NCBI RefSeq assembly: GCF_000148645.1
Contig: NC_014541.1
Span: 2,565,139 to 2,629,138 of the forward strand
Source: Ferrimonas balearica DSM 9799
GTDB taxonomy: Bacteria > Pseudomonadota > Gammaproteobacteria > Enterobacterales > Shewanellaceae
Direction: 5' to 3'
Length of the DNA: 64,000 bases
In this document: positions 1-64,000 of the stretch, piece by piece
Numbering within the stretch: position 1 is the stretch's first letter
Layout: each line of letters begins with the position of its first letter
Notes under the pieces: model-generated
Told to the model about the DNA's origin: nothing
Database searches by the model: none
What the model saw: only the letters and a program-made list of their open reading frames with translations
Program-made: the position numbers and the translations under genes

Positions 1-1641
1 CTCGTCAATCAGGTACTCGGCCGCCGCGTAGTAGTCATCAAACACGTTCTGCTTGTTGCCACGCATGCCGCCCTGGTGCCAGTGCAGGCCATACTCACCG
101 CCGCCACGCAGGTTAGGCACCGCGTAGACGCCGCCCATGTCCAGCCAGGCGATGGTGGCCGGGGAGAAGCGCGGGGTGACAGAGACATTGAAGCCGCCGT
201 AAGCGTACAGCAGGGTCGGGTTGTCGCCGTCCTTCTCCAGCCCCTTCTTGTAGGTGATCAGCATCGGCACGCGGGTGCCGTCTTTGCTGGTGTAGAACAC
301 CTGCTCAGAAACGTACTGCTCCGGATCAAACGCCACCTCGGGCAGACGGTGCGCATGCACCGCATCGCCGTCGAAGTCGTAGCGGTACACCCCGGCCGGG
401 TGGATGGTGGAGTTAAAGGAGAAGTACAGGCTGGTGTCGCTGCGACGGCCGGTCAGGCCCACGACGCGGCCCGCACCGGGCAGGTCGAGGTGGTGCTGAG
501 CTTTACCATCCAGGCCATACACCATCACATCGGCCAGCACGTCTTTGAGGCGTACCACGACGAAGTGGTCATTCACCAGCTTGACGCTGTCGATGGGGGA
601 AGCGGTTTCCGCCACCAGGGTTTGCCAGTTGGCGCTGGCCGGCTTGTTGATGTCCATGGCAACAATGCGGCCATTGGGGGCATCCAGATCGGTTTTGAAG
701 TAGTAGCGGTCACCGTCGTTACCGAGGAAACCCACTTCCGCCACCAGCTCATCCACCAGCGGTTTCACATCACCGGTTTTCAGATCTTTCAGGAACACGC
801 GGTTGCGGCGGTCAGTGCCCTGCCAGACGCTGATCACCAGATGCTGGCCGTCGTCGGTCAGGGTCGGGGAGAAGCCCCACTCGGGCTGGTCCGGACGCTC
901 ATACACCAGGGTGTCGGCACTCTGGGCTTCACCCCTCTTGTGGAAGAACAGCTTCTGGGCGCGGTTGACCTCCTCCAGCTTGCCCTCCCCTTCCGGGGCA
1001 TCGTAACGGGCGTACCAGACGCCGCTGCTGTCTTCGTTCCACTGCGGGGTGGAGAACTTGATCCACTCCAGCGGCTCACCCAGCACCTTGCCATCGGCGA
1101 TGCGGATAAAGTGCCACTGCTGCCAGTCGGAACCAGACTGGGAAACGCCGTAACCCAGAGTGTTGCCATCGGGGCTGACAGAGATGCCGCTCAGGGCAAC
1201 GGTGCCATCTTCGGACAGAGTATTGGGGTCAAGTAGCACACGGGCGTCTGCGCCCGGCTTGTCCTTAACGTACATCACGGACTGGCTCTGCAGGCCGTCG
1301 TTACGGAAGAAGAACTCCCGCTCCCCTTTAAAGAACGGGGCCCCCACCTTCTCGTAGTTCCACAGTTCACTGATGCGGTTCTCAATCACATCGCGGTTGG
1401 GGATCGCCGCCAGAATGCCATCACCGTAGGCGCGCTGGGCTTCAACCCAGGCCTGGGTCTGGGCCTGCTGCGGGTCTTCCAGGTAGCGGTATGGGTCCGC
1501 CACCGCCTGGCCGTGCAGTTGCTCCACGACCGGGCCACGAGGGCTGTCCGGCGCCCCGGCAGGCGCATCGGGCTGGGCGCTCTGACACCCCGCCAACAGC
1601 GCCGCAACCGCCAGGGTGCTCCACTTAGTCTTACTTAACAT
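1..1641 (-). CDS. Prolyl oligopeptidase family lipoprotein, S9A (3' end outside window)
   Basis: Serine peptidase that cleaves short peptides after proline. 547 residues are visible. The start ATG at 1641 opens a lipoprotein signal (LLAGC, Cys19), so the enzyme is probably membrane-anchored on the periplasmic side. The family hallmark DPYRYLED lies at residues 49-56, where the alpha/beta-hydrolase domain begins before the beta-propeller. Residues 521-547 carry WHQGGMRGNKQNVFDD and an AAEYLI-like stretch, which in this family directly precede the GGSNGG nucleophile motif. The catalytic Ser, Asp and His therefore lie beyond the left edge and cannot be checked. It is transcribed away from the flagellar cluster and appears to stand alone. 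Confidence 0.93.
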   Translation of the reverse strand, partial: MLSKTKWSTLAVAALLAGCQSAQPDAPAGAPDSPRGPVVEQLHGQAVADPYRYLEDPQQAQTQAWVEAQRAYGDGILAAIPNRDVIENRISELWNYEKVGAPFFKGEREFFFRNDGLQSQSVMYVKDKPGADARVLLDPNTLSEDGTVALSGISVSPDGNTLGYGVSQSGSDWQQWHFIRIADGKVLGEPLEWIKFSTPQWNEDSSGVWYARYDAPEGEGKLEEVNRAQKLFFHKRGEAQSADTLVYERPDQPEWGFSPTLTDDGQHLVISVWQGTDRRNRVFLKDLKTGDVKPLVDELVAEVGFLGNDGDRYYFKTDLDAPNGRIVAMDINKPASANWQTLVAETASPIDSVKLVNDHFVVVRLKDVLADVMVYGLDGKAQHHLDLPGAGRVVGLTGRRSDTSLYFSFNSTIHPAGVYRYDFDGDAVHAHRLPEVAFDPEQYVSEQVFYTSKDGTRVPMLITYKKGLEKDGDNPTLLYAYGGFNVSVTPRFSPATIAWLDMGGVYAVPNLRGGGEYGLHWHQGGMRGNKQNVFDDYYAAAEYLIDE

Positions 1642-1960
1642 GCTGTTACGACTCCCTGTGTTGTTGTTATGTATCGCGTAATGTAAACGGCGTCACTCTA
1701 ACCATCCCCCATAGGCGGGATCAACTCACCGATGCAAGAGACACAGCGCACAAACTAGATTTTTTTGGCCAACCCGGGCACAGCGCAGCGCCAAAAAAAG
1801 CGCCCAACCGACGAAAAAGCCGTCGACACCCACCGTCGATACGGGATTTAAAGCGAGCTACCGGTAGTTTTTCCGAATTGTTCCCATCCCGTTTACATCA
1901 CCACACTAAATTAGTTTTTCTAATTCGAATTTGGAATTTTTCTAGTTTGATGGCAACGGG

Positions 1961-2135
1961 GGTGCTCCATAGAATAGGCCCTGTTTTCGGAACATATCGG
2001 CATACGCCGCCCAAATCCGACGTTCCCGAAGCCTAAGCACCTTCGAGAATGTTCCCTGGTTCTTTTGCTTAACTTCCTTCTTAGATTGTTGATTGCATTC
2101 AATCTTACCCGCTGAATTTCGGCGGGTTTTTTTTT
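1961..2135 (+). ncRNA. Candidate structured small RNA (unrecognised)
   Basis: The gap 1642-2106 has no convincing gene, but this part folds back on itself. GGTGCT at 1961-1966 pairs with AGCACC at 2036-2041, TAGGC at 1975-1979 with GCCTA at 2031-2035, TTCGG at 1986-1990 with CCGAA at 2026-2030, and CGG at 1998-2000 with CCG at 2017-2019. A plus-strand terminator follows at 2107-2135 although no plus-strand gene precedes it. It does not match 6S, tmRNA or GcvB as I know them. On the other strand a frame ending at 1942 reads protein-like (RERRIWAAYADMFRKQG) but has no ATG after the terminator, so a small peptide gene on the minus strand is the alternative. The AT-rich part 1740-1960 shows nothing else. 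Confidence 0.3.
2107..2135 (+). terminator. Rho-independent terminator, plus strand
   Basis: ACCCGC / GCGGGT stem (2107-2112 and 2122-2127) with an 8-9 base loop, followed by a run of nine T on the plus strand. No T run follows on the minus strand, so it is one-directional. The only upstream plus-strand sequence is the folded region at 1961-2041. Confidence 0.7.
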
Positions 2136-2161
2136 GCCTGTTCACCAGCCCCACCAGAGGC

Positions 2162-2188
2162 AAAAAAACGCACGGCAAGCCGTGCGTT
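2162..2188 (-). terminator. Terminator of the lateral motor operon
   Basis: Perfect 10-bp inverted repeat AACGCACGGC / GCCGTGCGTT separated by two bases. It is followed on the minus strand by seven T. It lies 31 bases past the stop of the last gene of the fliD-to-motB operon. Confidence 0.88.
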
Positions 2189-2218
2189 TCTGTGCGGTAG
2201 TCGATGGGTTCGCAGCGC

Positions 2219-2503
2219 TTAGCGGAAAAAGAACACGTATCCCAGCAAGGCGAATGACACCAGGGCGGCGAACACCACCGGATAGAGCAGATAGCCGTCG
2301 CTGGAACGACGCGCCCGGATAAAGCACAACTTCATCAGCAGCACGTTGTACGCCACCACCAGCAGCGCAATCGCGCTGCTGTAGAGAAAGCTGAGCGAAT
2401 CCACCACCAGCATCACCCCGGCCAACAACAGCCAGTCGCCGACGATCAGGTATAGAAAATATTTCTGCAGTTTATCCGGACCATGCCGCTGAAATTGGCT
2501 CAT
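2219..2503 (-). CDS. Small three-helix inner-membrane protein, unknown function
   Basis: 94 residues that I do not recognise as a named family. A short charged N-terminus (HGPDKLQK) is followed by three hydrophobic segments at about residues 15-34, 38-57 and 72-93. A basic loop (RARRSSDG) lies between the second and third. The ATG overlaps the stop of the upstream PilZ gene by four bases (ATGA), so the two are translationally coupled. It is the last gene of the motor operon, just before a strong terminator. The position suggests a link to the stator or to c-di-GMP control of it. That link is inference from context only. Confidence 0.75.
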   Translation of the reverse strand: MSQFQRHGPDKLQKYFLYLIVGDWLLLAGVMLVVDSLSFLYSSAIALLVVAYNVLLMKLCFIRARRSSDGYLLYPVVFAALVSFALLGYVFFFR

Positions 2504-2898
2504 CGTCCATCCCTCTTACTCTTCAGCCGGCTGATGGCGGAATACAGTGCCAACAGCTGGTCTTGCTCCATCGCTTGCCAACGCAACCCATAAAAATGCA
2601 ACGCCCCCTGCACCGGGCTTTTCCGCACCACCTTGCAGGGCATGGACAGTTCACCCACCTCCAGCTGCAACACGCTGTCCATCGCCAGCGGTGCCGCGCT
2701 GATCAGGCCGCATCCACCGACACTGACGTCTTTCAGCGAACCGATGCCCAGCACCTTATCGCGCAGCCAGTGTGGCTTAACCAACCGAGCCGGGATGCCG
2801 TCACAGGCCAGCACCAGTGGCTGCTCCGGATCCCGACGCAGGGACAAACGAGCGTGTTCGCGCCGATTGTCCTGTTCTACTTCGATGTCGTGACTCAC
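2500..2898 (-). CDS. PilZ-domain protein (c-di-GMP binding), lateral motor operon
   Basis: 132 residues. Both PilZ signatures are present: RxxxR (Arg13-Glu-His-Ala-Arg17) and DxSxxG (Asp57-Val-Ser59-Val-Gly-Gly62), which together bind cyclic di-GMP. There is only one PilZ domain and no N-terminal YcgR-N domain, so it is not a classic full-length YcgR. It overlaps the end of motB/lafU by four bases and is followed by a small membrane protein. A PilZ gene directly downstream of the stator genes suggests a brake or curb on the lateral motor, as YcgR does in enterics. That role is inferred, not shown by the sequence. Confidence 0.85.
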   Translation of the reverse strand: MSHDIEVEQDNRREHARLSLRRDPEQPLVLACDGIPARLVKPHWLRDKVLGIGSLKDVSVGGCGLISAAPLAMDSVLQLEVGELSMPCKVVRKSPVQGALHFYGLRWQAMEQDQLLALYSAISRLKSKRDGR

Positions 2899-3881
2899 TG
2901 GCTGACCTCGGCGTAGCGCCCCCGTGGCCGATTCGCCTCAGCACCCTGCTGAGCAACCGGTACCGGTTTGCCATCGGGGACCCCAAACAGCCCTCTCAGC
3001 TCGTCTTCCGCCTTGTGGGTCAACACCATCAGTTCTATCCGACGGTTGGCGCTGGATCGCGGGTCGCTGGGTTCCACCGGCACCTGATCAGCCATGCCCA
3101 CCACATTGAAGAACTGGTTACGGCCTACCCCACCAAACTCCAGGGCACGACGCGCTTCCAGTGCTCGCTCACTGGACAGCTCCCAGTTGCTGCTGTCGTT
3201 GGAGCGGAAGTGGGTGGAGTCGGTATGGCCGGACACCATCAGGGGGTTTTGCACCTGTTTCAGCAGCGGCGCCAGCGAGAACAGCAGGTCCTCAAAATAG
3301 GGCGTCATCCGGCTGCTGCCACGGGCGAACATAAACTGCTGCAGGTTATCCCGAATCAGGATCTTAAGTCCCTGGGGCACCACCTGAATGGCGACGTTAT
3401 CGGCGATCTCAGACTGGGCGATGATCTTGCCCGCTTCCCGCGCCAGCACCTCCAGTTGAGCCTGGGTTTCCACCGGCCCGGGCAGCAGGCTGGTCAGGGT
3501 ATCGCCCTGCCCGGCCGAAGCACCGCGCTCCCCTTTAGGGATCTGATTCACCATGGCGGGTCCGGCCCGCTGCACACCGGTGCCGGTGGCGGGCATGACG
3601 GCCTCGGTCATCGACAGCGTGCCATCCAGCTCCAGAATGTGCGGACGATTGGAATCCCAGCTGCCACCGCTGCTGGATTCCAGCAGGGTTTCGCCGGTCA
3701 GAGCCTGAACAATGGAGGCGCGCTCCTGTTTATCCGCCACCTGGACCAGCCAGAGCACCAGGAACAACGCCATCATCGCCAGGGTAAAGTCGGCAAAGGC
3801 CACCTTCCAGGCGCCCCCTGCCTTAGCCCGCTTGCCGCCCAGAGAGCGGCTGCGAACCACCACCACCTCATGGCCTGCCAT
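2895..3881 (-). CDS. lafU: Lateral flagellar stator protein LafU (MotB family)
   Basis: 328 residues; peptidoglycan-anchored half of the ion-driven stator. A basic N-terminus precedes a single transmembrane helix (about residues 27-48) with the ion-carrying aspartate Asp31 in VAFADFTLAMMALF. The helix sequence resembles proton-type MotB/LafU rather than sodium-type PomB. A C-terminal OmpA-like domain (about 205-290) has the SGHTDST and ANRRIEL peptidoglycan-binding motifs. The start overlaps the stop of motA by one base. Both stator genes sit at the end of the operon that starts with fliD, as lafT-lafU do in Vibrio lateral systems. Confidence 0.93.
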   Translation of the reverse strand: MAGHEVVVVRSRSLGGKRAKAGGAWKVAFADFTLAMMALFLVLWLVQVADKQERASIVQALTGETLLESSSGGSWDSNRPHILELDGTLSMTEAVMPATGTGVQRAGPAMVNQIPKGERGASAGQGDTLTSLLPGPVETQAQLEVLAREAGKIIAQSEIADNVAIQVVPQGLKILIRDNLQQFMFARGSSRMTPYFEDLLFSLAPLLKQVQNPLMVSGHTDSTHFRSNDSSNWELSSERALEARRALEFGGVGRNQFFNVVGMADQVPVEPSDPRSSANRRIELMVLTHKAEDELRGLFGVPDGKPVPVAQQGAEANRPRGRYAEVSQ

Positions 3882-4738
3882 CAGCGCTGCTCCTCAACCA
3901 GGTAGCGTTCCAGCTGCAGGAAGCTGGGGCGGTTCTCCTCCTGAATCAGGCGGCGACCGGCGTCCAGCGCCAGCAGCGGCTGCTTGCCCGCCTGCTGCGC
4001 CACCAGAATCGCCTTAACGCAATGCAACTGGGCGATGCGGCGGTCGATAAGGTGCGCCATCGCCGAGGCCGCCGGTTCGAACAGGCAGTAGCAGGCGAAC
4101 ACCCCCATAAAGGTGCCCACCAGTGCCGCCGCGACGTGCACGCCGATCATGGTCAGCGGGCCATCAATGGCGCCCATGGTGATGATGATGCCCATCACCG
4201 CCGCCAAAATGCCGAAGCCGGGCAAGGCTTCGCCGGTGCGATGCATGGCGTGGGAGGGACGCATCCGGTCCTCCTGCAGGCGGTGGATCTCCTCCTCCAT
4301 CAGGTGCTGGAACTCGTGGGCGGTCAGTTTGCCCATCGATTGCAGACGCAGGTTGTCGACCAGAAAACTGAGCAGCATGGGCTGGCGCAGCACCGCCGGG
4401 TAGGTCAGGAAGATGGAGCTCTCAAACGGCTTTTCAATGTGCTCGTCCAGCACCTTGAGGCCGTTCATGCGGATCTGGTTCATCAGCGTGTTCATCAGGC
4501 CGAACAGCTGGGGGTACAGCTCCGGGTCCTCTTTTTCGCTGGTGACGATGCCGCGCAGTTGGGCCAGGGTGTCACGCAGTACCGGCATCGGGTTGGAGAT
4601 GATGTAGGAGCCGATCGCCGCCCCCATGACGATCACCACCTCCGCCGGTTGCCACAACGCCGCCAGTTGGCCCTTGGCCAGCAGGAAGCCACCAAATACC
4701 GAGGCGATAACGGTCAATAGGCCAAAAAACTTCAACAT
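3881..4738 (-). CDS. lafT: Lateral flagellar stator protein LafT (MotA family)
   Basis: 285 residues, the usual MotA length. Four transmembrane helices are visible: two at the N-terminus (about 4-22 and 33-50) and two near residues 170-225 (LPGFGILAAVMGIII and AALVGTFMGVFACY). The large cytoplasmic loop between the pairs contacts FliG. It forms the ion channel with the LafU product, whose gene overlaps the stop codon. It begins ten bases after the sigma factor gene, in the same transcript. Confidence 0.94.
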   Translation of the reverse strand: MLKFFGLLTVIASVFGGFLLAKGQLAALWQPAEVVIVMGAAIGSYIISNPMPVLRDTLAQLRGIVTSEKEDPELYPQLFGLMNTLMNQIRMNGLKVLDEHIEKPFESSIFLTYPAVLRQPMLLSFLVDNLRLQSMGKLTAHEFQHLMEEEIHRLQEDRMRPSHAMHRTGEALPGFGILAAVMGIIITMGAIDGPLTMIGVHVAAALVGTFMGVFACYCLFEPAASAMAHLIDRRIAQLHCVKAILVAQQAGKQPLLALDAGRRLIQEENRPSFLQLERYLVEEQR

Positions 4739-4748
4739 GGGTATTTCC

Positions 4749-5477
4749 TTACTGATCCTGTTCCCAATCCTGATAGATCGCTTTGAGCTGTTTCACGGCA
4801 TGCTTATGCAGCTGGCAGATCCGCGATTCGGTCAAGCCCAGGGTCAGGGCGATCTCTTTGAGGTTCAGTTCGTGTTGGTAGTAGAGCGACAGCACCAGCT
4901 GTTCCCGTTGGTTGAGCTTGCCCAGAGCACTGGCGAGGGTGCGATGGCGCTGGAACCGTTCGGTCTCATTGCCCTCCTGCTCCAGGCTGGCGCCGGCACC
5001 GAGCAGCTCATCAAGGCTCTGCAGTGACTCGGCCTGAGAGGCGTAGAGCCGCTCCCGGTATTGCTCCAGGCTCAGGGACAGCGCATCGGCCACCTCCTGA
5101 TCGTGGGGCGGGCGCCCCAACTCCCGGGTTAACCGGCGCACCGTGTCATTAAGCTCATGGGATTGCTGGCGCAATTGGCGCGGTCGCCAATCCTGACGCC
5201 GCAGCTCATCGAGAATGGCGCCACGAATGCGCAGACTGGCAAAGGCGATAAAACCATTGTCCGGTTCACCGGGATAACGACGCAGGGCATCCAGCAGGGC
5301 CATCAAGCCGATCTGCTCCATGTCCTCCGGCCCCATCATCGGGCCACAGTGGCTGCGCAGCTGGCCCATGGCCCGCTTGACCAGGGGCAGGTACTGGCGC
5401 AGGTAGTGGTTTTCGTCGTGTGCCCGACCGGTGGCAGTGGCCACCGGCTCCTGATAGGCGTGTTCGGTCTGCAGCAT
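4749..5477 (-). CDS. lafS: Flagellar sigma factor sigma28 (FliA/LafS)
   Basis: 242 residues; directs RNA polymerase to late flagellar promoters and is held by the anti-sigma factor FlgM (21921-22199). Region 2 is at about 20-95 (RQYLPLVKRAMGQL, GFIAFASLRIRGAILDELR), with the FliA-type DELRRQDWRPR junction. Region 3 follows, and region 4 with its helix-turn-helix is at about 185-235 (LGLTESRICQLHKHAVKQL). Region 1 is absent, as expected for a group 3 sigma. Its location inside the filament/motor operon is typical of lateral systems (lafS); polar systems keep fliA next to flhFG. Confidence 0.94.
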   Translation of the reverse strand: MLQTEHAYQEPVATATGRAHDENHYLRQYLPLVKRAMGQLRSHCGPMMGPEDMEQIGLMALLDALRRYPGEPDNGFIAFASLRIRGAILDELRRQDWRPRQLRQQSHELNDTVRRLTRELGRPPHDQEVADALSLSLEQYRERLYASQAESLQSLDELLGAGASLEQEGNETERFQRHRTLASALGKLNQREQLVLSLYYQHELNLKEIALTLGLTESRICQLHKHAVKQLKAIYQDWEQDQ

Positions 5478-5486
5478 GGGCCGTCC

Positions 5487-5942
5487 TTATTGCACCACGA
5501 GTCGGGTAAACAGCACTTCGTCGATCTGATTGGGGTAGCCGTTGCGTTGCAGGGTGTCGGCCAGCAACACCTTGACCTCGTTCTGCAGGCCATTGAGGTC
5601 CTGCAGCTGGCTCAGCTCTTCGTAGTGTTTCTTGGAAAACAGATGCATCAGCCCGTTGCGCACCAGCGGCTCCGCTTGGGTCAGCACGTCGCTGAACTCT
5701 GCGGATTCACTCTTAATGGCCAGCTCAAGCTGGACATAGTGCTGGTACTGCTCACCGGGAATACTGATGACGAAGCGGTCCAGCTTGTGGAAGTGCGCCG
5801 CTGGGGTCATGGCGGTGCGCTGATCGTCCTGCTGCCACCATTGGGCGGTTTGAGTGCCAGCCCAGTAGCTGCCGCCCGCAACAGCAGCCAGTATCACCAG
5901 GCTGCGGGTCAATTGTTTGCGATTGCTCCCTTGGGAATGCAT
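5487..5942 (-). CDS. fliL: Flagellar basal body-associated protein FliL (LafF)
   Basis: 151 residues. A single N-terminal transmembrane helix (about 11-27) precedes a periplasmic FliL domain with the family pattern around FVISIPGEQYQHYVQLELAI and a conserved C-terminal region ending in VLFTRLVVQ. FliL surrounds the stator plug and supports torque. The gene lies ten bases before fliA and 14 bases after fliK. The order fliK-fliL-fliA-motA-motB equals lafE-F-S-T-U. Confidence 0.88.
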   Translation of the reverse strand: MHSQGSNRKQLTRSLVILAAVAGGSYWAGTQTAQWWQQDDQRTAMTPAAHFHKLDRFVISIPGEQYQHYVQLELAIKSESAEFSDVLTQAEPLVRNGLMHLFSKKHYEELSQLQDLNGLQNEVKVLLADTLQRNGYPNQIDEVLFTRLVVQ

Positions 5943-5956
5943 GTCCTTCTCCTGCC

Positions 5957-7078
5957 CTAGGCCAGGGCATCAATCTGATGGTGGTTACGGTCGTCCGCCG
6001 GGCCAGAAGCCACGCTGGCGGGGTGAATCGAGCTGGCCAGATGCAGGGGGCTGCTGGCGCTGGAATCGCGCTGCTGACGGCCCTCCCCTTCCTGACCCAC
6101 ATCGACGTCCACCTGGCCGCCGTGGCTTTGGCCCAGCTCGTCACGCAACCGCTCGGCGCCGCTTTGCAGCGCTTCACGAACGGTTGGGTTGGCCGCATTG
6201 AGTTGCACGATAAGGCGCTCGCCCTCTAGCCGGACATTGAGTTCAATGCGGCCCAGGTCCGGTGGGTCGAGGCGCAGCTCGGCACTCTTGATCTGTTGTT
6301 CAAACTGGAACCGCAGCTGGTCACGCAGGGGCGTCAGCATCTCGCGGGCCCAGTGCTGAGGTTCCGCCGGCAGGGTCACCGGCCCCCATTGGGGCAACGC
6401 ACGGGCGGCGCTGCTGCTTTGTGTCTGCGCACTGGCCTGTGCCACGGCATTCAGCGTTGCCTGGGCTTCGCTGTGTCGACCGTCACTGGCCTGCGCCGCC
6501 AGACCGGGCGCTTCGGCGGCCGTCAACTGACGCATCGCTGCCAGCAGCTCGGTGTTGCCCAGTCGCAGTTGGCTTGAGGAGGTCGCCAGGCTGTCAATGG
6601 GCAGTGCTGAAGGGCTTTGACCCTTAGCCTGATGGGTCAGGCTGGCCACGGCGTCGGTAACGCTGGCGCCCAACTGAGCGGCCGGGCTGGCCCCACCACT
6701 CACCCGGCTGTCAGCCCGGCCCGGTTCCACCGCTAACGGCACCATCGGGGTCACCGTGGCCGGTTGGCCAACGCCGCCCGGCGCCTGACTGAAGCTCGCC
6801 GGGGTGCTGAGCAACGAGGGCGACTGTGGGCCGTTCGGGTCGACCGGAGTCCGTGCCGACACGGCCGCAGCGTCTTGGGTCACCCCTTGGGCCAGCTGGG
6901 CCGTACCGCGCTGAAGTGGCAGGCCGCTCTGGTGGGCAACCGGGGCCTGAGACGCCGGGCCCGCCAACGGCATCAGCAAGCCGAAGCCATCGGCGCTGGC
7001 GTCGCGCTGGCCTTCACCCGGTTGGGCCATCAGGCTGTCGGACGCATTCGCGCTGGGGGTTGAGGGGAAGATCCGCAC
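5957..7078 (-). CDS. fliK: Flagellar hook-length control protein FliK (LafE)
   Basis: 373 residues from a GTG at 7078. I prefer it because GGAG lies six bases upstream (inside the end of the preceding gene); an earlier GTG at 7090 has no good ribosome site. The N-terminal 240 residues are low-complexity, rich in Ala, Pro, Gln and Ser, and act as the molecular ruler in this family. The C-terminal Flg_hook domain (about 250-345) carries SAELRLDPPDLGRIELNVRL, which binds FlhB and switches export from hook to filament substrates. The partner FlhB is encoded at 34858-35982. Confidence 0.88.
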   Translation of the reverse strand: MRIFPSTPSANASDSLMAQPGEGQRDASADGFGLLMPLAGPASQAPVAHQSGLPLQRGTAQLAQGVTQDAAAVSARTPVDPNGPQSPSLLSTPASFSQAPGGVGQPATVTPMVPLAVEPGRADSRVSGGASPAAQLGASVTDAVASLTHQAKGQSPSALPIDSLATSSSQLRLGNTELLAAMRQLTAAEAPGLAAQASDGRHSEAQATLNAVAQASAQTQSSSAARALPQWGPVTLPAEPQHWAREMLTPLRDQLRFQFEQQIKSAELRLDPPDLGRIELNVRLEGERLIVQLNAANPTVREALQSGAERLRDELGQSHGGQVDVDVGQEGEGRQQRDSSASSPLHLASSIHPASVASGPADDRNHHQIDALA

Positions 7079-7079
7079 C

Positions 7080-7418
7080 TTACTCTCCACTTAACTTGGT
7101 CAGTTCGTAGGCACTGAGGCCTTCCTTGTCCTGGCGCAGCTTGTTCATCCGCCCGGCCAGTTCATCCCGGGCTGAAACCACCTTATGCAGGGCCAGACGA
7201 TGGGCTTCCGCCAGTTGCCGGCGGGCGTGTTGTTCCGCCGGGTCCTGGGCCCTTCCGGCCTGCTCCAGACGCTGCCGCATCGCCATATCGACTTTGCGCA
7301 GCTGGTCCCAGTCCTGTTGCTCCGCGGCGCGGGTCAACAAGCTGGCCAACTTCTGCCACTGCTGACAGCGGCCTCTGACATCCAGGTCAGTTGAGGTTTT
7401 GCCAGCCGTCACGGACAT
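7080..7418 (-). CDS. FliT-like flagellar chaperone (LafD)
   Basis: 112 residues, mostly alpha-helical and charged (WQKLASLLTRAAEQQDWDQL). It has no domain that I can name with certainty. Size, helix content and position directly after fliS are those of fliT/lafD, the export chaperone of the filament cap protein FliD. It overlaps the end of fliS by 32 bases and ends two bases before the fliK GTG. The assignment is mainly by position. Confidence 0.65.
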   Translation of the reverse strand: MSVTAGKTSTDLDVRGRCQQWQKLASLLTRAAEQQDWDQLRKVDMAMRQRLEQAGRAQDPAEQHARRQLAEAHRLALHKVVSARDELAGRMNKLRQDKEGLSAYELTKLSGE

Positions 7419-7767
7419 CGCTGATCACCTTTACTACAGGAACCAGCAGGCTGGCATCGTTCTTCAGGCTGGCCTGAAACAGTTGCTGACTGCAGTAGTC
7501 GTAGAGACGGTGCAGGTTCTGCGCAATCTCACCGCCCTGCTCCAGATCCAGCGCGCTGTCGAGGCCGTGGACGATGTCCAGGCACTTGCCAATGCTGGCG
7601 CCCTTAGCCGCCACGCGCTTGGCATGAAGATGGCCTTCGGCACGGGCCAACTCTTCCAGCAGGCCCTCCAGCAGCATCCGCACCAACTCATGTTGGTTGG
7701 CGGCGGCAGCACGGGCGTTCACGTTGGTGTGCTTATAGGCGTCAAAGGGGCTTTGGTCGCTTAACAT
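7387..7767 (-). CDS. fliS: Flagellin export chaperone FliS (LafC)
   Basis: 126 residues, the standard FliS length. The N-terminal AYKHTNVNARAAAANQHELV matches the conserved tyrosine-containing start of FliS, followed by a four-helix bundle (LLEGLLEELARAEGHL; IVHGLDSALDLEQGGEIAQN; LHRLYDYCSQQLFQASL). It keeps flagellin (LafA) unfolded and escorts it to FlhA. The ATG at 7767 is 23 bases after the fliD stop. Confidence 0.92.
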   Translation of the reverse strand: MLSDQSPFDAYKHTNVNARAAAANQHELVRMLLEGLLEELARAEGHLHAKRVAAKGASIGKCLDIVHGLDSALDLEQGGEIAQNLHRLYDYCSQQLFQASLKNDASLLVPVVKVISDVRDGWQNLN

Positions 7768-7790
7768 GGCGTTCTCAAACGGTTGGTGTG

Positions 7791-9116
7791 TTAGTAGAAG
7801 AGGCTGCTGGACTGCTGCATCTGCAGAGTCAGCTGCTCAACCCGGACGAACTGCGCTAGGTAGCGGTTGTAGACCTGCTCCATGCGCATATCGTGTTGTT
7901 CCATGCGGTCATCGACGCGCTGGATATTCTGTTCCATCGAGTCCTGACGGTTTTTCAGGTAACCGTCAGTGGCGGTATGGGTCGCGATGGCAGAATCCAG
8001 GCGGTCAAACAGGCCACCCTCGGCGGAGAACAGGTTTTGTACCTTGTCCCCCTGGGTGCTAAGCGCTTCCTCGAATTCGGTGGTGTTCAGCTCAAGCTTG
8101 CCGTCGCGGGTCACCTCGATGCCGATGTCGGAGAGGCGCAGGCCATCCGGAGAGGCTTCATACAGCTCACTGCGCAGTCGTTGGCTCAGGCTTCGCAACG
8201 CGCTGTCGCCAGCGAGCACACCAACATCCGCGCCGCTGTCATCATCATCCTCACCGCCGACAGACTTGCCGAAGGTGTACTTGCCGATCTCATCAATCAG
8301 GGCGTTGTATTCGTCGATGAAGGTCTGCACCGACTCGGTGATCGCTTCGTTATCCTGACCCACGCTGACCCGCAGCGGACCACCGATAAAGTTGCCGCTG
8401 GCGTCGGTCTGGTGGACCTGTTTCAGCTCGATGGTGAGGCCGGAAATGGCGTTATCCAGGGTGTTGGAGGCGGAGCGGATCTCGATGGGATTGGTTTCGC
8501 CCATCAGCACGATGGCGTCCTGAGCCTTGGCCATCTCATTCAGTGAGGCGGTAATGTCAGCGCCGTTGTGGGCAACGGAGATGGCATTGCCCTCACCGGT
8601 TTCGGCCCCGGTCAACACCAGGTGAACTTTATCGCCGCTCTGGACCAGAGAGGCCTGTACGCCGGGGTTCAGGTCGGAGTTATTGATGGCGTCACGCACC
8701 TCATTGAGGTCCGCGTAGTCCGCCATGTTGAGGGTCATGGTTTCGCCGCCGACACTCAGGGAGATCTCACCCGCTGGCAGGGGGCCGTCGATGGAATCGA
8801 ACTCCCAGGACAACTGATGAGCGCTGGCCAGCTGCTTAACGTAGAACGCATAGTCACCGCTGGCGGCATCGCTGCCTGCGGTGATGTTGGCCATCTCCTC
8901 GTCAGACACGGTGACGCCCTTTTTGCTGAACGCGTCATCCGTGATGGCGGACATGCTGTCGCTAAAGCTATTGAGCTTGGTCTCAATCGCCTTATACGCC
9001 GCCAACTGCGCCTCGTACTGAGCTTTCTGGACGGCAAACAGTTGGTCCTTGGGGGTGCGCTCAGCCAACATCAGCTGGTAAGCCATATCGGCGGGGTTAA
9101 TCCCGGAACTGATCAT
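7791..9116 (-). CDS. fliD: Flagellar filament cap protein FliD (LafB)
   Basis: 441 residues; forms the pentameric cap that folds flagellin at the filament tip. The N-terminal FliD domain starts MISSGINPADMAYQLMLAE, the middle has a flagellin-IN-like segment (AISVAHNGADITASL region), and the C-terminal coiled coil includes IQRVDDRMEQHDMRMEQVYN. It is the first gene of the operon running down to the PilZ/membrane-protein pair. It has AAGGAGA before the ATG and a sigma54 promoter 27 bases upstream. Confidence 0.93.
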   Translation of the reverse strand: MISSGINPADMAYQLMLAERTPKDQLFAVQKAQYEAQLAAYKAIETKLNSFSDSMSAITDDAFSKKGVTVSDEEMANITAGSDAASGDYAFYVKQLASAHQLSWEFDSIDGPLPAGEISLSVGGETMTLNMADYADLNEVRDAINNSDLNPGVQASLVQSGDKVHLVLTGAETGEGNAISVAHNGADITASLNEMAKAQDAIVLMGETNPIEIRSASNTLDNAISGLTIELKQVHQTDASGNFIGGPLRVSVGQDNEAITESVQTFIDEYNALIDEIGKYTFGKSVGGEDDDDSGADVGVLAGDSALRSLSQRLRSELYEASPDGLRLSDIGIEVTRDGKLELNTTEFEEALSTQGDKVQNLFSAEGGLFDRLDSAIATHTATDGYLKNRQDSMEQNIQRVDDRMEQHDMRMEQVYNRYLAQFVRVEQLTLQMQQSSSLFY

Positions 9117-9142
9117 ACTCTCTCCTTAGTCAGCACCCTTAA

Positions 9143-9158
9143 GCAATCTTGATGCCAA
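9143..9158 (-). promoter_or_regulatory. Sigma54 promoter of fliD operon
   Basis: On the minus strand the sequence TTGGCATCAAGATTGC has the invariant GG and GC separated by ten bases and reads almost as the RpoN consensus (TTGGCAC-N5-TTGC). The predicted transcript would start about 16 bases before the fliD ATG. The activator LafK is encoded at 29261-30562. Confidence 0.8.
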
Positions 9159-9478
9159 CCAAATTGTTTTTGTTTTTTCAATTACTTAAAAACGTATTTC
9201 GGCAATTGACGACAAGGGGACTTCCGGTTGTCCCGAGGGGAAGGAAAACTCGCTTCCGCCCGCCAGAATCGCTTATCCATGGCTGTTTAAGGCGGCGCAA
9301 AAGGGGCAGGACTTGAATCCGATGAGATGGTGCACCGGCTGAGTTGACGCGCCTTAGCGAACCGGCGCAGCGAGACCGCCAACAGCTCGGATTCGCCGAT
9401 ACAGGGCATGGGAAAGCGGTCTACGACCAACCGTCAGGTAAGGTGCATTAACGGCGCCATAAGCGCTGCTTTAGCCAC
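9159..9478. other. Intergenic region fliD to lafA, no gene seen
   Basis: About 320 bases between the fliD promoter and the flagellin terminator. The stretch 9160-9230 is AT-rich (tracts of T) and could bend DNA upstream of the sigma54 promoter. Activator sites for LafK would be expected here, but I see no clear repeated motif. The rest (9230-9478) has no reading frame with coding character. Confidence 0.5.
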
Positions 9479-9504
9479 AAAAAAGGGGCCCCGATGGGGG
9501 CCCC
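9479..9504 (-). terminator. Terminator of lafA flagellin gene
   Basis: GGGGCCCC stem with a short ATC-containing loop and six T on the minus strand. It lies 30 bases past the lafA stop and insulates it from the fliD operon. Confidence 0.9.
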
Positions 9505-9533
9505 GAATTCTGGCTATGGAGAGGGAGGCTGTC

Positions 9534-10349
9534 TTACAGCAGACCCATTACCAGGCCGCCCATCTGGTTGGACTGGGCCAGGATGTTGGTACCGGCCTGA
9601 ACCAGCAGCTGGTTCTTGGTCATGTTGGCGGTTTCTACCGCGAAGTCGGTATCCATGATACGGCCTTTGGCCGCTTCGGTGTTTTCCACAACGCTGGACA
9701 GGTTGTTGATGGTGTGTTCAACACGGTTGATGTTGGCACCCAGGGTGGAGCGGTGGGCGTTTACTGCGTCGATGGCAGCAACAACACCGTCAATGGCCGC
9801 ATCGGTATCGCCACCGTCGCCAATGTCCAGACCAGCCAGAGCAGTGGTGATGTCAGTGGTGTCAGCGGTGACGGTCAGCTTGTCGTTGGCGTTGGTAGAA
9901 CCGCCAATCTGGAAGGTTACGCCACCGGTGAACGCGGTAAATACGTTGTTACCGTTGAACTCAGTGGTGCCCATGATACGGGTAACTTCAGCGGTCAGCT
10001 CCTGGAATTCGGCGTCCAGAGCGTCTTTGTCAGCGGCGCTGTTGGTGCCGTTAGCAGACTGAGTGGCCAGATCTTTCATGCGCAGGGCGATGTTGGTGAT
10101 TTCGTCCAGACCACCTTCAGCGATCTGCATCATACCGATGGCGTCCTGGCCGTTACGCATTGCAACGGACATACCACGGGAGTTCGCTTCCATGCGGTTC
10201 GCAATCTGCAGGCCAGCAGCATCATCCTTAGCGGAGTTGATGCGGAAACCGGTAGACAGACGCTCCATCGCGGTGCCCATTGCAGAGTTGGATTTACCCA
10301 GGTTGTTTTGGGCTACCAGAGAGTTGTAGTTAGTTTGAATAGACAGCAT
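9534..10349 (-). CDS. lafA: Lateral flagellin LafA
   Basis: 271 residues; main filament subunit. The D0/D1 N-terminal domain begins MLSIQTNYNSLVAQNNLGKS and includes ERLSTGFRINSAKDDAAGLQ. The C-terminal D1/D0 domain has GANINRVEHTINNLSSVVEN and ends NILAQSNQMGGLVMGLL. The central variable part is short and rich in Thr, Asp and Gly. It is small for a flagellin and lacks a long D2/D3 insert, as is usual for lateral flagellins. It is the only flagellin gene in the window, transcribed alone with its own long leader and terminator. Confidence 0.95.
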   Translation of the reverse strand: MLSIQTNYNSLVAQNNLGKSNSAMGTAMERLSTGFRINSAKDDAAGLQIANRMEANSRGMSVAMRNGQDAIGMMQIAEGGLDEITNIALRMKDLATQSANGTNSAADKDALDAEFQELTAEVTRIMGTTEFNGNNVFTAFTGGVTFQIGGSTNANDKLTVTADTTDITTALAGLDIGDGGDTDAAIDGVVAAIDAVNAHRSTLGANINRVEHTINNLSSVVENTEAAKGRIMDTDFAVETANMTKNQLLVQAGTNILAQSNQMGGLVMGLL

Positions 10350-10605
10350 GGGGATTCCTCCAGTGAAGTGCTGTTTAACTGTTGCACTTAGTCAAAACGT
10401 CCTCCCTTACGATTTCCTTAAACGGCCCCCTTAAAAAATTTTGACCAACAACATTATCTGATTGTTTTTGTTGGTATATTTTTAATTTTCACTCAAGGGG
10501 CAGTGCTGAATTTTAAGGTGGATGAAGGCCAGCGTGACAGGGACAGGAGAGAAAAGCGGTGTTCGATGTCGGCAGCGGGCGGTGAGCAACCTGTGGCAAT
10601 GGAGA
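10350..10605. promoter_or_regulatory. Flagellin upstream region with inverted repeat
   Basis: AT-rich 256-base region. An inverted repeat ACCAACAA (10444-10451) / TTGTTGGT (10468-10475) brackets 16 bases. Within them the minus strand reads TCAGATAA (10454-10461), similar to a sigma28 -10 box (GCCGATAA), with only a weak -35 (AATA) 15 bases before. GGAGG lies just upstream of the lafA start. The flagellin promoter is expected here; the exact boxes are uncertain. Confidence 0.4.
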
Positions 10606-11040
10606 TTAAATCAGACAATCACAATCGACGCTGTCGGGCCATAACTGGCCGTTTGGGGCGACCACCCACATCGCGTCACTGAACGGTTTGGTCTCGTCGT
10701 TGTACCATACGGGCACATCGAGACGACGGGAGAATGCGGCCATCCGCTGCTGCCATTGTGGCCATTCGCACTCATCGGTGCCGTCAATGGCCAGCCTGAA
10801 CGCCCAGGGTGATGCCGCGGACATCGGCTGCCAGCAGGCCCAGATTGGGCTGCAGATAAGCGTGTCGATATGGTCTTCAATCTGGTGGTCAGCGATCACG
10901 GAATCCGGCGCCACGCCAAAGCAGGCGGTCAAGGCGTGAGCCAGCGTGCGCTGGTCGACACCCTGCCCCACCAGACAGTCGATGCCGGTGAGCATGATCG
11001 TGGTTTGCTGGCTGCCACCGCTCTCTGTTAATTGGCCCAT
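10606..11040 (-). CDS. Hypothetical protein in lateral flagellar cluster
   Basis: 144 residues that I do not recognise. There is no signal peptide or membrane helix. The sequence is rich in Trp, Asp and Cys and ends in a Cys-Asp-Cys tail (SVDCDCLI). The region WPQWQQRMAAFSRRLDVPVWYND resembles the end of an alpha/beta domain. A ribosome site GGAG lies seven bases before the ATG. It lies between flagellin and the flg operon terminator, in the same direction, without an obvious own terminator. Its role, if any, in motility is unknown. Coding use of third-position G/C supports a real gene. Confidence 0.6.
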   Translation of the reverse strand: MGQLTESGGSQQTTIMLTGIDCLVGQGVDQRTLAHALTACFGVAPDSVIADHQIEDHIDTLICSPIWACWQPMSAASPWAFRLAIDGTDECEWPQWQQRMAAFSRRLDVPVWYNDETKPFSDAMWVVAPNGQLWPDSVDCDCLI

Positions 11041-11140
11041 GCGGTGCTCCAGTAGTCTGTTCGATGATCAAAACTAAAGTGCCCTCCCCATCGGCGGTAC
11101 GGCGGCCGAGCGAATCGGTCACTGTCTCCGGGCCGCAGCC

Positions 11141-11169
11141 ATAAAAAAACGCAGCCGGAGGCTGCGTTT
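11141..11169 (-). terminator. Terminator of the flgB-flgL operon
   Basis: AACGCAGCC / GGCTGCGTT stem with a three-base loop. Seven T follow on the minus strand and five T on the plus strand. It lies 19 bases after the stop of the 339-residue gene that ends the flg operon. Confidence 0.9.
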
Positions 11170-11187
11170 TTCGTTCTGACCTGCGTT

Positions 11188-12207
11188 TCAGGCGCGTAAC
11201 AGGTCGGTCACCTGGGAGCGGGACAGATTGGCCTGGGCAAGCAATGCCCCCACCTGGGAGGAAAACGGCGAGCGGGCAAGCTCGCGGTTCAGTTCCGCCA
11301 TCACAGAGTCAACATCGCCGGTGCCGGTATGGCGCCGGATCTTATCAAGCCGCGCCGAGACCGCTGCCTGCAGGCTGTCCAGCTCACTAATCTGGCTCTC
11401 CACCTTGTTCAGCGTTTTACGGATCTTGGCCTGAGCCTGCTTGAGTTGATCGAGGCTTTCAAAACGCCACTCGCGCGGGTCCGCCCAGGGGTAGACCTCC
11501 TGGGTCTTGATATTAACCCCATCGCCAGCTGGCAGGCGCTGTCCCTGGCCGGCCATGCGCAGACCGCCCTCCAGCTGCACCTGTTGCGCTTTATCCAGCA
11601 CCAACACCGGACGACCGTCACTGCCCCGCTGAACCTGGATACCGAGCTCAGACAGGCCACTTTTCAGTGCGCCCATCACCCGGTCAGACTCCACGCCGCC
11701 TGGCAGCATAAACTCGGTGCGCTTATCGCCGAACTGCACACTGACCCGCTCATCCCGGGGCTTGGCGGCGGCCAGATCCGCGCCTTTGATGGCGTACTGA
11801 CGGGGCGCGGCGCCCTTTTTACCACGGATCAGGTTGAGCTGCTGATCAATCAGCGGCGCTCCCCGGTATTCCGCATTGAGGTTCAACAGGCGGTCACGCT
11901 GCTGTGACATCCCCTGGCTGTCGCCACCGCCCTGGCGCAGCGCCTGCTCCACCTGGCGCTCCAGCAGGGTCAGTTGGCTTTTGGCCTGACGCAGCACCTG
12001 AGCGCCGGTCTGAGCCGCCGCCACCTGATGCTGGCCCTGGCCCACCGACGCCCAGCGGCGATAGCTCTCCATCCGCCATTGCGGCAAGGCGACACCGGAC
12101 TTGGTTTTGTCCTTACCCGCCAGGCCCGCGCCAGCCTCACTGATCGGGGCAGACTGAGCCTGACGACGTTGTTGAACCGACAGTGTGTCTGATACGGCGC
12201 TGACCAT
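11188..12207 (-). CDS. Unknown coiled-coil protein at end of flg operon
   Basis: 339 residues, not recognised. An N-terminal helical part (about 45-110) with LRQAKSQLTLLERQVEQAL and a C-terminal coiled coil (about 245-300, LDQLKQAQAKIRKTLNKVES) flank a middle region (about 155-225). The middle reads like the flagellin/FliD insert fold (KRTEFMLPGGVESDRVMGAL, then DGRPVLVLD). This helix-insert-helix layout mimics flagellin or hook-associated proteins, but the terminal D0 signatures are absent and there is no signal peptide. It starts 11 bases after flgL with AAGGAG, so it is the last gene of the flgBCDEFGHIJKL operon. A secreted filament-associated protein or a chaperone are both possible. Confidence 0.65.
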   Translation of the reverse strand: MVSAVSDTLSVQQRRQAQSAPISEAGAGLAGKDKTKSGVALPQWRMESYRRWASVGQGQHQVAAAQTGAQVLRQAKSQLTLLERQVEQALRQGGGDSQGMSQQRDRLLNLNAEYRGAPLIDQQLNLIRGKKGAAPRQYAIKGADLAAAKPRDERVSVQFGDKRTEFMLPGGVESDRVMGALKSGLSELGIQVQRGSDGRPVLVLDKAQQVQLEGGLRMAGQGQRLPAGDGVNIKTQEVYPWADPREWRFESLDQLKQAQAKIRKTLNKVESQISELDSLQAAVSARLDKIRRHTGTGDVDSVMAELNRELARSPFSSQVGALLAQANLSRSQVTDLLRA

Positions 12208-12218
12208 CGTGTGTCTCC

Positions 12219-13133
12219 TTACAGATGGTTAAACAGGCTGAGTTGGTTGATCTTGACGTAGCTCTGCTGGGTCGCCTGCAGGGCCATCAGGTAGGTGGCC
12301 AGCGACAGGCTCGCTTCGCCGTAATCCAGGTTCTCAATCTCACCAATCAGCTCCTGATTGAACATGCCAATGTCCTGGTGAGCGGTTTCCAGCAGGTCCA
12401 TGCCCTGTTGACGGCCACCCAGCTCAGTCATGGTCTGGCCGATGCTGGCCATGGTGTTGTCGATGGTCCGCATCGCCTTGTCCATGGCGGCATCAAAGGC
12501 CGGGTCGCCGGGCACCAGAGTCGGGTCTTCCAGCACGTCGATCCACTCACTCAGACCATTGAAGATGTCCTCTCCGCCGGCAAAGAAGATGGCACCTGCG
12601 GTGTCATTACCGGGGATCCAGTTGCCCTCACCCACCGGCACATCACGCTGGGACAGGTCCCCCTGGTAAACCCAGTTACCGCTGGCATCCTGTGCCACCG
12701 GCGGGGTGTCCACCTCGTTGCCGGAGTAGATGTACTTGCCCTTCTCATCCTTGGCGTTGACGTGCTCAACCAAAGAGTCCTGCAGCACCCGCAGTTCGGC
12801 CGCGATCCCTTTGCGGTCCTCATGGGTCAACGCGCCGTTACCGCCCTGCAGGGACAGGTCCCGCACCCGGTACAGCACATTGTTCATGTTATCCAGGGTC
12901 GACTCTGAGCGGCTCAGGCTCATGCGCAGGCTGGAGATGTTGGTCATGTACTGGTTCAGCGAGGCCTGCTCGCGCTGCAGGCTCAATGACTGCACCGCGC
13001 CCAGCGGGTCGTCCGACGGCACATTGAGTTTCTTACCGGAACTCATCTGCTGCAGCACCTTGCCGTAGTTGGCCTGGTTCATCTGCATGCTGTTGAGGTT
13101 CAGCCGGTGCATCTGTTGCATGGATACGCGCAT
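12219..13133 (-). CDS. flgL: Flagellar hook-associated protein 3 FlgL
   Basis: 304 residues, normal FlgL length. It begins MRVSMQQMHRLNLNSMQ and has the flagellin-like N-terminal domain (LSLQREQASLNQYMTNISSL) and a C-terminal helix (TYLMALQATQQSYVKINQLS). It forms the junction between the hook-side FlgK layer and the filament. It starts 12 bases after flgK. Confidence 0.92.
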   Translation of the reverse strand: MRVSMQQMHRLNLNSMQMNQANYGKVLQQMSSGKKLNVPSDDPLGAVQSLSLQREQASLNQYMTNISSLRMSLSRSESTLDNMNNVLYRVRDLSLQGGNGALTHEDRKGIAAELRVLQDSLVEHVNAKDEKGKYIYSGNEVDTPPVAQDASGNWVYQGDLSQRDVPVGEGNWIPGNDTAGAIFFAGGEDIFNGLSEWIDVLEDPTLVPGDPAFDAAMDKAMRTIDNTMASIGQTMTELGGRQQGMDLLETAHQDIGMFNQELIGEIENLDYGEASLSLATYLMALQATQQSYVKINQLSLFNHL

Positions 13134-13145
13134 GGTGCGGGCCCC

Positions 13146-14519
13146 TTAGAACATGGTCATCATGGTTTGGAACAACTGATCAGCGGTGCTGATCACCTTG
13201 GCGTTGGCCTGATAGGCCTGCTGGTACACGATGATGTTGATCCCCTCTTCGTCGAGGTTAACGGCGCTGACACCGTCACGCTCATTGAGGGCGCGCAGCA
13301 GCTCGCCATCGGCGGAGTCCGACTCCAGCTGGGCCTGACGGCTCTGGATACCCAGCTCCCCCAGGTACATGGCGTACGCTTCATTGAGGGTGGCGTCGCT
13401 GCCCAGCGAGGTGAAGGTCAGCTTGGTGTCGGCAAAGGCCAGCAGATCCTTCAGGTTGCTGTTATCACCGGGGGTGCCGTCCTGACCAAAAGCCAGCATC
13501 TCGGCGGTAAAGCCGTCGGTCACCTTCAGGGTGCCCGCCGGGTTATCCGGGTCGTAGGTGAACAGGTCCAGCGCCGGCGGGTTGCCGTTAAGGTCGGTGC
13601 CGTTGGCGAGGATGCTGTTAAAGCCGTCCGCCAGTTGCATCGCCAGTTCGTCGATAAAGTCGCGACTTTGCTGCCAGCTGCCATCACGGTAGTCAAACAG
13701 CGCGCCCATCTTGCCGCCCACGTTCTCCTGTATCTCGTAGGTGGTGTTGCCGATGGTCAGGCTGAGCGAGGACATCTGCGGATTGGCCGGGTCCGGGAAG
13801 GTTTCAAAGCTGGCCGCAGAGGTGCCCAGCACCAGCGGCTGGCCCTTGGGCAGGGTGATGTTGATGGTGCCGTCGGCGTTTTCGGTGGTACGGATGTCCA
13901 CCATCTCAGACAGCTCCGCCACCGCCTGGTCACGGGCATCCAGCAGCTGAGGCGGCACATCGCCGTTGCTCATGTTGCGCTGGATCTCTTTGTTGATGCG
14001 GGCGATGTTCTCCAGCCGGGTGTTCACCTCGGTCACCGAGCCCTTGATCTGCTCCTCCACCTGCTTGAGCTGACTTTCCAGGCTCTGGTTGATGGTGGAG
14101 AAACGGCTGGCCAGGGACTTGGCTTCGTTCATCACGCTCTGGCGGGTGGCGATGTCGTTGGGGCTCTCCACCGAGGAGTTCAGCGCCGCAAACAGGCTGT
14201 CCAGCCCCATGGAGATGCTGGCGCCCTTGGAGCCAAACACCTCTTCGGTTTTGCCCAGATAGGACGCCTTGGTGGTGGAGAACCCGGCCTGGGTACTGGC
14301 GCGCCAGATCTGGGCAGTCAGGTACTCGTCCGCCACCCGGCGAACGCCATCCACCTGAACACCGGAACCGGCGCCCATAAAACCACCGGGACGGGCGCTG
14401 ACCAGCAACTGCTGACGGCTGTAGCCGGGGGTGGTGGCGTTGGCGATATTGTTGGATGTCGTGGCCAGGTGCATCTGGGCAGCGTGCAGCCCCGACAGGC
14501 CATTTCCAAGCATGTTCAT
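13146..14519 (-). CDS. flgK: Flagellar hook-associated protein 1 FlgK
   Basis: 457 residues. The N-terminal rod/hook signature SNNIANATTPGYSRQQ is at about residues 22-37, and the C-terminal helix AYQANAKVISTADQLFQTMM completes the axial-protein D0 core. It forms the first layer of the hook-filament junction. Its ATG overlaps the flgJ stop by one base. It is shorter than the enteric FlgK (about 547) because the middle domain is reduced. Confidence 0.93.
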   Translation of the reverse strand: MNMLGNGLSGLHAAQMHLATTSNNIANATTPGYSRQQLLVSARPGGFMGAGSGVQVDGVRRVADEYLTAQIWRASTQAGFSTTKASYLGKTEEVFGSKGASISMGLDSLFAALNSSVESPNDIATRQSVMNEAKSLASRFSTINQSLESQLKQVEEQIKGSVTEVNTRLENIARINKEIQRNMSNGDVPPQLLDARDQAVAELSEMVDIRTTENADGTINITLPKGQPLVLGTSAASFETFPDPANPQMSSLSLTIGNTTYEIQENVGGKMGALFDYRDGSWQQSRDFIDELAMQLADGFNSILANGTDLNGNPPALDLFTYDPDNPAGTLKVTDGFTAEMLAFGQDGTPGDNSNLKDLLAFADTKLTFTSLGSDATLNEAYAMYLGELGIQSRQAQLESDSADGELLRALNERDGVSAVNLDEEGINIIVYQQAYQANAKVISTADQLFQTMMTMF

Positions 14520-14947
14520 TACGACTCCTTATCGGCCCGGGGGATCACCAGGGCCGGTTGCATGGCGCGGATGGGCACCACTTGGGGTGGCATCTCTTGC
14601 CCGTTATGGGCGACCGCAGCGGCCTCCGGCTTTAGCCCGCCGTCGTTGTTGGGAGAGAGCTGGCGCACCATCACCTCCGCCAACCCCATTCCCTGGTTGC
14701 GGCTCATGTTCTGGGCCAACTCGGCGTCGTAGAAATCGTGGAACACGCCGCGCTTCTCGCTGAGCGGGCCTTCGTCGTCTTTCAGCGCATCGGTGGCAGA
14801 ACGCATCTGCTTCAGCACGGTTTGCAGAAACTGGGTTTCAAACTGGCGCGCCACTTCGCGCACCGCTCCGGCTTCACCGTGCTGCTGCTTCAGAGTGTTG
14901 GCGTTGAGGCCGCCAAGGGCACTGCCATTGGGATCAATTCGGTTCAT
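14519..14947 (-). CDS. flgJ: Rod-binding protein FlgJ, single domain
   Basis: 142 residues. Only the N-terminal rod-binding domain is present (VREVARQFETQFLQTVLKQM, then FHDFYDAELAQNMSRNQGMG at about 28-95), followed by a disordered tail rich in Pro and Ala. The C-terminal glucosaminidase/muramidase domain of enteric FlgJ is missing, so the enzyme that opens peptidoglycan for the rod must come from another gene. The start overlaps the flgI stop by one base. Single-domain FlgJ occurs in several other lineages. Confidence 0.88.
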   Translation of the reverse strand: MNRIDPNGSALGGLNANTLKQQHGEAGAVREVARQFETQFLQTVLKQMRSATDALKDDEGPLSEKRGVFHDFYDAELAQNMSRNQGMGLAEVMVRQLSPNNDGGLKPEAAAVAHNGQEMPPQVVPIRAMQPALVIPRADKES

Positions 14948-16041
14948 CAGATCACCACCAGTTCGGCGTCGAGGGCGCCGGCTTCATCCAGTGCCTGCAG
15001 AATCGCCATCAGGTCGGTCGGCGCCGCCCCAAGGCTGTTTACCGCCCGCACAATCTCATCCAGGCTGGTGCCTTCCGGCCAGACAAACATGTTGGCGCTG
15101 CCCTGGCTGATGTCGATCTGACTGTCCTGAATCACCGTGGTGTCGCCGCCACCAAAGGCGTTGGGCTGGCTGACCTGCTGACGCTCGGTGATGGTCACCG
15201 TCAGGTTGCCGTGGCTGACTGCGGCGCGCTGTACCCGCACCTCCTGGCCAATCACCACGGTGCCGGTACGGCTGTTGAACACGACGCGGGGGCGTTGGCG
15301 ACCCACTTCCACCTCAAGCTCCTCCAGCATCGACATAAAAGTGACACGCTGGCGCGGGTCCATCGGTGCCTGCACCAGCACCTTGGCGTGGTCCTGGGCG
15401 CGGGCCACGTCGGGGCCAAACAGGTCATTGACGCTGCGCTCGATGTTGCGGGCGGTCTTAAAGCTGGGCTGGCGCAGGTTCAGGACGATGTCCGGCAGTT
15501 CGGTGAAGGTGGAGGGGATGTCCGCCTCCAGAATACCGCCGCTGGGGATCAGCCCCACGGTGGGGGTGTTGATGGTAACGGAGCTGCCATTGCGGCCCTC
15601 AGCGGTGATACCACCCACCACCAGGTTGCCCTGGGCCACCGCGTACACCTCGCCATCCACACCGTGCAGCGGCGTCATCAACAGGGTGCCGCCGCGCAGG
15701 CTTTTGGCGTCACCGATGGAGGAGACGGTGACGTTGACGGTCTGACCTGGGCTCGCCAGGGGCGGCACGGTGGCGTGCACCGCTACCGCCGCCACGTTTT
15801 TCAGCTTCGGGTCGATGCGGTCATCCAGCTGCACGCCGAACTGCTTGAGCATATTGACCACAGACTGGCTGGTGAAGCGCACCTGGGATTTGTCGCCGGT
15901 GCCATCGAGGCCCACCACCAGGCCGTAACCGACCAGCTGGTTTTCACGCACACCCTGCACATCAACAATGTCCATCAGCGGGCGCGCCTGAACGGGTGCC
16001 AGCAGCAGGACAGTCAGCAGGAGTCCAAATAGAGATCGCAT
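14947..16041 (-). CDS. flgI: Flagellar P-ring protein FlgI
   Basis: 364 residues with a Sec signal peptide cleaved after PVQA, and the conserved mature start [20 protein letters not shown]. It forms the periplasmic P-ring bushing around the rod. The C-terminus ends [14 protein letters not shown], typical of the family. It starts nine bases after flgH and depends on the FlgA chaperone encoded at 21095-21853. Confidence 0.95.
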
Positions 16042-16050
16042 AGCCTCGCC

Positions 16051-16749
16051 TCAGAATGGGAAGATCGGGTCGTTAAAGAAGCGCATGCCCCAACCCGGCG
16101 CATTGACGTCCGCCAGGGTGCCGCGTCCGCCGTAGCTGATGCGGGCATCGGCGATGCGCTGAGAGGAGATGCGGTTGGCCTGGTCGACGTCTTCGGGACG
16201 CACCAGGCCCACCAGGCGAATGTACTCATCGCCCTGGTTCAGGCGCAGCCACTTCTCACCGCGGATCACCAGTACGCCGTTGGGCAGTACGCCGGAGACG
16301 GTGACGGTGATGGCGCCGGTCAGCTGGTTCTGCTGGGAGGAGGAACCGTTACCGGAAAAATCCCTTCCGCCCCCCAGTTGGGCCTGGCCGGATCCGGTGC
16401 TGCTGCCAAAGCCGTAGGAGCCGGAGCCCTGCAGGCTGGAGTCCTTGGAGGTGCTGGTGTCCGCCTTCTTACTGGCCTGGGTTTTCTCCTCCAGGTCCAC
16501 GGTCAGGATGTCGCCAACCCGGTAGGCACGACGGTCCTGATACAGGGCCAGGTTGTAGCCCTTGCGGTAGAGGCTGCCGTGGGCCGGGGTGGGCAGAGAA
16601 AACTCCAGCGCCGGCGGCGCGTATTCCGGCGCGTCCGGCTGTACCGGCTCCGGGATGTAAGTGGTGCTGCATCCGTTCAGCACCATCAGGCTCAGCAGGG
16701 CGATGGCCTTGGCCACCCAGCCAGCACGTTGTCGGCTCCAGCCGTTCAT
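16051..16749 (-). CDS. flgH: Flagellar L-ring lipoprotein FlgH
   Basis: 232 residues. The lipoprotein signal LMVLNGC places the lipidated cysteine at Cys27. The conserved FlgH core includes AYRVGDILTVDLEEKTQASK and a C-terminal YGGRGTLADVNAPGWGMRFF segment. It forms the outer-membrane L-ring. It is located ten bases after flgG in the flg operon. Confidence 0.95.
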   Translation of the reverse strand: MNGWSRQRAGWVAKAIALLSLMVLNGCSTTYIPEPVQPDAPEYAPPALEFSLPTPAHGSLYRKGYNLALYQDRRAYRVGDILTVDLEEKTQASKKADTSTSKDSSLQGSGSYGFGSSTGSGQAQLGGGRDFSGNGSSSQQNQLTGAITVTVSGVLPNGVLVIRGEKWLRLNQGDEYIRLVGLVRPEDVDQANRISSQRIADARISYGGRGTLADVNAPGWGMRFFNDPIFPF

Positions 16750-16759
16750 GGCGTCCTCC

Positions 16760-17545
16760 TTACAGCACCTGGTTCAGGTACTTGAGCATGTCGTCGGTGG
16801 AGGAAACCACCTTGGCGTTCATCTCGTAGGCGCGCTGGGTCGAGATCATCTCCACCATCTCTTCCACCACGTTAACGTTGGCGCCCTCCAGGGTGCCCTG
16901 CTTGAGCTGGCCAATGGCGGCATCACCCGGGATCCCCTCAATCGCCACACCGGAGGCGGCGGTTTCGCGGTAGAGGTTGTTGCCAAAGGCTTCCAGGCCC
17001 GCCGGGTTGGTGAAGTTGGCCAGGGTGATCTGACCCAACTCCTGCGGCACCGCGTCACCGGCGATCTGCGCGGTCACAATGCCATCGCTGCCGACGGTCA
17101 CGGTCAGTGCGTCTTCCGGGATCTCCACCGCCGGAACCAGCGGCATCCCTTCAGAGGTCACCACCAGGCCGTCCGCATTGCGGTAGAACTGGCCGTCACG
17201 GGTGTAGGCGAAGTCGCCGTTGGGCTGTTCCACCTGGAAGAAGCCCTGGCCCATGATGGCCAGGTCCAGCGGCTGGTTGGTGGTGATGATGTCGCCGGTG
17301 GTAAACACCTTCTGGGTGCCGGTAATGCGCACACCGGTACCCAGCTGCAGGCCGGAGGGCAGCTCGTTCTGCTGGTCGGCCATGGCGCCGGGCTGGCGCT
17401 GCGTCTGGTAGAACAGGTCGTTAAAGGAGACCCGGTCGCGCTTAAAGCCGGTGGTGTTCACGTTCGCCAGGTTGTTGGCGATGGTGGTCATTTTGGTGTC
17501 TTGGGCGGTCAGGCCGGTTTTGCTGACCCACAGTGCGGATTGCAT
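16760..17545 (-). CDS. flgG: Distal rod protein FlgG
   Basis: 261 residues, the usual FlgG length. It has the axial N-terminal motif NNLANVNTTGFKRDR (about 27-41) and a C-terminal segment ending VVSSTDDMLKYLNQVL. It builds the distal rod that passes through the P- and L-rings. Its neighbours are flgF 16 bases upstream and flgH downstream. Confidence 0.95.
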   Translation of the reverse strand: MQSALWVSKTGLTAQDTKMTTIANNLANVNTTGFKRDRVSFNDLFYQTQRQPGAMADQQNELPSGLQLGTGVRITGTQKVFTTGDIITTNQPLDLAIMGQGFFQVEQPNGDFAYTRDGQFYRNADGLVVTSEGMPLVPAVEIPEDALTVTVGSDGIVTAQIAGDAVPQELGQITLANFTNPAGLEAFGNNLYRETAASGVAIEGIPGDAAIGQLKQGTLEGANVNVVEEMVEMISTQRAYEMNAKVVSSTDDMLKYLNQVL

Positions 17546-17560
17546 GGTTAATTCTCTCTG

Positions 17561-18289
17561 TTATGCGTCACGGAGCAGGCGGTTGCCGGACTGGGCCAGG
17601 GTTTCCGCGCTCTTCATCAACTTGACCTGAAGCTCGAACTGGCGGGACAACGACATCGACGCCAGCAGCTCCTCCACGGCGGTGACGTTGCTGCCTTCGA
17701 GGAAGCCACTGGCCAGCTGAACCGCTTCATCCTGCGGGGCGATCTCGCCATCGCGCAGGCGCATCAGGCCGTCGGTGCCTTTCTCCAGGGCGTTGCCTTC
17801 CGGGTTAACCAGTTTGAGCTGGCCCACCTCTTCAATCAGGCCCCCTTCCGCCGGCAGCAGGCTGATGGTGCCGTCTTCGCCGATGTTGAGCTCACGGTAC
17901 TCCGGCAGCTGGATCGGCCCATCGAGGCCGAGTACAGCGCGGCCATCGATGGTCACGAAGCCATCGGCGTCCAGCACCATGGCACCGGCGCGGGTGTAGG
18001 CCTCACCGTCGGCGGTCTGCACCGTCAGCCAGCCGTCGCCCTGAATGGCGACATCCAGGGTGCGGCCGGTGGCGTTGAGCTCACCGGCACTGAGGTTGGC
18101 GCCGGATTGCTGGGTTTGAGCCATCACCCGGGTATTGAGGCCACTGCCGCCCAAGGCGTGGGCCTGCACCCGCTCCAGATCGGCGCGGAAGCCGTTGGTG
18201 TTCAGGTTGGCCAGGTTGTTGGCGCGGATCGCTTGCGCCTCCATCACCCGGTTGGCGCCACTGGCGGCGGTGTAAAGTAGCTTATCCAT
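17561..18289 (-). CDS. flgF: Proximal rod protein FlgF
   Basis: 242 residues. The N-terminal axial motif is ANNLANLNTNGFRADL and the C-terminal helix is FELQVKLMKSAETLAQSGNR. Length and position between flgE and flgG identify it as FlgF. It starts ten bases after the flgE stop. Confidence 0.94.
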   Translation of the reverse strand: MDKLLYTAASGANRVMEAQAIRANNLANLNTNGFRADLERVQAHALGGSGLNTRVMAQTQQSGANLSAGELNATGRTLDVAIQGDGWLTVQTADGEAYTRAGAMVLDADGFVTIDGRAVLGLDGPIQLPEYRELNIGEDGTISLLPAEGGLIEEVGQLKLVNPEGNALEKGTDGLMRLRDGEIAPQDEAVQLASGFLEGSNVTAVEELLASMSLSRQFELQVKLMKSAETLAQSGNRLLRDA

Positions 18290-18299
18290 AGCTCAGCCC

Positions 18300-19523
18300 T
18301 TAGATGGCGGAGAACAGCGCCTGGGTCAGCTTGTCCTGGGTGCTGATCACTTTGGCGTTGGACTGGTAGTTGCGCTGGGCGGTCATCAGGTTGACCAGCT
18401 CACCGGTCAGGTCGACGTTGGAGCCCTCGATGGCACCGGCGGTCAGGCTGCCCATGGTGCCGGTACCCGCGGCGCCGGTGACCGGCTGGCCAGAGGCAAA
18501 GGTGGCGGTCCAGGCGGTATTGCCCACCTGCTGCAGACCGTTGGGGTTGGCGAAGTTCGCGAGAATCACCTGGCCCTGAAGCTGGTCCTGACCGTTGGTG
18601 TAAACGCCATACAGCATGCCGTTGTCGTCGATGCGGATGCCGCTCAGTTCACCGGAGGAGTAGCCGTCCTGGCGCATGCTGGCCACCGCGAAGTCGGAGC
18701 CAAACTGGGTCGCGCCGTTAAAGGAGAGCGAGATGTCCAGGGCGGAAGAGCCGTCCAGAATCGGGTTGCCGTCGGCGTCCACCAGGTTGTCCGGGATGTT
18801 CAGGGTCAGGTCCTGACCGCCAACCAGCGCACCGTTGGAATCAAAGGTGATGGAGGTGTCAGAGGCGTACGCGGTCACATCGGTGCCGTCCAGCTCGTAG
18901 CGCACTTCCCACTGGTTCGGACCGGTCTTCATGTAGTACTGGGTCAGGTTGTGCTCATTGCCCAGAGAGTCGTAGATCTTGGTGGAGTTGAGCGCGTGGT
19001 AGGTGGAGGCATCGGCCGGGTCGAAGTTGGCCGGGTCCACCGCGTCGTTACGGGAGTCAAGGTTCAGTACCAGGCCCATGCTGGTGGTGGCGTTGGCCGG
19101 CAGGGAGCCGGTCTGTACCTGCAGGTCGGTGACCGCACCGGTCAGCAGCTGGCCATTGGGGCCCACCTGGTAGCCCTGCAGTTTGCCGCCGTGGGAGTCC
19201 ACCACATAACCGTCTTTGTCCTGGGCAAACATGCCGGAGCGGGTGTAGGTGGTGGTGCCCTGGTTGTTGGTCATAAAGAAACCGGAGCCGGAGATGGCCA
19301 TGTCCAGTTCACGACCGGTGTAGAGCACATCACCGCCGGTGTTGAAGTTCTGGGAAACGTTGGCCACCGCAACACCGCCACCCTGACCGCCAGCGTACAC
19401 GGAGGCAAACTCAGTGCGGGAGCCGCGGAAGCCCGGGGTGGAGACGTTAGCGATGTTGTTGGAGATGGTGTTCAGGTCCTGGCTGGTGCTGCGCAGGCCG
19501 GACAGAGCAATATTGAAAGACAT
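18300..19523 (-). CDS. flgE: Flagellar hook protein FlgE
   Basis: 407 residues. The N-terminal motif SNNIANVSTPGFRGSRTEFA, the FlgE beta-barrel middle (DSLGNEHNLTQYYMKTG) and the C-terminal NLMTAQRNYQSNAKVISTQD are all present. It polymerises into the hook under control of FliK. The length is close to that of enteric FlgE (402). Confidence 0.96.
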   Translation of the reverse strand: MSFNIALSGLRSTSQDLNTISNNIANVSTPGFRGSRTEFASVYAGGQGGGVAVANVSQNFNTGGDVLYTGRELDMAISGSGFFMTNNQGTTTYTRSGMFAQDKDGYVVDSHGGKLQGYQVGPNGQLLTGAVTDLQVQTGSLPANATTSMGLVLNLDSRNDAVDPANFDPADASTYHALNSTKIYDSLGNEHNLTQYYMKTGPNQWEVRYELDGTDVTAYASDTSITFDSNGALVGGQDLTLNIPDNLVDADGNPILDGSSALDISLSFNGATQFGSDFAVASMRQDGYSSGELSGIRIDDNGMLYGVYTNGQDQLQGQVILANFANPNGLQQVGNTAWTATFASGQPVTGAAGTGTMGSLTAGAIEGSNVDLTGELVNLMTAQRNYQSNAKVISTQDKLTQALFSAI

Positions 19524-19546
19524 GAGGGATTCCTTTTTGCTGGCCG

Positions 19547-20215
19547 TCAGGCCATTTCACGAATGTCAAAAATGGATACCGCGCCCAGGCCGTGGCCCAG
19601 CTCCAGCATCATGTAGCCAGTGGCGGAGTTGATGTGCACTTTGTTGACGGTGGCGGCAACCATGGTGAGGGCTTCGCCGTTCTCACCACCGGCCACGGTC
19701 TTGGCATTGAGGCTGTACTCACCCGGGGGCAGGCCCAGGGCTTCCGGGTCCAGCTCGAACTCCACCTCTCCTTTGGACTGGCTGCCCTTCTCAATGGTGG
19801 CGACCACGTCGCCGTTCTCATCGGTCACTTCCAGGGTCAGCGACTCCACGCCGTTCTCCAGGAAGATCTTGCCGTTGACGGTGTCGGTGCCCAGCTCAAC
19901 GCTGTCTGCGTCCACCAGCACTTCGCGGCCGATCAGGTTGGTGGTGCCCAGCACCTGCAGGTTTTCCATCAGAATCGCCTGGTTCTGCTGACCCAGTCGC
20001 AGATGCTCCAGACTCTCCACCTGAGAGAACTGGGCCAGCTGAGTCACGTATTCGGTGCCGTCCAGCGGGTTGAGCGGATCCTGGTTCTGGATCTGCGCCA
20101 CCATCAGCGTCAGGAACTCGTTTTTCAGCGCGGTGGAGCTGTTGGGGTTGTTGGTGACCTGCGGATCCGCGCTGGTCTGGGTGCCCTGGGCACCGTCAAT
20201 GGCGTAGCTGTTCAC
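19547..20215 (-). CDS. flgD: Hook cap / assembly protein FlgD
   Basis: 222 residues from a GTG at 20215, one base past the flgC stop overlap region, with a G-rich ribosome site; no better ATG exists. The N-terminal FlgD core LKNEFLTLMVAQIQNQDPLN (about 30-50) is followed by a FLN-like/Ig domain with LPPGEYSLNA. It caps the growing hook. Confidence 0.94.
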   Translation of the reverse strand: MNSYAIDGAQGTQTSADPQVTNNPNSSTALKNEFLTLMVAQIQNQDPLNPLDGTEYVTQLAQFSQVESLEHLRLGQQNQAILMENLQVLGTTNLIGREVLVDADSVELGTDTVNGKIFLENGVESLTLEVTDENGDVVATIEKGSQSKGEVEFELDPEALGLPPGEYSLNAKTVAGGENGEALTMVAATVNKVHINSATGYMMLELGHGLGAVSIFDIREMA

Positions 20216-20218
20216 GGG

Positions 20219-20635
20219 TTACATTCCCCCCAGTTTGAGCAGGCCCTGCTGCATGGAGCGGGCACGGGACATGATGTCGACGCTGGTTTCAAATGCCCGG
20301 GTGGCGGCCATCATGTCGGCCATCTCCTGGACGGTGTTGACGTTGGAGTAGGTAACGTAACCCTGCTCATTGGCCATCGGGTGGTCCGGCTCATAGCGGC
20401 TTTCCAGCGGCGCATCGGACTGCACCACCCCGGCGATCTGGACGTTGGCGGACACACCGCCCCCATTGCCCTGCTCATACAGGGTCTGAAACACCGGCTT
20501 AATGGCGCGGTAAGCGCTGGCTTCGTCCGGTGCCGCCGCCTCAGCGTTAGCCAGGTTACTGGCCACGGTGTTGAGGCGGATGCTCTGGACGTTCATCGCT
20601 GAGCCGGCGATCTGGTAGATGTCGACAAAAGACAT
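20219..20635 (-). CDS. flgC: Proximal rod protein FlgC
   Basis: 138 residues, the standard length. The N-terminal motif appears as ASNLANAEAAAPDEAS and the C-terminus has MMAATRAFETSVDIMSRARS. It is translationally close-packed with flgB (two bases) and flgD (three bases). Confidence 0.95.
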   Translation of the reverse strand: MSFVDIYQIAGSAMNVQSIRLNTVASNLANAEAAAPDEASAYRAIKPVFQTLYEQGNGGGVSANVQIAGVVQSDAPLESRYEPDHPMANEQGYVTYSNVNTVQEMADMMAATRAFETSVDIMSRARSMQQGLLKLGGM

Positions 20636-20637
20636 GA

Positions 20638-20988
20638 TTAACGGCCCTCAATGGCCTTTTGCAGGCCCTGAATTTTCATGTTCAGAAAGGTGAGGCTGGT
20701 CTGGAAATCCATGGCGTTCTGGGAAAACCGGGCCTGCTCCTGTCCGAGTTCAACGGTGTTACCGTCTGCCGAGGTCTGGTACGGCACCCGGTAGGCGTGG
20801 TCGTAGTTACGATCCGTCGCCTGGCCCCGCTCCAGCTGGGTCATCAGCCTGGAAAAGTCCAGGTCGCGGGCCAGGTATCCGGGGGTTTCGGCGTTGGCCA
20901 GGTTGCCTGACAGCACCTTGGCGCGCTCCACCCGGAAATCCAGGGTCTGACCGTGAACCCCAAGGGCGGCATCGAGATTGATTGCCAT
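20638..20988 (-). CDS. flgB: Proximal rod protein FlgB
   Basis: 116 residues from the ATG at 20988, which has AAGGAG six bases upstream. A longer in-frame start at 21072 would read through the promoter and is rejected. The axial motif SGNLANAETPGYLARD is at about 24-39. It is the first gene of the flgBCDEFGHIJKL operon and faces flgA across a 106-base divergent promoter region. Confidence 0.94.
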   Translation of the reverse strand: MAINLDAALGVHGQTLDFRVERAKVLSGNLANAETPGYLARDLDFSRLMTQLERGQATDRNYDHAYRVPYQTSADGNTVELGQEQARFSQNAMDFQTSLTFLNMKIQGLQKAIEGR

Positions 20989-21056
20989 GATGACTCCTTC
21001 TTCACTTGTCTCGGCTAAACGGCAGTGCCACCATAGTGGTTGGCGCCATCCACACA

Positions 21057-21072
21057 ACAAGAACCGTGCCAA
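21057..21072 (-). promoter_or_regulatory. Sigma54-like promoter of flgB operon
   Basis: The minus strand reads TTGGCACGGTTCTTGT: a perfect -24 box (TTGGCACG) and, ten bases after GG, a -12 box TTGT in place of TTGC. It predicts a start about 58 bases before flgB. The imperfect -12 lowers certainty, but -24 identity and position agree with RpoN control of hook-basal-body genes. Confidence 0.65.
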
Positions 21073-21094
21073 GGTTTAAATTCTTTTAGGGTCA

Positions 21095-21853
21095 ATGACT
21101 TACAGAAATCCTTCCGCAAAAACAGGAATCCGCCTTTCCGCTTGGTTCCCCCTGTTCTGGCTCCTGTTTCCGCCTTTCCTCCAGGCCGATGACAACGCTT
21201 CCGCCAGCGCCGAACGCCAGGTTCGGCTTGCCATGGAAGCCAAGCTCAACCGCGAACTCAGTGACTGGAGCCAGCGCCACGGCCTGGCACTGCATCAACG
21301 ACAGGTTCGGGTGGATGGCACCGCCGGACTGGCCAGTCAGCCCCCCTGCCCCACTCCACTGCGGGTTGACCCGCCCGCCGATCAGGCGTTGCCGCTGGGG
21401 CGCATTCAACGTCAGGTCAGCTGTCCGGCAGAGGGATGGCGCTACTACATTCGTGCCCGGGTCAGTGCCGTGGCGGAACTGCCGGTGGCACGCCATCGCC
21501 TTGGCCGGGGCCACACCATCCAGGCCAGTGATCTGACCCTGGCCAAGCGTGAGTTGGGGGTGACCAGTCAGGATTGGGTGTTTGCCCGTGATGCGCTGGT
21601 GGGCCAGAGTGTGCGCCGGGCGATCCGGGCGGATAAGCCGATCCGCCACAGCCAGGTCACCGCCCCCAACTGGGTCAGCCTCGGTCAGGAGGTGCTGATC
21701 GAAGCGGCCGGCGGTGGCTTCAGTGCGGTGATGAAAGGGGTGGCCCTGGATGCCGGTTCCGAGGGGCAGCCGGTACGGGTGCGCAACCTCAGCTCGGGCC
21801 AGGTGATCACCGCCTACCCGGTGGCACCAGGAAAAGTGCAAACCCGGTTTTAA
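21095..21853 (+). CDS. flgA: P-ring assembly chaperone FlgA
   Basis: 252 residues. A hydrophobic N-terminal signal (ending FLQADD) is followed by the FlgA SAF-type domain (ELPVARHRLGRGHTIQASDL at about 130) and the C-terminal ChapFlgA part (GGGFSAVMKGVALDAGSEGQ; VRVRNLSSGQVITAYP). It is a periplasmic chaperone for FlgI. It is transcribed divergently from flgB, and flgM follows after 67 bases. Confidence 0.93.
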   Translation: MTYRNPSAKTGIRLSAWFPLFWLLFPPFLQADDNASASAERQVRLAMEAKLNRELSDWSQRHGLALHQRQVRVDGTAGLASQPPCPTPLRVDPPADQALPLGRIQRQVSCPAEGWRYYIRARVSAVAELPVARHRLGRGHTIQASDLTLAKRELGVTSQDWVFARDALVGQSVRRAIRADKPIRHSQVTAPNWVSLGQEVLIEAAGGGFSAVMKGVALDAGSEGQPVRVRNLSSGQVITAYPVAPGKVQTRF

Positions 21854-21920
21854 GTTTTGACGCCGAGGGGTCGCTTTTTTGACAGTGACAAGAAATTTTC
21901 CCCCTGAGCAGTGAGCCAAG

Positions 21921-22199
21921 ATGATGGAAATCAACAAATTATCTTCGAACTACCCCGCCAGCCTGGCGACGCAGAAAAAGCCGGTTCACACCCCGGATGC
22001 TGCCCCGTCCGCCCGTCCTCAGCATAAAGAGGCGATCAGCGACGACTGGCAACTGCTGGAACAAGCGGAACAGGAACTGGCGGGTCTGAATGACGTCGAC
22101 ATGGACAAGGTCAACGCCCTGCGCAACGCGCTGAGCAACGGTCAGTTCGAGCTGAACATGAACGACCTGGCTAAATCCATGCTGGAGCAACACGGCTAA
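21921..22199 (+). CDS. flgM: Anti-sigma28 factor FlgM
   Basis: 92 residues. An unstructured N-terminus precedes the sigma-binding C-terminal half (VNALRNALSNGQFELNMNDL, about 63-82). It holds the sigma factor LafS until it is exported through the finished hook. Two consecutive ATG codons open the frame. The stop is immediately followed by the flgN ATG (TAAATG). Confidence 0.92.
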   Translation: MMEINKLSSNYPASLATQKKPVHTPDAAPSARPQHKEAISDDWQLLEQAEQELAGLNDVDMDKVNALRNALSNGQFELNMNDLAKSMLEQHG

Positions 22200-22655
22200 A
22201 TGACCAGCAAACGGGAACGTCTGCAGCTTCTGGTGCGGGAGATCCGCCTCGATATCGAGGATTACCAGCAGCTGCGGGCTTTGCTGCGTTACCAGCGCAG
22301 CCTGCTTGAACGTCGCGACCAACAGGCCCTGAGCCAGCACAATGAGCGGGTGGAAACCCTGTGCGCCAAGCTTCGCCAGCGGGCGGAGCGACGCACCGAG
22401 ATCCTGACTCAGCTTGGGGTGCGCGCCGATGCCACCGGTATGCAGCGCCTGTTTCATGCGTTGGGTCCGCAGAGCCGTCACACCGTGACCAGCCTGTGGA
22501 ACCACCTGCAGCAGCTGGTGCGCGACTGCCAGGCAGAGAACGAGGTGAACGGTAAGCTGTTAGCGGGCCAGAAAAGCCTGCTCGACCGGGTGCTGGGGGG
22601 CGCCCAGGACCAATCCGAGCCAAAGGATTACAGCACCCTGAACGCCAACGCCTGA
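22200..22655 (+). CDS. flgN: FlgK/FlgL export chaperone FlgN
   Basis: 151 residues, all-helical, with a FlgN-like pattern (YQQLRALLRYQRSLLERRDQ; VETLCAKLRQRAERRTEILT). It follows flgM without a gap, as flgAMN do in other systems. It escorts the hook-associated proteins FlgK and FlgL to the export gate. Confidence 0.9.
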   Translation: MTSKRERLQLLVREIRLDIEDYQQLRALLRYQRSLLERRDQQALSQHNERVETLCAKLRQRAERRTEILTQLGVRADATGMQRLFHALGPQSRHTVTSLWNHLQQLVRDCQAENEVNGKLLAGQKSLLDRVLGGAQDQSEPKDYSTLNANA

Positions 22656-22675
22656 GCGCGTCCGCTAGCACTGAA

Positions 22676-22702
22676 AAGCCCGCCGATTGGCGGGCTTTTT
22701 CG
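22676..22702. terminator. Bidirectional terminator between flgN and pirin gene
   Basis: AAGCCCGCC / GGCGGGCTT stem with a GATT loop. Five T follow on the plus strand (end of flgAMN) and four on the minus strand (end of the convergent pirin gene). Confidence 0.9.
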
Positions 22703-22718
22703 TGTCGGTGGCAGGGCC

Positions 22719-23630
22719 TCAGGGCAGCGGGATCTGCTCCTCTTCATCCCCGGGCACCAGCGGGAAGCGTCCGGCCTGCCAGTCCGCTTTGGCCTGAGCA
22801 ATGCGGTCCTTACTGCTGGAGACAAAGTTCCACTCCATGTAACGGGGCGGCATCGCTTCCCCGCCAATCAGCGCCACCAGGCTGTCGGTCTCGGCCGTCA
22901 CCGTGACCCCCGCCTCCGGGGCCAATACCGCCATGGCGTGCTCAGACAGCCTGGTCTCGCCCACTTTGACGCCGCCACTGACCAGATACAACGCCCGCTG
23001 CTGAGCCACGGGCAATGTCAGCGACTGGCCAGCGCTCAGACGTGCCTCCAGATAGAGGGTCTCGGCAAAGGTTTTCACCGGTGAGCGCTGCCCATAGGCT
23101 TCTCCCATGATCACCCGCACCGGCACCTTGCCGACCTGAGTCTGAGGGATCGATTTTCCGGGGTAATGGTAGAAGGCGGGTTGGGTCTCTTCGTCCGCTT
23201 CCGGCAGCGCCAGCCACAACTGAAGGCCATGCAGTCCATGGGGTTGGGCGGTCACCTCCGGACGCTCACGCTCTGAGTGGACGATGCCCCGCCCGGCAAC
23301 CATCAGGTTCACGTCGCCCGGCTGAATGGGCTGGAGGCTGCCCAGCGAGTCGCGATGCAGGATCTCACCTTCAAACAGGTAGGTCACCGTGGCCAGATTG
23401 ATGTGGGGGTGAGGACGCACATTGATGCCCGTTCCGGCGGCAAAGCTGGCGGGGCCCATATGGTCGAAGAACACCCAGGGGCCGACGCTTCTCAGTTCGC
23501 GGGTGGGCAGGGTACGTCGTACGCTGAATCCCCCCAGATCCTTATCCTTGGGGGTCACCACCCGTTCGATGGCGCCACAGCCCGGCTGGTGTTCACAGGG
23601 CAGTTCGGTAGAGGGGGTATTCAGGCTCAT
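22719..23630 (-). CDS. Pirin family protein
   Basis: 303 residues from the ATG at 23630 (GGAG 14 bases upstream); an upstream in-frame start at 23681 would add 17 residues with no better signal. The bicupin fold is visible: the N-terminal cupin contains the pirin metal-binding His cluster VRPHPHINLATVTYLFEGE and a HSERE pair, and the C-terminal half has a second cupin without the His set. Some bacterial pirins are quercetin dioxygenases or redox sensors. It has no flagellar role that I know of, yet it sits exactly at the seam between the flg and fli blocks. It may mark the point where two flagellar loci were joined. Confidence 0.9.
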   Translation of the reverse strand: MSLNTPSTELPCEHQPGCGAIERVVTPKDKDLGGFSVRRTLPTRELRSVGPWVFFDHMGPASFAAGTGINVRPHPHINLATVTYLFEGEILHRDSLGSLQPIQPGDVNLMVAGRGIVHSERERPEVTAQPHGLHGLQLWLALPEADEETQPAFYHYPGKSIPQTQVGKVPVRVIMGEAYGQRSPVKTFAETLYLEARLSAGQSLTLPVAQQRALYLVSGGVKVGETRLSEHAMAVLAPEAGVTVTAETDSLVALIGGEAMPPRYMEWNFVSSSKDRIAQAKADWQAGRFPLVPGDEEEQIPLP

Positions 23631-23770
23631 AAGCGTTGCAACTCCGGTTGTTGCGGGACGCTGACGCCCCGATTCACGCATTCCTTACCGCTCCAGACTA
23701 GCGCAAGCTGAGGGCAACAGGAACCGCCACCACCTCCACAGGCCAGAACGCCATGCCGGGCAACAGACAC

Positions 23771-23794
23771 AAAAAAGCCGGCCCAGCGGCCGGC
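23771..23794 (-). terminator. Terminator of the motY-lafK-fliEFGHIJ operon
   Basis: GCCGGCC / GGGCCGGC stem with a short loop and six T on the minus strand. It lies 17 bases past the fliJ stop. Confidence 0.88.
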
Positions 23795-23811
23795 GACAGA
23801 GGGCGGTTGAA

Positions 23812-24216
23812 TCAGCGTTTGCGCACCGCCAACTCGTCCATCTGCTTCTGCTCAAGGCGCATCGCCTGAGTCTGTTTGCGGCGGCGTTTCTCCCCCTCCA
23901 GCCACACCAGCCCCTGGCGGCGGCCCAGTTGGCGCCGCCACTGGCCATCCAGGCTGCTCAAATCGGCCCGGGCCACCTCCTGCTGACGCTGGCACTGTTC
24001 CACCAACGGCGTCAGCTGCGACACCATCTGATTGCGGTTGGCCATCAGCAGCACGTTGGCTTCGCGGGCACCGTGGTAGTCGCCGATCAGAGCAGAGAGC
24101 TGGGCTTCGTGCTGCTCCAGGCGGGTCAGGCGCTGCTGACGCTCGGTACGTTGGGTGCCGAGCGCCACCAGGCGTTTCTCCTGCTGCTCCCGCAGCAGTG
24201 TGATGGCATCAGCCAT
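23812..24216 (-). CDS. fliJ: Flagellar export chaperone FliJ
   Basis: 134 residues, nearly all charged alpha-helix forming a two-stranded coiled coil (LREQQEKRLVALGTQRTERQ; WLEGEKRRRKQTQAMRLEQK). It matches FliJ by size, composition and position after fliI, with which it overlaps by eight bases. It links the FliI hexamer to FlhA in the export apparatus. Confidence 0.85.
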   Translation of the reverse strand: MADAITLLREQQEKRLVALGTQRTERQQRLTRLEQHEAQLSALIGDYHGAREANVLLMANRNQMVSQLTPLVEQCQRQQEVARADLSSLDGQWRRQLGRRQGLVWLEGEKRRRKQTQAMRLEQKQMDELAVRKR

Positions 24217-25531
24217 GGTTGAATTGCTCCATCAGTTGGCGCAGCGCTTCGCGACTGGCCTGGTAGTCCTGAGATTCGTTCATGCCCTGGCGCAGAAACT
24301 GGGCGATGGCCGGCTGGGCCTGCACCGCCAGATCCAGCTCAGCATCCTGCCCCGGCTGGTAACCGCCCAGCGGCAGCAGTTCACGCACCTCCTGATAGCG
24401 GGCATTGAGGTGGCGCAGACGCTGCATGGCAGCCAGGTCCTCGGGTTCCACCAACTGGGCCGCCAATCGGGAGGCCGAAGCGTTGACGTCGATGGCGGGG
24501 AAATGCCCCTGCTCCGCCAAGGCGCGGGAGAGCACAATGTGGCCGTCGAGAATGGCCCGGGCTGCATCGGCCACCGGGTCGTTCTGGTCATCCCCCTCCA
24601 CCAGCACGGTGTAGAGCGCCGTCAGGCTGCCCTGCCCGCCTTCGCCGTTACCGGCCTGCTCCACCAGCGACGGCAGCTGGGTAAACGCCGAGGGCGGATA
24701 GCCCCGGGTGGCGGGCGGCTCGCCCAGGCTGAGCGCCACTTCACGCTGGGCCTGGGCGTAACGGGTCAGAGAGTCCACCAGCAGCAGGACATCGTGGCCC
24801 TCGTCGCGGAAGCCGGCGGCGATGCGGTGACACAGGCGCATGGCGCGCAGCCGCATCAGCGCCGTGGCGTCGGCAGGTGCCACCACCACCACCGCGCGCT
24901 GGCGCCCTTCCGGCCCCAGCGAGTGTTCAATAAATTCGCGCACCTCGCGGCCCCGCTCGCCCACCAGCCCCACCACTACGATGTCGGCCTGGGTAAAGCG
25001 GGTCATCATCCCCAGCAGCACCGATTTGCCCACACCGGAACCGGCAAACAGCCCGAGACGCTGGCCCTTGCCCACCGTGAGCAGGCTGTTGATGGCGCGA
25101 ACGCCCACGTCCAGCGGCGCATCGATGGGACGGCGCAGCAGGGGGTTGGGGGTGTGGATGCGGCCGGAAAGTGAGCGCACCTTGTGCAGCGGCCCCAGAC
25201 CATCAATGGGCTCTCCGCAGCCATCCAGCACCCGGCCCAGCAGACCGGAGCCGATCACCGCAGGGGCAGTACCGGAGAGGGGCTGTACCCGGGCACCGGG
25301 CACCAGGCCGTCGGTGGGCGTCACCGGCATCAGGCAGAGGGTGTCGCGGTGGAACCCCACCACTTCCGCTTCCACCATGGTGCCGTCGCGACGCTCCACC
25401 AGACAGCGTTCGCCGGTGCCGAGGTCACAACCGACCGCTTCCAGCAGCAGGCCGGTCACCCGCACCAGCCGCCCGTAGATGCGGGCGACCGGGACATGGG
25501 GCCAATCAATGATCGCCGTGTTCTGGCGCAC
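24209..25531 (-). CDS. fliI: Flagellar export ATPase FliI
   Basis: 440 residues from a GTG at 25531, chosen because AGGCGGAGG lies about eight bases upstream; a TTG at 25570 would add 13 Arg-rich residues and has no ribosome site. The F1-beta-like fold has Walker A GLFAGSGVGKSVL (about 160), the GERGREVREF segment and Walker B VLLLVDSLTRYAQAQ. ATP hydrolysis here delivers substrates to the export gate. It overlaps both fliH (26 bases) and fliJ (eight bases). Confidence 0.95.
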   Translation of the reverse strand: MRQNTAIIDWPHVPVARIYGRLVRVTGLLLEAVGCDLGTGERCLVERRDGTMVEAEVVGFHRDTLCLMPVTPTDGLVPGARVQPLSGTAPAVIGSGLLGRVLDGCGEPIDGLGPLHKVRSLSGRIHTPNPLLRRPIDAPLDVGVRAINSLLTVGKGQRLGLFAGSGVGKSVLLGMMTRFTQADIVVVGLVGERGREVREFIEHSLGPEGRQRAVVVVAPADATALMRLRAMRLCHRIAAGFRDEGHDVLLLVDSLTRYAQAQREVALSLGEPPATRGYPPSAFTQLPSLVEQAGNGEGGQGSLTALYTVLVEGDDQNDPVADAARAILDGHIVLSRALAEQGHFPAIDVNASASRLAAQLVEPEDLAAMQRLRHLNARYQEVRELLPLGGYQPGQDAELDLAVQAQPAIAQFLRQGMNESQDYQASREALRQLMEQFNHG

Positions 25532-26252
25532 CAGCCGCCTCCGCCTGCTCAGCCAGGTCCATCGCTTCAAGACGGGCCTGCACCTGGTTCATGCAGGTTT
25601 CGAGGCGCGCTTCGGCGGACCCGTCCGCATCGAGGTTTTCCGACACCACGCGACAGCCGCCGGGGCTGATGCCCGGGTCCGCCACCAGGGTCCAGTCCTG
25701 GATCCGTTCCGGCGCCAGCTCTTTAAGGCGCTCAACCGCAGCGGGTTCGAGGTGGATCTTAACCCCCTCCTGGCCATCCGGCAGCGCCCGCAGGGTTTCC
25801 TCCACCAGGCTCAGCACCTGTTGGGGTTGCAGGGTCAGTTCGCAGCGGATCACCTGCTGCGCGACCCGCTGTACCAGCTCCAGAATCAGGTCCCGCTGCT
25901 GCCGAACCTGGGTCTGATAGCCCTCTTCCAGTACCCCTTTTAGGGCCTTAACCGGCACCAGTGCCTGCTCCAGCTCGTCACGAGCCTGGGCACTGGCCTG
26001 GGTCAGGCCCTCCTGACGGCCACTAGCAAAGCCCTGCTGACGACCGGCTTCGAGGCCCTGCGCCAGCCCTTCGTCGTAGCCTTTCTGCTGGCCCTGTTGC
26101 TGGCCTTCGGTAAAGCCCTGGTCAAAGCCCTCCTGATAACCCTGCCAGCTGTCGCCCTGACCGGCGGTGGCTTCACCCTCCACCGGCAGCGGGGTAAAGC
26201 GATAGGGACGGGCGCGGGCGCCATCCAGACGGTAACGGTTGTGCACGCTCAT
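25506..26252 (-). CDS. fliH: Flagellar export regulator FliH
   Basis: 248 residues from the ATG at 26252, which overlaps the fliG stop (TGATG). A stretch at about 38-85 is a run of GxxxG repeats (GYQEGFDQGFTEGQQQGQQ, GYDEGLAQGLEAGRQQG), the FliH hallmark. The C-terminal domain that binds FliI is at about 110-225 (DLILELVQRVAQQVIRCELT). It is the peripheral stalk-like partner of the FliI ATPase. Confidence 0.93.
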   Translation of the reverse strand: MSVHNRYRLDGARARPYRFTPLPVEGEATAGQGDSWQGYQEGFDQGFTEGQQQGQQKGYDEGLAQGLEAGRQQGFASGRQEGLTQASAQARDELEQALVPVKALKGVLEEGYQTQVRQQRDLILELVQRVAQQVIRCELTLQPQQVLSLVEETLRALPDGQEGVKIHLEPAAVERLKELAPERIQDWTLVADPGISPGGCRVVSENLDADGSAEARLETCMNQVQARLEAMDLAEQAEAAGAPEHGDH

Positions 26253-27271
26253 CACTCCACCACTTGCTCTTCGTACAGTTGCAGCTCAATTTCGCCTTCG
26301 CTCATCATGCGGCGAGCAATCGCCATCACCTCAGCACGGGCTCCATCGGCGCGGGACAGCGGCACCGGGCCGAGGGTATCCACCTGCAGCTCCAGCGCCT
26401 GCGACATGCGCTTGGGCAGTGCCGACATCAGGCGGCGTTTGAAGTCGCTGTCGATGCCCTTCAAGGCCAGTGCCAGCACCTCCTGCGGTACCTCCTGAAG
26501 CAGGTGTTGCAGGGTTTCGTCGCTCTGGCGGGCGAGGATGATGAAGTCAAACATGTTGGCTTCGACTTCCACCGCGAGGCCCTGGTCGTGCAGCTTGATC
26601 ATCTCCATCAGCTGGCTGCGGTCACCACTGAAGCGGTTGAGAATGCCGGCCACCTGACGCACCCCGGTGACCCGGGTGTGGCTGCGCTCGTTGGCGACAA
26701 TCAGGCAGCGGTCCACCAGCTCTTTCAGCTCTTCGATCACCTGACGGTCCAGTTCACCCAGTTGGGCGATGCGCACCAGCAGTTCATCGTGGCTGGCCAC
26801 CGGCAGGCGTTGCAGTACCTGAGAGGCGGATTCCGGCGGCAGCAGGCCCAGCAGCACCGCTTGCAACTGCGGGTGCTCCGGGGCGATCTGGCGGGCCAGC
26901 AGCGCCGGTTCCACCCACTCCAGGCGCTGCACCAGGGTTTTCACCTCGTCACCGTAGATGGAGTCAAGCAGCCCCTTGGCCAGCTTGTCGCCCAGCGCCA
27001 GGTCCAGGGTGCGCTGCAGGTAACCGCGGCTGGCACGGGCGATGCCGGCCTGGGCGCGGTAGTCGCTGAAGAAACGTTGCAGCACGCTTTGGGCGTCTTC
27101 CTGACGCACGTTGGAGAGACGAGCCATCATCTGGCTGACCTGCTGCACCTGGTGGCTGGAGAGGTTGGCCAGCACCTTGGCGGCCCCCTGCTCGCCCATG
27201 CTGACCAGCAGCATGGCGGCTTGTTCAACACCGCCCAATTGGGTGGCCAGTTCGGAATTAGTCGCGCTCAT
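26252..27271 (-). CDS. fliG: Flagellar motor switch protein FliG
   Basis: 339 residues. The N-terminal domain that docks on FliF starts GGVEQAAMLLVSMGEQGAAK. The middle domain has the EHPQ motif (APEHPQLQAVLLGLLPPESA, about 130-150) that binds FliM. The C-terminal charged torque helix (about 285-320) faces the stator (DSDFKRRLMSALPKRMSQAL). It overlaps the fliF stop by 14 bases. Confidence 0.95.
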   Translation of the reverse strand: MSATNSELATQLGGVEQAAMLLVSMGEQGAAKVLANLSSHQVQQVSQMMARLSNVRQEDAQSVLQRFFSDYRAQAGIARASRGYLQRTLDLALGDKLAKGLLDSIYGDEVKTLVQRLEWVEPALLARQIAPEHPQLQAVLLGLLPPESASQVLQRLPVASHDELLVRIAQLGELDRQVIEELKELVDRCLIVANERSHTRVTGVRQVAGILNRFSGDRSQLMEMIKLHDQGLAVEVEANMFDFIILARQSDETLQHLLQEVPQEVLALALKGIDSDFKRRLMSALPKRMSQALELQVDTLGPVPLSRADGARAEVMAIARRMMSEGEIELQLYEEQVVE

Positions 27272-28880
27272 TGTTGCTCATCCATTGCGTGATCACTTCA
27301 GCCACCCGGGCCGGTTCTTCATTGGCCAGCAGGCTCAGGTGCTCCAGCTGTACCGACAGGGCGGAGCCCGGCGGCGGCAGTTCCGGCGTAACCGGTTCAA
27401 CCACCGGCTCATGCTTGGGCAGCAGCGCAGCCTGGGCGGCTTCGGCCTGGGCTTTCTCCTGCTCGACGGTACGGGTCAGGTGTTTCACCAGCGGACGCAG
27501 CACGAACAGGATCAGGCCCAAGCCCAGCAGTGCCCCAATCAGGTAGCGCAGGTAGAGCTGGTACTCCTGGGTTTGCCACCACGGCAGCGGCTCCATCTCC
27601 GGCACCGGCTGGGCCGCAAACGGGAAGGCGTGCAGGCTGAGGCTGTCGCCCCGGGCCGCTTCAAAGCCGATGGCGTCCTGCACCAGCTGACCGAGTTGGT
27701 CGAGTTGCGCCTGGCTCCACTGCCCCGCTTCGCTGTTCAGCAGTACCGACACCGACAGACGCTCAAGCTGGGCCTGCTGGAACTTGGTGTGACGCACGGC
27801 ACGGCTGGTTTCAAAGTAGCGCTCACTCTCGCTGGAGAGGTTCTGGGCCGGGGCGGCTTCCTCTTCGTCGGCGTTGGTGGCCGGCGGCTGGTTGGAGAGT
27901 GCACCGGGGATGCCGATGGCCAGGTTGCCGCCACGGGTGTCGGAACGGCTGGCTTCACGAGTCACCACGGTGTTTTCCGGGTCGACCTGCTCACGGGTCT
28001 CTTCGATCTGGTCAAAGTTGACCCGGGCCGCCACCTGAACCCGGTAGTTGCCGTAACCCAGAATCGGCTGCAGCATGTCGCTGGCACGCTGGTTCAGGGC
28101 CTGCTCCATCTGCTGGTTGTAGGTCAGCTGGCGCTCACCGGAACGGGCCAGCTCCTGGGCCAGCTCGAGATCAGCACTGAGCAGGCGACCGTTCTGGTCA
28201 ACCACGGAGACGGCGTCCACCGGCATGGCCGTTACCGCGCCCACCACCAGGTTGACGATCGCCTCAACCTGATCGCGGCTGAGGGTGGCACCGGAGTAAA
28301 GCTCCAGCATCACGGCGGCGGAGGGCTTTTCCGGTTGCTGACGGATAAACAGGGTGCGCTTAGGGATGGCCAGGTGGACCCGGGCACTGCGCACCGCTTT
28401 CATCGCCATGATGGTGCGGGACAGTTCGCCCTCCAGACCGAGGCGATAACGGGCCTCTTCCAGAAACTGGCTACTGCCGAGGGCGCCGGCTTTGTCCAGC
28501 AACTCCATCCCCGCCGGCATCTTGGCACGAATGCCTCGGGCGGCCAGGGTCATGCGGGCGCGGCCAAGCTGATCTTCCAGCACCAGGATCTGGCCGCTGT
28601 CGGCCTGCATCCGGTAGGGGATCTTCTCCGCTTCCAGCACCTCGATGATCTCGGCACTGTCGAACCCTTCCTGGCTGCCATACAGCGGCCGGTAGCCACG
28701 GCTGGCGGTCCAGAGCACCAGCACAATCACGGTGGCCACGACGGTGGCCATCACGGCAATCACCAGGACCTGACGGTCACTGCGACTGGCCCCCTGCCAG
28801 CGCGCCCAAAGGCCGCGCAGCCGGGCCATAAAGCCACCCTCGTTGGGCGGCGTCATCGTATCAGCGGTTGCTGTGGTCAT
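27258..28880 (-). CDS. fliF: Flagellar MS-ring protein FliF
   Basis: 540 residues. Two transmembrane helices at about 40-62 and 438-460 (LYLRYLIGALLGLGLILFVL) flank the large periplasmic ring-building domains (YRPLYGSQEGFDSAEIIEVL). The C-terminal tail binds FliG (LSLLANEEPARVAEVITQWM). It is the base on which the motor is assembled. Confidence 0.95.
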   Translation of the reverse strand: MTTATADTMTPPNEGGFMARLRGLWARWQGASRSDRQVLVIAVMATVVATVIVLVLWTASRGYRPLYGSQEGFDSAEIIEVLEAEKIPYRMQADSGQILVLEDQLGRARMTLAARGIRAKMPAGMELLDKAGALGSSQFLEEARYRLGLEGELSRTIMAMKAVRSARVHLAIPKRTLFIRQQPEKPSAAVMLELYSGATLSRDQVEAIVNLVVGAVTAMPVDAVSVVDQNGRLLSADLELAQELARSGERQLTYNQQMEQALNQRASDMLQPILGYGNYRVQVAARVNFDQIEETREQVDPENTVVTREASRSDTRGGNLAIGIPGALSNQPPATNADEEEAAPAQNLSSESERYFETSRAVRHTKFQQAQLERLSVSVLLNSEAGQWSQAQLDQLGQLVQDAIGFEAARGDSLSLHAFPFAAQPVPEMEPLPWWQTQEYQLYLRYLIGALLGLGLILFVLRPLVKHLTRTVEQEKAQAEAAQAALLPKHEPVVEPVTPELPPPGSALSVQLEHLSLLANEEPARVAEVITQWMSNNERD

Positions 28881-28892
28881 CCTTTGGTTTCC

Positions 28893-29240
28893 TTACAGCG
28901 GCATCTTCATGACGTCATCAAATGCCGTCACCAATTTGTTTCTCACCTGCATCAGCGCACTGAAGGACAGGCTGGCTTTCTGGGAGGCCACCATGGCCCC
29001 GACCAGATCGTCACTGCGGCCCAGATCAACCGCGGTGCGCATGGCATCGGCACGGTTCTGGTCGCCGCTGATCTCATTCACCTTGTGGTTCATCAGTTCG
29101 GAGAAGGAGGGAACGGCGGTGACCCCCGGCTGGCGATCCATCGGGTTGGGGCCGATGGCGATCTCTCCGGCAGCCCGTTCGCGGTTGATCTGCAGGCTTT
29201 CCTGCATGCGGGCCTGGGTCAGGGCGATGGATTGGGGCAT
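28893..29240 (-). CDS. fliE: MS-ring/rod adaptor FliE
   Basis: 115 residues from the ATG at 29240, with TTGGAGT seven bases before; an upstream in-frame TTG at 29252 is less likely. The C-terminal FliE core VGAMVASQKASLSFSALMQV and RNKLVTAFDDVMKMPL is conserved. It joins the MS-ring to the rod. It starts 20 bases after the lafK stop. Confidence 0.93.
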   Translation of the reverse strand: MPQSIALTQARMQESLQINRERAAGEIAIGPNPMDRQPGVTAVPSFSELMNHKVNEISGDQNRADAMRTAVDLGRSDDLVGAMVASQKASLSFSALMQVRNKLVTAFDDVMKMPL

Positions 29241-29260
29241 GTCAGACTCCAACTGAACGT

Positions 29261-30562
29261 TCAGGCGGCATCAGAGGGTTGCAGAAGACGGTCGATGTCC
29301 ATCCCCTGCTCCCGCATCTGAGCCAGTTTGTAGCGCAACGCCCGGGTGGTCATACCCAGAGCCTCGGCACTGCGGCTGCGGTGGCCGTCGAAACGGCGCA
29401 GCACATCCACGATGTATTGGAACTCGGCCTGGCGCTTGGACGCCTTAAGGCCGGATTCGGCTTCGACAGGGGCTGGCATCGCCTGCACCGACGCGGGCAG
29501 GCCCAGTTCGGCCACCTGCAAGGCGCTGCCTCGGCGCATCACCAGCGCCCGCTGGACGGTGTTTTCCAGCTCACGCACGTTGCCGGGCCAGTCATGGCCC
29601 ATCAGCACCTGGCGGGCGGCGTCACTGAAATGGCAGCGGCTGCCCTCGCCATACTGGGTCAGGAAGTGCTCCGCCAGCGGCAGAATGTCTTCCCGGCGTT
29701 CGCGCAGCGGCACGGTTTTCAGCGGCAGAACGTCGAGGCGATAGAACAGGTCTTCGCGGAAGCGGCCCTCCGCCACGGCCTGGCGCAGGTCCTGGTTGGT
29801 GGCGGCAATGATGCGGATATCCAGGGCGATGCCATGGTGGGCCCCCAGGCGCTCCACTTCGCGCTCCTGCAATACCCGCAGCAGCTTGGCCTGCAGCAAC
29901 AGCGGCAACTCGCCGATCTCATCCAGCAGCAGGGTGCCACCGCTGGCGGCTTCAAACTTGCCGGGCTTATCGGCGTGGGCACCGGTAAAGGCGCCTTTGA
30001 CGTGGCCAAACAGCAGCGATTCCAGCATCGCTTCCGGAATGGCCGCGCAGTTAACCGCCAGGAAGGGGCCATCGGCGCGGGGCGAGTAACGGTGGATAAA
30101 GCGGGCGAGCTGCTCTTTGCCGGTGCCACTTTCGCCTGTCAGCAGGACGCTGGCGTCGGTTTGGGCAGCCCGGTGCGCCAGCATCAGCAGCTGCCGGGAA
30201 CGGGGGGAACAAGCCACCATATCGGCCTGATCCTGTTCCAGCTGCATCAGTCGCGCCAACTGGCTGACCAGGTGGTCAGCATCCAGCGGCAACAGCAGAT
30301 AGTCCTGAGCGCCATGACGCATCGCTTCGCTGGCCAGCGCGGTTTGTTCCGGGGCCACCAGCGCGATCTGATATTTGCTGTCACTGGCGGCCAGCGCGTC
30401 TGCCACCTGGTCCGGACGGCACTCACTGAGATCCACCAGCCCGACCCAGACCGGGTCGTTGTCCTGAGCGATCTGGTAACCCTGCAGCTCCAGCTGGGCG
30501 CGGATGATGCCGGGCACGGACAGCGTTCCTAAGCCCAGGCGGGGGGCCTCAATGCGTGCCAC
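29261..30562 (-). CDS. lafK: Sigma54-dependent lateral flagellar activator LafK
   Basis: 433 residues from a GTG at 30562 that follows AGGAGG by seven bases; the upstream ATG at 30586 has no ribosome site. The N-terminal receiver-like domain (about 10-105) looks like FlrA/FleQ. The AAA+ domain has Walker A GESGTGKE (about 143-150), the sigma54-contacting GAFTGA loop and Walker [11 protein letters not shown], followed by a Fis-type helix-turn-helix ([20 protein letters not shown], about 395-415). It is the expected activator for the sigma54 promoters at fliD and flgB. The position motY-lafK-fliE is the same as in Vibrio parahaemolyticus. Confidence 0.93.
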
Positions 30563-31439
30563 CGGCCACCTCCTGTACTTGGCCATCCCGCACCAGGCGG
30601 ATGGTAACGCGGCGGTTGTGCTGGCGGCCCTGCGCGTTGTTGTTGCTCAGCAGCGGGTATCGCTCGCCGTGGCCGCGCACCTGGATGCGGTCGCGGCTGA
30701 TGCCACGCTCGTGCAGCAGCGCCCCAACCTCATCGGCGCGGTCACGGGACAGCGCCAGATTGGCCAGATGGTCGCCGACGTTATCGGTATGGCCATCCAC
30801 CAGCACTTCGGTGATGCGCGGGTCGGCCGCGACGTAGGCGGCGATGTCGCTCAGTTGGTTAAGCTGGGCGGTATTGGGCAGCAGCTGCCCGCTCCGGTAG
30901 CTCAGGGTGACATGACGGACGGCAGAGAACGGCTGAGGCACCAGCGCGGTGCGGCATTGGCGGAACTGATTGAGGGCAGAACGTACGGCGACCGGTTCCG
31001 CATTCAGGCGGTAACCGGATTCGTCACTGATCTGCACCTCCAGCTGCCAGCCCAGGCCCTGCTCCAGTGCTTCCAGATAGGGGGTGGCATCCCCTTCCAT
31101 CGCGGCCTGGCGGCCGGTCCATTGCCACAGGCGCATGGCGGAAGGGGCCGCAGCGCGGTGCTGCCATTGCGGCGCCACCACCTGGCTTTCACTGCGCAGT
31201 GGCGTGTTCACCAGCCAATCCGCCTGCAGCGACAGTCCCAGCGGTTGCCCCGGACGGTCGGCCAGCACCAGGGTGCCAAATCCGGCCACCTGCTGGCGCA
31301 GCTCGCAGTGGAAACGGTCACCCTCAAAGCGCCACTGGGCACCGTCCATGGGAGTACGAAATTCACTGTATTGCGTTGCGGCCTGGCAGGTAAATCCGCC
31401 AAGTAAAATAACCAGGGTCCCTGCTGCTTTTTTAATCAT
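30549..31439 (-). CDS. motY: Stator-associated protein MotY (OmpA-like)
   Basis: 296 residues from the ATG at 31439; a GTG at 31448 is in frame but lacks a ribosome site. The Sec signal peptide ends near FTCQAATQY. The N-terminal MotY domain (about 20-150) is followed by a C-terminal OmpA-like domain (about 190-280) with [20 protein letters not shown]. In Vibrio it builds a T-ring that recruits stators. It is the first gene of the minus-strand fli operon and diverges from fliM. Confidence 0.9.
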
Positions 31440-31841
31440 GGCACTCACTGTCCGATTACCGTCATATTTAACAGCGTCAATTAATCAAACGCGTTTAAAT
31501 TTTCAGGGCACAAACTTAAATTCAAACCGGGGTGAAATGCAATATTGATATTCGGATTTTTTTACTGCTATGGTATCGCCCAAAGCCAGACACATCAGGG
31601 CTTTGCGACAAGGCAGACGTCAATTTAATGGCATCACAAACGGATTTTTGACAGCGTCACAAAAATGAGCGAACCAAAGATTAGATTTGCAATTTTATTA
31701 AGCGACAGAGAATTGTCAGCGTCAAAATATATGAGCGAGTCGGGTTTTTGTCGCAGCGTCAATTATTCATATATTGCAGAACTAACGTCGACCTTTTCGT
31801 TTTTATTTCGAGTTCGTCACAACTTTTAGGGAACCGACTCA
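31440..31841. promoter_or_regulatory. Divergent motY/fliM control region with repeated dyad motif
   Basis: A 402-base AT-rich gap between two divergent flagellar operons. The core CAGCGTCA recurs at 31472, 31652, 31717 and 31754. In fuller form it approximates the dyad TTGAC-AGC-GTCAA, and a weaker relative, CAGACGTCAATT, is at 31614. The last copy fills the spacer of a probable fliM promoter (see 31748-31775). This looks like an operator array for one dimeric regulator. No reading frame of note is present. Confidence 0.6.
31748..31775 (+). promoter_or_regulatory. Probable sigma70-type promoter of fliM operon
   Basis: TTGTCG and TATATT are separated by 16 bases, about 65 bases before the fliM ATG. 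The spacer contains a copy of the CAGCGTCAA motif. No sigma54 GG-N10-GC element was found on this side. Confidence 0.5.
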
Positions 31842-32705
31842 ATGAAAACTACTGCCAAAGCCACGGTGCTGCGGGCAGCCGATCAACACGCTTATCGCCC
31901 GGTTGCCCTGGTTCAGGAACGCCTGGCTCGCAGCCGTCTGCTGTTTGAGCTGGAGAAGCGTCACCGCCAGGTTCTGGATGCCGTAGGCCAGGCCCTGACG
32001 CCCGGTACCGGACGGGGTCAAAGCCCGCTGGCCGCCATCAGTGCGGTGCACGATAACGCGCCGCTGGGCCGCGAACTGGCGTGGTTTCAACTTAGCCATG
32101 AGCGCCAACCCCTGACCTGGTGGGGCATTGATCGTTGCAGTCTCGACCAACTGGCCAGCAGCTATTACGGCGGCGGCCAACGCCCGCTGAGCTGCCCCCT
32201 GACCCCGCCCAGCCAATCCGAACTGCGCCTGGTCAAGCGCCTGATGGTGGCGGCACTGGACGCGCTGGCGCAGGAGCGCTGGGATATCGACGCCCTGGAT
32301 CTGGAAGTGCTGGAGCCGGGCCAGACCCTGCCTGCGCCCCTGCGCTGGCAGTTTGACTGGGCGCGGGAATCCGCTCTGCCCAAGATGCAGTGGATGCTCA
32401 GCGATGCCGCCCTGGCGAGCCTGACCCGCACCCCGATGCAGGCACCGGTCGCTCCGGATCTGGCCCAGCGCCTGAAGCGACGCCTGCACCAGTTGCCCAT
32501 CCGCCTGTCTTGCCAGCTTGGCGGCCAATCCATGCCGACCGAGGCGCTGGCCGGTTTGCAGCCGGGTGAAATCCTGCCGTTGACGCTGGTCCGTCGCAGC
32601 CCCGTGGCCGTTGGTGGCCGCCCGATTTTCCACGCCACTGTCCACGCCCATGAGGGGCAACTGGTGGCCAAACTCACTCACGAACTACATCAACACGAGG
32701 ATTAA
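31842..32705 (+). CDS. fliM: Motor switch protein FliM (divergent lateral type)
   Basis: 287 residues, shorter than typical FliM (about 330). The middle CheC-like domain (about 50-195) and a C-terminal SpoA domain (about 212-280, RLKRRLHQLPIRLSCQLGGQ) support the call, as does the gene order fliM-fliN-fliP. The N-terminus (MKTTAKATVLRAADQHAY) has no LSQxEIDALL-type CheY-binding peptide, and the GGxxR motif of the middle domain is not evident. The motor may respond to chemotaxis differently or not at all. Confidence 0.85.
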   Translation: MKTTAKATVLRAADQHAYRPVALVQERLARSRLLFELEKRHRQVLDAVGQALTPGTGRGQSPLAAISAVHDNAPLGRELAWFQLSHERQPLTWWGIDRCSLDQLASSYYGGGQRPLSCPLTPPSQSELRLVKRLMVAALDALAQERWDIDALDLEVLEPGQTLPAPLRWQFDWARESALPKMQWMLSDAALASLTRTPMQAPVAPDLAQRLKRRLHQLPIRLSCQLGGQSMPTEALAGLQPGEILPLTLVRRSPVAVGGRPIFHATVHAHEGQLVAKLTHELHQHED

Positions 32706-32708
32706 TCG

Positions 32709-33065
32709 ATGTCCGAAGATACTTTGCTGCTGGACGACGATCTGCTGCTGGACGACGACCTCTTTGCCGATGAACCGGCCGCCAAACCGGCTGCCGCGCC
32801 CCGCCCGGCCCGGGACATGAACTTCTTCAGCCACCTGCCGGTGCAGGTGTCTCTGGAGCTGGCCAGCGCCGAGCTGAGCCTGGGTGAGCTGATGGCCCTG
32901 GGTGAAGGTGACATCGTGGCGCTGGACCGCATGGTCGGTGAGCCTCTGGATCTGCGCGTCAACGGCACCCTGCTGGGCCGCGGTGAAGTGGTGGAAGTGA
33001 ATGGCCGCTACGGCGTGCGCCTGCTGGAAGTGGAAGCGAGCAAGCTTTCCGGTCAGGGCGCCTGA
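32709..33065 (+). CDS. fliN: Motor switch protein FliN
   Basis: 118 residues. An acidic N-terminal segment rich in Asp and Leu is followed by a SpoA domain (about 38-112) with the family pattern VQVSLELASAELSLGELMAL and VNGTLLGRGEVVEVNGRYGV. It forms the bottom of the C-ring with FliM and FliG. It starts three bases after fliM. The next gene is fliP only four bases away, so fliO is absent. Confidence 0.93.
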   Translation: MSEDTLLLDDDLLLDDDLFADEPAAKPAAAPRPARDMNFFSHLPVQVSLELASAELSLGELMALGEGDIVALDRMVGEPLDLRVNGTLLGRGEVVEVNGRYGVRLLEVEASKLSGQGA

Positions 33066-33069
33066 CACG

Positions 33070-33801
33070 ATGCGGGTATGGTTAGTCTTTTTGCTGCTGC
33101 TCAGTCCCTCGGCGCTGGCCGAGGGCGGGTTAACCCTGTTTACCATGACCGACGGGGCCAGCAGCCAGGAATTCGGCGTCAAGATGGAGATTCTGGCGCT
33201 GATGACGGCGCTGAGTTTCCTGCCGGCCATGCTGCTGATGATGACCAGCTTTACCCGCATCATCGTGGTACTGGCGGTACTGCGACAGGCTCTTGGCCTG
33301 CAGCAGAGTCCGCCCAACAAGCTGTTGATCGGCATCGCGCTGGTGCTGACGCTGTTTATCATGCGCCCGGTGTGGACCGAGATCCACGAACAGGCGTTTC
33401 TGCCCTACGACAACGGTGAGTTGACGCTGAAGCAAGCGGTGGCCGTTGCCGAAGTGCCGCTGCGCACCTTTATGCTGGGCCAGACCCGGGAAACCGATCT
33501 GGAGCAGATGCTGAAGATCGCCGGAGAGTCCACTCAGCTGAGCGCTGAGGAGGTGCCCTTCTCGGTGCTGATGCCCGCCTTTGTGCTGAGCGAGCTTAAA
33601 ACCGCCTTCCAGATTGGCTTCCTGCTGTTTATCCCCTTCTTGGTGATCGACCTGGTGGTGGCCTCGGTGCTGATGTCGATGGGTATGATGATGCTGTCAC
33701 CACTGATCATCTCGCTGCCCTTCAAACTGATGGTGTTTGTGTTGGTGGATGGCTGGTCGATGACGGTCGGCACCCTCGCCGCCAGCTTTGGATTGGGCTA
33801 G
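33070..33801 (+). CDS. fliP: Export gate protein FliP
   Basis: 243 residues from the ATG at 33070, which opens a cleavable signal (RVWLVFLLLLSPSALA). Conserved FliP stretches are MMTSFTRIIVVLAVLRQALG (about 60-79) and the C-terminal MGMMMLSPLIISLPFKLMVF. It forms the core of the export gate with FliQ and FliR. FliO normally helps FliP assembly, but no gene for it lies here. Confidence 0.95.
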   Translation: MRVWLVFLLLLSPSALAEGGLTLFTMTDGASSQEFGVKMEILALMTALSFLPAMLLMMTSFTRIIVVLAVLRQALGLQQSPPNKLLIGIALVLTLFIMRPVWTEIHEQAFLPYDNGELTLKQAVAVAEVPLRTFMLGQTRETDLEQMLKIAGESTQLSAEEVPFSVLMPAFVLSELKTAFQIGFLLFIPFLVIDLVVASVLMSMGMMMLSPLIISLPFKLMVFVLVDGWSMTVGTLAASFGLG

Positions 33802-33809
33802 GAGCCGCC

Positions 33810-34079
33810 ATGGACGCACAACAACTGACCGCCATCTTTGCCGATGGCATCTATCTGGTGGTCGCCATGGTGGGGGTGTTGATCATGCCTGGCATGGTGG
33901 TGGGCCTGGTCATCGCCGTATTGCAGGCCGCCACCCAGGTAAACGAGCAAACCCTGTCGTTCCTGCCCCGTTTGCTGATCACCCTGTTGATGGTGCTGTT
34001 TGCCGGTAACTGGCTGCTGCAGCAACTGGCGGACCTGTTTAACCGCCTGTTCCTCGACATTCCGATGTTGATCGGCTGA
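33810..34079 (+). CDS. fliQ: Export gate protein FliQ
   Basis: 89 residues with two transmembrane helices (about 17-39 and 53-73) and the family motif LQAATQVNEQTLSFLPRLL. GGAG precedes the ATG. It is packed between fliP and fliR. Confidence 0.95.
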   Translation: MDAQQLTAIFADGIYLVVAMVGVLIMPGMVVGLVIAVLQAATQVNEQTLSFLPRLLITLLMVLFAGNWLLQQLADLFNRLFLDIPMLIG

Positions 34080-34081
34080 CC

Positions 34082-34861
34082 ATGTTTGCCTTCTCTACCG
34101 AAGAGATTCTGCTGATGATTGGCCGCATCTGGTGGCCTTTCTTTCGCATCGCGGGCGCCTTCGCCCTGATGCCCTTCTTCTCCAACGGCCATGTCCCGGT
34201 GCGGGTAAAAGTGCTGTTGGCGTTTTTCCTCGCCACCCTGGTGGGGCCGGTGCTGCCGACCCCACCACCGGTGGACCCGCTCTCTGCCCACGCCCTGCTG
34301 ATCGCCTTCGAACAGTTGGCGGTTGGCGCCATGATGGGACTGATCCTGTCGATGCTGCTGCATATCCTGTCCATGCTCGGACAGATGCTGTCGATGCAGA
34401 TGGGCCTGGCGATGTCGGTGATGAATGACCCGGCCAACGGCGTCAACCACGCCCTGCTGGGTCAGTGGATGGTGATGTACGGCACCCTGCTGTTTCTGGC
34501 GCTGGATGGCCACCTGGTTGCCCTTGGCATTGTGGTGGAGAGCTTTACCCTCTGGCCCATCGGCAGCGGCGTGCAGGAGCTGCCGCTGATGATGCTGATC
34601 ATGAAGTTTGGCTGGACCTTCGCCATGGCGTTGATGCTGGCCATCCCGGCGGTGATGGCGATGCTGATGGTGAACATCACCTTCGGCGTGCTCAACAAAT
34701 CCGCCCCCACCCTGAACGTCTACTCCCTCGGTTTCCCATTGGCGATGATGCTGGGCCTGGTGAGCATTCTGATCTCCTTCAGTGGCCTGCCCGGCCGCTA
34801 TACCGACCTCTGCCTGGACGCCCTCACCGCCATGCACCAGTTTGTGGGGGGGACGCCATGA
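34082..34861 (+). CDS. fliR: Export gate protein FliR
   Basis: 259 residues, multi-spanning. It begins with the FliR pattern (WWPFFRIAGAFALMPFFSNG) and has conserved VNITFGVLNKSAPTLNVYSL near residue 198. The stop overlaps the flhB ATG (ATGA). Confidence 0.95.
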   Translation: MFAFSTEEILLMIGRIWWPFFRIAGAFALMPFFSNGHVPVRVKVLLAFFLATLVGPVLPTPPPVDPLSAHALLIAFEQLAVGAMMGLILSMLLHILSMLGQMLSMQMGLAMSVMNDPANGVNHALLGQWMVMYGTLLFLALDGHLVALGIVVESFTLWPIGSGVQELPLMMLIMKFGWTFAMALMLAIPAVMAMLMVNITFGVLNKSAPTLNVYSLGFPLAMMLGLVSILISFSGLPGRYTDLCLDALTAMHQFVGGTP

Positions 34862-35982
34862 GCCAGTCTGCCGCCGATAAAACGGAGAAGGCCACACCCC
34901 AACAGATTAAAAAGGCCCGGGAGAAGGGGCAGGTTCCCCGCTCCAAGGACCTGGCCACCGCCGCTTTGTTTATCGGCTGTGCGCTGATGCTGCTGGCCAG
35001 TGCCGACTGGTTCGCCCGGGGCACTGCCGACCTGTTGCGCTACAACATGTCCCTCACCCGCGAAGACCTGATGGCCCCGGACGTGATGGTGCGCCACGTC
35101 GGCGCCTCGCTGGTGGCGATGATCAACCTGCTGAGCCCGTTGTTTCTCCTGATCGCCGTGCTGGCACTGGTCGCGGGCGCCCTGCCCGGTGGCCCTCTGT
35201 TGAGCCTGAAAAACGCCGAGTTCAAAGGCAGCCGCATCGACCCCATCGCTGGCATCAAGCGGATGTTCTCGATGAAGTCGCTGGTGGAGCTGATCAAATC
35301 GATTCTTAAGGTATCGCTGATCCTCGGCACCCTCTACTTCCTGTTGCGGGGTCGACTGGAGGGCTTGCTGGGGCTCTACCGCATGCCGCTGGATCAGGCG
35401 GTCGCCGAAGGCGTCAGCTTTCTGGCCTTCGGCATCCTGACACTGGGTGTGGTGCTGCTGTTTATCGCCCTGATCGACGTGCCCTGGCAGATCTACGACC
35501 ACCAGAAAGAGCTGAAGATGACCCGTCAGCAGGTTAAGGACGAGCACAAGCAGATGGAGGGTAAGCCGGAGGTGAAGGCGCGCATCCGCCAGATCCAGCA
35601 AAAAATGGCCCGCTCCCGCGCGGAAACCGCCATCCCCAAAGCTGACGTGCTGCTGACCAACCCCCAGCACTATGCCATCGCCCTGAAATACGAGCCTGAT
35701 CGCGCCGACGCACCGTTCGTTCTGGCCAAAGGTACCGATGAACTGGCACTGCACATGCGCCAGCTGGCCCGCCGCCATGGCGTCGAGATTATCGAAGCAC
35801 CGCCGCTGGCCCGGGCGGTGTACCACTCCACCCAGGTGGACCAGATGGTGCCCCAGGCCTTGTATGTGGCCATCGCCCAAGTGCTGTCCTACGTGCTTCA
35901 GCTCAAAGCGTTTCGACGGGGTCAGCAGCAGCGGCCGGAGCCGCTGCCCAGTTTCCACATTCCTAAGCATTTGCGTCATTAA
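34858..35982 (+). CDS. flhB: Export specificity switch protein FlhB (NPQH site)
   Basis: 374 residues. It starts MSQSAADKTEKATPQQIKKA, with the basic cytoplasmic lead (KKAREKGQVPRSKDL), four transmembrane helices and a C-terminal cytoplasmic domain. The self-cleavage site, NPTH in most FlhB proteins, reads NPQH here (Asn268-Pro-Gln-His271, codons AAC CCC CAG CAC). Cleavage happens between Asn and Pro and needs both; the Thr to Gln change is unusual and may alter its rate. The partner FliK is present. Confidence 0.95.
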   Translation: MSQSAADKTEKATPQQIKKAREKGQVPRSKDLATAALFIGCALMLLASADWFARGTADLLRYNMSLTREDLMAPDVMVRHVGASLVAMINLLSPLFLLIAVLALVAGALPGGPLLSLKNAEFKGSRIDPIAGIKRMFSMKSLVELIKSILKVSLILGTLYFLLRGRLEGLLGLYRMPLDQAVAEGVSFLAFGILTLGVVLLFIALIDVPWQIYDHQKELKMTRQQVKDEHKQMEGKPEVKARIRQIQQKMARSRAETAIPKADVLLTNPQHYAIALKYEPDRADAPFVLAKGTDELALHMRQLARRHGVEIIEAPPLARAVYHSTQVDQMVPQALYVAIAQVLSYVLQLKAFRRGQQQRPEPLPSFHIPKHLRH

Positions 35983-35994
35983 ATCGAGGACTCG

Positions 35995-38082
35995 ATGATG
36001 AAGTTTGGCCTTCCGGCATCCCTTGGCATTAAACAGAGCTTTATCGGCATTCCGATACTGCTTCTGGCCGTTCTGGCGATGGTGATCCTGCCCCTGCCGC
36101 CCTGGCTGCTGGACATGCTGTTCACCTTTAATATCGTGCTGGCGATTCTGGTTCTGCTGGTGGCGGTGGCCGCCACCCGACCGCTGGATTTCTCGGTGTT
36201 CCCCACGGTGTTGCTGCTGGCGACCCTGATGCGTCTCACCCTGAACGTCGCCTCAACCCGGGTGGTGCTGATTGAGGGTCACCAGGGCGGCGATTCGGCC
36301 GGTAAGGTGATCCAGGCCTTCGGTGAGGTGGTGATCGGCGGGAACTATGTGGTCGGTATGGTGGTGTTCCTGATCCTGATGATCATCAACTTTGTGGTGA
36401 TCACCAAAGGGGGGGAACGTATCTCGGAGGTGAGTGCCCGCTTTACCCTGGACTCCCTGCCCGGTAAGCAGATGGCCATCGACGCCGACCTCAACGCCGG
36501 TGCCCTGTCCCAGGAGCAGGCCAAGGATCGTCGCGCCGAAGTGGCGCGGGAAGCCGACTTCTACGGCAGCATGGACGGTGCGTCCAAGTTTGTCCGTGGT
36601 GACGCCATCGCCGGTATCCTGATCCTGTTTATCAACATCATCGGTGGTGTCGCCATCGGTGTGTTCCAGCACGACATGAGTGCCGGTGACGCGTTCCGCA
36701 CCTTCGCCCTGCTGACCATTGGTGACGGTTTGGTGGCGCAGATCCCTTCGCTGCTGCTCGCCGTGGCCGCGGCCATCATCGTCACCCGGGTGTCCGATGC
36801 CGAGGAGATGCCGGAGCAGGTGTCGCGCCAGCTGCTGGCCAATCCCGCCGTACTGGGCACCACCGCCGGGGTGATGGCGATCATCGCTGTGGTACCGGGT
36901 ATGCCCACCATGGCGTTTGGCGCCTTTGCCCTGGTACTGGCCTTTGTGGCCTGGAAACAGCATCAGTTCACCCCACCGGCCCCACTGGAGCAGGTGGAGG
37001 AGAAGATTGAGGCCGCCCGGGCCGAAACCAAATCCCCCACCTGGGAGGCCCTGCCCTACACCGACACCTTTGAGGTGAGCCTGGGCTACCGTCTGGTGCA
37101 CCTGGTGGACAAGAACAAGGGCGCGGAGCTGCTGACCCGCCTGACCGGCATCCGCCGCACCCTGTCCGAGCAGGCCGGTTTCCTGCTGCCGGAGGTGCGG
37201 GTGCGCGACAACCTCTCGCTCGCGCCCACCAGCTACCAAATCGCTTTTATGGGGATCCCGGTGGCCTCCGGTGACCTGGAGCCGGAGCGCCTGCTGGCGA
37301 TCCAGTCCGGTCAGGTGTACGGCACCATCGACGGCACCCTGACCAAAGACCCGGCCTACCAGATGGATGCCGTGTGGATTGACCCGGACAACAAAGCCAA
37401 GGCACTCAACCTGGCCTACTCCGTGGTGGACACCGCCACCATCATCGCCACCCACGTCAGCAAGCTGATGCGGGAACGACTGGCGGATCTGATCCAACAC
37501 GACGACATCACCGCGCTGACCGACCGGCTGACCGCCCAGGCACCGCGTCTGGCGGAGTCCCTCAACAGCGCGCTGACCCCCATCCAGCAATTGAAGGTGT
37601 ACCGTGCGCTATTGCGTGAGCAGGTGTCGCTCAAGGACATCCGCACCATCGCCACCACCCTGCTGGAGTGTTCCGAGAACACCAAGGACCCCATCCTGCT
37701 GGCCGCCGACGTGCGCTGTGCCCTGAAGGAGACCATCCTGCACCAGATTGCCGGCAGCCGCGGCAAGCTGGAGGTGGCCACTCTGGCGCCGGAGCTGGAA
37801 CAGACCCTGATGAACGCGCTGGCTCAGGCCCAGAAAGGCGGCCAGGTGCCACTCGACAGCTTCGCCATCGAACCGGCGCTGCTGGCCCAGCTGCAAAGCA
37901 AAATGCCCGCCCTGACCGGCATGATGCAGGAGCAGGGTCACCCCGCCATCTTGCTGGTGCCACCGCAACTGCGCCCGGTGCTGGCGCGCTACGCCCGGGC
38001 CTTTGCCCGTGGTCTCAATGTGCTCTCTTACAACGAGATGCCCGAAGACCGCGAACTGGCGATTGGCGCCACCCTGGGATAA
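35995..38082 (+). CDS. flhA: Export gate protein FlhA
   Basis: 695 residues. The membrane half contains the FHIPEP-family signature (PTVLLLATLMRLTLNVASTR) and the ion-linked FHIPEP loop (FTLDSLPGKQMAIDADLNAG). The soluble half (about 355-690) docks chaperone-substrate complexes. It is the last gene of the fliMNPQR-flhBA operon. There is no flhF or flhG behind it, as in lateral and unlike polar systems. Confidence 0.96.
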   Translation: MMKFGLPASLGIKQSFIGIPILLLAVLAMVILPLPPWLLDMLFTFNIVLAILVLLVAVAATRPLDFSVFPTVLLLATLMRLTLNVASTRVVLIEGHQGGDSAGKVIQAFGEVVIGGNYVVGMVVFLILMIINFVVITKGGERISEVSARFTLDSLPGKQMAIDADLNAGALSQEQAKDRRAEVAREADFYGSMDGASKFVRGDAIAGILILFINIIGGVAIGVFQHDMSAGDAFRTFALLTIGDGLVAQIPSLLLAVAAAIIVTRVSDAEEMPEQVSRQLLANPAVLGTTAGVMAIIAVVPGMPTMAFGAFALVLAFVAWKQHQFTPPAPLEQVEEKIEAARAETKSPTWEALPYTDTFEVSLGYRLVHLVDKNKGAELLTRLTGIRRTLSEQAGFLLPEVRVRDNLSLAPTSYQIAFMGIPVASGDLEPERLLAIQSGQVYGTIDGTLTKDPAYQMDAVWIDPDNKAKALNLAYSVVDTATIIATHVSKLMRERLADLIQHDDITALTDRLTAQAPRLAESLNSALTPIQQLKVYRALLREQVSLKDIRTIATTLLECSENTKDPILLAADVRCALKETILHQIAGSRGKLEVATLAPELEQTLMNALAQAQKGGQVPLDSFAIEPALLAQLQSKMPALTGMMQEQGHPAILLVPPQLRPVLARYARAFARGLNVLSYNEMPEDRELAIGATLG

Positions 38083-38099
38083 TGCTTTCCTGGCATGTT

Positions 38100-38125
38100 G
38101 GCGGCCTCCGGGCCGCCTTTTTTTT
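38100..38125 (+). terminator. Terminator of fliM-flhA operon
   Basis: GGCGGCC / GGCCGCC stem, TCC-type loop and eight to nine T, 18 bases past the flhA stop. Confidence 0.92.
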
Positions 38126-38149
38126 GGTTTATCGCATATTTTCGTGGGA

Positions 38150-38460
38150 ACCTTGGCTCCGAGCCCGTTACGACCTACCCAGCCATTGCCGGGATGCCCC
38201 GGCGGGCACCAGAAGGGCGTTGCCCCTCTGGACTCCCCTATGCCTCCGACGCGGCGAAAGCCCCTCGCTCCCACTCCTTCCCATTCAGCACTGGCCAGAC
38301 TCGCATCCCTGCTCGGCTGGCACTCGGGCCATCCCTGGCCCTCGGCTTCACTCCCAGTCGCTCCCGCTCGGCGCCGCGAGTCGGCCTCTGGTGGACGGCT
38401 ACGCCGTGATAGTCGGGTGCTTCCTCCGATTCAGAGGAAACACCAGCTCTTCGAGACAAG
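38150..38460. repeat. GC-rich structured non-coding segment, candidate dispersed repeat
   Basis: The 490-base gap between flhA and the peptidase holds no credible gene. It has several foldbacks: CCAGA-AGGGC-gtt-GCCCC-TCTGG near 38210-38232, CCGGGATGCCCCGG near 38192, and TTCCTC...GAGGAA near 38424-38441. Composition is GC-rich, with many short reading frames in all phases. This kind of segment is often found as a multicopy intergenic element, but copy number cannot be judged from one window. Confidence 0.35.
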
Positions 38461-38616
38461 TAGAGGTCATCGGGATTTTATCGCTTGGTGATATCGCTTT
38501 TGTTTTATTTCCCCGCTAATCCGCGACGAACCTTTTCTTTGCCCTCGTGACGCGTGGGCTGTTCACTGGGGGATTTTTGTATACAATCTTCAAAAACCGA
38601 ACAGCAAGGAACCCCA

Positions 38617-39837
38617 ATGACTCTGCCAATCGGCGTCGGTGGCGCCACCATGGAGGACGAGCTGGCTCGTCTGCGAGCCCTCAGCTTCCCCCACTCCCCC
38701 ATCAGCAGCGAAGAGTACCAGGCCCGCCGCGAGCGCCTGATCACGCAGATGCAGGCCCATAACGTGGGCGCGGTGTACCTCAATGCCGGCACCAACCTGT
38801 ACTACTTTACCGGCCTGAAATGGTACGCCAGCGAGCGCCTGGTGGGTGCCCTGCTGACCGTCAGCGGCGAGCTGATCTACCTGGCTCCCCACTTCGAAGC
38901 CGGCTCCATCGCTGACTTCTGGCTGGAGCCCGGCCCGCTGGCGCTGTGGCATGAGCATGAGAGCCCCTACGCCCTGGTGGGCGCGGAACTGGCCCGGCTG
39001 GGTCTGGCCGAGACCACCCTGGCGGTGGACGGCAGCGCCGCGTTCTTCCTGGCGGATGGCCTGCGTCAGGCCAACCCGAATCTGTCGCTGATCAACGCCG
39101 ACCCGCTGCTGACCGCCTGCCGCGCCTGCAAATCGCCGGCTGAGATCGCCCTGATGCAGACCGCCAAGGCGAAGACCCTTGAGGTGCACAAATCCGCGGC
39201 CCGGATCCTGCGTGAAGGGATCAGCACCAGCGAAGTGACCGCCTTTATCAATGAAGCCCACAAAGCGGTTGGTGCAGCGGGTTCCAGCTTCTGTATCGTT
39301 CTGTTTGGTGTGGCCACCAGCTTCCCTCACGGCGTCAAAGAAGCGCAGATCCTGAAACCCAATGACTGGGTGCTGATCGACACCGGCTGTCTGCTGGAGG
39401 GCTACAACTCCGACATCACCCGCAGCTACTGCTTCGGTGAAGCCAGTGACGCCCAGCGTCATGCCTGGCAGGCGGAGAAAGCCGCCCAGATCGCCGCCTT
39501 TGAGGCCGCGCAGCTGGGACAGCCCTGTGAGGCGCCCGATTACGCCGCCCGCGCGGAGCTGGCGCGTTTTGGCTTTGGTCCCGACTACCAGTTACCGGGC
39601 TTACCCCACCGCACCGGCCACGGTTGTGGCCTGGATATCCATGAAGGCCCCTACCTGGTGCGCGGCGACGAAACCCCGCTGGCCACCGGCATGGTGTTCT
39701 CCAACGAGCCGATGCTGGTGGTGCCAGACCAGTTTGGTGTGCGCCTCGAAGACCACTTCTATATGGGCGACACCGGCCCGGTCTGGTTTACCCAGCCCAG
39801 CCACAGCCTGGATGACCCCTTCGGGCTGCAAGCCTGA
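38617..39837 (+). CDS. M24 family Xaa-Pro peptidase
   Basis: 406 residues from the ATG at 38617 (AAGGA upstream). The N-terminal creatinase-type domain (about 30-160) precedes a pita-bread metallopeptidase domain. Expected metal ligands are visible: two Asp in VLIDTG and NSDITRSY, His in HRTGHGCGLDIHEG, and Glu in FSNEPM and VRLEDHF. It removes an N-terminal residue before proline; aminopeptidase P-like or prolidase-like substrate size cannot be told apart from sequence alone. It is monocistronic, with its own terminator. Confidence 0.9.
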   Translation: MTLPIGVGGATMEDELARLRALSFPHSPISSEEYQARRERLITQMQAHNVGAVYLNAGTNLYYFTGLKWYASERLVGALLTVSGELIYLAPHFEAGSIADFWLEPGPLALWHEHESPYALVGAELARLGLAETTLAVDGSAAFFLADGLRQANPNLSLINADPLLTACRACKSPAEIALMQTAKAKTLEVHKSAARILREGISTSEVTAFINEAHKAVGAAGSSFCIVLFGVATSFPHGVKEAQILKPNDWVLIDTGCLLEGYNSDITRSYCFGEASDAQRHAWQAEKAAQIAAFEAAQLGQPCEAPDYAARAELARFGFGPDYQLPGLPHRTGHGCGLDIHEGPYLVRGDETPLATGMVFSNEPMLVVPDQFGVRLEDHFYMGDTGPVWFTQPSHSLDDPFGLQA

Positions 39838-39841
39838 GCCA

Positions 39842-39871
39842 TAAAAAAAGCCCACTCCTGTGGGCTTTTTT
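39842..39871 (+). terminator. Terminator of the Xaa-Pro peptidase gene
   Basis: AAAAAAGCCCAC / GTGGGCTTTTTT with a TCCT loop, directly after the stop codon. Confidence 0.92.
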
Positions 39872-39950
39872 GTTGGTGCCGGGTTTTCGTCATGTGGGCT
39901 TATCACCAACGGCAACACGCTGACTCGGCCAGCCACCCTATTCCGGTTGT

Positions 39951-40050
39951 GCTCCGTGGGCCACAGGCCCACGCTACGGCTGCCTGCGCTCTAAAACGAC
40001 AAAACCCGCAACACTGTGCGGGTTTTGCTGAAGATGGCGGTCAGGGAGAG
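39951..40050. repeat. 100-bp direct repeat, left copy (palindrome, terminator, tRNA 3' end)
   Basis: Nearly identical to 41671-41770. It starts with a strong palindrome GTGGGCCacAGGCCCAC, then carries the CCCGCA hairpin terminator and the last 16 bases of tRNA-Ser. The right copy continues into a full tRNA-Ser; this copy instead continues into the tandem array. Confidence 0.8.
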
Positions 40051-40506
40051 AGGAGCTTCACCCCTTCGGGGCCGCCGCAAGCGGCGTCACTTCGGCGTAA
40101 GCGCCCATCTCTTATAAAGAGCGCGAACTCTGCCGAGCCTTCTCATTCTCCCTGACATCGTGCCTACGCTCTAAAACGACAAAACCCGCAACACTGTGCG
40201 GGTTTTGTTGAAGATGGCGGTCAGGGAGAGAGGAGTTTCACCCCTTTGGGGCCGCCGCAAGCGGCGTCACTTCGGCGTAAGCGCCCATCTCTTATAAAGA
40301 GCGCGAACTCTGCCGAGCCTTCTCATTCTCCCTGACATCGTGCCTGCGTTCTAAAACGACAAAACCCGCAACATTGTGCGGGTTTTGTTGAAGATGGCGG
40401 TCAGGGAGAGAGGAGTTTCACCCCTTCGGGGCCGCCGCAAGCGGCGTCACTTCGGCGCTGCGCGCCTACGTTGCGAACTCTGCCGAGCCTTCTCATTCTC
40501 CCTGAC
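40035..40506 (-). ncRNA. Three candidate structured RNA elements with tRNA-Ser-like 3' end
   Basis: Elements at 40035-40156, 40215-40336 and 40395-40506, read on the minus strand. Each is closed by the perfect ten-base stem GTCAGGGAGA / TCTCCCTGAC and ends in GACCGCCA, the tRNA-Ser acceptor end with CCA. Inside are hairpins CTCTT-tat-AAGAG, GGCG-ctta-CGCC, CGCCGC-tt-GCGGCG and CCCC-gaa-GGGG. In the third element the first is lost and the second changes to GGCGC-gca-GCGCC, keeping its pairing. Each is followed by the tRNA terminator. No known RNA family is recognised; REP-like DNA hairpins are the alternative. Confidence 0.35.
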
Positions 40507-40530
40507 ATCGTGCCTGCGTTCTAAAACGAC

Positions 40531-40556
40531 AAAACCCGCAACATTGTGCGGGTTTT
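40531..40556 (-). terminator. Terminator of first tRNA-Ser
   Basis: AAAACCCGCA / TGCGGGTTTT hairpin nine bases after the tRNA 3' end. The same hairpin recurs at 40001-40026, 40181-40206 and 40361-40386. Confidence 0.85.
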
Positions 40557-40564
40557 GTTGAAGA

Positions 40565-40652
40565 TGGCGGTCAGGGAGAGATTCGAACTCTCGATACGTT
40601 GCCGTATACACACTTTCCAGGCGTGCTCCTTCAGCCACTCGGACACCTGACC
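40565..40652 (-). tRNA. tRNA-Ser(GGA), first copy
   Basis: 88 nucleotides with encoded CCA. The acceptor stem GGTCAGG / CCTGACC is perfect, the anticodon loop CTGGAAA gives anticodon GGA, and the long serine-type variable arm (TGTATACGGCAACGTATCG) and T-loop TTCGAAT are present. The sequence is identical to the copy at 41755-41842. Confidence 0.97.
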
Positions 40653-40758
40653 TTTAAATTGTTTGCTTTGACGAGTTTTCCTCTCGACCACATTCTCTTA
40701 CGAGGTGTGGCTGAATCGCACGGCTGAGCGTGGCGATTTTGTCGGCCCTGCCTCCGAG

Positions 40759-40779
40759 CAGCCACTCGGACACCTGACC
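40759..40779 (-). pseudogene. 5' fragment of tRNA-Ser
   Basis: 21 bases identical to the tRNA-Ser 5' end (GGTCAGGTGTCCGAGTGGCTG), between the promoter and the intact gene. What follows is not tRNA, but a CAGCCAC stretch downstream can pair with GTGGCTG. It is a leftover of a duplicated or interrupted tRNA gene. The rest of 40653-40925 has no other feature apart from the promoter. Confidence 0.75.
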
Positions 40780-40821
40780 TTGTTTTGTTGTCTTGGGGGC
40801 TCTCCCCTCTCGACGAGGCGT

Positions 40822-40850
40822 ACTTTACGGATCCCCCCCGCTACCGTCAA
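40822..40850 (-). promoter_or_regulatory. Promoter of first tRNA-Ser
   Basis: The minus strand has TTGACG, 17 bases, TAAAGT, followed by a GC-rich discriminator (ACGCCTCG) as in stable RNA promoters. The leader then includes the 5' tRNA fragment before the intact gene. Confidence 0.6.
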
Positions 40851-40925
40851 GGGTCGTTTTTGGCAAAATGATTCGTTTGCGCAGTTCTGCGCCACAATGA
40901 ACAGGATTACAACGCTTTGCGGTCA

Positions 40926-41434
40926 CTATTGCCCCGCCCGACGGCCATCGGCCAGACGGGCGCGGTAGTGCGAAAGATCCGACTCGCGAAAGCAGCAGAC
41001 AGTCAGCTGCATCCGAGCCGTCCACGCCTGCATCACATCCAGTGCTATCCGGGCAGCGCGGTCCGCCGGGTAACCGTAGATGCCCGTGCTGATGCAGGGG
41101 AAGGCGATGCTGTTGGCCCCAATCTCCTCGGCCAACACCAGACTGTTTTGGTAGCAGTGGGCCAGCTGGCGGGCCTCATTTTGGTCGCCCCCTGCCAGAT
41201 GGGCCCCACCGTATGGATCACCCAACGGGCGGGTAAGGCAAATCCCGGGCTGTGTTTGGCCTGACCGGTGGCGCAGCCCCCCAAAGTACGGCAAAACGCT
41301 TTCAGCTCCGGTCCGGCGGCGCGATGAATGGCGCCATCCACACCACCACCGCCCAGCAACGTTGGGTTGGCGGCATTGACGATGGCATCGACATTCAGCT
41401 CGGTAATATCGCCCAGATGCAGTTGTATGGTCAT
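40926..41434 (-). pseudogene. Macro-domain protein (YmdB-like), frameshifted
   Basis: The ATG at 41434, with AAGGAG, opens a macro domain: [20 protein letters not shown], then [14 protein letters not shown], which binds ADP-ribose and its O-acetylated forms. At the G run 41188-41192 (minus strand CAGGGGGCGACC) the frame breaks; adding one G restores [20 protein letters not shown] and the rest of the domain ([20 protein letters not shown]), ending at 40926. The joined protein would be about 169 residues, the usual size. The break is either a true inactivating deletion, a sequencing error in a homopolymer, or a slippage site. The upstream gap 41435-41670 shows nothing. Confidence 0.88.
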
Positions 41435-41670
41435 GATTCGCTCCTTATCAGCAAGGATAGCGTCAGCAGGACTCAGGAGCACAGAGGCCGTTTCCGGGGG
41501 GGAATTGAGGGCGATTAGTTCACCCGACGGCGCTGTGGCATTGTCGTCGTGGCGTGGCCATAGTGCCCACGGCATTCGGCAGTGAGGGTCATACCGCTGG
41601 ACGTTGCCAGGCTTAGGTAATAAAGGCGCCGGATAGTGGCAGGGCGAGACAGGTGCACCGATTTGGCGTC

Positions 41671-41770
41671 GCTCCGTGGGCCACAGGCCCACGCTACGGC
41701 TGCCTGCGTTCTAAAACGACAAAACCCGCAACACTGTGCGGGTTTTGTTGAAGATGGCGGTCAGGGAGAG
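41671..41770. repeat. 100-bp direct repeat, right copy
   Basis: Partner of 39951-40050. It holds the GTGGGCC palindrome, the terminator hairpin and the tRNA-Ser 3' end. Together with the tRNA it forms the longer repeat 41711-41853, which matches 40521-40663 at all but one of 143 bases. Confidence 0.85.
41721..41746 (-). terminator. Terminator of second tRNA-Ser
   Basis: The same AAAACCCGCA / TGCGGGTTTT hairpin, nine bases after the tRNA 3' end. Confidence 0.85.
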
Positions 41771-41842
41771 ATTCGAACTCTCGATACGTTGCCGTATACA
41801 CACTTTCCAGGCGTGCTCCTTCAGCCACTCGGACACCTGACC
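41755..41842 (-). tRNA. tRNA-Ser(GGA), second copy
   Basis: Identical in all 88 bases to the copy at 40565-40652, with anticodon GGA and encoded CCA. It has its own promoter upstream (41896-41924), so both copies can be expressed separately. Confidence 0.97.
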
Positions 41843-41895
41843 TTTAAATTGTTGCAGCGGAATCGCTTGACGCTGTGCCCCGCTACGGGTTGCGC

Positions 41896-41924
41896 ATATT
41901 AGGGAAGTGGCCCCGATACGTCAA
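41896..41924 (-). promoter_or_regulatory. Promoter of second tRNA-Ser
   Basis: The minus strand has TTGACG, a 17-base spacer and TAATAT, followed by GCGC as discriminator. The tRNA 5' end lies about 45 bases further on. The boxes sit just behind the CHAD gene stop at 41933. Confidence 0.75.
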
Positions 41925-41932
41925 CGGCTTTT

Positions 41933-42727
41933 TTATCGAATCGGCGCGTCTGCGCTATTTTTCATCAAAAGATGTTGTATCCAGTCATCCAGCGCGTTTT
42001 TTTGGGTCATTTGAGCCGCTTTTAACTCTGCCCGGTACTGGCGAGCCTGGCGGGCGGCTTTGCCCTTCCCCGCCTGCAAGGGCTTCAGCAGGATTCGCTG
42101 ACTGCACAGGTCGTTGAAATCCCCCAGCAAAGTCTGCCCCTCTTTTAACAACGCCAGCTGGCTGGGCTCACCGCACAAGGTCTCCAGATAGCGCCAACGC
42201 TTAATCAGGATGCGCAGACGATGCCACTGTGGCGTACTGGAGCGATTAAGCAAGCGCTGGCACTGGTGTTCAATTCGGCTCTTGAGGTGTTGGCGCACCC
42301 GCTCGGTTTCGGGGGCCAATACCCGGCCATCGCAGGGCCAGCTCAGTTTCAGTAACCACAGGGCGAGCTCTCGGTCCCGCTGCTGTTGCTCAGCCTCCGC
42401 GTGAAAAATCCGATAGGTGCGCTGACGCAAACGCCCGACCTCATCCTTGAGCGCCCCCGGATCCAGACTGGGCCAAAAGACATCGAGATCCCGGGCCAGG
42501 TTGGCGGCGCGGGCCTGCTCCCCCAGCAGTTGCGCCAACAGTGCCGCCGGTGTGTCTGCCAGCGCGTCCCGGTACAGGGTTAACAGGCTGCGCGCCTTGC
42601 GCAGGTGCACCCGGTACTGATGCAGGGCTTCAGGACTGCCATCCACATCCACACCCGTCAGATGCTGCAACGCGGTATCGTATTGAGTTGCTGCCCTTTC
42701 CCGTATCCCTGTCGCCACCGTTTCCAT
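41933..42727 (-). CDS. CHAD domain protein
   Basis: 264 residues from the ATG at 42727 (GAGG upstream); an earlier TTG lies inside the nadA terminator and is rejected. The helical CHAD domain covers nearly the whole protein, with the conserved His and Arg pairs (LHQYRVHLRKARSLLTLY near 35-52; WHRLRILIKRWRYLETLCGE near 165-185). These basic helices bind polyphosphate in studied relatives. There is no CYTH domain in front. Its function in this context is not evident. Confidence 0.88.
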   Translation of the reverse strand: METVATGIRERAATQYDTALQHLTGVDVDGSPEALHQYRVHLRKARSLLTLYRDALADTPAALLAQLLGEQARAANLARDLDVFWPSLDPGALKDEVGRLRQRTYRIFHAEAEQQQRDRELALWLLKLSWPCDGRVLAPETERVRQHLKSRIEHQCQRLLNRSSTPQWHRLRILIKRWRYLETLCGEPSQLALLKEGQTLLGDFNDLCSQRILLKPLQAGKGKAARQARQYRAELKAAQMTQKNALDDWIQHLLMKNSADAPIR

Positions 42728-42740
42728 TGCCACCTCATAC

Positions 42741-42768
42741 AAAAAAACGCCGAGCAAGTCGGCGTTTT
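42741..42768 (-). terminator. Terminator of nadA
   Basis: AACGCCGA / TCGGCGTT stem with a CTTGC-type loop and seven T on the minus strand. It lies between the nadA stop and the CHAD gene start. Confidence 0.88.
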
Positions 42769-42785
42769 CAGTATAGAGGTCGGGG

Positions 42786-43850
42786 TTAGGCGTTGCCTTT
42801 GACCTTCAGTCGCAGTTCGGCAGCGAAGTCGAGCATCCGGTTCAGCGGAATCATCGCTTTCTCCGCCAGTGCCGGGTCCACAAACACTTCGTGTTCGGTC
42901 TTGTCCTCGGCGGTCAGCGCACGCTCAATGGCGTCCAGGCCGTTCATCGCCATCCACGGACAGTGGGCACAGCTGCGGCAGGTGGCGCCGTTGCCGCCGG
43001 TGGGCGCTTCAATGAAGGTTTTCTCCGGTGACAGCTGCTGCATCTTGTAAAAGATGCCTTTGTCGGTAGCGACGATAAAGGTGTCGTTGGGCAGCTCCTG
43101 GCTCGCCTTAATCAGCTGCGAGGTGGAGCCCACAGCATCGGCGATCTCCACCACCGACTGCGGTGACTCAGGGTGCACCAGTACGGCGGCGTTGGGGTTC
43201 TGACGCTTGAGGTCAAACAGGGCGTTGGCCTTAAACTCGTCATGCACCACGCAGGCGCCCTGCCACATCAGCATTTCGGCACCGGTTTGCTTGGCGATAT
43301 AGCTGCCCAGGTGGCGGTCAGGACCCCACAGGATCTTGTGCCCTTCGCTGTCGAGGTGCTCAACAATCTCCAATGCGATGCTGGAGGTAACCACCCAGTC
43401 AGCCCGGGCTTTCACCGCCGCAGAGGTGTTGGCGTACACCACCACGGTGTGGTCCGGGTGGGCATCACAGAAGGCGGTAAATTCGTCGGCCGGGCAGCCG
43501 AGGTCGAGGGAGCAGGTGGCCGCCAGCGTCGGCATCAGTACGCGCTTGTTGGGGGTCAGGGTTTTGGCGGTTTCGCCCATAAAGCGCACGCCCGCCACCA
43601 CCAGGGTAGAGGCCGGGTGCTCCGCCCCGAACCGGGCCATCTCCAGAGAATCCGCCACACAGCCACCGGTCTCCTCGGCCAGGGCCTGGATCTCGGGATC
43701 GGTGTAGTAGTGGGCCACCAGGACCGCATCCTTCTCTTTCAACAGGCGCTTGATGCGCTCTCGGTATGCCTGCTTGGCTTCATCGCTCAGCGGGGTCGGC
43801 TTGGGCGGGAACGGGTAGTGCAGGTCATCGACAACAGGGGCTTCAATCAT
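42786..43850 (-). CDS. nadA: Quinolinate synthase A
   Basis: 354 residues. It condenses iminoaspartate with dihydroxyacetone phosphate to quinolinate in NAD synthesis. The three cysteines that hold the [4Fe-4S] cluster fit TCSLDLGC (about 115-120), GACVV (about 200) and [13 protein letters not shown] (about 290-297). It starts [20 protein letters not shown] at residue 44, as in the family. It is monocistronic with its own promoter and terminator. Confidence 0.96.
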
Positions 43851-43885
43851 TCCGGTTCTTTGGCTTCAACAACGTTGGTCCGGCC

Positions 43886-43914
43886 ATTATACGAAAACGG
43901 CCGGCCAAGGTTAA
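43886..43914 (-). promoter_or_regulatory. Sigma70 promoter of nadA
   Basis: The minus strand has TTAACC, a 17-base spacer and a perfect TATAAT, about 35 bases before the nadA ATG. Confidence 0.7.
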
Positions 43915-43955
43915 CCGCAGAGTGACGGCGCTCAAGGGCGCCGTTCAGAATGGGA

Positions 43956-45002
43956 TCAATGTCCGACCAGCGAATGGGACTGTGAGAAGCCACCGGATTG
44001 AAAACGGGCCTTAATCACCGCTTCCCGCACCGCATCACTGTCCGCCACCCGGGTTCGAAGCTGCAGTTGCTGTACCGCACGCAGGTTGTCCTGGGCGGTG
44101 GCAAAGTAGATGGGTGACGCATCAATGGCCTTGATAAACAGGCGCTCCGCTTCCTTCAGTTGCCCCTCGAGCATGACGAAATAACCGATGTCGTTGTAGG
44201 CATCGGCTTCCGGCATCACCCGGCGGAACGCCTGAAAAGCCCGCTCGCTCTGCCCCTGGCGGACATAGACCAGCCCCAGGTTGGTCCAGGCCCGGAGAAA
44301 CTCCGGTTGCCGCTGTGTCGCCCGGCGCAGATAGGTTTCCGCCCGAATCAGGTCACCCGCCAGGTAGTAGGAGTAGCCAAGGTTATTCAGGGCTTTGGCG
44401 TTGCTGGGCTGCAGCGTCAGCACCAGTCGATAGAGGGCCTGGGCGCCATCGAAGTCGGCATCCAGGTCGCGCAGAATGCCGAGCGCCTGGTAAGCCTTGA
44501 GCGGCGAACGCTCATCAAGGGCATGCCAGGGTTGGGTACCGGACTCGCCCAGCTGCACCTGAATGCTGGTGTCTTCGGCATACAAGCGCTTCTGGTCCAG
44601 CCGAATCGCTTTGTCGAGGTAGGTACGGGCCTGGCCGTTATCACCACGGGCCATATGCAGAAGCGCCAGAGAGGTCATGGCAGGCAGGTGGTCAGGCTGA
44701 ACCTTGAGGACATCCTGAAAAGCGGTGATGGCGTGGTCATTTTTCCCCAGTTGCGCCTGAATCTGACCAATCTGATAGAGGTACTCGAGGTTATCGGGCT
44801 GCGCGTCCAGCAGCTCCAGATAGGCTTTCAGTGCGGTGTTGTACTGCCCCATCCGTTGGGCGCTGACGGCCTGCTTTTGCAGCTGTTCGACGTTGGGGCC
44901 AGTGGCCACCGGAGGGGCCGACTGGCAGCCCGCCAGCGCCAGTACCAACACGGCACCGCTCAGCCAGCGTCCGGTGGTGGCATTTACTAATCGGTTTTTC
45001 AT
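43956..45002 (-). CDS. tadD: Tad pilus TPR lipoprotein TadD
   Basis: 348 residues. The lipoprotein signal VLALAGC places the lipid on Cys26. The rest is a row of at least six tetratricopeptide repeats (AVSAQRMGQYNTALKAYLEL; GQIQAQLGKNDHAITAFQDV; ALNNLGYSYYLAGDLIRAET). It matches TadD, the pilotin-like partner for secretin assembly, by size and by position at the end of the tad operon. Confidence 0.88.
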   Translation of the reverse strand: MKNRLVNATTGRWLSGAVLVLALAGCQSAPPVATGPNVEQLQKQAVSAQRMGQYNTALKAYLELLDAQPDNLEYLYQIGQIQAQLGKNDHAITAFQDVLKVQPDHLPAMTSLALLHMARGDNGQARTYLDKAIRLDQKRLYAEDTSIQVQLGESGTQPWHALDERSPLKAYQALGILRDLDADFDGAQALYRLVLTLQPSNAKALNNLGYSYYLAGDLIRAETYLRRATQRQPEFLRAWTNLGLVYVRQGQSERAFQAFRRVMPEADAYNDIGYFVMLEGQLKEAERLFIKAIDASPIYFATAQDNLRAVQQLQLRTRVADSDAVREAVIKARFQSGGFSQSHSLVGH

Positions 45003-45015
45003 AAGCCATCCCTGT

Positions 45016-45981
45016 TCAGATTTTGTCCCACACTTCCATGACTTTGATGACCGCCGGGCCCACCGCGACGATAAAGAACGAGGGCCAGATGCAGGTCAAC
45101 ATCGGGAAGATGATCTTAACCCCGAGTTTGGCGGCCATCTCTTCCGCCGCCTGCATACGCTTGTCGCGGTACTCATCGGCATAAACCCGCAGAGTTTCGG
45201 CGATCCCAGTCCCCAGCCTCAGACTCTGGGTAATGGCACCATTAAGGCCGCGGATGTCGTCCAGACCGGTGCGTTCGGAGAACTCGTGCAGTGCGGTGGA
45301 GAGCTCAATCCCCGCCCGGTTCTTCTGGCACACCAGCAGCAGCTCTTCGGCCAGCTCTTTGTGGCTGACGCGCAACTCGACACTGACCCTCTGCAGGGCC
45401 GCCAGCAGCCCCTGGCCGGACTCGCAGCACACCACCAGCAGGTCGAGCGCATCCGGAAATCCGTTACGGATTTTGCGCATCCGGCTGGCGGCGAACCGGT
45501 CCAGAATAAAACTGGGCGTGAGTATCGCCAGCCCCATCAGCATCACGATGATGTAGATCTGCATAAAGGTGGAAAGGCCCACCATCATGGGGATGGCGAT
45601 GATGCTGACCATCGCCATCAGCAACAGGAACAGCAGTCTCAACCCGTTGTAGATCGCCAGCGCGCTGTTGGAGTGGAAACCGGCGTGGATCAGGCGCTTG
45701 CGGCTGCCGGAGTTGTCCACGCTCAGATGCTTGACCAAGCCTTCCCGCACCCGGTTTTCATGCTCAAGGGCGTCGTCGAAATTGGCTCCGGAGCCGGAGG
45801 CCACCGCGCCGGTTTTCAGCTCCTTAAGGCGCATCCGGGTGGGAGAGTACAGGCCGGAAAAAAGGAAACTCAACGCCAGCGCCAGCATCACCCCGGCCGC
45901 CGCTGCAATGGCGTAAAACAGGTAGGTGGAGAGTTGGCGGTCGTTCAGAACCTCATTAATGACACCGAGAATATAATCCAT
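45016..45981 (-). CDS. tadC: Tad pilus inner-membrane platform protein TadC
   Basis: 321 residues with a GspF-type domain (LDLLVVCCESGQGLLAALQR at about 180) and several transmembrane helices, including an N-terminal one (AIAAAAGVMLALALSFLFSG) and a C-terminal pair. It lies two bases after tadB and 13 bases before tadD. Confidence 0.92.
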   Translation of the reverse strand: MDYILGVINEVLNDRQLSTYLFYAIAAAAGVMLALALSFLFSGLYSPTRMRLKELKTGAVASGSGANFDDALEHENRVREGLVKHLSVDNSGSRKRLIHAGFHSNSALAIYNGLRLLFLLLMAMVSIIAIPMMVGLSTFMQIYIIVMLMGLAILTPSFILDRFAASRMRKIRNGFPDALDLLVVCCESGQGLLAALQRVSVELRVSHKELAEELLLVCQKNRAGIELSTALHEFSERTGLDDIRGLNGAITQSLRLGTGIAETLRVYADEYRDKRMQAAEEMAAKLGVKIIFPMLTCIWPSFFIVAVGPAVIKVMEVWDKI

Positions 45982-45983
45982 GC

Positions 45984-46958
45984 TTACACCTCGATTCTTA
46001 TCAGGCGGGAGATCCAGTAGATGCCGATCAGCATGCCGATGCCCGCAATGGTCAGGAGGGTGTTACCAATCTCCGTATCGGTCAGCTCTCTGGCGTAGGT
46101 TGGGCTGGAAAGATAGAGGTAGCCAAACAGTGCCAGCGGCACGCAAACCAGTACCCACGCTGACATCCGGCCCTGGGCGGAAAAGGTTTTGACCTGGCGC
46201 TGGAAACGGAAACGCTTGCGGATGATGCGGGTCAGGTTTTCCAGATTCTCCGCCAGGTTGCCGCCGGTCTCCTTCTGCACCTGAACCGCGGTGGAAAAGG
46301 CCATGGCCGATACCGACGGCACCCGCTCAATAAAGTGCAGCAAGGCGCGCCGGGTGTCTTTGCCGTAGTTGATCTCGGCAAACATCACCTTGAATTCGTA
46401 GGCGATCGGCCCATCCATCTCTTCGTAGGTCAGCTTGATCGCATCGGGAAAGGCGTAACCGGCCTGGATACCCCGGCGCAGGATGTCCAGCGCTTCGGGA
46501 AACTGCTCCTCAATCTTCTCCATCCGTTTATTGAAGTCCCGGTTGAGCTTGAGGTTAAACAGCGCCAGCACGATGATGGCGGCGGTCAGGGCAAGAAACC
46601 ACTCACTGCGCCATAACCACACCGCCACGGCGACCACCAGTGCAGAAAACAAGGCGATCAACAGGAACTGGTAACCCAACAGTCGGGAACCAGACTGCTG
46701 CAGCTTAAAAGTGAGGTCGCTGACAAACTGGCTCTGCTCCATGGCTTTGCCCAGCGGCGAGGCCTTTTTAAGGCGATTCTCCAGGGCGATCGAGACGGCG
46801 GCTTTTTCGTCTCCCCACTCCTGAGCAAGCCGGTTGAGTCGCTCCTTAACCACCTTGGTGTCACCACGCTTAGGGCGGTACACCGGGATAAACAGCGCCT
46901 GGGACAACAGAATCACCGCCAGGAAGACGCAGCCAAGGAAAATCAGTTCGATGCTCAT
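45984..46958 (-). CDS. tadB: Tad pilus inner-membrane platform protein TadB
   Basis: 324 residues. The N-terminal helix (ELIFLGCVFLAVILLSQALF), two middle helices (about 95-130) and the GspF domain (QFPEALDILRRGIQAGYAFP, then LAENLENLTRIIRKRFRFQR) are typical of TadB. With TadC it forms the platform that the TadA ATPase works on. Confidence 0.93.
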   Translation of the reverse strand: MSIELIFLGCVFLAVILLSQALFIPVYRPKRGDTKVVKERLNRLAQEWGDEKAAVSIALENRLKKASPLGKAMEQSQFVSDLTFKLQQSGSRLLGYQFLLIALFSALVVAVAVWLWRSEWFLALTAAIIVLALFNLKLNRDFNKRMEKIEEQFPEALDILRRGIQAGYAFPDAIKLTYEEMDGPIAYEFKVMFAEINYGKDTRRALLHFIERVPSVSAMAFSTAVQVQKETGGNLAENLENLTRIIRKRFRFQRQVKTFSAQGRMSAWVLVCVPLALFGYLYLSSPTYARELTDTEIGNTLLTIAGIGMLIGIYWISRLIRIEV

Positions 46959-46969
46959 GATGGCCCCCT

Positions 46970-48298
46970 TCAGATGATCTCGAAGCTCTCATTGGAGCCA
47001 AACAGCCCGTGGGACAGGTTGATCCCTTTGCTGACCAGTTCATCGTAAAAGCGCGGAATGACACCGGTCGCCTGGAACTCACCGAGAATGTTGCCCTCTT
47101 TATCCCGGCCGCGACGCCGGAACACGAACAGGTCGGAGAGGGTAATCACCTCCCCCTCCATGCCGGTGATTTCGGAGATGCTCACCACCCGACGCTTACC
47201 ATCCTCCTGCCGCTCCAGCTGCACCACAACGTGGATGGCCGAGGCGATCTGGGTGCGGATGTTCTTCACCGGCATATCGAAACCGGCCATGCACACCATA
47301 TTTTCAAGACGACTCAGGGCATCGCGGCAGGTGTTGGCGTGCAATGTGGTCAGTGACCCCTCATGGCCGGTGTTCATGGCGGTCAGCATATCCAGCGCCT
47401 CGGCACCACGAACCTCACCAATCACGATCCGGTCCGGGCGCATCCGCAGGCTGTTTTTAACCAGTTCACGCTGATTCACCTCACCCCGCCCTTCGAGGTT
47501 GGCGGGCCGGGATTCCAGCCTCACTACATGGGGCTGCTGCAGCTGCAGTTCCGCTGAGTCTTCGATGGTGATGATGCGCTCATCAGAGGGGATGTAGCCG
47601 GACAGCACGTTGAGCATGGTGGTCTTGCCGCTGCCGGTACCGCCGGAGATCAGCACATTCAGCTTGCCCTCAACGATCGCCTTGAGCACCTGATACATCT
47701 CACGGGTGATGGCGTTGTAGTCGATCAGCTGCTCGGCGGTGAGCTTGTCCACGGTGAAACGGCGGATGGACATACTGGGACCATCCAGCGCCAACGGCGG
47801 AATGATGGCGTTGACCCGTGATCCGTCCTGAAGGCGCGCGTCCACCATCGGGCTGGACTCATCCACCCGTCGCCCCACACTGGAGACGATCTTATCGATG
47901 ATGTTCATCAGGTGGCGGTCATCGTGGAAGCGCATCGGCACCGGTTCAAGCTTACCGAAACGTTCGACAAAGATGCTGCTGGCGCTGTTGATCAGGATGT
48001 CGGAGATGGTGCTGTCCGCCAGCAGAGGCTCCAGGGGCCCCAGCCCCAACACCTCATCGTTGATCTGTTTAATGATCTTATCCCGCGACACCAGGCTCAG
48101 CGGCCTTGGGTTGTCGCTGAGGATCTGGTTACACAGCCGGGTGATCTGCTGACGGGCCTCCGGCTCGGGGATCACCTCCAGCTTGGAAACATCCAGCATG
48201 CTGAGCAGGCGCTCGTACAGGTCCTGCTTAACCTCCTCTTCCTGAGGCGAAAGCAGCTGTTGGTGCAGCGACATATCCGGATTCGATTCGTGTCCCAT
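46970..48298 (-). CDS. tadA: Tad pilus assembly ATPase TadA (CpaF)
   Basis: 442 residues. It is a secretion-type ATPase with Walker [14 protein letters not shown] (about 220-232), the Asp box [11 protein letters not shown], Walker [20 protein letters not shown] and the His box [14 protein letters not shown]. It powers extension, and likely retraction, of Flp pili. Confidence 0.96.
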
Positions 48299-48316
48299 AA
48301 CATTGACCTCGTTCTA

Positions 48317-49570
48317 TTAGCGCCAGAGCTTGGTCCAGAAACCTGACGGCTGGCTTTCTTGTTCCATCGGGATCAGCTGTTGGCAGATCTCCGCCACATC
48401 ACGGGTAACCTGCTCCTTCGCGGCAAAGCGCGAGAGCCGACGTCCCTCATCCAGGCAGGTATTGACCCGCTGAAAATCGTTTCGCACGGTAAAGACGATG
48501 CCGACGCCGGAGGTGCTTTTGGCGTCCGCCAACGACACCATGCGGTTTTTCGGGGAGTAACGGTTGTAGACCAGCTGAATGCGCGAGCGCGCCACACCCA
48601 GGTCATTGATGAGGTGATTCACCGTCGCCGTGGCACTGCGCAGTGAGGCCAGGCTGTCCTGCATCACCAGCAGGATGGTGGTGGCTTCCATCAGAATGGG
48701 GTTGGCCCAATTCTCCGGCCCCCGCGACAGGTCCACCACCACCGCCTGGTAACAGCTGCGCAATTTGAACATCAACTGGGGCAGTTGCAGGTAGTTCACC
48801 GCCGTGCGGTCCTGCTGGCTGAACGGGGCGGCCGAGAGCAGGTGGAGGTTCTCCAACTGACTCATCATCCCGATCAGGGCCGACTCATCCAGCTCCTCGG
48901 CCTGGGCCAGAGCGTGGTGGAAAAAGTACTCCGGCTCCTGGTTAAGCAGGTGCGACTGGCCCGCCTGCACATGGTCCCCATCCACCAGCGCCACCTTGAG
49001 ATCTTCCTGCCGACAGGCGAACTGGTCGGCAATGGCAGCAGCGAGGAAGCTGGCGCCGCAGCCCCCTTTGCTGTTGAGCACCACAAAGGTGGGCGCCAGC
49101 GCCGTAGCCTTGGCGACCGCATCCGCCACATCGAACAGCGCCTTAAACAACTCCTCTTTGGCGCCATACAACGGCAGATAGTCCCGGGCTCCGGCTTTCA
49201 TCGCCTCGCGCATCAACTCCGGCGAGAAGTGCTCGCCCACCACCAGCATGTACTCACACTTGCCGGCGTAGCTCTCCAGCATCTGCAGTGCCAGCTCATG
49301 GTCTTTTGGCAGTTGCAGCACCAGCAGCCGATGAGCCTGGAAGTAGCTGGCATCGACCTGACTGGTGCTGACGTGGGTCAGTTTGACGTTGGGGACCGAC
49401 ACCAGCATATCCGCCAGCAGACGCCCCTCCTCCTGCACCGTACTGATCATCAGGGTCGGCAACAGCACGGGCAGGGTCTTCATCCGCGTAAGGCGTTCCA
49501 GGTGCTCCACGTTATCCATCTCCTGAAGGTGGTTCGCGCCGGTTTTATAAGAGGTATTCGATGCGTTCAT
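48317..49570 (-). CDS. tadZ: Pilus localisation ATPase TadZ (CpaE)
   Basis: 417 residues from the ATG at 49570 with GGAGG upstream; an earlier TTG is ignored. The N-terminal receiver-like domain (about 35-140) lacks an obvious phosphorylation site. The C-terminal MinD/ParA-like ATPase has the atypical Walker A SKGGCGASF, missing the final lysine, which is characteristic of TadZ. It places the pilus machine at the cell pole in studied systems. Confidence 0.92.
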   Translation of the reverse strand: MNASNTSYKTGANHLQEMDNVEHLERLTRMKTLPVLLPTLMISTVQEEGRLLADMLVSVPNVKLTHVSTSQVDASYFQAHRLLVLQLPKDHELALQMLESYAGKCEYMLVVGEHFSPELMREAMKAGARDYLPLYGAKEELFKALFDVADAVAKATALAPTFVVLNSKGGCGASFLAAAIADQFACRQEDLKVALVDGDHVQAGQSHLLNQEPEYFFHHALAQAEELDESALIGMMSQLENLHLLSAAPFSQQDRTAVNYLQLPQLMFKLRSCYQAVVVDLSRGPENWANPILMEATTILLVMQDSLASLRSATATVNHLINDLGVARSRIQLVYNRYSPKNRMVSLADAKSTSGVGIVFTVRNDFQRVNTCLDEGRRLSRFAAKEQVTRDVAEICQQLIPMEQESQPSGFWTKLWR

Positions 49571-49572
49571 GT

Positions 49573-50076
49573 TCAGCCTCCAGTGGAACTGCAATAGGTC
49601 ACACCGTCTATGGTTTCTGCCGTATTGGAATCCGCGTATCGGGTCTGCCCCAGGCTTTCCGAGGGCATCAATGTCCGAAAAGCGGGAGAGTTCAGTTGAA
49701 TAAACAAACCAGGAATGATCAGCTCATGCTGATAGTTCGCGACGGTGGCGCGTACCTGGGTGGTGTCGGGAATGCTTGCCGCCAGCGCACCGGTATTGGT
49801 GAGGTAATCAACAACGAGGTTGTCGGCGCTGAGGTTGGCCACCATCTGCCGCCCGTCAAACAGCGCCAGGGCCTTCATGGCGTCGGTGGGTTCCATGGTG
49901 CCCGGTGACGGGGCACACACCGCCGCCAGACGTGCGGCCCGGCGAGAGACCTCGGTCAGCGCGTTGTAGCTGTACATCAGGCGGGCTATCTCAAGGCAGG
50001 CAAACAGCATCACGAACACCACCGTCGCGACGATGGCAAACTCAACCACATAAGCGCCTTGTTGATGTCGTTTCAT
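49573..50076 (-). CDS. tadF: Pseudopilin TadF (TadE-like)
   Basis: 167 residues from the ATG at 50076. A short basic N-terminus precedes the TadE/F prepilin-like helix GAYVVEFAIVATVVFVMLFA and the tail EIARLMYSYNALTEVSRRAA. The Glu at position 5 of the processed helix, recognised by the TadV peptidase, is present. The C-terminal part is predicted periplasmic. Confidence 0.88.
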   Translation of the reverse strand: MKRHQQGAYVVEFAIVATVVFVMLFACLEIARLMYSYNALTEVSRRAARLAAVCAPSPGTMEPTDAMKALALFDGRQMVANLSADNLVVDYLTNTGALAASIPDTTQVRATVANYQHELIIPGLFIQLNSPAFRTLMPSESLGQTRYADSNTAETIDGVTYCSSTGG

Positions 50077-50567
50077 AGCGGCCTCATCGTCACCGTGGCG
50101 GTGATGTCCCAACTCAGGTCCACCGCGTCACCAAAGAAACCGGGGATGCTCTCACCAAACATCGGTGTCCAGTCGTAGGTGATGGACAGCGTGGCAACAT
50201 CCACCAGCGCCGGGTCTGTCGGATCGCCCTCAATCAGGTTGATGGTGACCGCATCGGCGGTTAAGCCCCGCAGCAGCGGGGTGCCGCCACTGAGCTGACC
50301 GGTCACCGCCATATTGCGCACCTGGCTCTCGATGGTCTCGGAGATCCCCAGGGCACCCGTAGAGTTGGGCGAGGTGAAGCTGATCATATGGCGCGCCGCG
50401 TTACGGGCCAGGCTGTTGAGCTGGTTGTACTGGTAAAGCAGGCGCCCAAACTCACCGACGGCGTAGAACATCAGGAACAAAATCGGCAGGGCGATGGTGG
50501 CCTCTATCGCGGCAACCCCCCGCTGGCGAGAGCGCCGGGGCCGTTGTATCAGCGTATGTCTCATCAT
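50073..50567 (-). CDS. tadE: Pseudopilin TadE
   Basis: 164 residues from the ATG at 50567. An Arg-rich N-terminus (RPRRSRQRG) precedes the helix GVAAIEATIALPILFLMFYA with Glu at position 6 after the Gly. It overlaps the start of tadF by four bases and the stop of tadG by one base. Confidence 0.88.
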   Translation of the reverse strand: MMRHTLIQRPRRSRQRGVAAIEATIALPILFLMFYAVGEFGRLLYQYNQLNSLARNAARHMISFTSPNSTGALGISETIESQVRNMAVTGQLSGGTPLLRGLTADAVTINLIEGDPTDPALVDVATLSITYDWTPMFGESIPGFFGDAVDLSWDITATVTMRPL

Positions 50568-51940
50568 CACGAATCCTCGCTGGAAGGCGCGTGGTACAAC
50601 ACGATGCGGAAGGGCCCGGCGGTGTTATTCGGGGTTTCCGAAACCCCACCGGCATCATTGGTGCAATCGCCAAGAAACTCGCCGAGAACAAACGCGTCAT
50701 TGCCCTTCTGCACCACCTCCTGCATCAGGTAGAAGCAGGCAAAACCGACAAAGGGCAGACTGTTCTGGCCGTTGTTGTTGCCAGTGCCGCAGTCGGCCAC
50801 CACGATGGAGAATTCACGCCGCTTCTCCATCCCCATGGCGCTGCTGTTTGAATTGCGGTCAAAGCTGTCGGAACCATCAGCAGCAGCGGGACAGGAGTGG
50901 CCTTCAACGCTGTTGTACCAGCCGTTGTGGTAGTACTGGGGGTAGTTGGTATCCATATAGGCGTGATAGTCGGCGGTGCCATCAGGAATCGTAATCGGGC
51001 TGCCATTTTTGTCGGTGATGTTGCCATCACTGTCGACGTCCAGCGGCTCACCCACGCAGGTGTCCCAATCCTGCGGGTGATCGTCGGAGTTCACCGGGCC
51101 CTGCCAGCGCCCCATCCGGGTATTGAGCCCCTGGGCCACCGGGCCCACCGTGTTACCCGGCTCGGTTTCCACCTGCTCGGTGGCATTAGGGCCGTCGTAA
51201 CCAAAACAGAACTGGTCACCGGCGGACTCCCCGGCCATGGCCCGCCGGATGTCCGCCGCCCCGGTGTTGTCACCCAGCCGGATCAGCTGGAAGTTACCGG
51301 GACCGATGGGGGTGTTCTGCTGCGACGAGATCTTCATCGCCATCATCTTGTTGAGCGGATAGCCGAAGTTGTCCTCACCCAAATCTTCAGCGCATACCAT
51401 CATTGGCAGCAGGTCGGTGCTGCACTGGGGTGTTGAGGTACTGGGGCCAGCTACCGCCACCGCACTGACCCGTTTATCCACCCCCATCACCTGGGCAAAG
51501 AAGTTGTTCAGCGGCACATCGCTGACGGTCACCCGCACGTATTGCGCCCCCGGCGTTAACACCGGGACAAAGGGATCCGGCCGCTCCGAGAACTCCACGG
51601 TGATCTGGGGACTGACCTCATCCGATGCAAAGTTCAGCACCGACAGGCTGACCCGGTCATTCAGCTCCGCAAAATCCTGGGCGCCCAGGGCGCTGGTAAA
51701 GGTCACCAGCCCCTCCTGCCGGGCCCGAAGATAGTCGTACTCCTTTTGAATCGCGACGGCGCCGGACAGTGCCGCCGCATCCACCGCATTCTGCAGGCGC
51801 GCCTTGTTCAACAGCAGGTGGCCACCATCCAGTGCCAGAGCCCCCATCGCCAGGATGGCAAACATGGCAATGGTGATCATGATGATGACCGCCCCGCGCT
51901 GTCGGCGTCGCCCCTTCCCTATGGTTTTGGTGGTTAACAT
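50567..51940 (-). CDS. tadG: Tad pilus assembly protein TadG
   Basis: 457 residues. The N-terminal basic stretch and helix (GAVIIMITIAMFAILAMGAL) are followed by the TadG signature DGGHLLLNKARLQNAVDAAA. The long periplasmic part (about 60-450) has several cysteines (STPQCS, MMVCAEDL, DTCVGEP, HSCPAA, FACFYL) that could form disulfides. There is no clear von Willebrand A MIDAS motif (DxSxS) as seen in some TadG proteins. Confidence 0.88.
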   Translation of the reverse strand: MLTTKTIGKGRRRQRGAVIIMITIAMFAILAMGALALDGGHLLLNKARLQNAVDAAALSGAVAIQKEYDYLRARQEGLVTFTSALGAQDFAELNDRVSLSVLNFASDEVSPQITVEFSERPDPFVPVLTPGAQYVRVTVSDVPLNNFFAQVMGVDKRVSAVAVAGPSTSTPQCSTDLLPMMVCAEDLGEDNFGYPLNKMMAMKISSQQNTPIGPGNFQLIRLGDNTGAADIRRAMAGESAGDQFCFGYDGPNATEQVETEPGNTVGPVAQGLNTRMGRWQGPVNSDDHPQDWDTCVGEPLDVDSDGNITDKNGSPITIPDGTADYHAYMDTNYPQYYHNGWYNSVEGHSCPAAADGSDSFDRNSNSSAMGMEKRREFSIVVADCGTGNNNGQNSLPFVGFACFYLMQEVVQKGNDAFVLGEFLGDCTNDAGGVSETPNNTAGPFRIVLYHAPSSEDS

Positions 51941-51973
51941 GATGGCTGATCTCCACTCAATTGCTGTCTTGGC

Positions 51974-52258
51974 TCAGTTATTGCCGCCGCCCCGACCCAC
52001 GCCAAAGCGGCTCAGGTTGCCGCGAGCGGATTTGGGCTCGTAAGCGGATTTGCGATAGTTGTCCATAACGGTGTCGCCATACTGGCCATCCAGATCATTG
52101 ATCCGTCCCTCGTCACGACGGGCCGCATCGGGATCCAGAATCTCCATCTGTTTGACGCTGGCGGTGGTGCCGCCCAGCGCAAACTGTTCCATTACGTTGT
52201 TGCTTTGGCACCCCGTCAGCAGGATGAGGGCCAGTCCGCCAGCAAGTTGAATTTTCAT
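51974..52258 (-). CDS. Small lipoprotein of the tad operon
   Basis: 94 residues. The lipoprotein signal ALILLTGC places the lipid on Cys17. The mature part is hydrophilic and ends in a Gly-rich tail (VGRGGGNN). It sits between the secretin (rcpA) and tadG, where other tad loci often carry rcpB or a small lipoprotein. I see no sequence hallmark of RcpB (normally larger), so the name is left open. Confidence 0.82.
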   Translation of the reverse strand: MKIQLAGGLALILLTGCQSNNVMEQFALGGTTASVKQMEILDPDAARRDEGRINDLDGQYGDTVMDNYRKSAYEPKSARGNLSRFGVGRGGGNN

Positions 52259-52269
52259 AACCTCGTCCT

Positions 52270-53733
52270 CTACAGGGAGTGACCGTACTTGTTCTGTGTG
52301 CCACCACCGTCGGTCGGCGGCAGCGCGGTCTGCGTCTCGGCAGACGCACTGTTCGGGTTGGTGTTCGGCTGAACATCCTCGTCACGCTTAGAGAGCCGCC
52401 CCATCAGGTAGAAACCCAGATCGGTCGGGTCAACAAAGCCATCGGTGGGCAGCACCAGCTTCTCCCGGTCCACCGGACGAACCAGGCGAGGCGTCACCAG
52501 GATCACCAGTTCGGTTTCCCCATTTCTGTATTCCTGGCTGGAGAACAGTTGACCCAATACCGGGATCTCACCCAGTCCGGGCAACTCGTCCATGCTCTCC
52601 CGCACGGTGCTGCTGAGCAGCCCGGCGATGGCGATGGTCTGGCCATCCCCCAGCTCAATGGTGGAGTTGGCACTGCGCTTGGTGATGGAGGGGGTGACCA
52701 GCGCGGTGGTGGACCCCTCAGGAATCACCCCAACCGCGTTGGCGTTGCTGAGCTCACTCACCAGCACATTGAGGTTGAGATTGATGCGGCCGGAGTCCAG
52801 CACGGTGGGCACGAACTTCACGCCGACACCAAACTCCTTGTACTCAATGGTGGTGCCATCCCGGTCTGGTACCGGAATGGGGAACTCCCCGCCGGAGAGG
52901 AACTCGGCCATCTGGCCACTCATGGTGGTCAGGTTGGGTTCCGCCAGCACCCGGGCCAGCCCCTGCTGCTTCGCCATGTCGATGGCAAAATCAAACAGCA
53001 CATCGCCGCTGACGTAGCTGCCGAAGATCCCTTTGTTGCTGATCAGGCCATCGCCGCCCAGCAAACCGCCGATAAAGTCGGAGCCTTCAAACACCAGGGC
53101 AAAATCGGAATCGAGTGTCCGGGCCAGCTCGCGCTGCACCTCGGTCACCGTCACCTCCAGCATCACCTGGTGGCCGCCGCCCACACTCATCAGGTTCAGC
53201 ACCGTGCTGGTGTTGTCGGAGTTGTTGGCGGCAACGGCGTAGCCGTGGGCCAGGTCCAGGGCCATGTTCATGCGGTCCAGGTTGGAGACCTGGCCCCCAA
53301 TCACCAACTGGCCCTGAGAGCTGTGCACCTCAATCGGCTCATCGGGTAGGAAGCGATGCAGCTTCTCCTTCAGGCCATTGAGGTCATGGGTGATCTCGAT
53401 ATCGACGATGTCCACCAGGCGGTCCTGGTCATCCCACACCATGATGTTGGTGCTGCCCAGTTGCCGGCCGAGGATGTAAAGCTCCTTGGGGTTGATCAGC
53501 AGAATGTCGGCAATCGCCGGGTTACCCACCGAGACCCGCTCGGCGGCGTTGGCCAACGACATGGTTTTCGATTTGTGGATCGGCACCGGAAAGCTGTAGG
53601 GCACCATGCCGGTTTTGCCCCCCGCCATCAGGCTGGCCGGGAAACTGAACAGGGCGATGAGCAGCAGCCCCAACAGGCCAGAACGCGAACCTGCCGACGC
53701 CTTTTCCGTAAGTTGTGATAGCCAGTGTTTCAT
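52270..53733 (-). CDS. rcpA: Outer-membrane secretin RcpA (CpaC)
   Basis: 487 residues with a signal peptide (LLLIALFSFPASLMAG). The N-terminal domain has the BON/T2SS-like pattern (ADILLINPKELYILGRQLGS), and the C-terminal secretin domain (about 245-420) has VLAEPNLTTMSGQMAEFLSG and the closing TELVILVTPRLVRP. It forms the outer-membrane pore for Flp pili. Confidence 0.95.
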   Translation of the reverse strand: MKHWLSQLTEKASAGSRSGLLGLLLIALFSFPASLMAGGKTGMVPYSFPVPIHKSKTMSLANAAERVSVGNPAIADILLINPKELYILGRQLGSTNIMVWDDQDRLVDIVDIEITHDLNGLKEKLHRFLPDEPIEVHSSQGQLVIGGQVSNLDRMNMALDLAHGYAVAANNSDNTSTVLNLMSVGGGHQVMLEVTVTEVQRELARTLDSDFALVFEGSDFIGGLLGGDGLISNKGIFGSYVSGDVLFDFAIDMAKQQGLARVLAEPNLTTMSGQMAEFLSGGEFPIPVPDRDGTTIEYKEFGVGVKFVPTVLDSGRINLNLNVLVSELSNANAVGVIPEGSTTALVTPSITKRSANSTIELGDGQTIAIAGLLSSTVRESMDELPGLGEIPVLGQLFSSQEYRNGETELVILVTPRLVRPVDREKLVLPTDGFVDPTDLGFYLMGRLSKRDEDVQPNTNPNSASAETQTALPPTDGGGTQNKYGHSL

Positions 53734-53735
53734 CG

Positions 53736-54602
53736 TTATCCATCCTTCTTCGCCATGGTGGTGGGTGCCGGAACGGTGGACAACTCCCGCCCCACGGTAA
53801 TGGTCTGTTGCTGAGTTCCCTTAATCACTTCGAAACGTCGGCGCTGAGTGACCGGCGCGGGCGCTACCGGCTCGCTGACCGGTGCTGCCACCGGCTCCGG
53901 CGCCACCTGTGCGGTTTGCGCCGCCTCATCGCTGGCCACCGCCACCTCAACATCATCGTTTGGGTTACGCAGCGCCAACTGGATGTTGCCGCGGCTGCGG
54001 GCGCTCATCAGTTCTTCAGCCTGCTCCAGCGTGACCTCCAGCGTCACCGCACGCACCAGCACCGGCTGATTGCTGTCCTGATTGGCCCGTTGGTCCACCG
54101 CCAGCACTTTGAGATTGCTGAGCACCACCTCGGTCTGAGCGGTCTCATCCGCACTGCGCCGCTTGGCCAGGGTCACCAGAACATCGACCCGGTTGCCGGG
54201 CAGCAGAAAACCCGCCACCCCAACCACGTCATTCACCCGGATGGTGACGGCGCGCATATTGGGGGCGATCAGGCTCGCCAGCACGCTGCCTTCGCCCTTG
54301 GGCACCAGCTTCTGACGACTGAGAAAGTCCCCCTCAACCAGGGGAAACTTGGCCACCATCCCCACCACCTGTTCGGGCTTGGACAGCACCTCGTCCGGCA
54401 CCAACCCCGGCGGTACTGACTTCAGCACCAGGTGCTTCTCCTGAATGATGGTGCCGGAGGGCACACTGATGGCCATGGTCATCACCGGCTGGCGATTGTC
54501 ATCGATATCGGACGGTTGCCCCTGCTTAAGCCAGTTCTGAGCCAGCAACACGGCCCCAATACCAAAGCCGATGGAGATAAGGACAAAAAACAATGAGCGC
54601 AT
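53736..54602 (-). CDS. rcpC: Tad periplasmic protein RcpC (CpaB)
   Basis: 288 residues. An N-terminal membrane anchor (about 3-22) is followed by a SAF domain (ISVPSGTIIQEKHLVLKSVP at about 48-67) and the CpaB core (AVTIRVNDVVGVAGFLLPGN). A disordered Pro/Val/Ala-rich region is near the end. It links the secretin to the inner-membrane complex. Confidence 0.92.
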   Translation of the reverse strand: MRSLFFVLISIGFGIGAVLLAQNWLKQGQPSDIDDNRQPVMTMAISVPSGTIIQEKHLVLKSVPPGLVPDEVLSKPEQVVGMVAKFPLVEGDFLSRQKLVPKGEGSVLASLIAPNMRAVTIRVNDVVGVAGFLLPGNRVDVLVTLAKRRSADETAQTEVVLSNLKVLAVDQRANQDSNQPVLVRAVTLEVTLEQAEELMSARSRGNIQLALRNPNDDVEVAVASDEAAQTAQVAPEPVAAPVSEPVAPAPVTQRRRFEVIKGTQQQTITVGRELSTVPAPTTMAKKDG

Positions 54603-54664
54603 AACTCAACTCCTCCCATAAAGCCGGTACTGCTGGCGATCTGGTGTAGTAACCGGGTGAAGCA

Positions 54665-56005
54665 TCACCCTTTGACGAAATAGAGATCCCAGGCGTGTTT
54701 CAACAGATCACGCGTGATAACCGGCGGCAATCCACCAAACCGCACCTGATCGGAGACAATGGAGAGCAGGTCGCGGGGGTGGCAGGGCAGCAACGGCTTC
54801 TGCGCTTCCGGATAGAGCCGATCCAGCGCCCAATCCATCAGCCCCGGCTCCGCCTCAAGGCCGAAGCTGTCGCAGTTTTGCTGCCAAATCTTCAGATAGG
54901 TTTGCTTGTCCAGCTGGCCAAAATGCACCTTGTAGCCGAGGCGACGCAGGAAGGCCTCATCCACCAGTTCGGCGGGCGCCAGATTGGTGGAGAACAGCAA
55001 CAGCTGCTCAAACGGCACTTCAAAGTGCTCACCACTGGGCAGCGAAAGGAAATCCCGGCCCTCTTCCAGCGGCAGAATCCAGCGGTTAAAAATCGCTTTC
55101 GGTGAGATGGTCTGACGGCCGAGATCATCAATCAGCAGAATGCCGTTGTTGGCGGTCAGCCCAATCGGGGCACGGAAGGTGCGGCTGTTGCTGTCAAAAC
55201 TGATGTCCAGCATCGACAGGGTTAACTCGCCCCCAATCATCAACAGGGGCCGTTGGCACCGATGCCAGCGGCCATCGACGCGCTCCGCCACCAGTTCAAG
55301 CTCATCACCGTGGTCCTCCTCCATCTTGTGATGGAAGTGCGGGTCGTAAACCTGAACGATGTGGTGCCCCACAGCGATGGCATGGGGGATCAGCACCTCG
55401 TCCTGGAACAACCGGTTGAGCTGCCGACAAAGAAAGGATTTCCCGGTCCCCGCCAGGCCGTAGATTAGCAGGGGACGGGTGGAGTTGAGCGCCGGGCCCA
55501 GTTGCTCCAGCAAACCGGTGGGCACCACCACCTCTTTCATCGCCTCAACAAAGTCTTCGCGGGTGATCTGGTGGTGGCGGCTGGATTGCTGGCGACACAC
55601 GTCGCGATACTGGTTTAATGGCACCGGCGCCGGGCCAAGATAGCCGCTGGTGGCAAACAGGTTCTGAGCCTGACGACGCCCCTCGCCACTGAGGGAGAAA
55701 CGCTGCTGACCGGAGCGGCTGGTCTGGCGGTTCTCCACCAGTCCGGTTTCCTTACCTTCACTCAGTAAGGCTTGCACGATGCTGCCGCGCAGCGCCAACC
55801 GTTGGCTCAGTTGCAACAGGGTCAACGCGTCACCGTCGTAGAGGTGCTTCACCATCAGGTTAAGCAACAGCCCCGGCTCCAGCCCGGTGTCCTCCAAGCC
55901 GATAGGGTTATTGGCCACCGTGGCCGGTGAGGTATCCACCCGATCAGCCTGGTGCTCCTCTTGCGGCGCCACACTGGGTTGGCTATTCGACGAATTCAGA
56001 AACAT
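54665..56005 (-). CDS. Winged-helix plus AAA+ ATPase of tad operon, unknown role
   Basis: 446 residues. An N-terminal disordered part precedes a winged-helix-like segment (about 45-112: LLLNLMVKHLYDGDALTLLQ, then QRFSLSGEGRRQ). Next comes an AAA+ domain with Walker A GLAGTGKS (183-190), Walker B GILLIDDLG (288-296), sensor FSTN (338-341) and an RR pair that may be the Arg finger (354-355). There is no membrane segment. It lies between tadV and rcpC in the same operon. It is not one of the canonical tad genes and could be a transcription or assembly factor. It resembles sigma54-type or MoxR-type ATPases only in the ATPase core. Confidence 0.8.
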   Translation of the reverse strand: MFLNSSNSQPSVAPQEEHQADRVDTSPATVANNPIGLEDTGLEPGLLLNLMVKHLYDGDALTLLQLSQRLALRGSIVQALLSEGKETGLVENRQTSRSGQQRFSLSGEGRRQAQNLFATSGYLGPAPVPLNQYRDVCRQQSSRHHQITREDFVEAMKEVVVPTGLLEQLGPALNSTRPLLIYGLAGTGKSFLCRQLNRLFQDEVLIPHAIAVGHHIVQVYDPHFHHKMEEDHGDELELVAERVDGRWHRCQRPLLMIGGELTLSMLDISFDSNSRTFRAPIGLTANNGILLIDDLGRQTISPKAIFNRWILPLEEGRDFLSLPSGEHFEVPFEQLLLFSTNLAPAELVDEAFLRRLGYKVHFGQLDKQTYLKIWQQNCDSFGLEAEPGLMDWALDRLYPEAQKPLLPCHPRDLLSIVSDQVRFGGLPPVITRDLLKHAWDLYFVKG

Positions 56006-56017
56006 CCCTCTTCCCCC

Positions 56018-56551
56018 CTAAAGGCCGGGTAACGACAACCATTGTGTCAGCACCCAACCCATCGCCAGTGCCGGTGCGTAAGGCACCCGAGTAGCCGCCG
56101 CCTCACCCTGCTCCGGGGCAAAGTACTGGCGGGTCATGAAACACTGGTAGTAACGCTTGGCGGTGGCGGTCAGCCCGTCCCACCCCACCTGATTGACGGC
56201 CAACAGGGGGGCAACCAGGGCACCGCACACGATGCCCAGGGCCAATACCCACAGTGACAATACCGGTCCCATCAGCGCTCCCATCCCCATCATCAGCTTG
56301 ACGTCACCGGCGCCGATAAAGCCCTTGGCGTAGAGCGGCACCATCAGTAATGCCACGGCCGCACCGGCCAGAGCGATGCCTGCACCGGCCAATCCGGAGT
56401 GGTAGAGATGGAAAGACAAACCGGAAAACAAGGCCAGTAAGGCCAGGACATTAGGGATCCGCTGAGTGCGCAGATCACAGACTAAGGCGAGGGCAAAACC
56501 GACCACGATCAAGCCGGTCTGCACGCTGTCGTAAGGAGTAATGCTGCTCAT
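56018..56551 (-). CDS. tadV: Prepilin peptidase TadV (CpaA), A24 family
   Basis: 177 residues with several transmembrane helices. Both catalytic aspartates of A24 peptidases are visible: CDLRTQRIPN (about 26-35) and GFIGAGDVKLMMGMG (about 76-90). It lacks the N-terminal methylase domain of PilD, as TadV does. It cleaves the leader of Flp, TadE and TadF. Confidence 0.93.
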   Translation of the reverse strand: MSSITPYDSVQTGLIVVGFALALVCDLRTQRIPNVLALLALFSGLSFHLYHSGLAGAGIALAGAAVALLMVPLYAKGFIGAGDVKLMMGMGALMGPVLSLWVLALGIVCGALVAPLLAVNQVGWDGLTATAKRYYQCFMTRQYFAPEQGEAAATRVPYAPALAMGWVLTQWLSLPGL

Positions 56552-56671
56552 AGGTCACCGTGCGTCATGACTGCCTGTCAAACAATTCGGTGTTCACGTA
56601 ACGCACGGACCGCAAACACAAAAGTGGCTCACTGACTGACTGTCATCAATCAGCCAGCGAGCAGAACCGGT

Positions 56672-56881
56672 TTAACCGGCGCCACCGTCAGCAGGGGCGT
56701 CAGCGCAGTTGGTCCCATTTACCGCATCATCCAGGCATTCGATTTGCGCGGTGGCGCTGTCACCCAAAGCGATGAATGCGCCCACCATGCCACCAACCAC
56801 CAGACCACCGGCAATGGCGTACTCCACGGCAGTCAGACCAGACTCATCATTCCAAAAATTCAGTAATGCTTGCTTAATCAT
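56672..56881 (-). CDS. flp: Flp-type pilin
   Basis: 69 residues from the ATG at 56881 with GGAGG upstream; a longer frame to 56971 is rejected. The leader ends in DESG, and the mature helix starts LTAVEYAIAGGLVVGGMVGA with the Glu-Tyr pair typical of Flp pilins. A C-terminal tail with two Cys (IECLDD, TNCADA) may form a disulfide. It is the first gene of the tad operon. Between it and tadV are 120 bases with an imperfect hairpin that may lower read-through. Confidence 0.93.
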   Translation of the reverse strand: MIKQALLNFWNDESGLTAVEYAIAGGLVVGGMVGAFIALGDSATAQIECLDDAVNGTNCADAPADGGAG

Positions 56882-57464
56882 GCTCAACCTCCAAAGTTGA
56901 CCAGCTATCGAAAAACTCCCCGGAACATCCGGTTGATACGGGGGCAGACCGCCCAAACACACCCACCTCACTTAAACCGTAGTCCAGAGTGGGAAAAGTT
57001 GCCCTGCAGAAAATCGGTTGACTCAGATCTTTGTTGCCGGGCAGGTCGGTAGGTATAGACCCTTTGGATCTAATCTGCGTACTTTCTCGATTTATCGACT
57101 TTGCTATCCTGCTGTTCTTGATGGGTTTCATGGCATACGCTCAACACCGTCAAAAATGAATGACGCTCACGCTCGCATTAAATTCGCAAGAAGCAGGACT
57201 TTTCGAAAAGTTTTTGCTAGGGCGAAGGGAGACACAGGAAAGGCTGGGCAGATACAAAACCCTGTGGCATCGGGGCCTATCGGCTGATACCAATAAAAAC
57301 CAAGTATAAGAGTAGGTTTTAAAGATTTCCCAAAGCTCCGGATGACTATTTCGTCGCAAACCGGGCAATAAAGCGGAAAAACGGAATGAGATAACTCCGG
57401 TTTTGGAGGCTTTACCAGCATACCGGCAGGCAAACACCGCTTTACTCAATAAAACCGGTCCGGC
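56882..57464. other. Leader/promoter region of the tad operon, no gene seen
   Basis: 583 bases without a convincing gene, less GC-rich than the surroundings at 57060-57440. The flp promoter must lie on its left side, but I find no clean -35/-10 or sigma54 pair. A short perfect palindrome ACTTTTCGAAAAGT followed by T is at about 57199. Near 57460 the end of the transpeptidase gene has a weak CCGG hairpin with four T. Short reading frames here lack ribosome sites and codon bias. Confidence 0.5.
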
Positions 57465-58844
57465 TTAACCGGCCACCCAGCCATAAACATCGTCAACCAG
57501 ATGCAGACGGTTATCCGGCCCCACCCAGGCCGGCATATACACCAGGTAAACCGCGACCCGTGACCCGACCCGCGCCGTGACCGAATCATGCTGCTGCAGC
57601 GCCTGTGCCACCTGACGCTGACGCCCACTGGATTCATTGGCCAGCAGATAGTCCAGTACCCGCTGGTACTCCGCCACCCTGACGCAACCATGGCTGAGCG
57701 CCCGTTGCGATTGACGGAACAGCCTGGGGTTATTGGTGTCATGCAGGTAGATGGCCCGGCTTTGCGCCAGGTTGAAACGCACTTTACCCAGGGGATTGTT
57801 GCGTCCGGGCTTCTGCCGCAGCTGATAGCGGCCAAGCACGTTGTTCACGTTCTCCGGCGTAACCTGAGTCCAGGGCAATCGGCTCTGTCCCTTTCCGACC
57901 CACTCAAAACCTTGCCTATGGAGTGTGGTGGGGTCCTGCCGATAGCCGGGCAACAGCTCGTTGCGCACAATGCTCATCGGTGGCGTCCAGGAGGGATTGA
58001 GGGTGACGCTGCTGAAGTAACTGTTCATCTTTGGGGTGGGATTTGCCGGGCTGCCCACAATCACCGGCACCGCCAGCTCCACCGCCTCATCGTTCAGCAC
58101 CAGCAATTCATAACGGGGTATGTTGACCAGCATGGCATAGCCCTCTATGCGGTCCGGCAACTGGTACCACTGGCGTAACGAATACTGAATCGCCGCTATA
58201 CGATCCTGTCCGACCGAGCCCAGATGGCGCCGGGTCGCGCTGTCCAATCGGCCAGTGGCGCTGAGCCCGTTGCTGTCCTGATACTGTTTAAGCAGTGCGG
58301 TAAAAGGGGGATCCCACACCGGCCTGTCCTGCAGCGTGGGGGGCAGTGCCTCCCCCAGTCGTATCGCCAGCGCCCGTCGCAGCTGGGCGAGGTCCGGGTG
58401 GCTCTGGCCCAGCCCCAGCGATTGCAGGGGGGCAAGGCCGGGGATCGGAACCCGCTCTATCTGGCGCTCCCGCACCAGGGCGCTGCGTAACCGGGCAAAG
58501 CCCCTGTACTCGGGGGTCAGGTTGGCGATCAGCCGGTCCAGCTGGCCCTGCTGTTCTGCCGCCATCAACTGCGCCTGGGGGGATGGCTCTCCCCCGCCGC
58601 GCAGCTGCTGGCGCAACTCAAGCAGGCGCAGCGTGGCGGTGGTGATCGCCTGATCATGAGCGTCGACCGAGGCATAGGGGCCTGGCTGTAGCAGGCCCAG
58701 ATCGGAAAGCAGTTGCTGATAATCGGAGAGTTGAAACGCCAGCTCAGGCGTGAACCAGCGCAGGGAGGTTGGGGCTTGTGGGCCGTCAGCAGCCAACAGG
58801 GGGCCGCACCACAGCACCACTGCCAGCAACAAAATCCGTGTCAT
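57465..58844 (-). CDS. L,D-transpeptidase, YcbB/LdtD-like
   Basis: 459 residues from the ATG at 58844 (GGAGG seven bases before; a GTG at 58850 is in frame). The signal peptide ends near LLAADG. A peptidoglycan-binding-like segment (LLKQYQDSNGLSATGRLDSA, about 185-205) precedes the YkuD domain (about 250-400). The catalytic motif is IYLHDTNNPRLF, then ALSHGCVRV with the active Cys. It makes 3-3 crosslinks in the cell wall. It is somewhat shorter than E. coli LdtD (about 615). Confidence 0.92.
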   Translation of the reverse strand: MTRILLLAVVLWCGPLLAADGPQAPTSLRWFTPELAFQLSDYQQLLSDLGLLQPGPYASVDAHDQAITTATLRLLELRQQLRGGGEPSPQAQLMAAEQQGQLDRLIANLTPEYRGFARLRSALVRERQIERVPIPGLAPLQSLGLGQSHPDLAQLRRALAIRLGEALPPTLQDRPVWDPPFTALLKQYQDSNGLSATGRLDSATRRHLGSVGQDRIAAIQYSLRQWYQLPDRIEGYAMLVNIPRYELLVLNDEAVELAVPVIVGSPANPTPKMNSYFSSVTLNPSWTPPMSIVRNELLPGYRQDPTTLHRQGFEWVGKGQSRLPWTQVTPENVNNVLGRYQLRQKPGRNNPLGKVRFNLAQSRAIYLHDTNNPRLFRQSQRALSHGCVRVAEYQRVLDYLLANESSGRQRQVAQALQQHDSVTARVGSRVAVYLVYMPAWVGPDNRLHLVDDVYGWVAG

Positions 58845-58894
58845 CGCCACTCCTCCCTGTAACGTGACGAAAGTATAGTTAACTCAGCGGACTA

Positions 58895-59062
58895 TCAGCT
58901 GACTCGGTTCAATATTTTCAGCCCGGTCAGCTGGCGCAGCCAGGGCATCAGGGTGAGAGTTACCCCTGACAGCAGCACCCACAGGCCATTTCCCGTCGGT
59001 TCCGCCAATAGCATCGCCACACCCACCACATTCAACATGGTAGCCAGAATCATCAGTAGCAT
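58895..59062 (-). CDS. Small membrane protein, 55 residues
   Basis: A short frame from the ATG at 59062 to TGA at 58895, with GGGGATG upstream. It encodes two hydrophobic helices, MLLMILATMLNVVGVAMLLA and NGLWVLLSGVTLTLMPWL, and a short basic tail. It is not recognised as a family. It lies between the transpeptidase and the bkd terminator, in the same direction as the transpeptidase and 51 bases before its start, so both may share a transcript. Confidence 0.5.
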   Translation of the reverse strand: MLLMILATMLNVVGVAMLLAEPTGNGLWVLLSGVTLTLMPWLRQLTGLKILNRVS

Positions 59063-59174
59063 GGGTTCATCCCCGTTGGCTCAGACACTTCACAACCTAA
59101 ACGCTGTTCACTAAATGCACAAGTGACGGAAATCGAAACGGCTTTTACCCGCCAGATGGATCAATCGGCCGGAT

Positions 59175-59206
59175 CAAAAAAGGCCGGCAATCTGCCGGCC
59201 TTTTTG
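59175..59206 (-). terminator. Terminator of the bkd operon
   Basis: AAAAAGGCCGGCA / TGCCGGCCTTTTT with a short loop and six T on the minus strand, 17 bases past the E2 stop. Confidence 0.92.
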
Positions 59207-59222
59207 GGTTTGACTGTCGTTA

Positions 59223-60770
59223 TCAGCGCATCGCCATCAGCATCGCTTCAGGCTGCTCCAGGTACTGCTTCCACAGGTTGCAGAAGCGGGCGATGGTGCC
59301 ACCGTCGATCACCCGGTGATCACCGGACCAGCTGACCTGCATGATGGTGCGCGCTTCCACCTCACCATTGGCGTTAAACCGTGGCAGGGTTTGCAGCTTA
59401 CCCAGCGCCACAATGGCCACTTCCGGCTTATTGATGATGGGGGTCGCTACGGTACCGCCCAGCGCACCAATGTTGGAGATGGAGATGCTGCCGCCCTTGA
59501 TGTCGGCCGGATCCACTCGCCCGTCACGGGCTGACTGGGTCAGTCGGGTCACCTCATTGGCGACATCAACGATGCTCTTATGCTGCACCTGCTTAACGTT
59601 GGGCACAATCAGCCCCAGCTTGCCATCCACGGCCATGCCGATGTTGTGGTCGGCAACGTAGGTCAGTTCACTGCAGTCGTCGTTAACCCGGCTGTTCAGC
59701 ACCGGGAACTCGCTCATCGCCAGCGACAACGCTTTGATAAAGAACGGCATCAGGGTGAGCTTCACGCCGGCATCGGCGTACTGCTGCTTCATCCGGGCAC
59801 GCAGCGCCACCAGCTCAGTCAGATCCAGCTCTTCACAGTAGGTAAAGTGCGGGATGGTTTGGACCGACGCGGTCATCTGGCGGGCCATGGCGGCCTTAAT
59901 GCCGCGGATGGGTTCAACCCGATCTTCACCACTGGCCAGCAGCGGCACCGCCTGAGGGGTCGCCTGAGGGGCCGGGGCAGACGTAGGCTCGGCCGCAGGT
60001 TGCGCTGCCGGGGTGCCGTTCAGGTAGGCCTGCACGTCCTCTTTAAAGACCCGGCCGTTCTTGCCGGTGCCCGCCACCTGCGCCAGATCGACGTCATGCT
60101 CACGGGCCAGTCGGCGCACCGCCGGGCTGGCCAACGCTTTGCCACTGCGCACCGGCGCATCCGGCGTGGCGGGACGGGTGTTGGCCGCAGCGTCAGCCGG
60201 CGCACTGGCCGGCGTTGAGGCCACCGCATCCGTACTGGCGGGCACTTCCAGGGCAAACAGGGGTTCATGCACCTTGGCCACCTGCCCCTTGCGGTAATAG
60301 AGGGTCTTGATGATGCCCGCTTCCTTGGCCGGGATCTGCACCAGGGCCTTATCGGTCATCACGTCGCAGATCGGTTGGTCTTCCTCGACCGGGTCACCCT
60401 CGGCTACCAGCCAATCCACCACTTCGCACTCGACGATGCCTTCCCCGATGTCCGGCAGGATAAAGTCACGCACTTCAGTGGGCGCACTGGCCACCGGCGC
60501 AGCGGCCGGTTGGTCAGCCGGGGTGGCCTCGCCTTCCAGTTGCACCTGGAACAGCGGCTCGTGCACCTTGGCAATCTCACCCTTCTGGTAGTACAGCTTG
60601 GTCACCACACCATCGTAGGGAGCGGGGATCTGAACCAGCGCCTTGTCGGTCATCACGTCCGCCACCGGCTGATCCTCTTTGATCACCTCCCCCTCGCTGA
60701 CCAGCCAGTCAACCAGTTCACACTCGACCACGCCTTCGCCGATATCAGGGAGGATAAAGTCCTTGATCAT
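59223..60770 (-). CDS. bkdB: Branched-chain 2-oxoacid dehydrogenase E2 (lipoyl acyltransferase)
   Basis: 515 residues from the ATG at 60770 with AAGGAG. It has two lipoyl domains in tandem, with Lys43 in VMTDKALVQIPA and the same motif again near residue 145, then a subunit-binding domain (ASPAVRRLAREHDVDLAQVA, about 220) and the acyltransferase domain with the active-site SWSGDHRVIDGGT near the C-terminus. It transfers the branched acyl group to CoA. Most BCKDH E2 proteins have one lipoyl domain, so two are worth noting. It starts nine bases after the E1 beta gene. Confidence 0.92.
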   Translation of the reverse strand: MIKDFILPDIGEGVVECELVDWLVSEGEVIKEDQPVADVMTDKALVQIPAPYDGVVTKLYYQKGEIAKVHEPLFQVQLEGEATPADQPAAAPVASAPTEVRDFILPDIGEGIVECEVVDWLVAEGDPVEEDQPICDVMTDKALVQIPAKEAGIIKTLYYRKGQVAKVHEPLFALEVPASTDAVASTPASAPADAAANTRPATPDAPVRSGKALASPAVRRLAREHDVDLAQVAGTGKNGRVFKEDVQAYLNGTPAAQPAAEPTSAPAPQATPQAVPLLASGEDRVEPIRGIKAAMARQMTASVQTIPHFTYCEELDLTELVALRARMKQQYADAGVKLTLMPFFIKALSLAMSEFPVLNSRVNDDCSELTYVADHNIGMAVDGKLGLIVPNVKQVQHKSIVDVANEVTRLTQSARDGRVDPADIKGGSISISNIGALGGTVATPIINKPEVAIVALGKLQTLPRFNANGEVEARTIMQVSWSGDHRVIDGGTIARFCNLWKQYLEQPEAMLMAMR

Positions 60771-60779
60771 GTCCACTCC

Positions 60780-61757
60780 TTAGAAATTCACCGAGGCTTT
60801 GATCGCCTCGAAGATCTTGTGCTCGTTGGCCATATGTTCCTTCTCCAGCATCAGCGGATAGGGGGTATCCAGGCCACAAACCCGGGCAATCGGCGACTCA
60901 AGATAGAGGAAGCAGCGCTCCTGAATGGCGGCCGCAATCTCCCCGGCAAAGCCGCCGGTCAGCGGTGCTTCGTGGGAGATCAGCAGGCGTCCGGTTTTCT
61001 CAACCGAGGCCGCTACGGTGTCCACATCCCAGGGCAGCAGAGTGCGCAGATCGATGATTTCGCAGCTGATGCCCATCGCTTCGGCGCGCTTGGCGGCGTT
61101 CTCGATCAGCTCCATCTGGGCGCCCCACCCCAACAGGGTGATGTCGGTGCCCGGCTTCACCACTTCCGCTTCGGACAGCGGCAGCTGGTAATCCTCCTCC
61201 GGCACTTCACCGACGGACGCACGGTAGAGACGCTTGGGCTCGAAAAACACCACCGGGTTGTCGTCACGGATAGAGGCCAGCAACAGGCCCTTAGCCTGAT
61301 GGGGGTTACGGGGCACCACCACCTTCAAACCCGGTGTTTGGGTGAAGTAGGCTTCCGGTGACTGGGAGTGATAGTGACCCCCGGCAATGCCACCGCCATA
61401 GGGGGTACGGATGGTGAGGCCGCCGACATTGAATTCGTTGCCGCTGCGGTAGCGGAACTTGGCGGACTCATTCACGATCTGGTCGAACGCCGGGAAGATG
61501 TAATCGGCGAACTGGATCTCCGCCACCGGACGGTGGCCCTGGGCCGCCAGACCGTTGGCAAAGCCAATAATGCCCTGCTCAGTCAGCGGGGTGTTGAAAC
61601 ACCGTGCCTTGCCGAATTTGTCCTGCAGTTTGGCGGTGGCGCGGAACACGCCACCAAAGTGACCGACATCTTCACCAAAGCAGAGCACCCGCTCATCGGC
61701 GGCCATGGCGATATCGAGGGCGTTATTGATCGCCTGCAACAGGTTCATTTGCGCCAT
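60780..61757 (-). CDS. bkdA2: 2-oxoisovalerate dehydrogenase E1 beta subunit
   Basis: 325 residues, the usual E1 beta length. Conserved stretches are [20 protein letters not shown] (about 28-47), [20 protein letters not shown] and [20 protein letters not shown]. With E1 alpha it decarboxylates branched-chain 2-oxoacids using thiamine diphosphate. Its ATG overlaps the E1 alpha stop by one base. Confidence 0.94.
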
Positions 61758-62941
61758 TACTTGGCCTCCTTGCCGGCGGTGGCCGGGTACTGCTCGGGGT
61801 ACAGCTTGATCTGCTCGCGCACACTGTCGAGCTGCTCAGCCAGATGACGGGGGATCTGGTCATACACATCGCTGACCAAAGTGTCGAGTCCCGGTGCCGG
61901 GATCTTCTCCGCCACTTTCACCGCCGCCAGTACCTCCTCGCGGTAGGTCTGGTACAGCGCCTCATCTTCCGCTTCGCTCCACCAACCTTTGTTGATCAGC
62001 CACAGCTTGTAGCGCAGTACCGGATCGTGCTCACGCCACTTGGCTTCCTCTTCGCGGGAGCGGTAGCCGGTGGGGTCATCGGAGCTGGAGTGCGCGCCGA
62101 GACGGTAGGTCATCGCTTCGATCAGTACCGGGCACTGTTCCGACAGGGCGATGGCACGGGCCTGTTGGGTGGCGGCCAGCACCGCCAGCATGTCATTGCC
62201 GTCAACGCGAATGGTCTTGATGCCGTAACCCACGCCACGGGGCGCGATGCCGTCACCGGCGAACTGCTCATTGGCGGGGGTGGAGATGGCATAACCGTTA
62301 TTGCGGCAGAAGAAGATCACCGGGGCCTGATGCACCGCGGCCATATTCAGGCCAGCGTGGAAGTCCCCTTCCGAGGCGGCACCTTCACCGAAGTAGCAGA
62401 TAGTGACCGCCGGGTCGCCCGCCAGCTTCTGGCCGTAGGCGTAGCCCGCCGCCTGCGGGATTTGGGTACCCAGCGGTGAGGAGATGGTCATGTAGTTGAG
62501 TGCCTGGCTGCCATAGTGAATCGGCATCTGGCGGCCTTTGCCCAGGTCCTTCGCGTTGGAGAACATCTGGTTCATAAACTGCTCAGTGGTGAAACCGCGG
62601 TAGCGCAGGGCAGCCTGCTCGCGGTACTGAGCCATGATCATGTCCTGCGCTTCCAGTGCGGCGGCGGAGCCAGTTACGGCGGCCTCTTCGCCGGTGCAGG
62701 TCATGTAGAAGCTGATTCGGCCCTGACGCTGGGCGGCCAGCATCCGCTCATCAAGAACGCGGATAAAGGCGCAGGTGTCGTAGATCCTGAGCGCCAATGC
62801 CTTGTCGATCATCGGCATTACGGCTTGCTCATAGGCGGTGCCGTCAGCCTGCAGGATCTTCAGAGTGGGAATGGCCAATGCCTGGCCCTCGGTAAAGGTG
62901 GCCTGGTGGCTCACCGCATCCAAGGTCGAACTGTCCGTCAT
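61757..62941 (-). CDS. bkdA1: 2-oxoisovalerate dehydrogenase E1 alpha subunit
   Basis: 394 residues. The thiamine-diphosphate site runs [20 protein letters not shown] to [11 protein letters not shown] (about 205-240). The conserved [19 protein letters not shown] (about 285) is the phosphorylation-loop region of E1 alpha. It is the first gene of the operon E1 alpha-E1 beta-E2. There is no lpd gene here, so E3 must be encoded elsewhere. Confidence 0.94.
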
Positions 62942-63115
62942 CGTTACTGTCCCAATGGTTGCTTGTGGTTTCCCGGCGCAATTTGGCCAGGCACTTCTTA
63001 TCGTTATAGTTTGTCCGGGCTCACGTTACCTTTACGTAAACTGCTTAACAACCTCCCTTGACAGCCCCAACCCGGTACGACAGGCAGCGGGCTGTACAAG
63101 GGAATTTACATCGAG
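62942..63115 (-). promoter_or_regulatory. bkd operon control region with palindrome
   Basis: 174 bases between astE and E1 alpha. The minus strand holds GTTTACGTAAAGGTAACGTGAG, whose first part, TTTACGTAAA, is a perfect palindrome. It sits just upstream of a possible -10 TATAAC. Its place and A/T-CG-A/T style resemble sites of MerR-type regulators (LiuR) of branched-chain amino-acid genes in related bacteria. That attribution is inference. Confidence 0.4.
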
Positions 63116-64000
63116 CTACTCGAACGGCTGGTCCGACCCGACCGGCACCACCGTCAGCAACGCCCGCTGACCGTTCGCCACCCGGGCATTGGGAAACACG
63201 ATCGCCTCCTCCTCCGCCACCACGTAGTGCGCCTTTCCGCCATCGGTGGCCAGCAGATGGCCCCGGGGAAACGGAGTGAAATTGGCCTCATCGTCGGCAA
63301 AGGTGAAGGCAAAATCGTCGCTGTGCTTGTTGATCACCTGAGCCACATCAAACACGGTGATGCGGCTGCGGTCGACCTGCTCCAGCCCCAGCGGCTGCGC
63401 CGCCAGCAAACGGGCCAGCTGCTGCTTCATCGCCGCCAGGCGGGCCGGGTCATTCTCGCCAAAGGGGTGCACCTTACCCAACTCCACGGTAAAGGCATCG
63501 GCGCCAAACTCGTTGGAGGAAAAGTAGCTGAAGGTGGTGGTGGCACTGTGGGAAAGCAGGATGGTCTCCACCCCGCCACTGGCCAGAAAGTCGATCTGCT
63601 GCCAGCGCCAGGGACGACCATGGCGGAACGGGTAGATGGCAAACTTCTCCCGCCGGGAGTCACGGATGGCGGTATGCAGGTCGTAGTGGTAGCGCGCCCT
63701 GCCCTCACCTCCGGCCTCAAAAAAGTCGCGAACATACCGCTCCAACAACGCAGCACGGTGGTGTTCCGCGGTGTCGCCCTGCTGGTGGGCCCCACTGAAT
63801 AAGCGGTTGAGGTTCACCTCAAGCTCACGCTTACCCGCCACCATGGCGGGTGGGTTACCCAACAGCACCAGCAGGCGACTGCGCAGGGGCAGGCTGCCGT
63901 CCAGCAACGCGCCCACCAGCTCATTCAGCATCTCGATGGGGCCGGTTTCGTTACCGTGTACCCCTGCTGACAACACCACATCCTGTTCGGTGGGCCGGGA
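63116..64000 (-). CDS. astE: Succinylglutamate desuccinylase AstE (5' end outside window)
   Basis: 294 residues are visible; the start lies beyond the right edge, as the frame is open to base 64000 and the family is about 330-345 residues long. The zinc site is seen in SAGVHGNETGPIEMLNEL (His and Glu ligands) and HYDLHTAIRDSRREKFAIYP (third His). The catalytic-region Glu is likely in DAFTVELGKVHPFGEND. It performs the last step of the arginine succinyltransferase pathway, yielding glutamate and succinate. Close relatives are aspartoacylases, but the AST signature wording fits better. Confidence 0.9.
   Translation of the reverse strand, partial: SRPTEQDVVLSAGVHGNETGPIEMLNELVGALLDGSLPLRSRLLVLLGNPPAMVAGKRELEVNLNRLFSGAHQQGDTAEHHRAALLERYVRDFFEAGGEGRARYHYDLHTAIRDSRREKFAIYPFRHGRPWRWQQIDFLASGGVETILLSHSATTTFSYFSSNEFGADAFTVELGKVHPFGENDPARLAAMKQQLARLLAAQPLGLEQVDRSRITVFDVAQVINKHSDDFAFTFADDEANFTPFPRGHLLATDGGKAHYVVAEEEAIVFPNARVANGQRALLTVVPVGSDQPFE

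Follow-up and report, generated by a model that had tools for sequence, protein, structure and literature searches.

tRNA-linked repeats (TLRs) are described as elements whose tail repeats, base for base, the 3' end of the preceding RNA gene, and Escherichia coli K-12 is credited with 22 of them at ten loci, one being the rtT RNA of the tyrT locus, RtT (PMC8144298). The same account places an rRNA-linked type in at least 31 species of Enterobacteriales, and states that RrA, RrB and RrF are transcribed and processed (PMC8144298). RrB lies between two terminators and is produced by read-through; one RrB form has its 3' end 3 nt beyond the tail repeat, a position explained in that study by RNase E recognition of the copied end (PMC8144298). 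An early claim for a role in starvation recovery is given as withdrawn (PMC8144298). RtT has also been reported in Pasteurellaceae, where RNAs of the family were detected by RT-PCR in Actinobacillus (PMC4986893).

We compared these systems with a tandem array behind a tRNA-Ser(GGA) gene of Ferrimonas balearica DSM 9799, within a window of 64,000 nucleotides (NC_014541.1, positions 2,565,139 to 2,629,138; Table 1). Our main reading, to which we assign a probability of roughly 0.78, is that the array consists of three TLRs of the rtT-RNA family, which would be transcribed by read-through from the tRNA gene and then excised by the enzymes that mature tRNA 3' ends.

Table 1. Features at and around the tRNA-Ser(GGA) array, in window coordinates.
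Feature	Position	Strand	Score or basis
tRNA-Ser(GGA), head of the array	40565..40652	(-)	ARAGORN; Rfam tRNA 52 bits
Terminator-like hairpin of tRNA-Ser(GGA)	40529..40558	(-)	inverted repeat
TLR copy 1, 112 nt, closest to the tRNA, middle hairpin divergent	40395..40506	(-)	R2 32.1 bits, E 2e-7, full length
TLR copy 2, 122 nt	40215..40336	(-)	R2 26.2 bits, E 7.1e-6, full length
TLR copy 3, 122 nt	40035..40156	(-)	R2 27.3 bits, E 3.7e-6, full length
Terminator-like hairpin copies, one after each TLR	~40359-40388, ~40179-40208, ~39999-40027	(-)	
5'-headed element: first 21 nt of tRNA-Ser(GGA) exact, insert, CAGCCAC	40705..40779	(-)	R1 73.6 bits
Sigma-70-like promoter TTGACG-17-TAAAGT	40822..40850	(-)	9/12 consensus match
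Second tRNA-Ser(GGA)	41755..41842	(-)	ARAGORN; promoter-like site 41924-41896

The first-pass annotation had described three elements of 112–122 bases in units of 170–180 bases, each closed by a ten-base stem, and this geometry stands. The first element starts 59 nt behind the tRNA gene, on the same strand, and successive tail ends, counted outward from the tRNA, are 170, 180 and 180 nt apart; Tandem Repeats Finder reports 3.4 copies of a 180-nt period at 39981-40581 (94% matches, score 1034). The two arms of the stem are GTCAGGGAGA, at the start of every element, and TCTCCCTGAC, which is followed by the CGCCA of the tRNA end. The tRNA-Ser ending noted earlier is borne out exactly for the last 17 nt in all three copies, with a difference at the eighteenth base back (17/18). 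The divergent copy had been taken to be the third, and is in fact the one adjoining the tRNA: copies 2 and 3 are 98% alike, whereas copies 1 and 3 share 72% ungapped identity. The tRNA terminator was also said to follow each element. A copy of its hairpin does, and three of these four hairpins form a perfect 12-bp inverted repeat. Their U-tract is interrupted, and a simple consensus scan calls none of them a terminator. Against dinucleotide shuffles the three elements fold with z of -2.51, -3.56 and -3.07 (equalled by 4, 1 and 0 of the 200 shuffles). The promoter-like site lies ahead of the 5'-headed element, the tRNA and the array. Across 2.2 kb it is one of two candidate sites, against 0.7 on average in shuffles. 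Beside the second tRNA-Ser(GGA) gene we found neither TLRs nor a 5'-headed element. Between the two tRNA genes (40926-41692, minus strand), a reading frame is apparently split over two frames; we take it to be macro-domain-like.

Judged from sequence, the three elements are TLRs, a divergent new member of the family that includes the E. coli rtT RNA. The grounds for this assignment are position, tail, homology and copy number; the elements miss the Rfam cut-off. The E. coli TLRs at tyrT-tyrV and tRNA-Ser likewise lie downstream of a tRNA, copy its 3' end, share a homologous core, occur in one to five copies per locus and have terminators between the copies. The TLR unit at E. coli tyrT is 178 bp, similar in length to the array unit. 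In the E. coli strain 13E0780, a tRNA-Ser 94% identical to that of the window is followed by a terminator and then by an annotated RtT sRNA. The array differs from the E. coli repeats in its genus, in a tail one base short of their 18–19 nt and in a core that scores under the Rfam cut-off. In a sensitive search, the RtT model RF00391 aligned over its full length with copy 1 (22.3 bits) and copy 3 (17.1 bits), and copy 2 had no match at E ≤ 10; the gathering cut-off is 45 bits, so the array is not filed as a curated RtT member. Two whole-genome searches with the same model (E ≤ 0.1 and E ≤ 0.001) returned no match in F. balearica. Among relatives, RF00391 matched 16 of 60 genomes at E ≤ 0.1, four above the cut-off, and, across the order at E ≤ 0.001, 61 of 295 genomes, with 42 above it. 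At curated cut-offs Rfam found nothing in the window, tRNAs included; the absence of the tRNAs, which clear their cut-off of 29 bits in the sensitive search, is attributed to fast filters. Matches in the window to the Leu, Thr and His leaders, a Tymovirus tRNA-like structure, STnc30 and mir-338 all fell below cut-off and were rejected.

Homology to other TLRs was carried by a model built from relatives, R2, which comprises 50 aligned TLRs (49 of 57 candidates from other genera and one from E. coli) and contains no Ferrimonas sequence. Since the automatic consensus (RNAalifold, unedited alignment) kept just three base pairs, R2 is close to a pure sequence profile. The three array elements rank first in the window, where the fourth match has an E-value of 0.036, and are also the top three in the whole 4.28-Mb genome (E 1.4e-5 to 4.7e-4; next 0.64). 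Within the genus, R2 matches 10 of 14 genomes at E ≤ 0.01. The earlier proposal of a family of tRNA-tailed small RNAs was thus right in kind and wrong as to novelty; the remark that no described counterpart was known is contradicted by R2 and by the E. coli RtT, and with it goes the claim of a new RNA class.

TLR-like elements extend well past the Enterobacteriales and Pasteurellaceae of the published accounts that we found. At E ≤ 1e-4, R2 has a match in 128 of the 369 genomes sampled in the class and in 35 of 200 genomes of the phylum; 21 of those 35 lie outside the class, in two families, 20 of them in one. A same-strand tRNA accompanies ten of the twelve class-level loci checked, with a tail identity of 17–18 of 18, and the other two have no tRNA in the stretch; the two out-of-class loci checked have tail identities of 18/18 and 17/18. 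The tRNA kinds whose ends are copied include Tyr, Lys, Pro, Ser, Arg, Glu, Val and Gln.

That the tail fits the local tRNA of so many kinds is also what a selfish element propagating through the tRNA end would produce, and a core resembling the TLR reverse complement, seen by eye inside tRNA-Phe-like copies, would suit such an element. Yet a genome-wide copy search, proposed in the first-pass annotation, recovered nothing from the own genome beyond the three copies themselves, a single 29-nt fragment and the flanks of two tRNAs, and by eye no mobility gene was seen among the reading frames of 36000-45000. We surveyed the tails of 131 TLR-like elements, 128 taken from the RF00391 matches listed and three from the window, with tandem neighbours thinned and others left out. 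An upstream tRNA on the same strand accompanies 122 of the 131, and in 94 the nearest upstream tRNA shares at least 16 of the 18 tail bases. As there is no other complete copy in the genome and 94 of 131 tails resemble the nearest upstream tRNA, selfish spread, one of the two earlier proposals, finds no support, and we consider it very unlikely. Least probable of all, to the point of being nearly negligible, is an ordinary dispersed REP-like repeat. REP-like hairpins do stand beside the array and, in the related genome G003, within it, and rtT-like sequences are reported inside a BIME cluster in Enterobacteria (PMC2965389). REP and BIME sequences have many dispersed genomic copies, but both the copy search and R2 found the array element not dispersed, and it is unlike the adjoining hairpin in sequence. 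That hairpin (gccgtagcgtgggcctgtggcccac, ~39951-39980) recurs as a cluster at 3974384-3975101 of the genome.

Copies of tRNA tails that are not tRNAs also occur elsewhere in the own genome, at Arg (2), Asp (2), Pro (6), Met (5) and Phe (2) genes; some look like degenerate tRNAs, and R2 matches none of them at E ≤ 0.01. The tRNA-Phe units, in the own genome and in G003 (C3:446393-447801, 173 nt), end in the tRNA-Phe tail, and their T-loop appears to harbour the TLR hairpin core in reverse complement. Behind tRNA-Ser(TGA) of the own genome (~2052300-2052900), units of 242 nt join a TLR-like 5' half to a REP-like hairpin and have drifted tails (R2 E 0.6-0.8).

We also compared the closing stems of the TLRs with their tails. 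For this stem test we retained 95 of the surveyed elements, having dropped 4 duplicates, 23 whose best tail match was below 16/18 and 9 whose stretch contains no tRNA; the elements are linked to tRNAs for Lys, Ser (four anticodons), Tyr, Pro, Arg, Glu and Val, and the best-matching tRNA lies downstream for 9 of the 95. With its own tail an element forms a closing stem of 8.2 bp on average, against 6.0 bp with the tails of other tRNAs, but the own tail beats every foreign tail in just 35 of 95 elements, and seven Arg-linked elements reach 5–6 bp only. Over the 50 aligned TLRs, a six-helix structure pairs 82.3% of cells and shows 193 both-side changes, where shuffles give 75.1 ± 9.6 (0 of 500 as high) and slid versions of the structure 47 to 77. 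Such changes fall at 21 pairs, a count reached by 10 of 500 shuffles, and in the closing helix at 8 of 9 pairs. The structure was named by hand because RNAalifold on the unedited alignment gave three pairs, so these counts are biased by being taken on the very 50 sequences from which it was named; neither they nor the swap-test values are independent, as many TLR sequences are related. The tRNA tail supplies the 3' strand of the closing helix, so the 5' arm tracks the local tRNA. The closing stem thus covaries with the local tail, a sequence pattern which hints that pairing with the tail may matter.

The same observations bear on whether the array is anything more than decaying tandem copies. 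Unequal recombination could duplicate the tRNA end together with its terminator, and gene conversion could keep the ends alike, leaving copies without function. The number of tails at the two tRNA-Ser(GGA) genes shifts as such decay would predict, from three and none here to two and three in G003, two and one in G004 and one and one in G007. Further, 17 of the 20 tail copies in the genome sit at other tRNA genes and resemble degenerate tRNAs or other inserts, and the halves behind tRNA-Ser(TGA) are broken by REP-like hairpins. In G003, REP-like hairpins replace the 5' part in three of five tail copies, which speaks against a strict need for the structure. The varying copy number among relatives and these replacements make a largely neutral array a serious rival, which we regard as possible though not likely, as covariation inside and at the base, with a core recognisable across the class, needs selection or a steady renewal of structure. 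Decay is also compatible with the main reading, in that TLR RNAs could be released and yet do nothing.

For the three TLRs as an RNA-producing unit, RrB offers a model, whose layout the array repeats three times. Like the array, RrA, RrB and RrF of the E. coli rRNA operons place a TLR between two terminators with a tail from the RNA upstream; unlike it, they carry a 5S rRNA tail and bind CsrA, whereas the array carries a tRNA tail. The RtT relatives Arrc20/21 of Actinobacillus pleuropneumoniae, whose transcripts were detected, also stand beside tRNA genes, but their published position is upstream of the tRNAs for Asn and Lys (PMC4986893). By analogy, transcription would begin ahead of tRNA-Ser and pass its terminator in part, giving precursors with one, two or three TLRs, fewer with each further terminator. 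The 5' arm of each TLR would pair with the copied tRNA 3' end and mimic the acceptor/T helix, so that the enzymes maturing tRNA 3' ends could cut the TLR as well, freeing compact RNAs of about 110–170 nt. Release by tRNA-processing enzymes is plausible, and RNAs of the array are most likely read-through products excised in this way. That such RNAs act as CsrA or Hfq sponges, as RrA, RrB and RrF of E. coli suggest and as the binding of both proteins by RrB would favour (PMC8144298), is improbable here. CsrA-binding TLRs have several GGA motifs in loops; each window TLR has one GGA, located in the closing stem, and 19 tRNA-linked TLRs of E. coli are reported to score below 0.01 for CsrA (PMC8144298). 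The lack of GGA motifs beyond one per element makes a CsrA sponge unlikely.

The same tRNA gene also has a copy of its beginning on the other side. An exact repeat of the 23 bases at its start, two leader bases and the first 21 of the tRNA, lies at 40781-40759, and the CAGCCAC after the insert of this 5'-headed element is complementary to the D-loop GTGGCTG of its head. The element has no Rfam match at E ≤ 10, and we found no description of such repeats in the titles and abstracts of open-licence literature. Its predicted fold does not contain the GTGGCTG/CAGCCAC stem and does not clearly surpass shuffles (z -1.65), 18 of 200 of which do equally well. We scanned 433 tRNA calls at 186 loci, overlaps counted twice, for the first 20 nt of the tRNA with at most two mismatches within 700 nt upstream. 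Thirty hits fell at tRNA-Ser(GGA), 19 of them distinct; four at other calls were judged spurious because their strand is opposite to that of the TLRs. With the downstream sequence left unconstrained, CAGCCA is present in 14 of the 19 distinct hits, against 3.8% in letter shuffles.

A pattern scan over 84,980 species, each represented by a single genome, yielded 35 matches in 24 stretches; it is no test of the closing stem, as the pattern demanded CAGCCA. Thirty matches have tRNA-Ser(GGA) downstream and a head identity of 19–21 of 21, and five have no downstream tRNA in the stretch, one of these being a chance-like match in a Thiobacillus MAG. Hosts include Ferrimonas, Aeromonas, Neiella and Thalassotalea, and the elements stand in one to three tandem copies. 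At one locus upstream of tRNA-Ser(GGA) (L188, 1-530), three 167-nt units combine a tRNA head with hairpins that resemble the TLR core by eye. Because a MAFFT alignment of all 35 elements misplaced hairpins, the model R1 was built from 18 of them; the window copy belongs to this training set, which bears on its score in Table 1. Within the order, R1 has matches in 25 of 394 genomes, in 7 of 114 genera and four families; among 369 genomes of the class it matches only the own genome. In 26 of 30 R1 loci checked a tRNA follows, every one Ser(GGA), and four have no tRNA in the stretch. In the one E. coli tRNA-Ser region tested, no head copy was found within 1.19 kb upstream.

In the R1 consensus, the D-loop sequence is modelled as pairing with the downstream CAGCCAC, and two further hairpins are predicted, the last of which is perhaps a shrunken anticodon arm. 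The closing helix cannot testify by covariation, as it hardly varies. The second helix has 12 both-side cells, where shuffles have 3.4 ± 1.4 (0 of 500 as high), and the model-fitted alignment gives 61 against 18.6; two of five measures are not above shuffles (both-side pairs, 67 of 500; further pair types, 475 of 500). In several genomes of one genus, perhaps Aeromonas, the head has drifted to 16–18 of 21 and the hairpins are retained. We lean towards the view that, across four or more of the order's families, tRNA-Ser(GGA) carries an undescribed structured leader RNA, a mirror image of the TLRs, which would be transcribed with the leader.

The breadth of TLR-like elements across many tRNA kinds provides a comparative basis for the question of what TLRs do. 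If the 5'-headed element is what it appears to be, a tRNA with TLRs behind it and such an element ahead of it would be framed by false 5' and 3' ends, and these false tRNA ends could serve as decoys or timers for processing enzymes. The 5'-headed elements offer a new and compact system in which to test tRNA processing.
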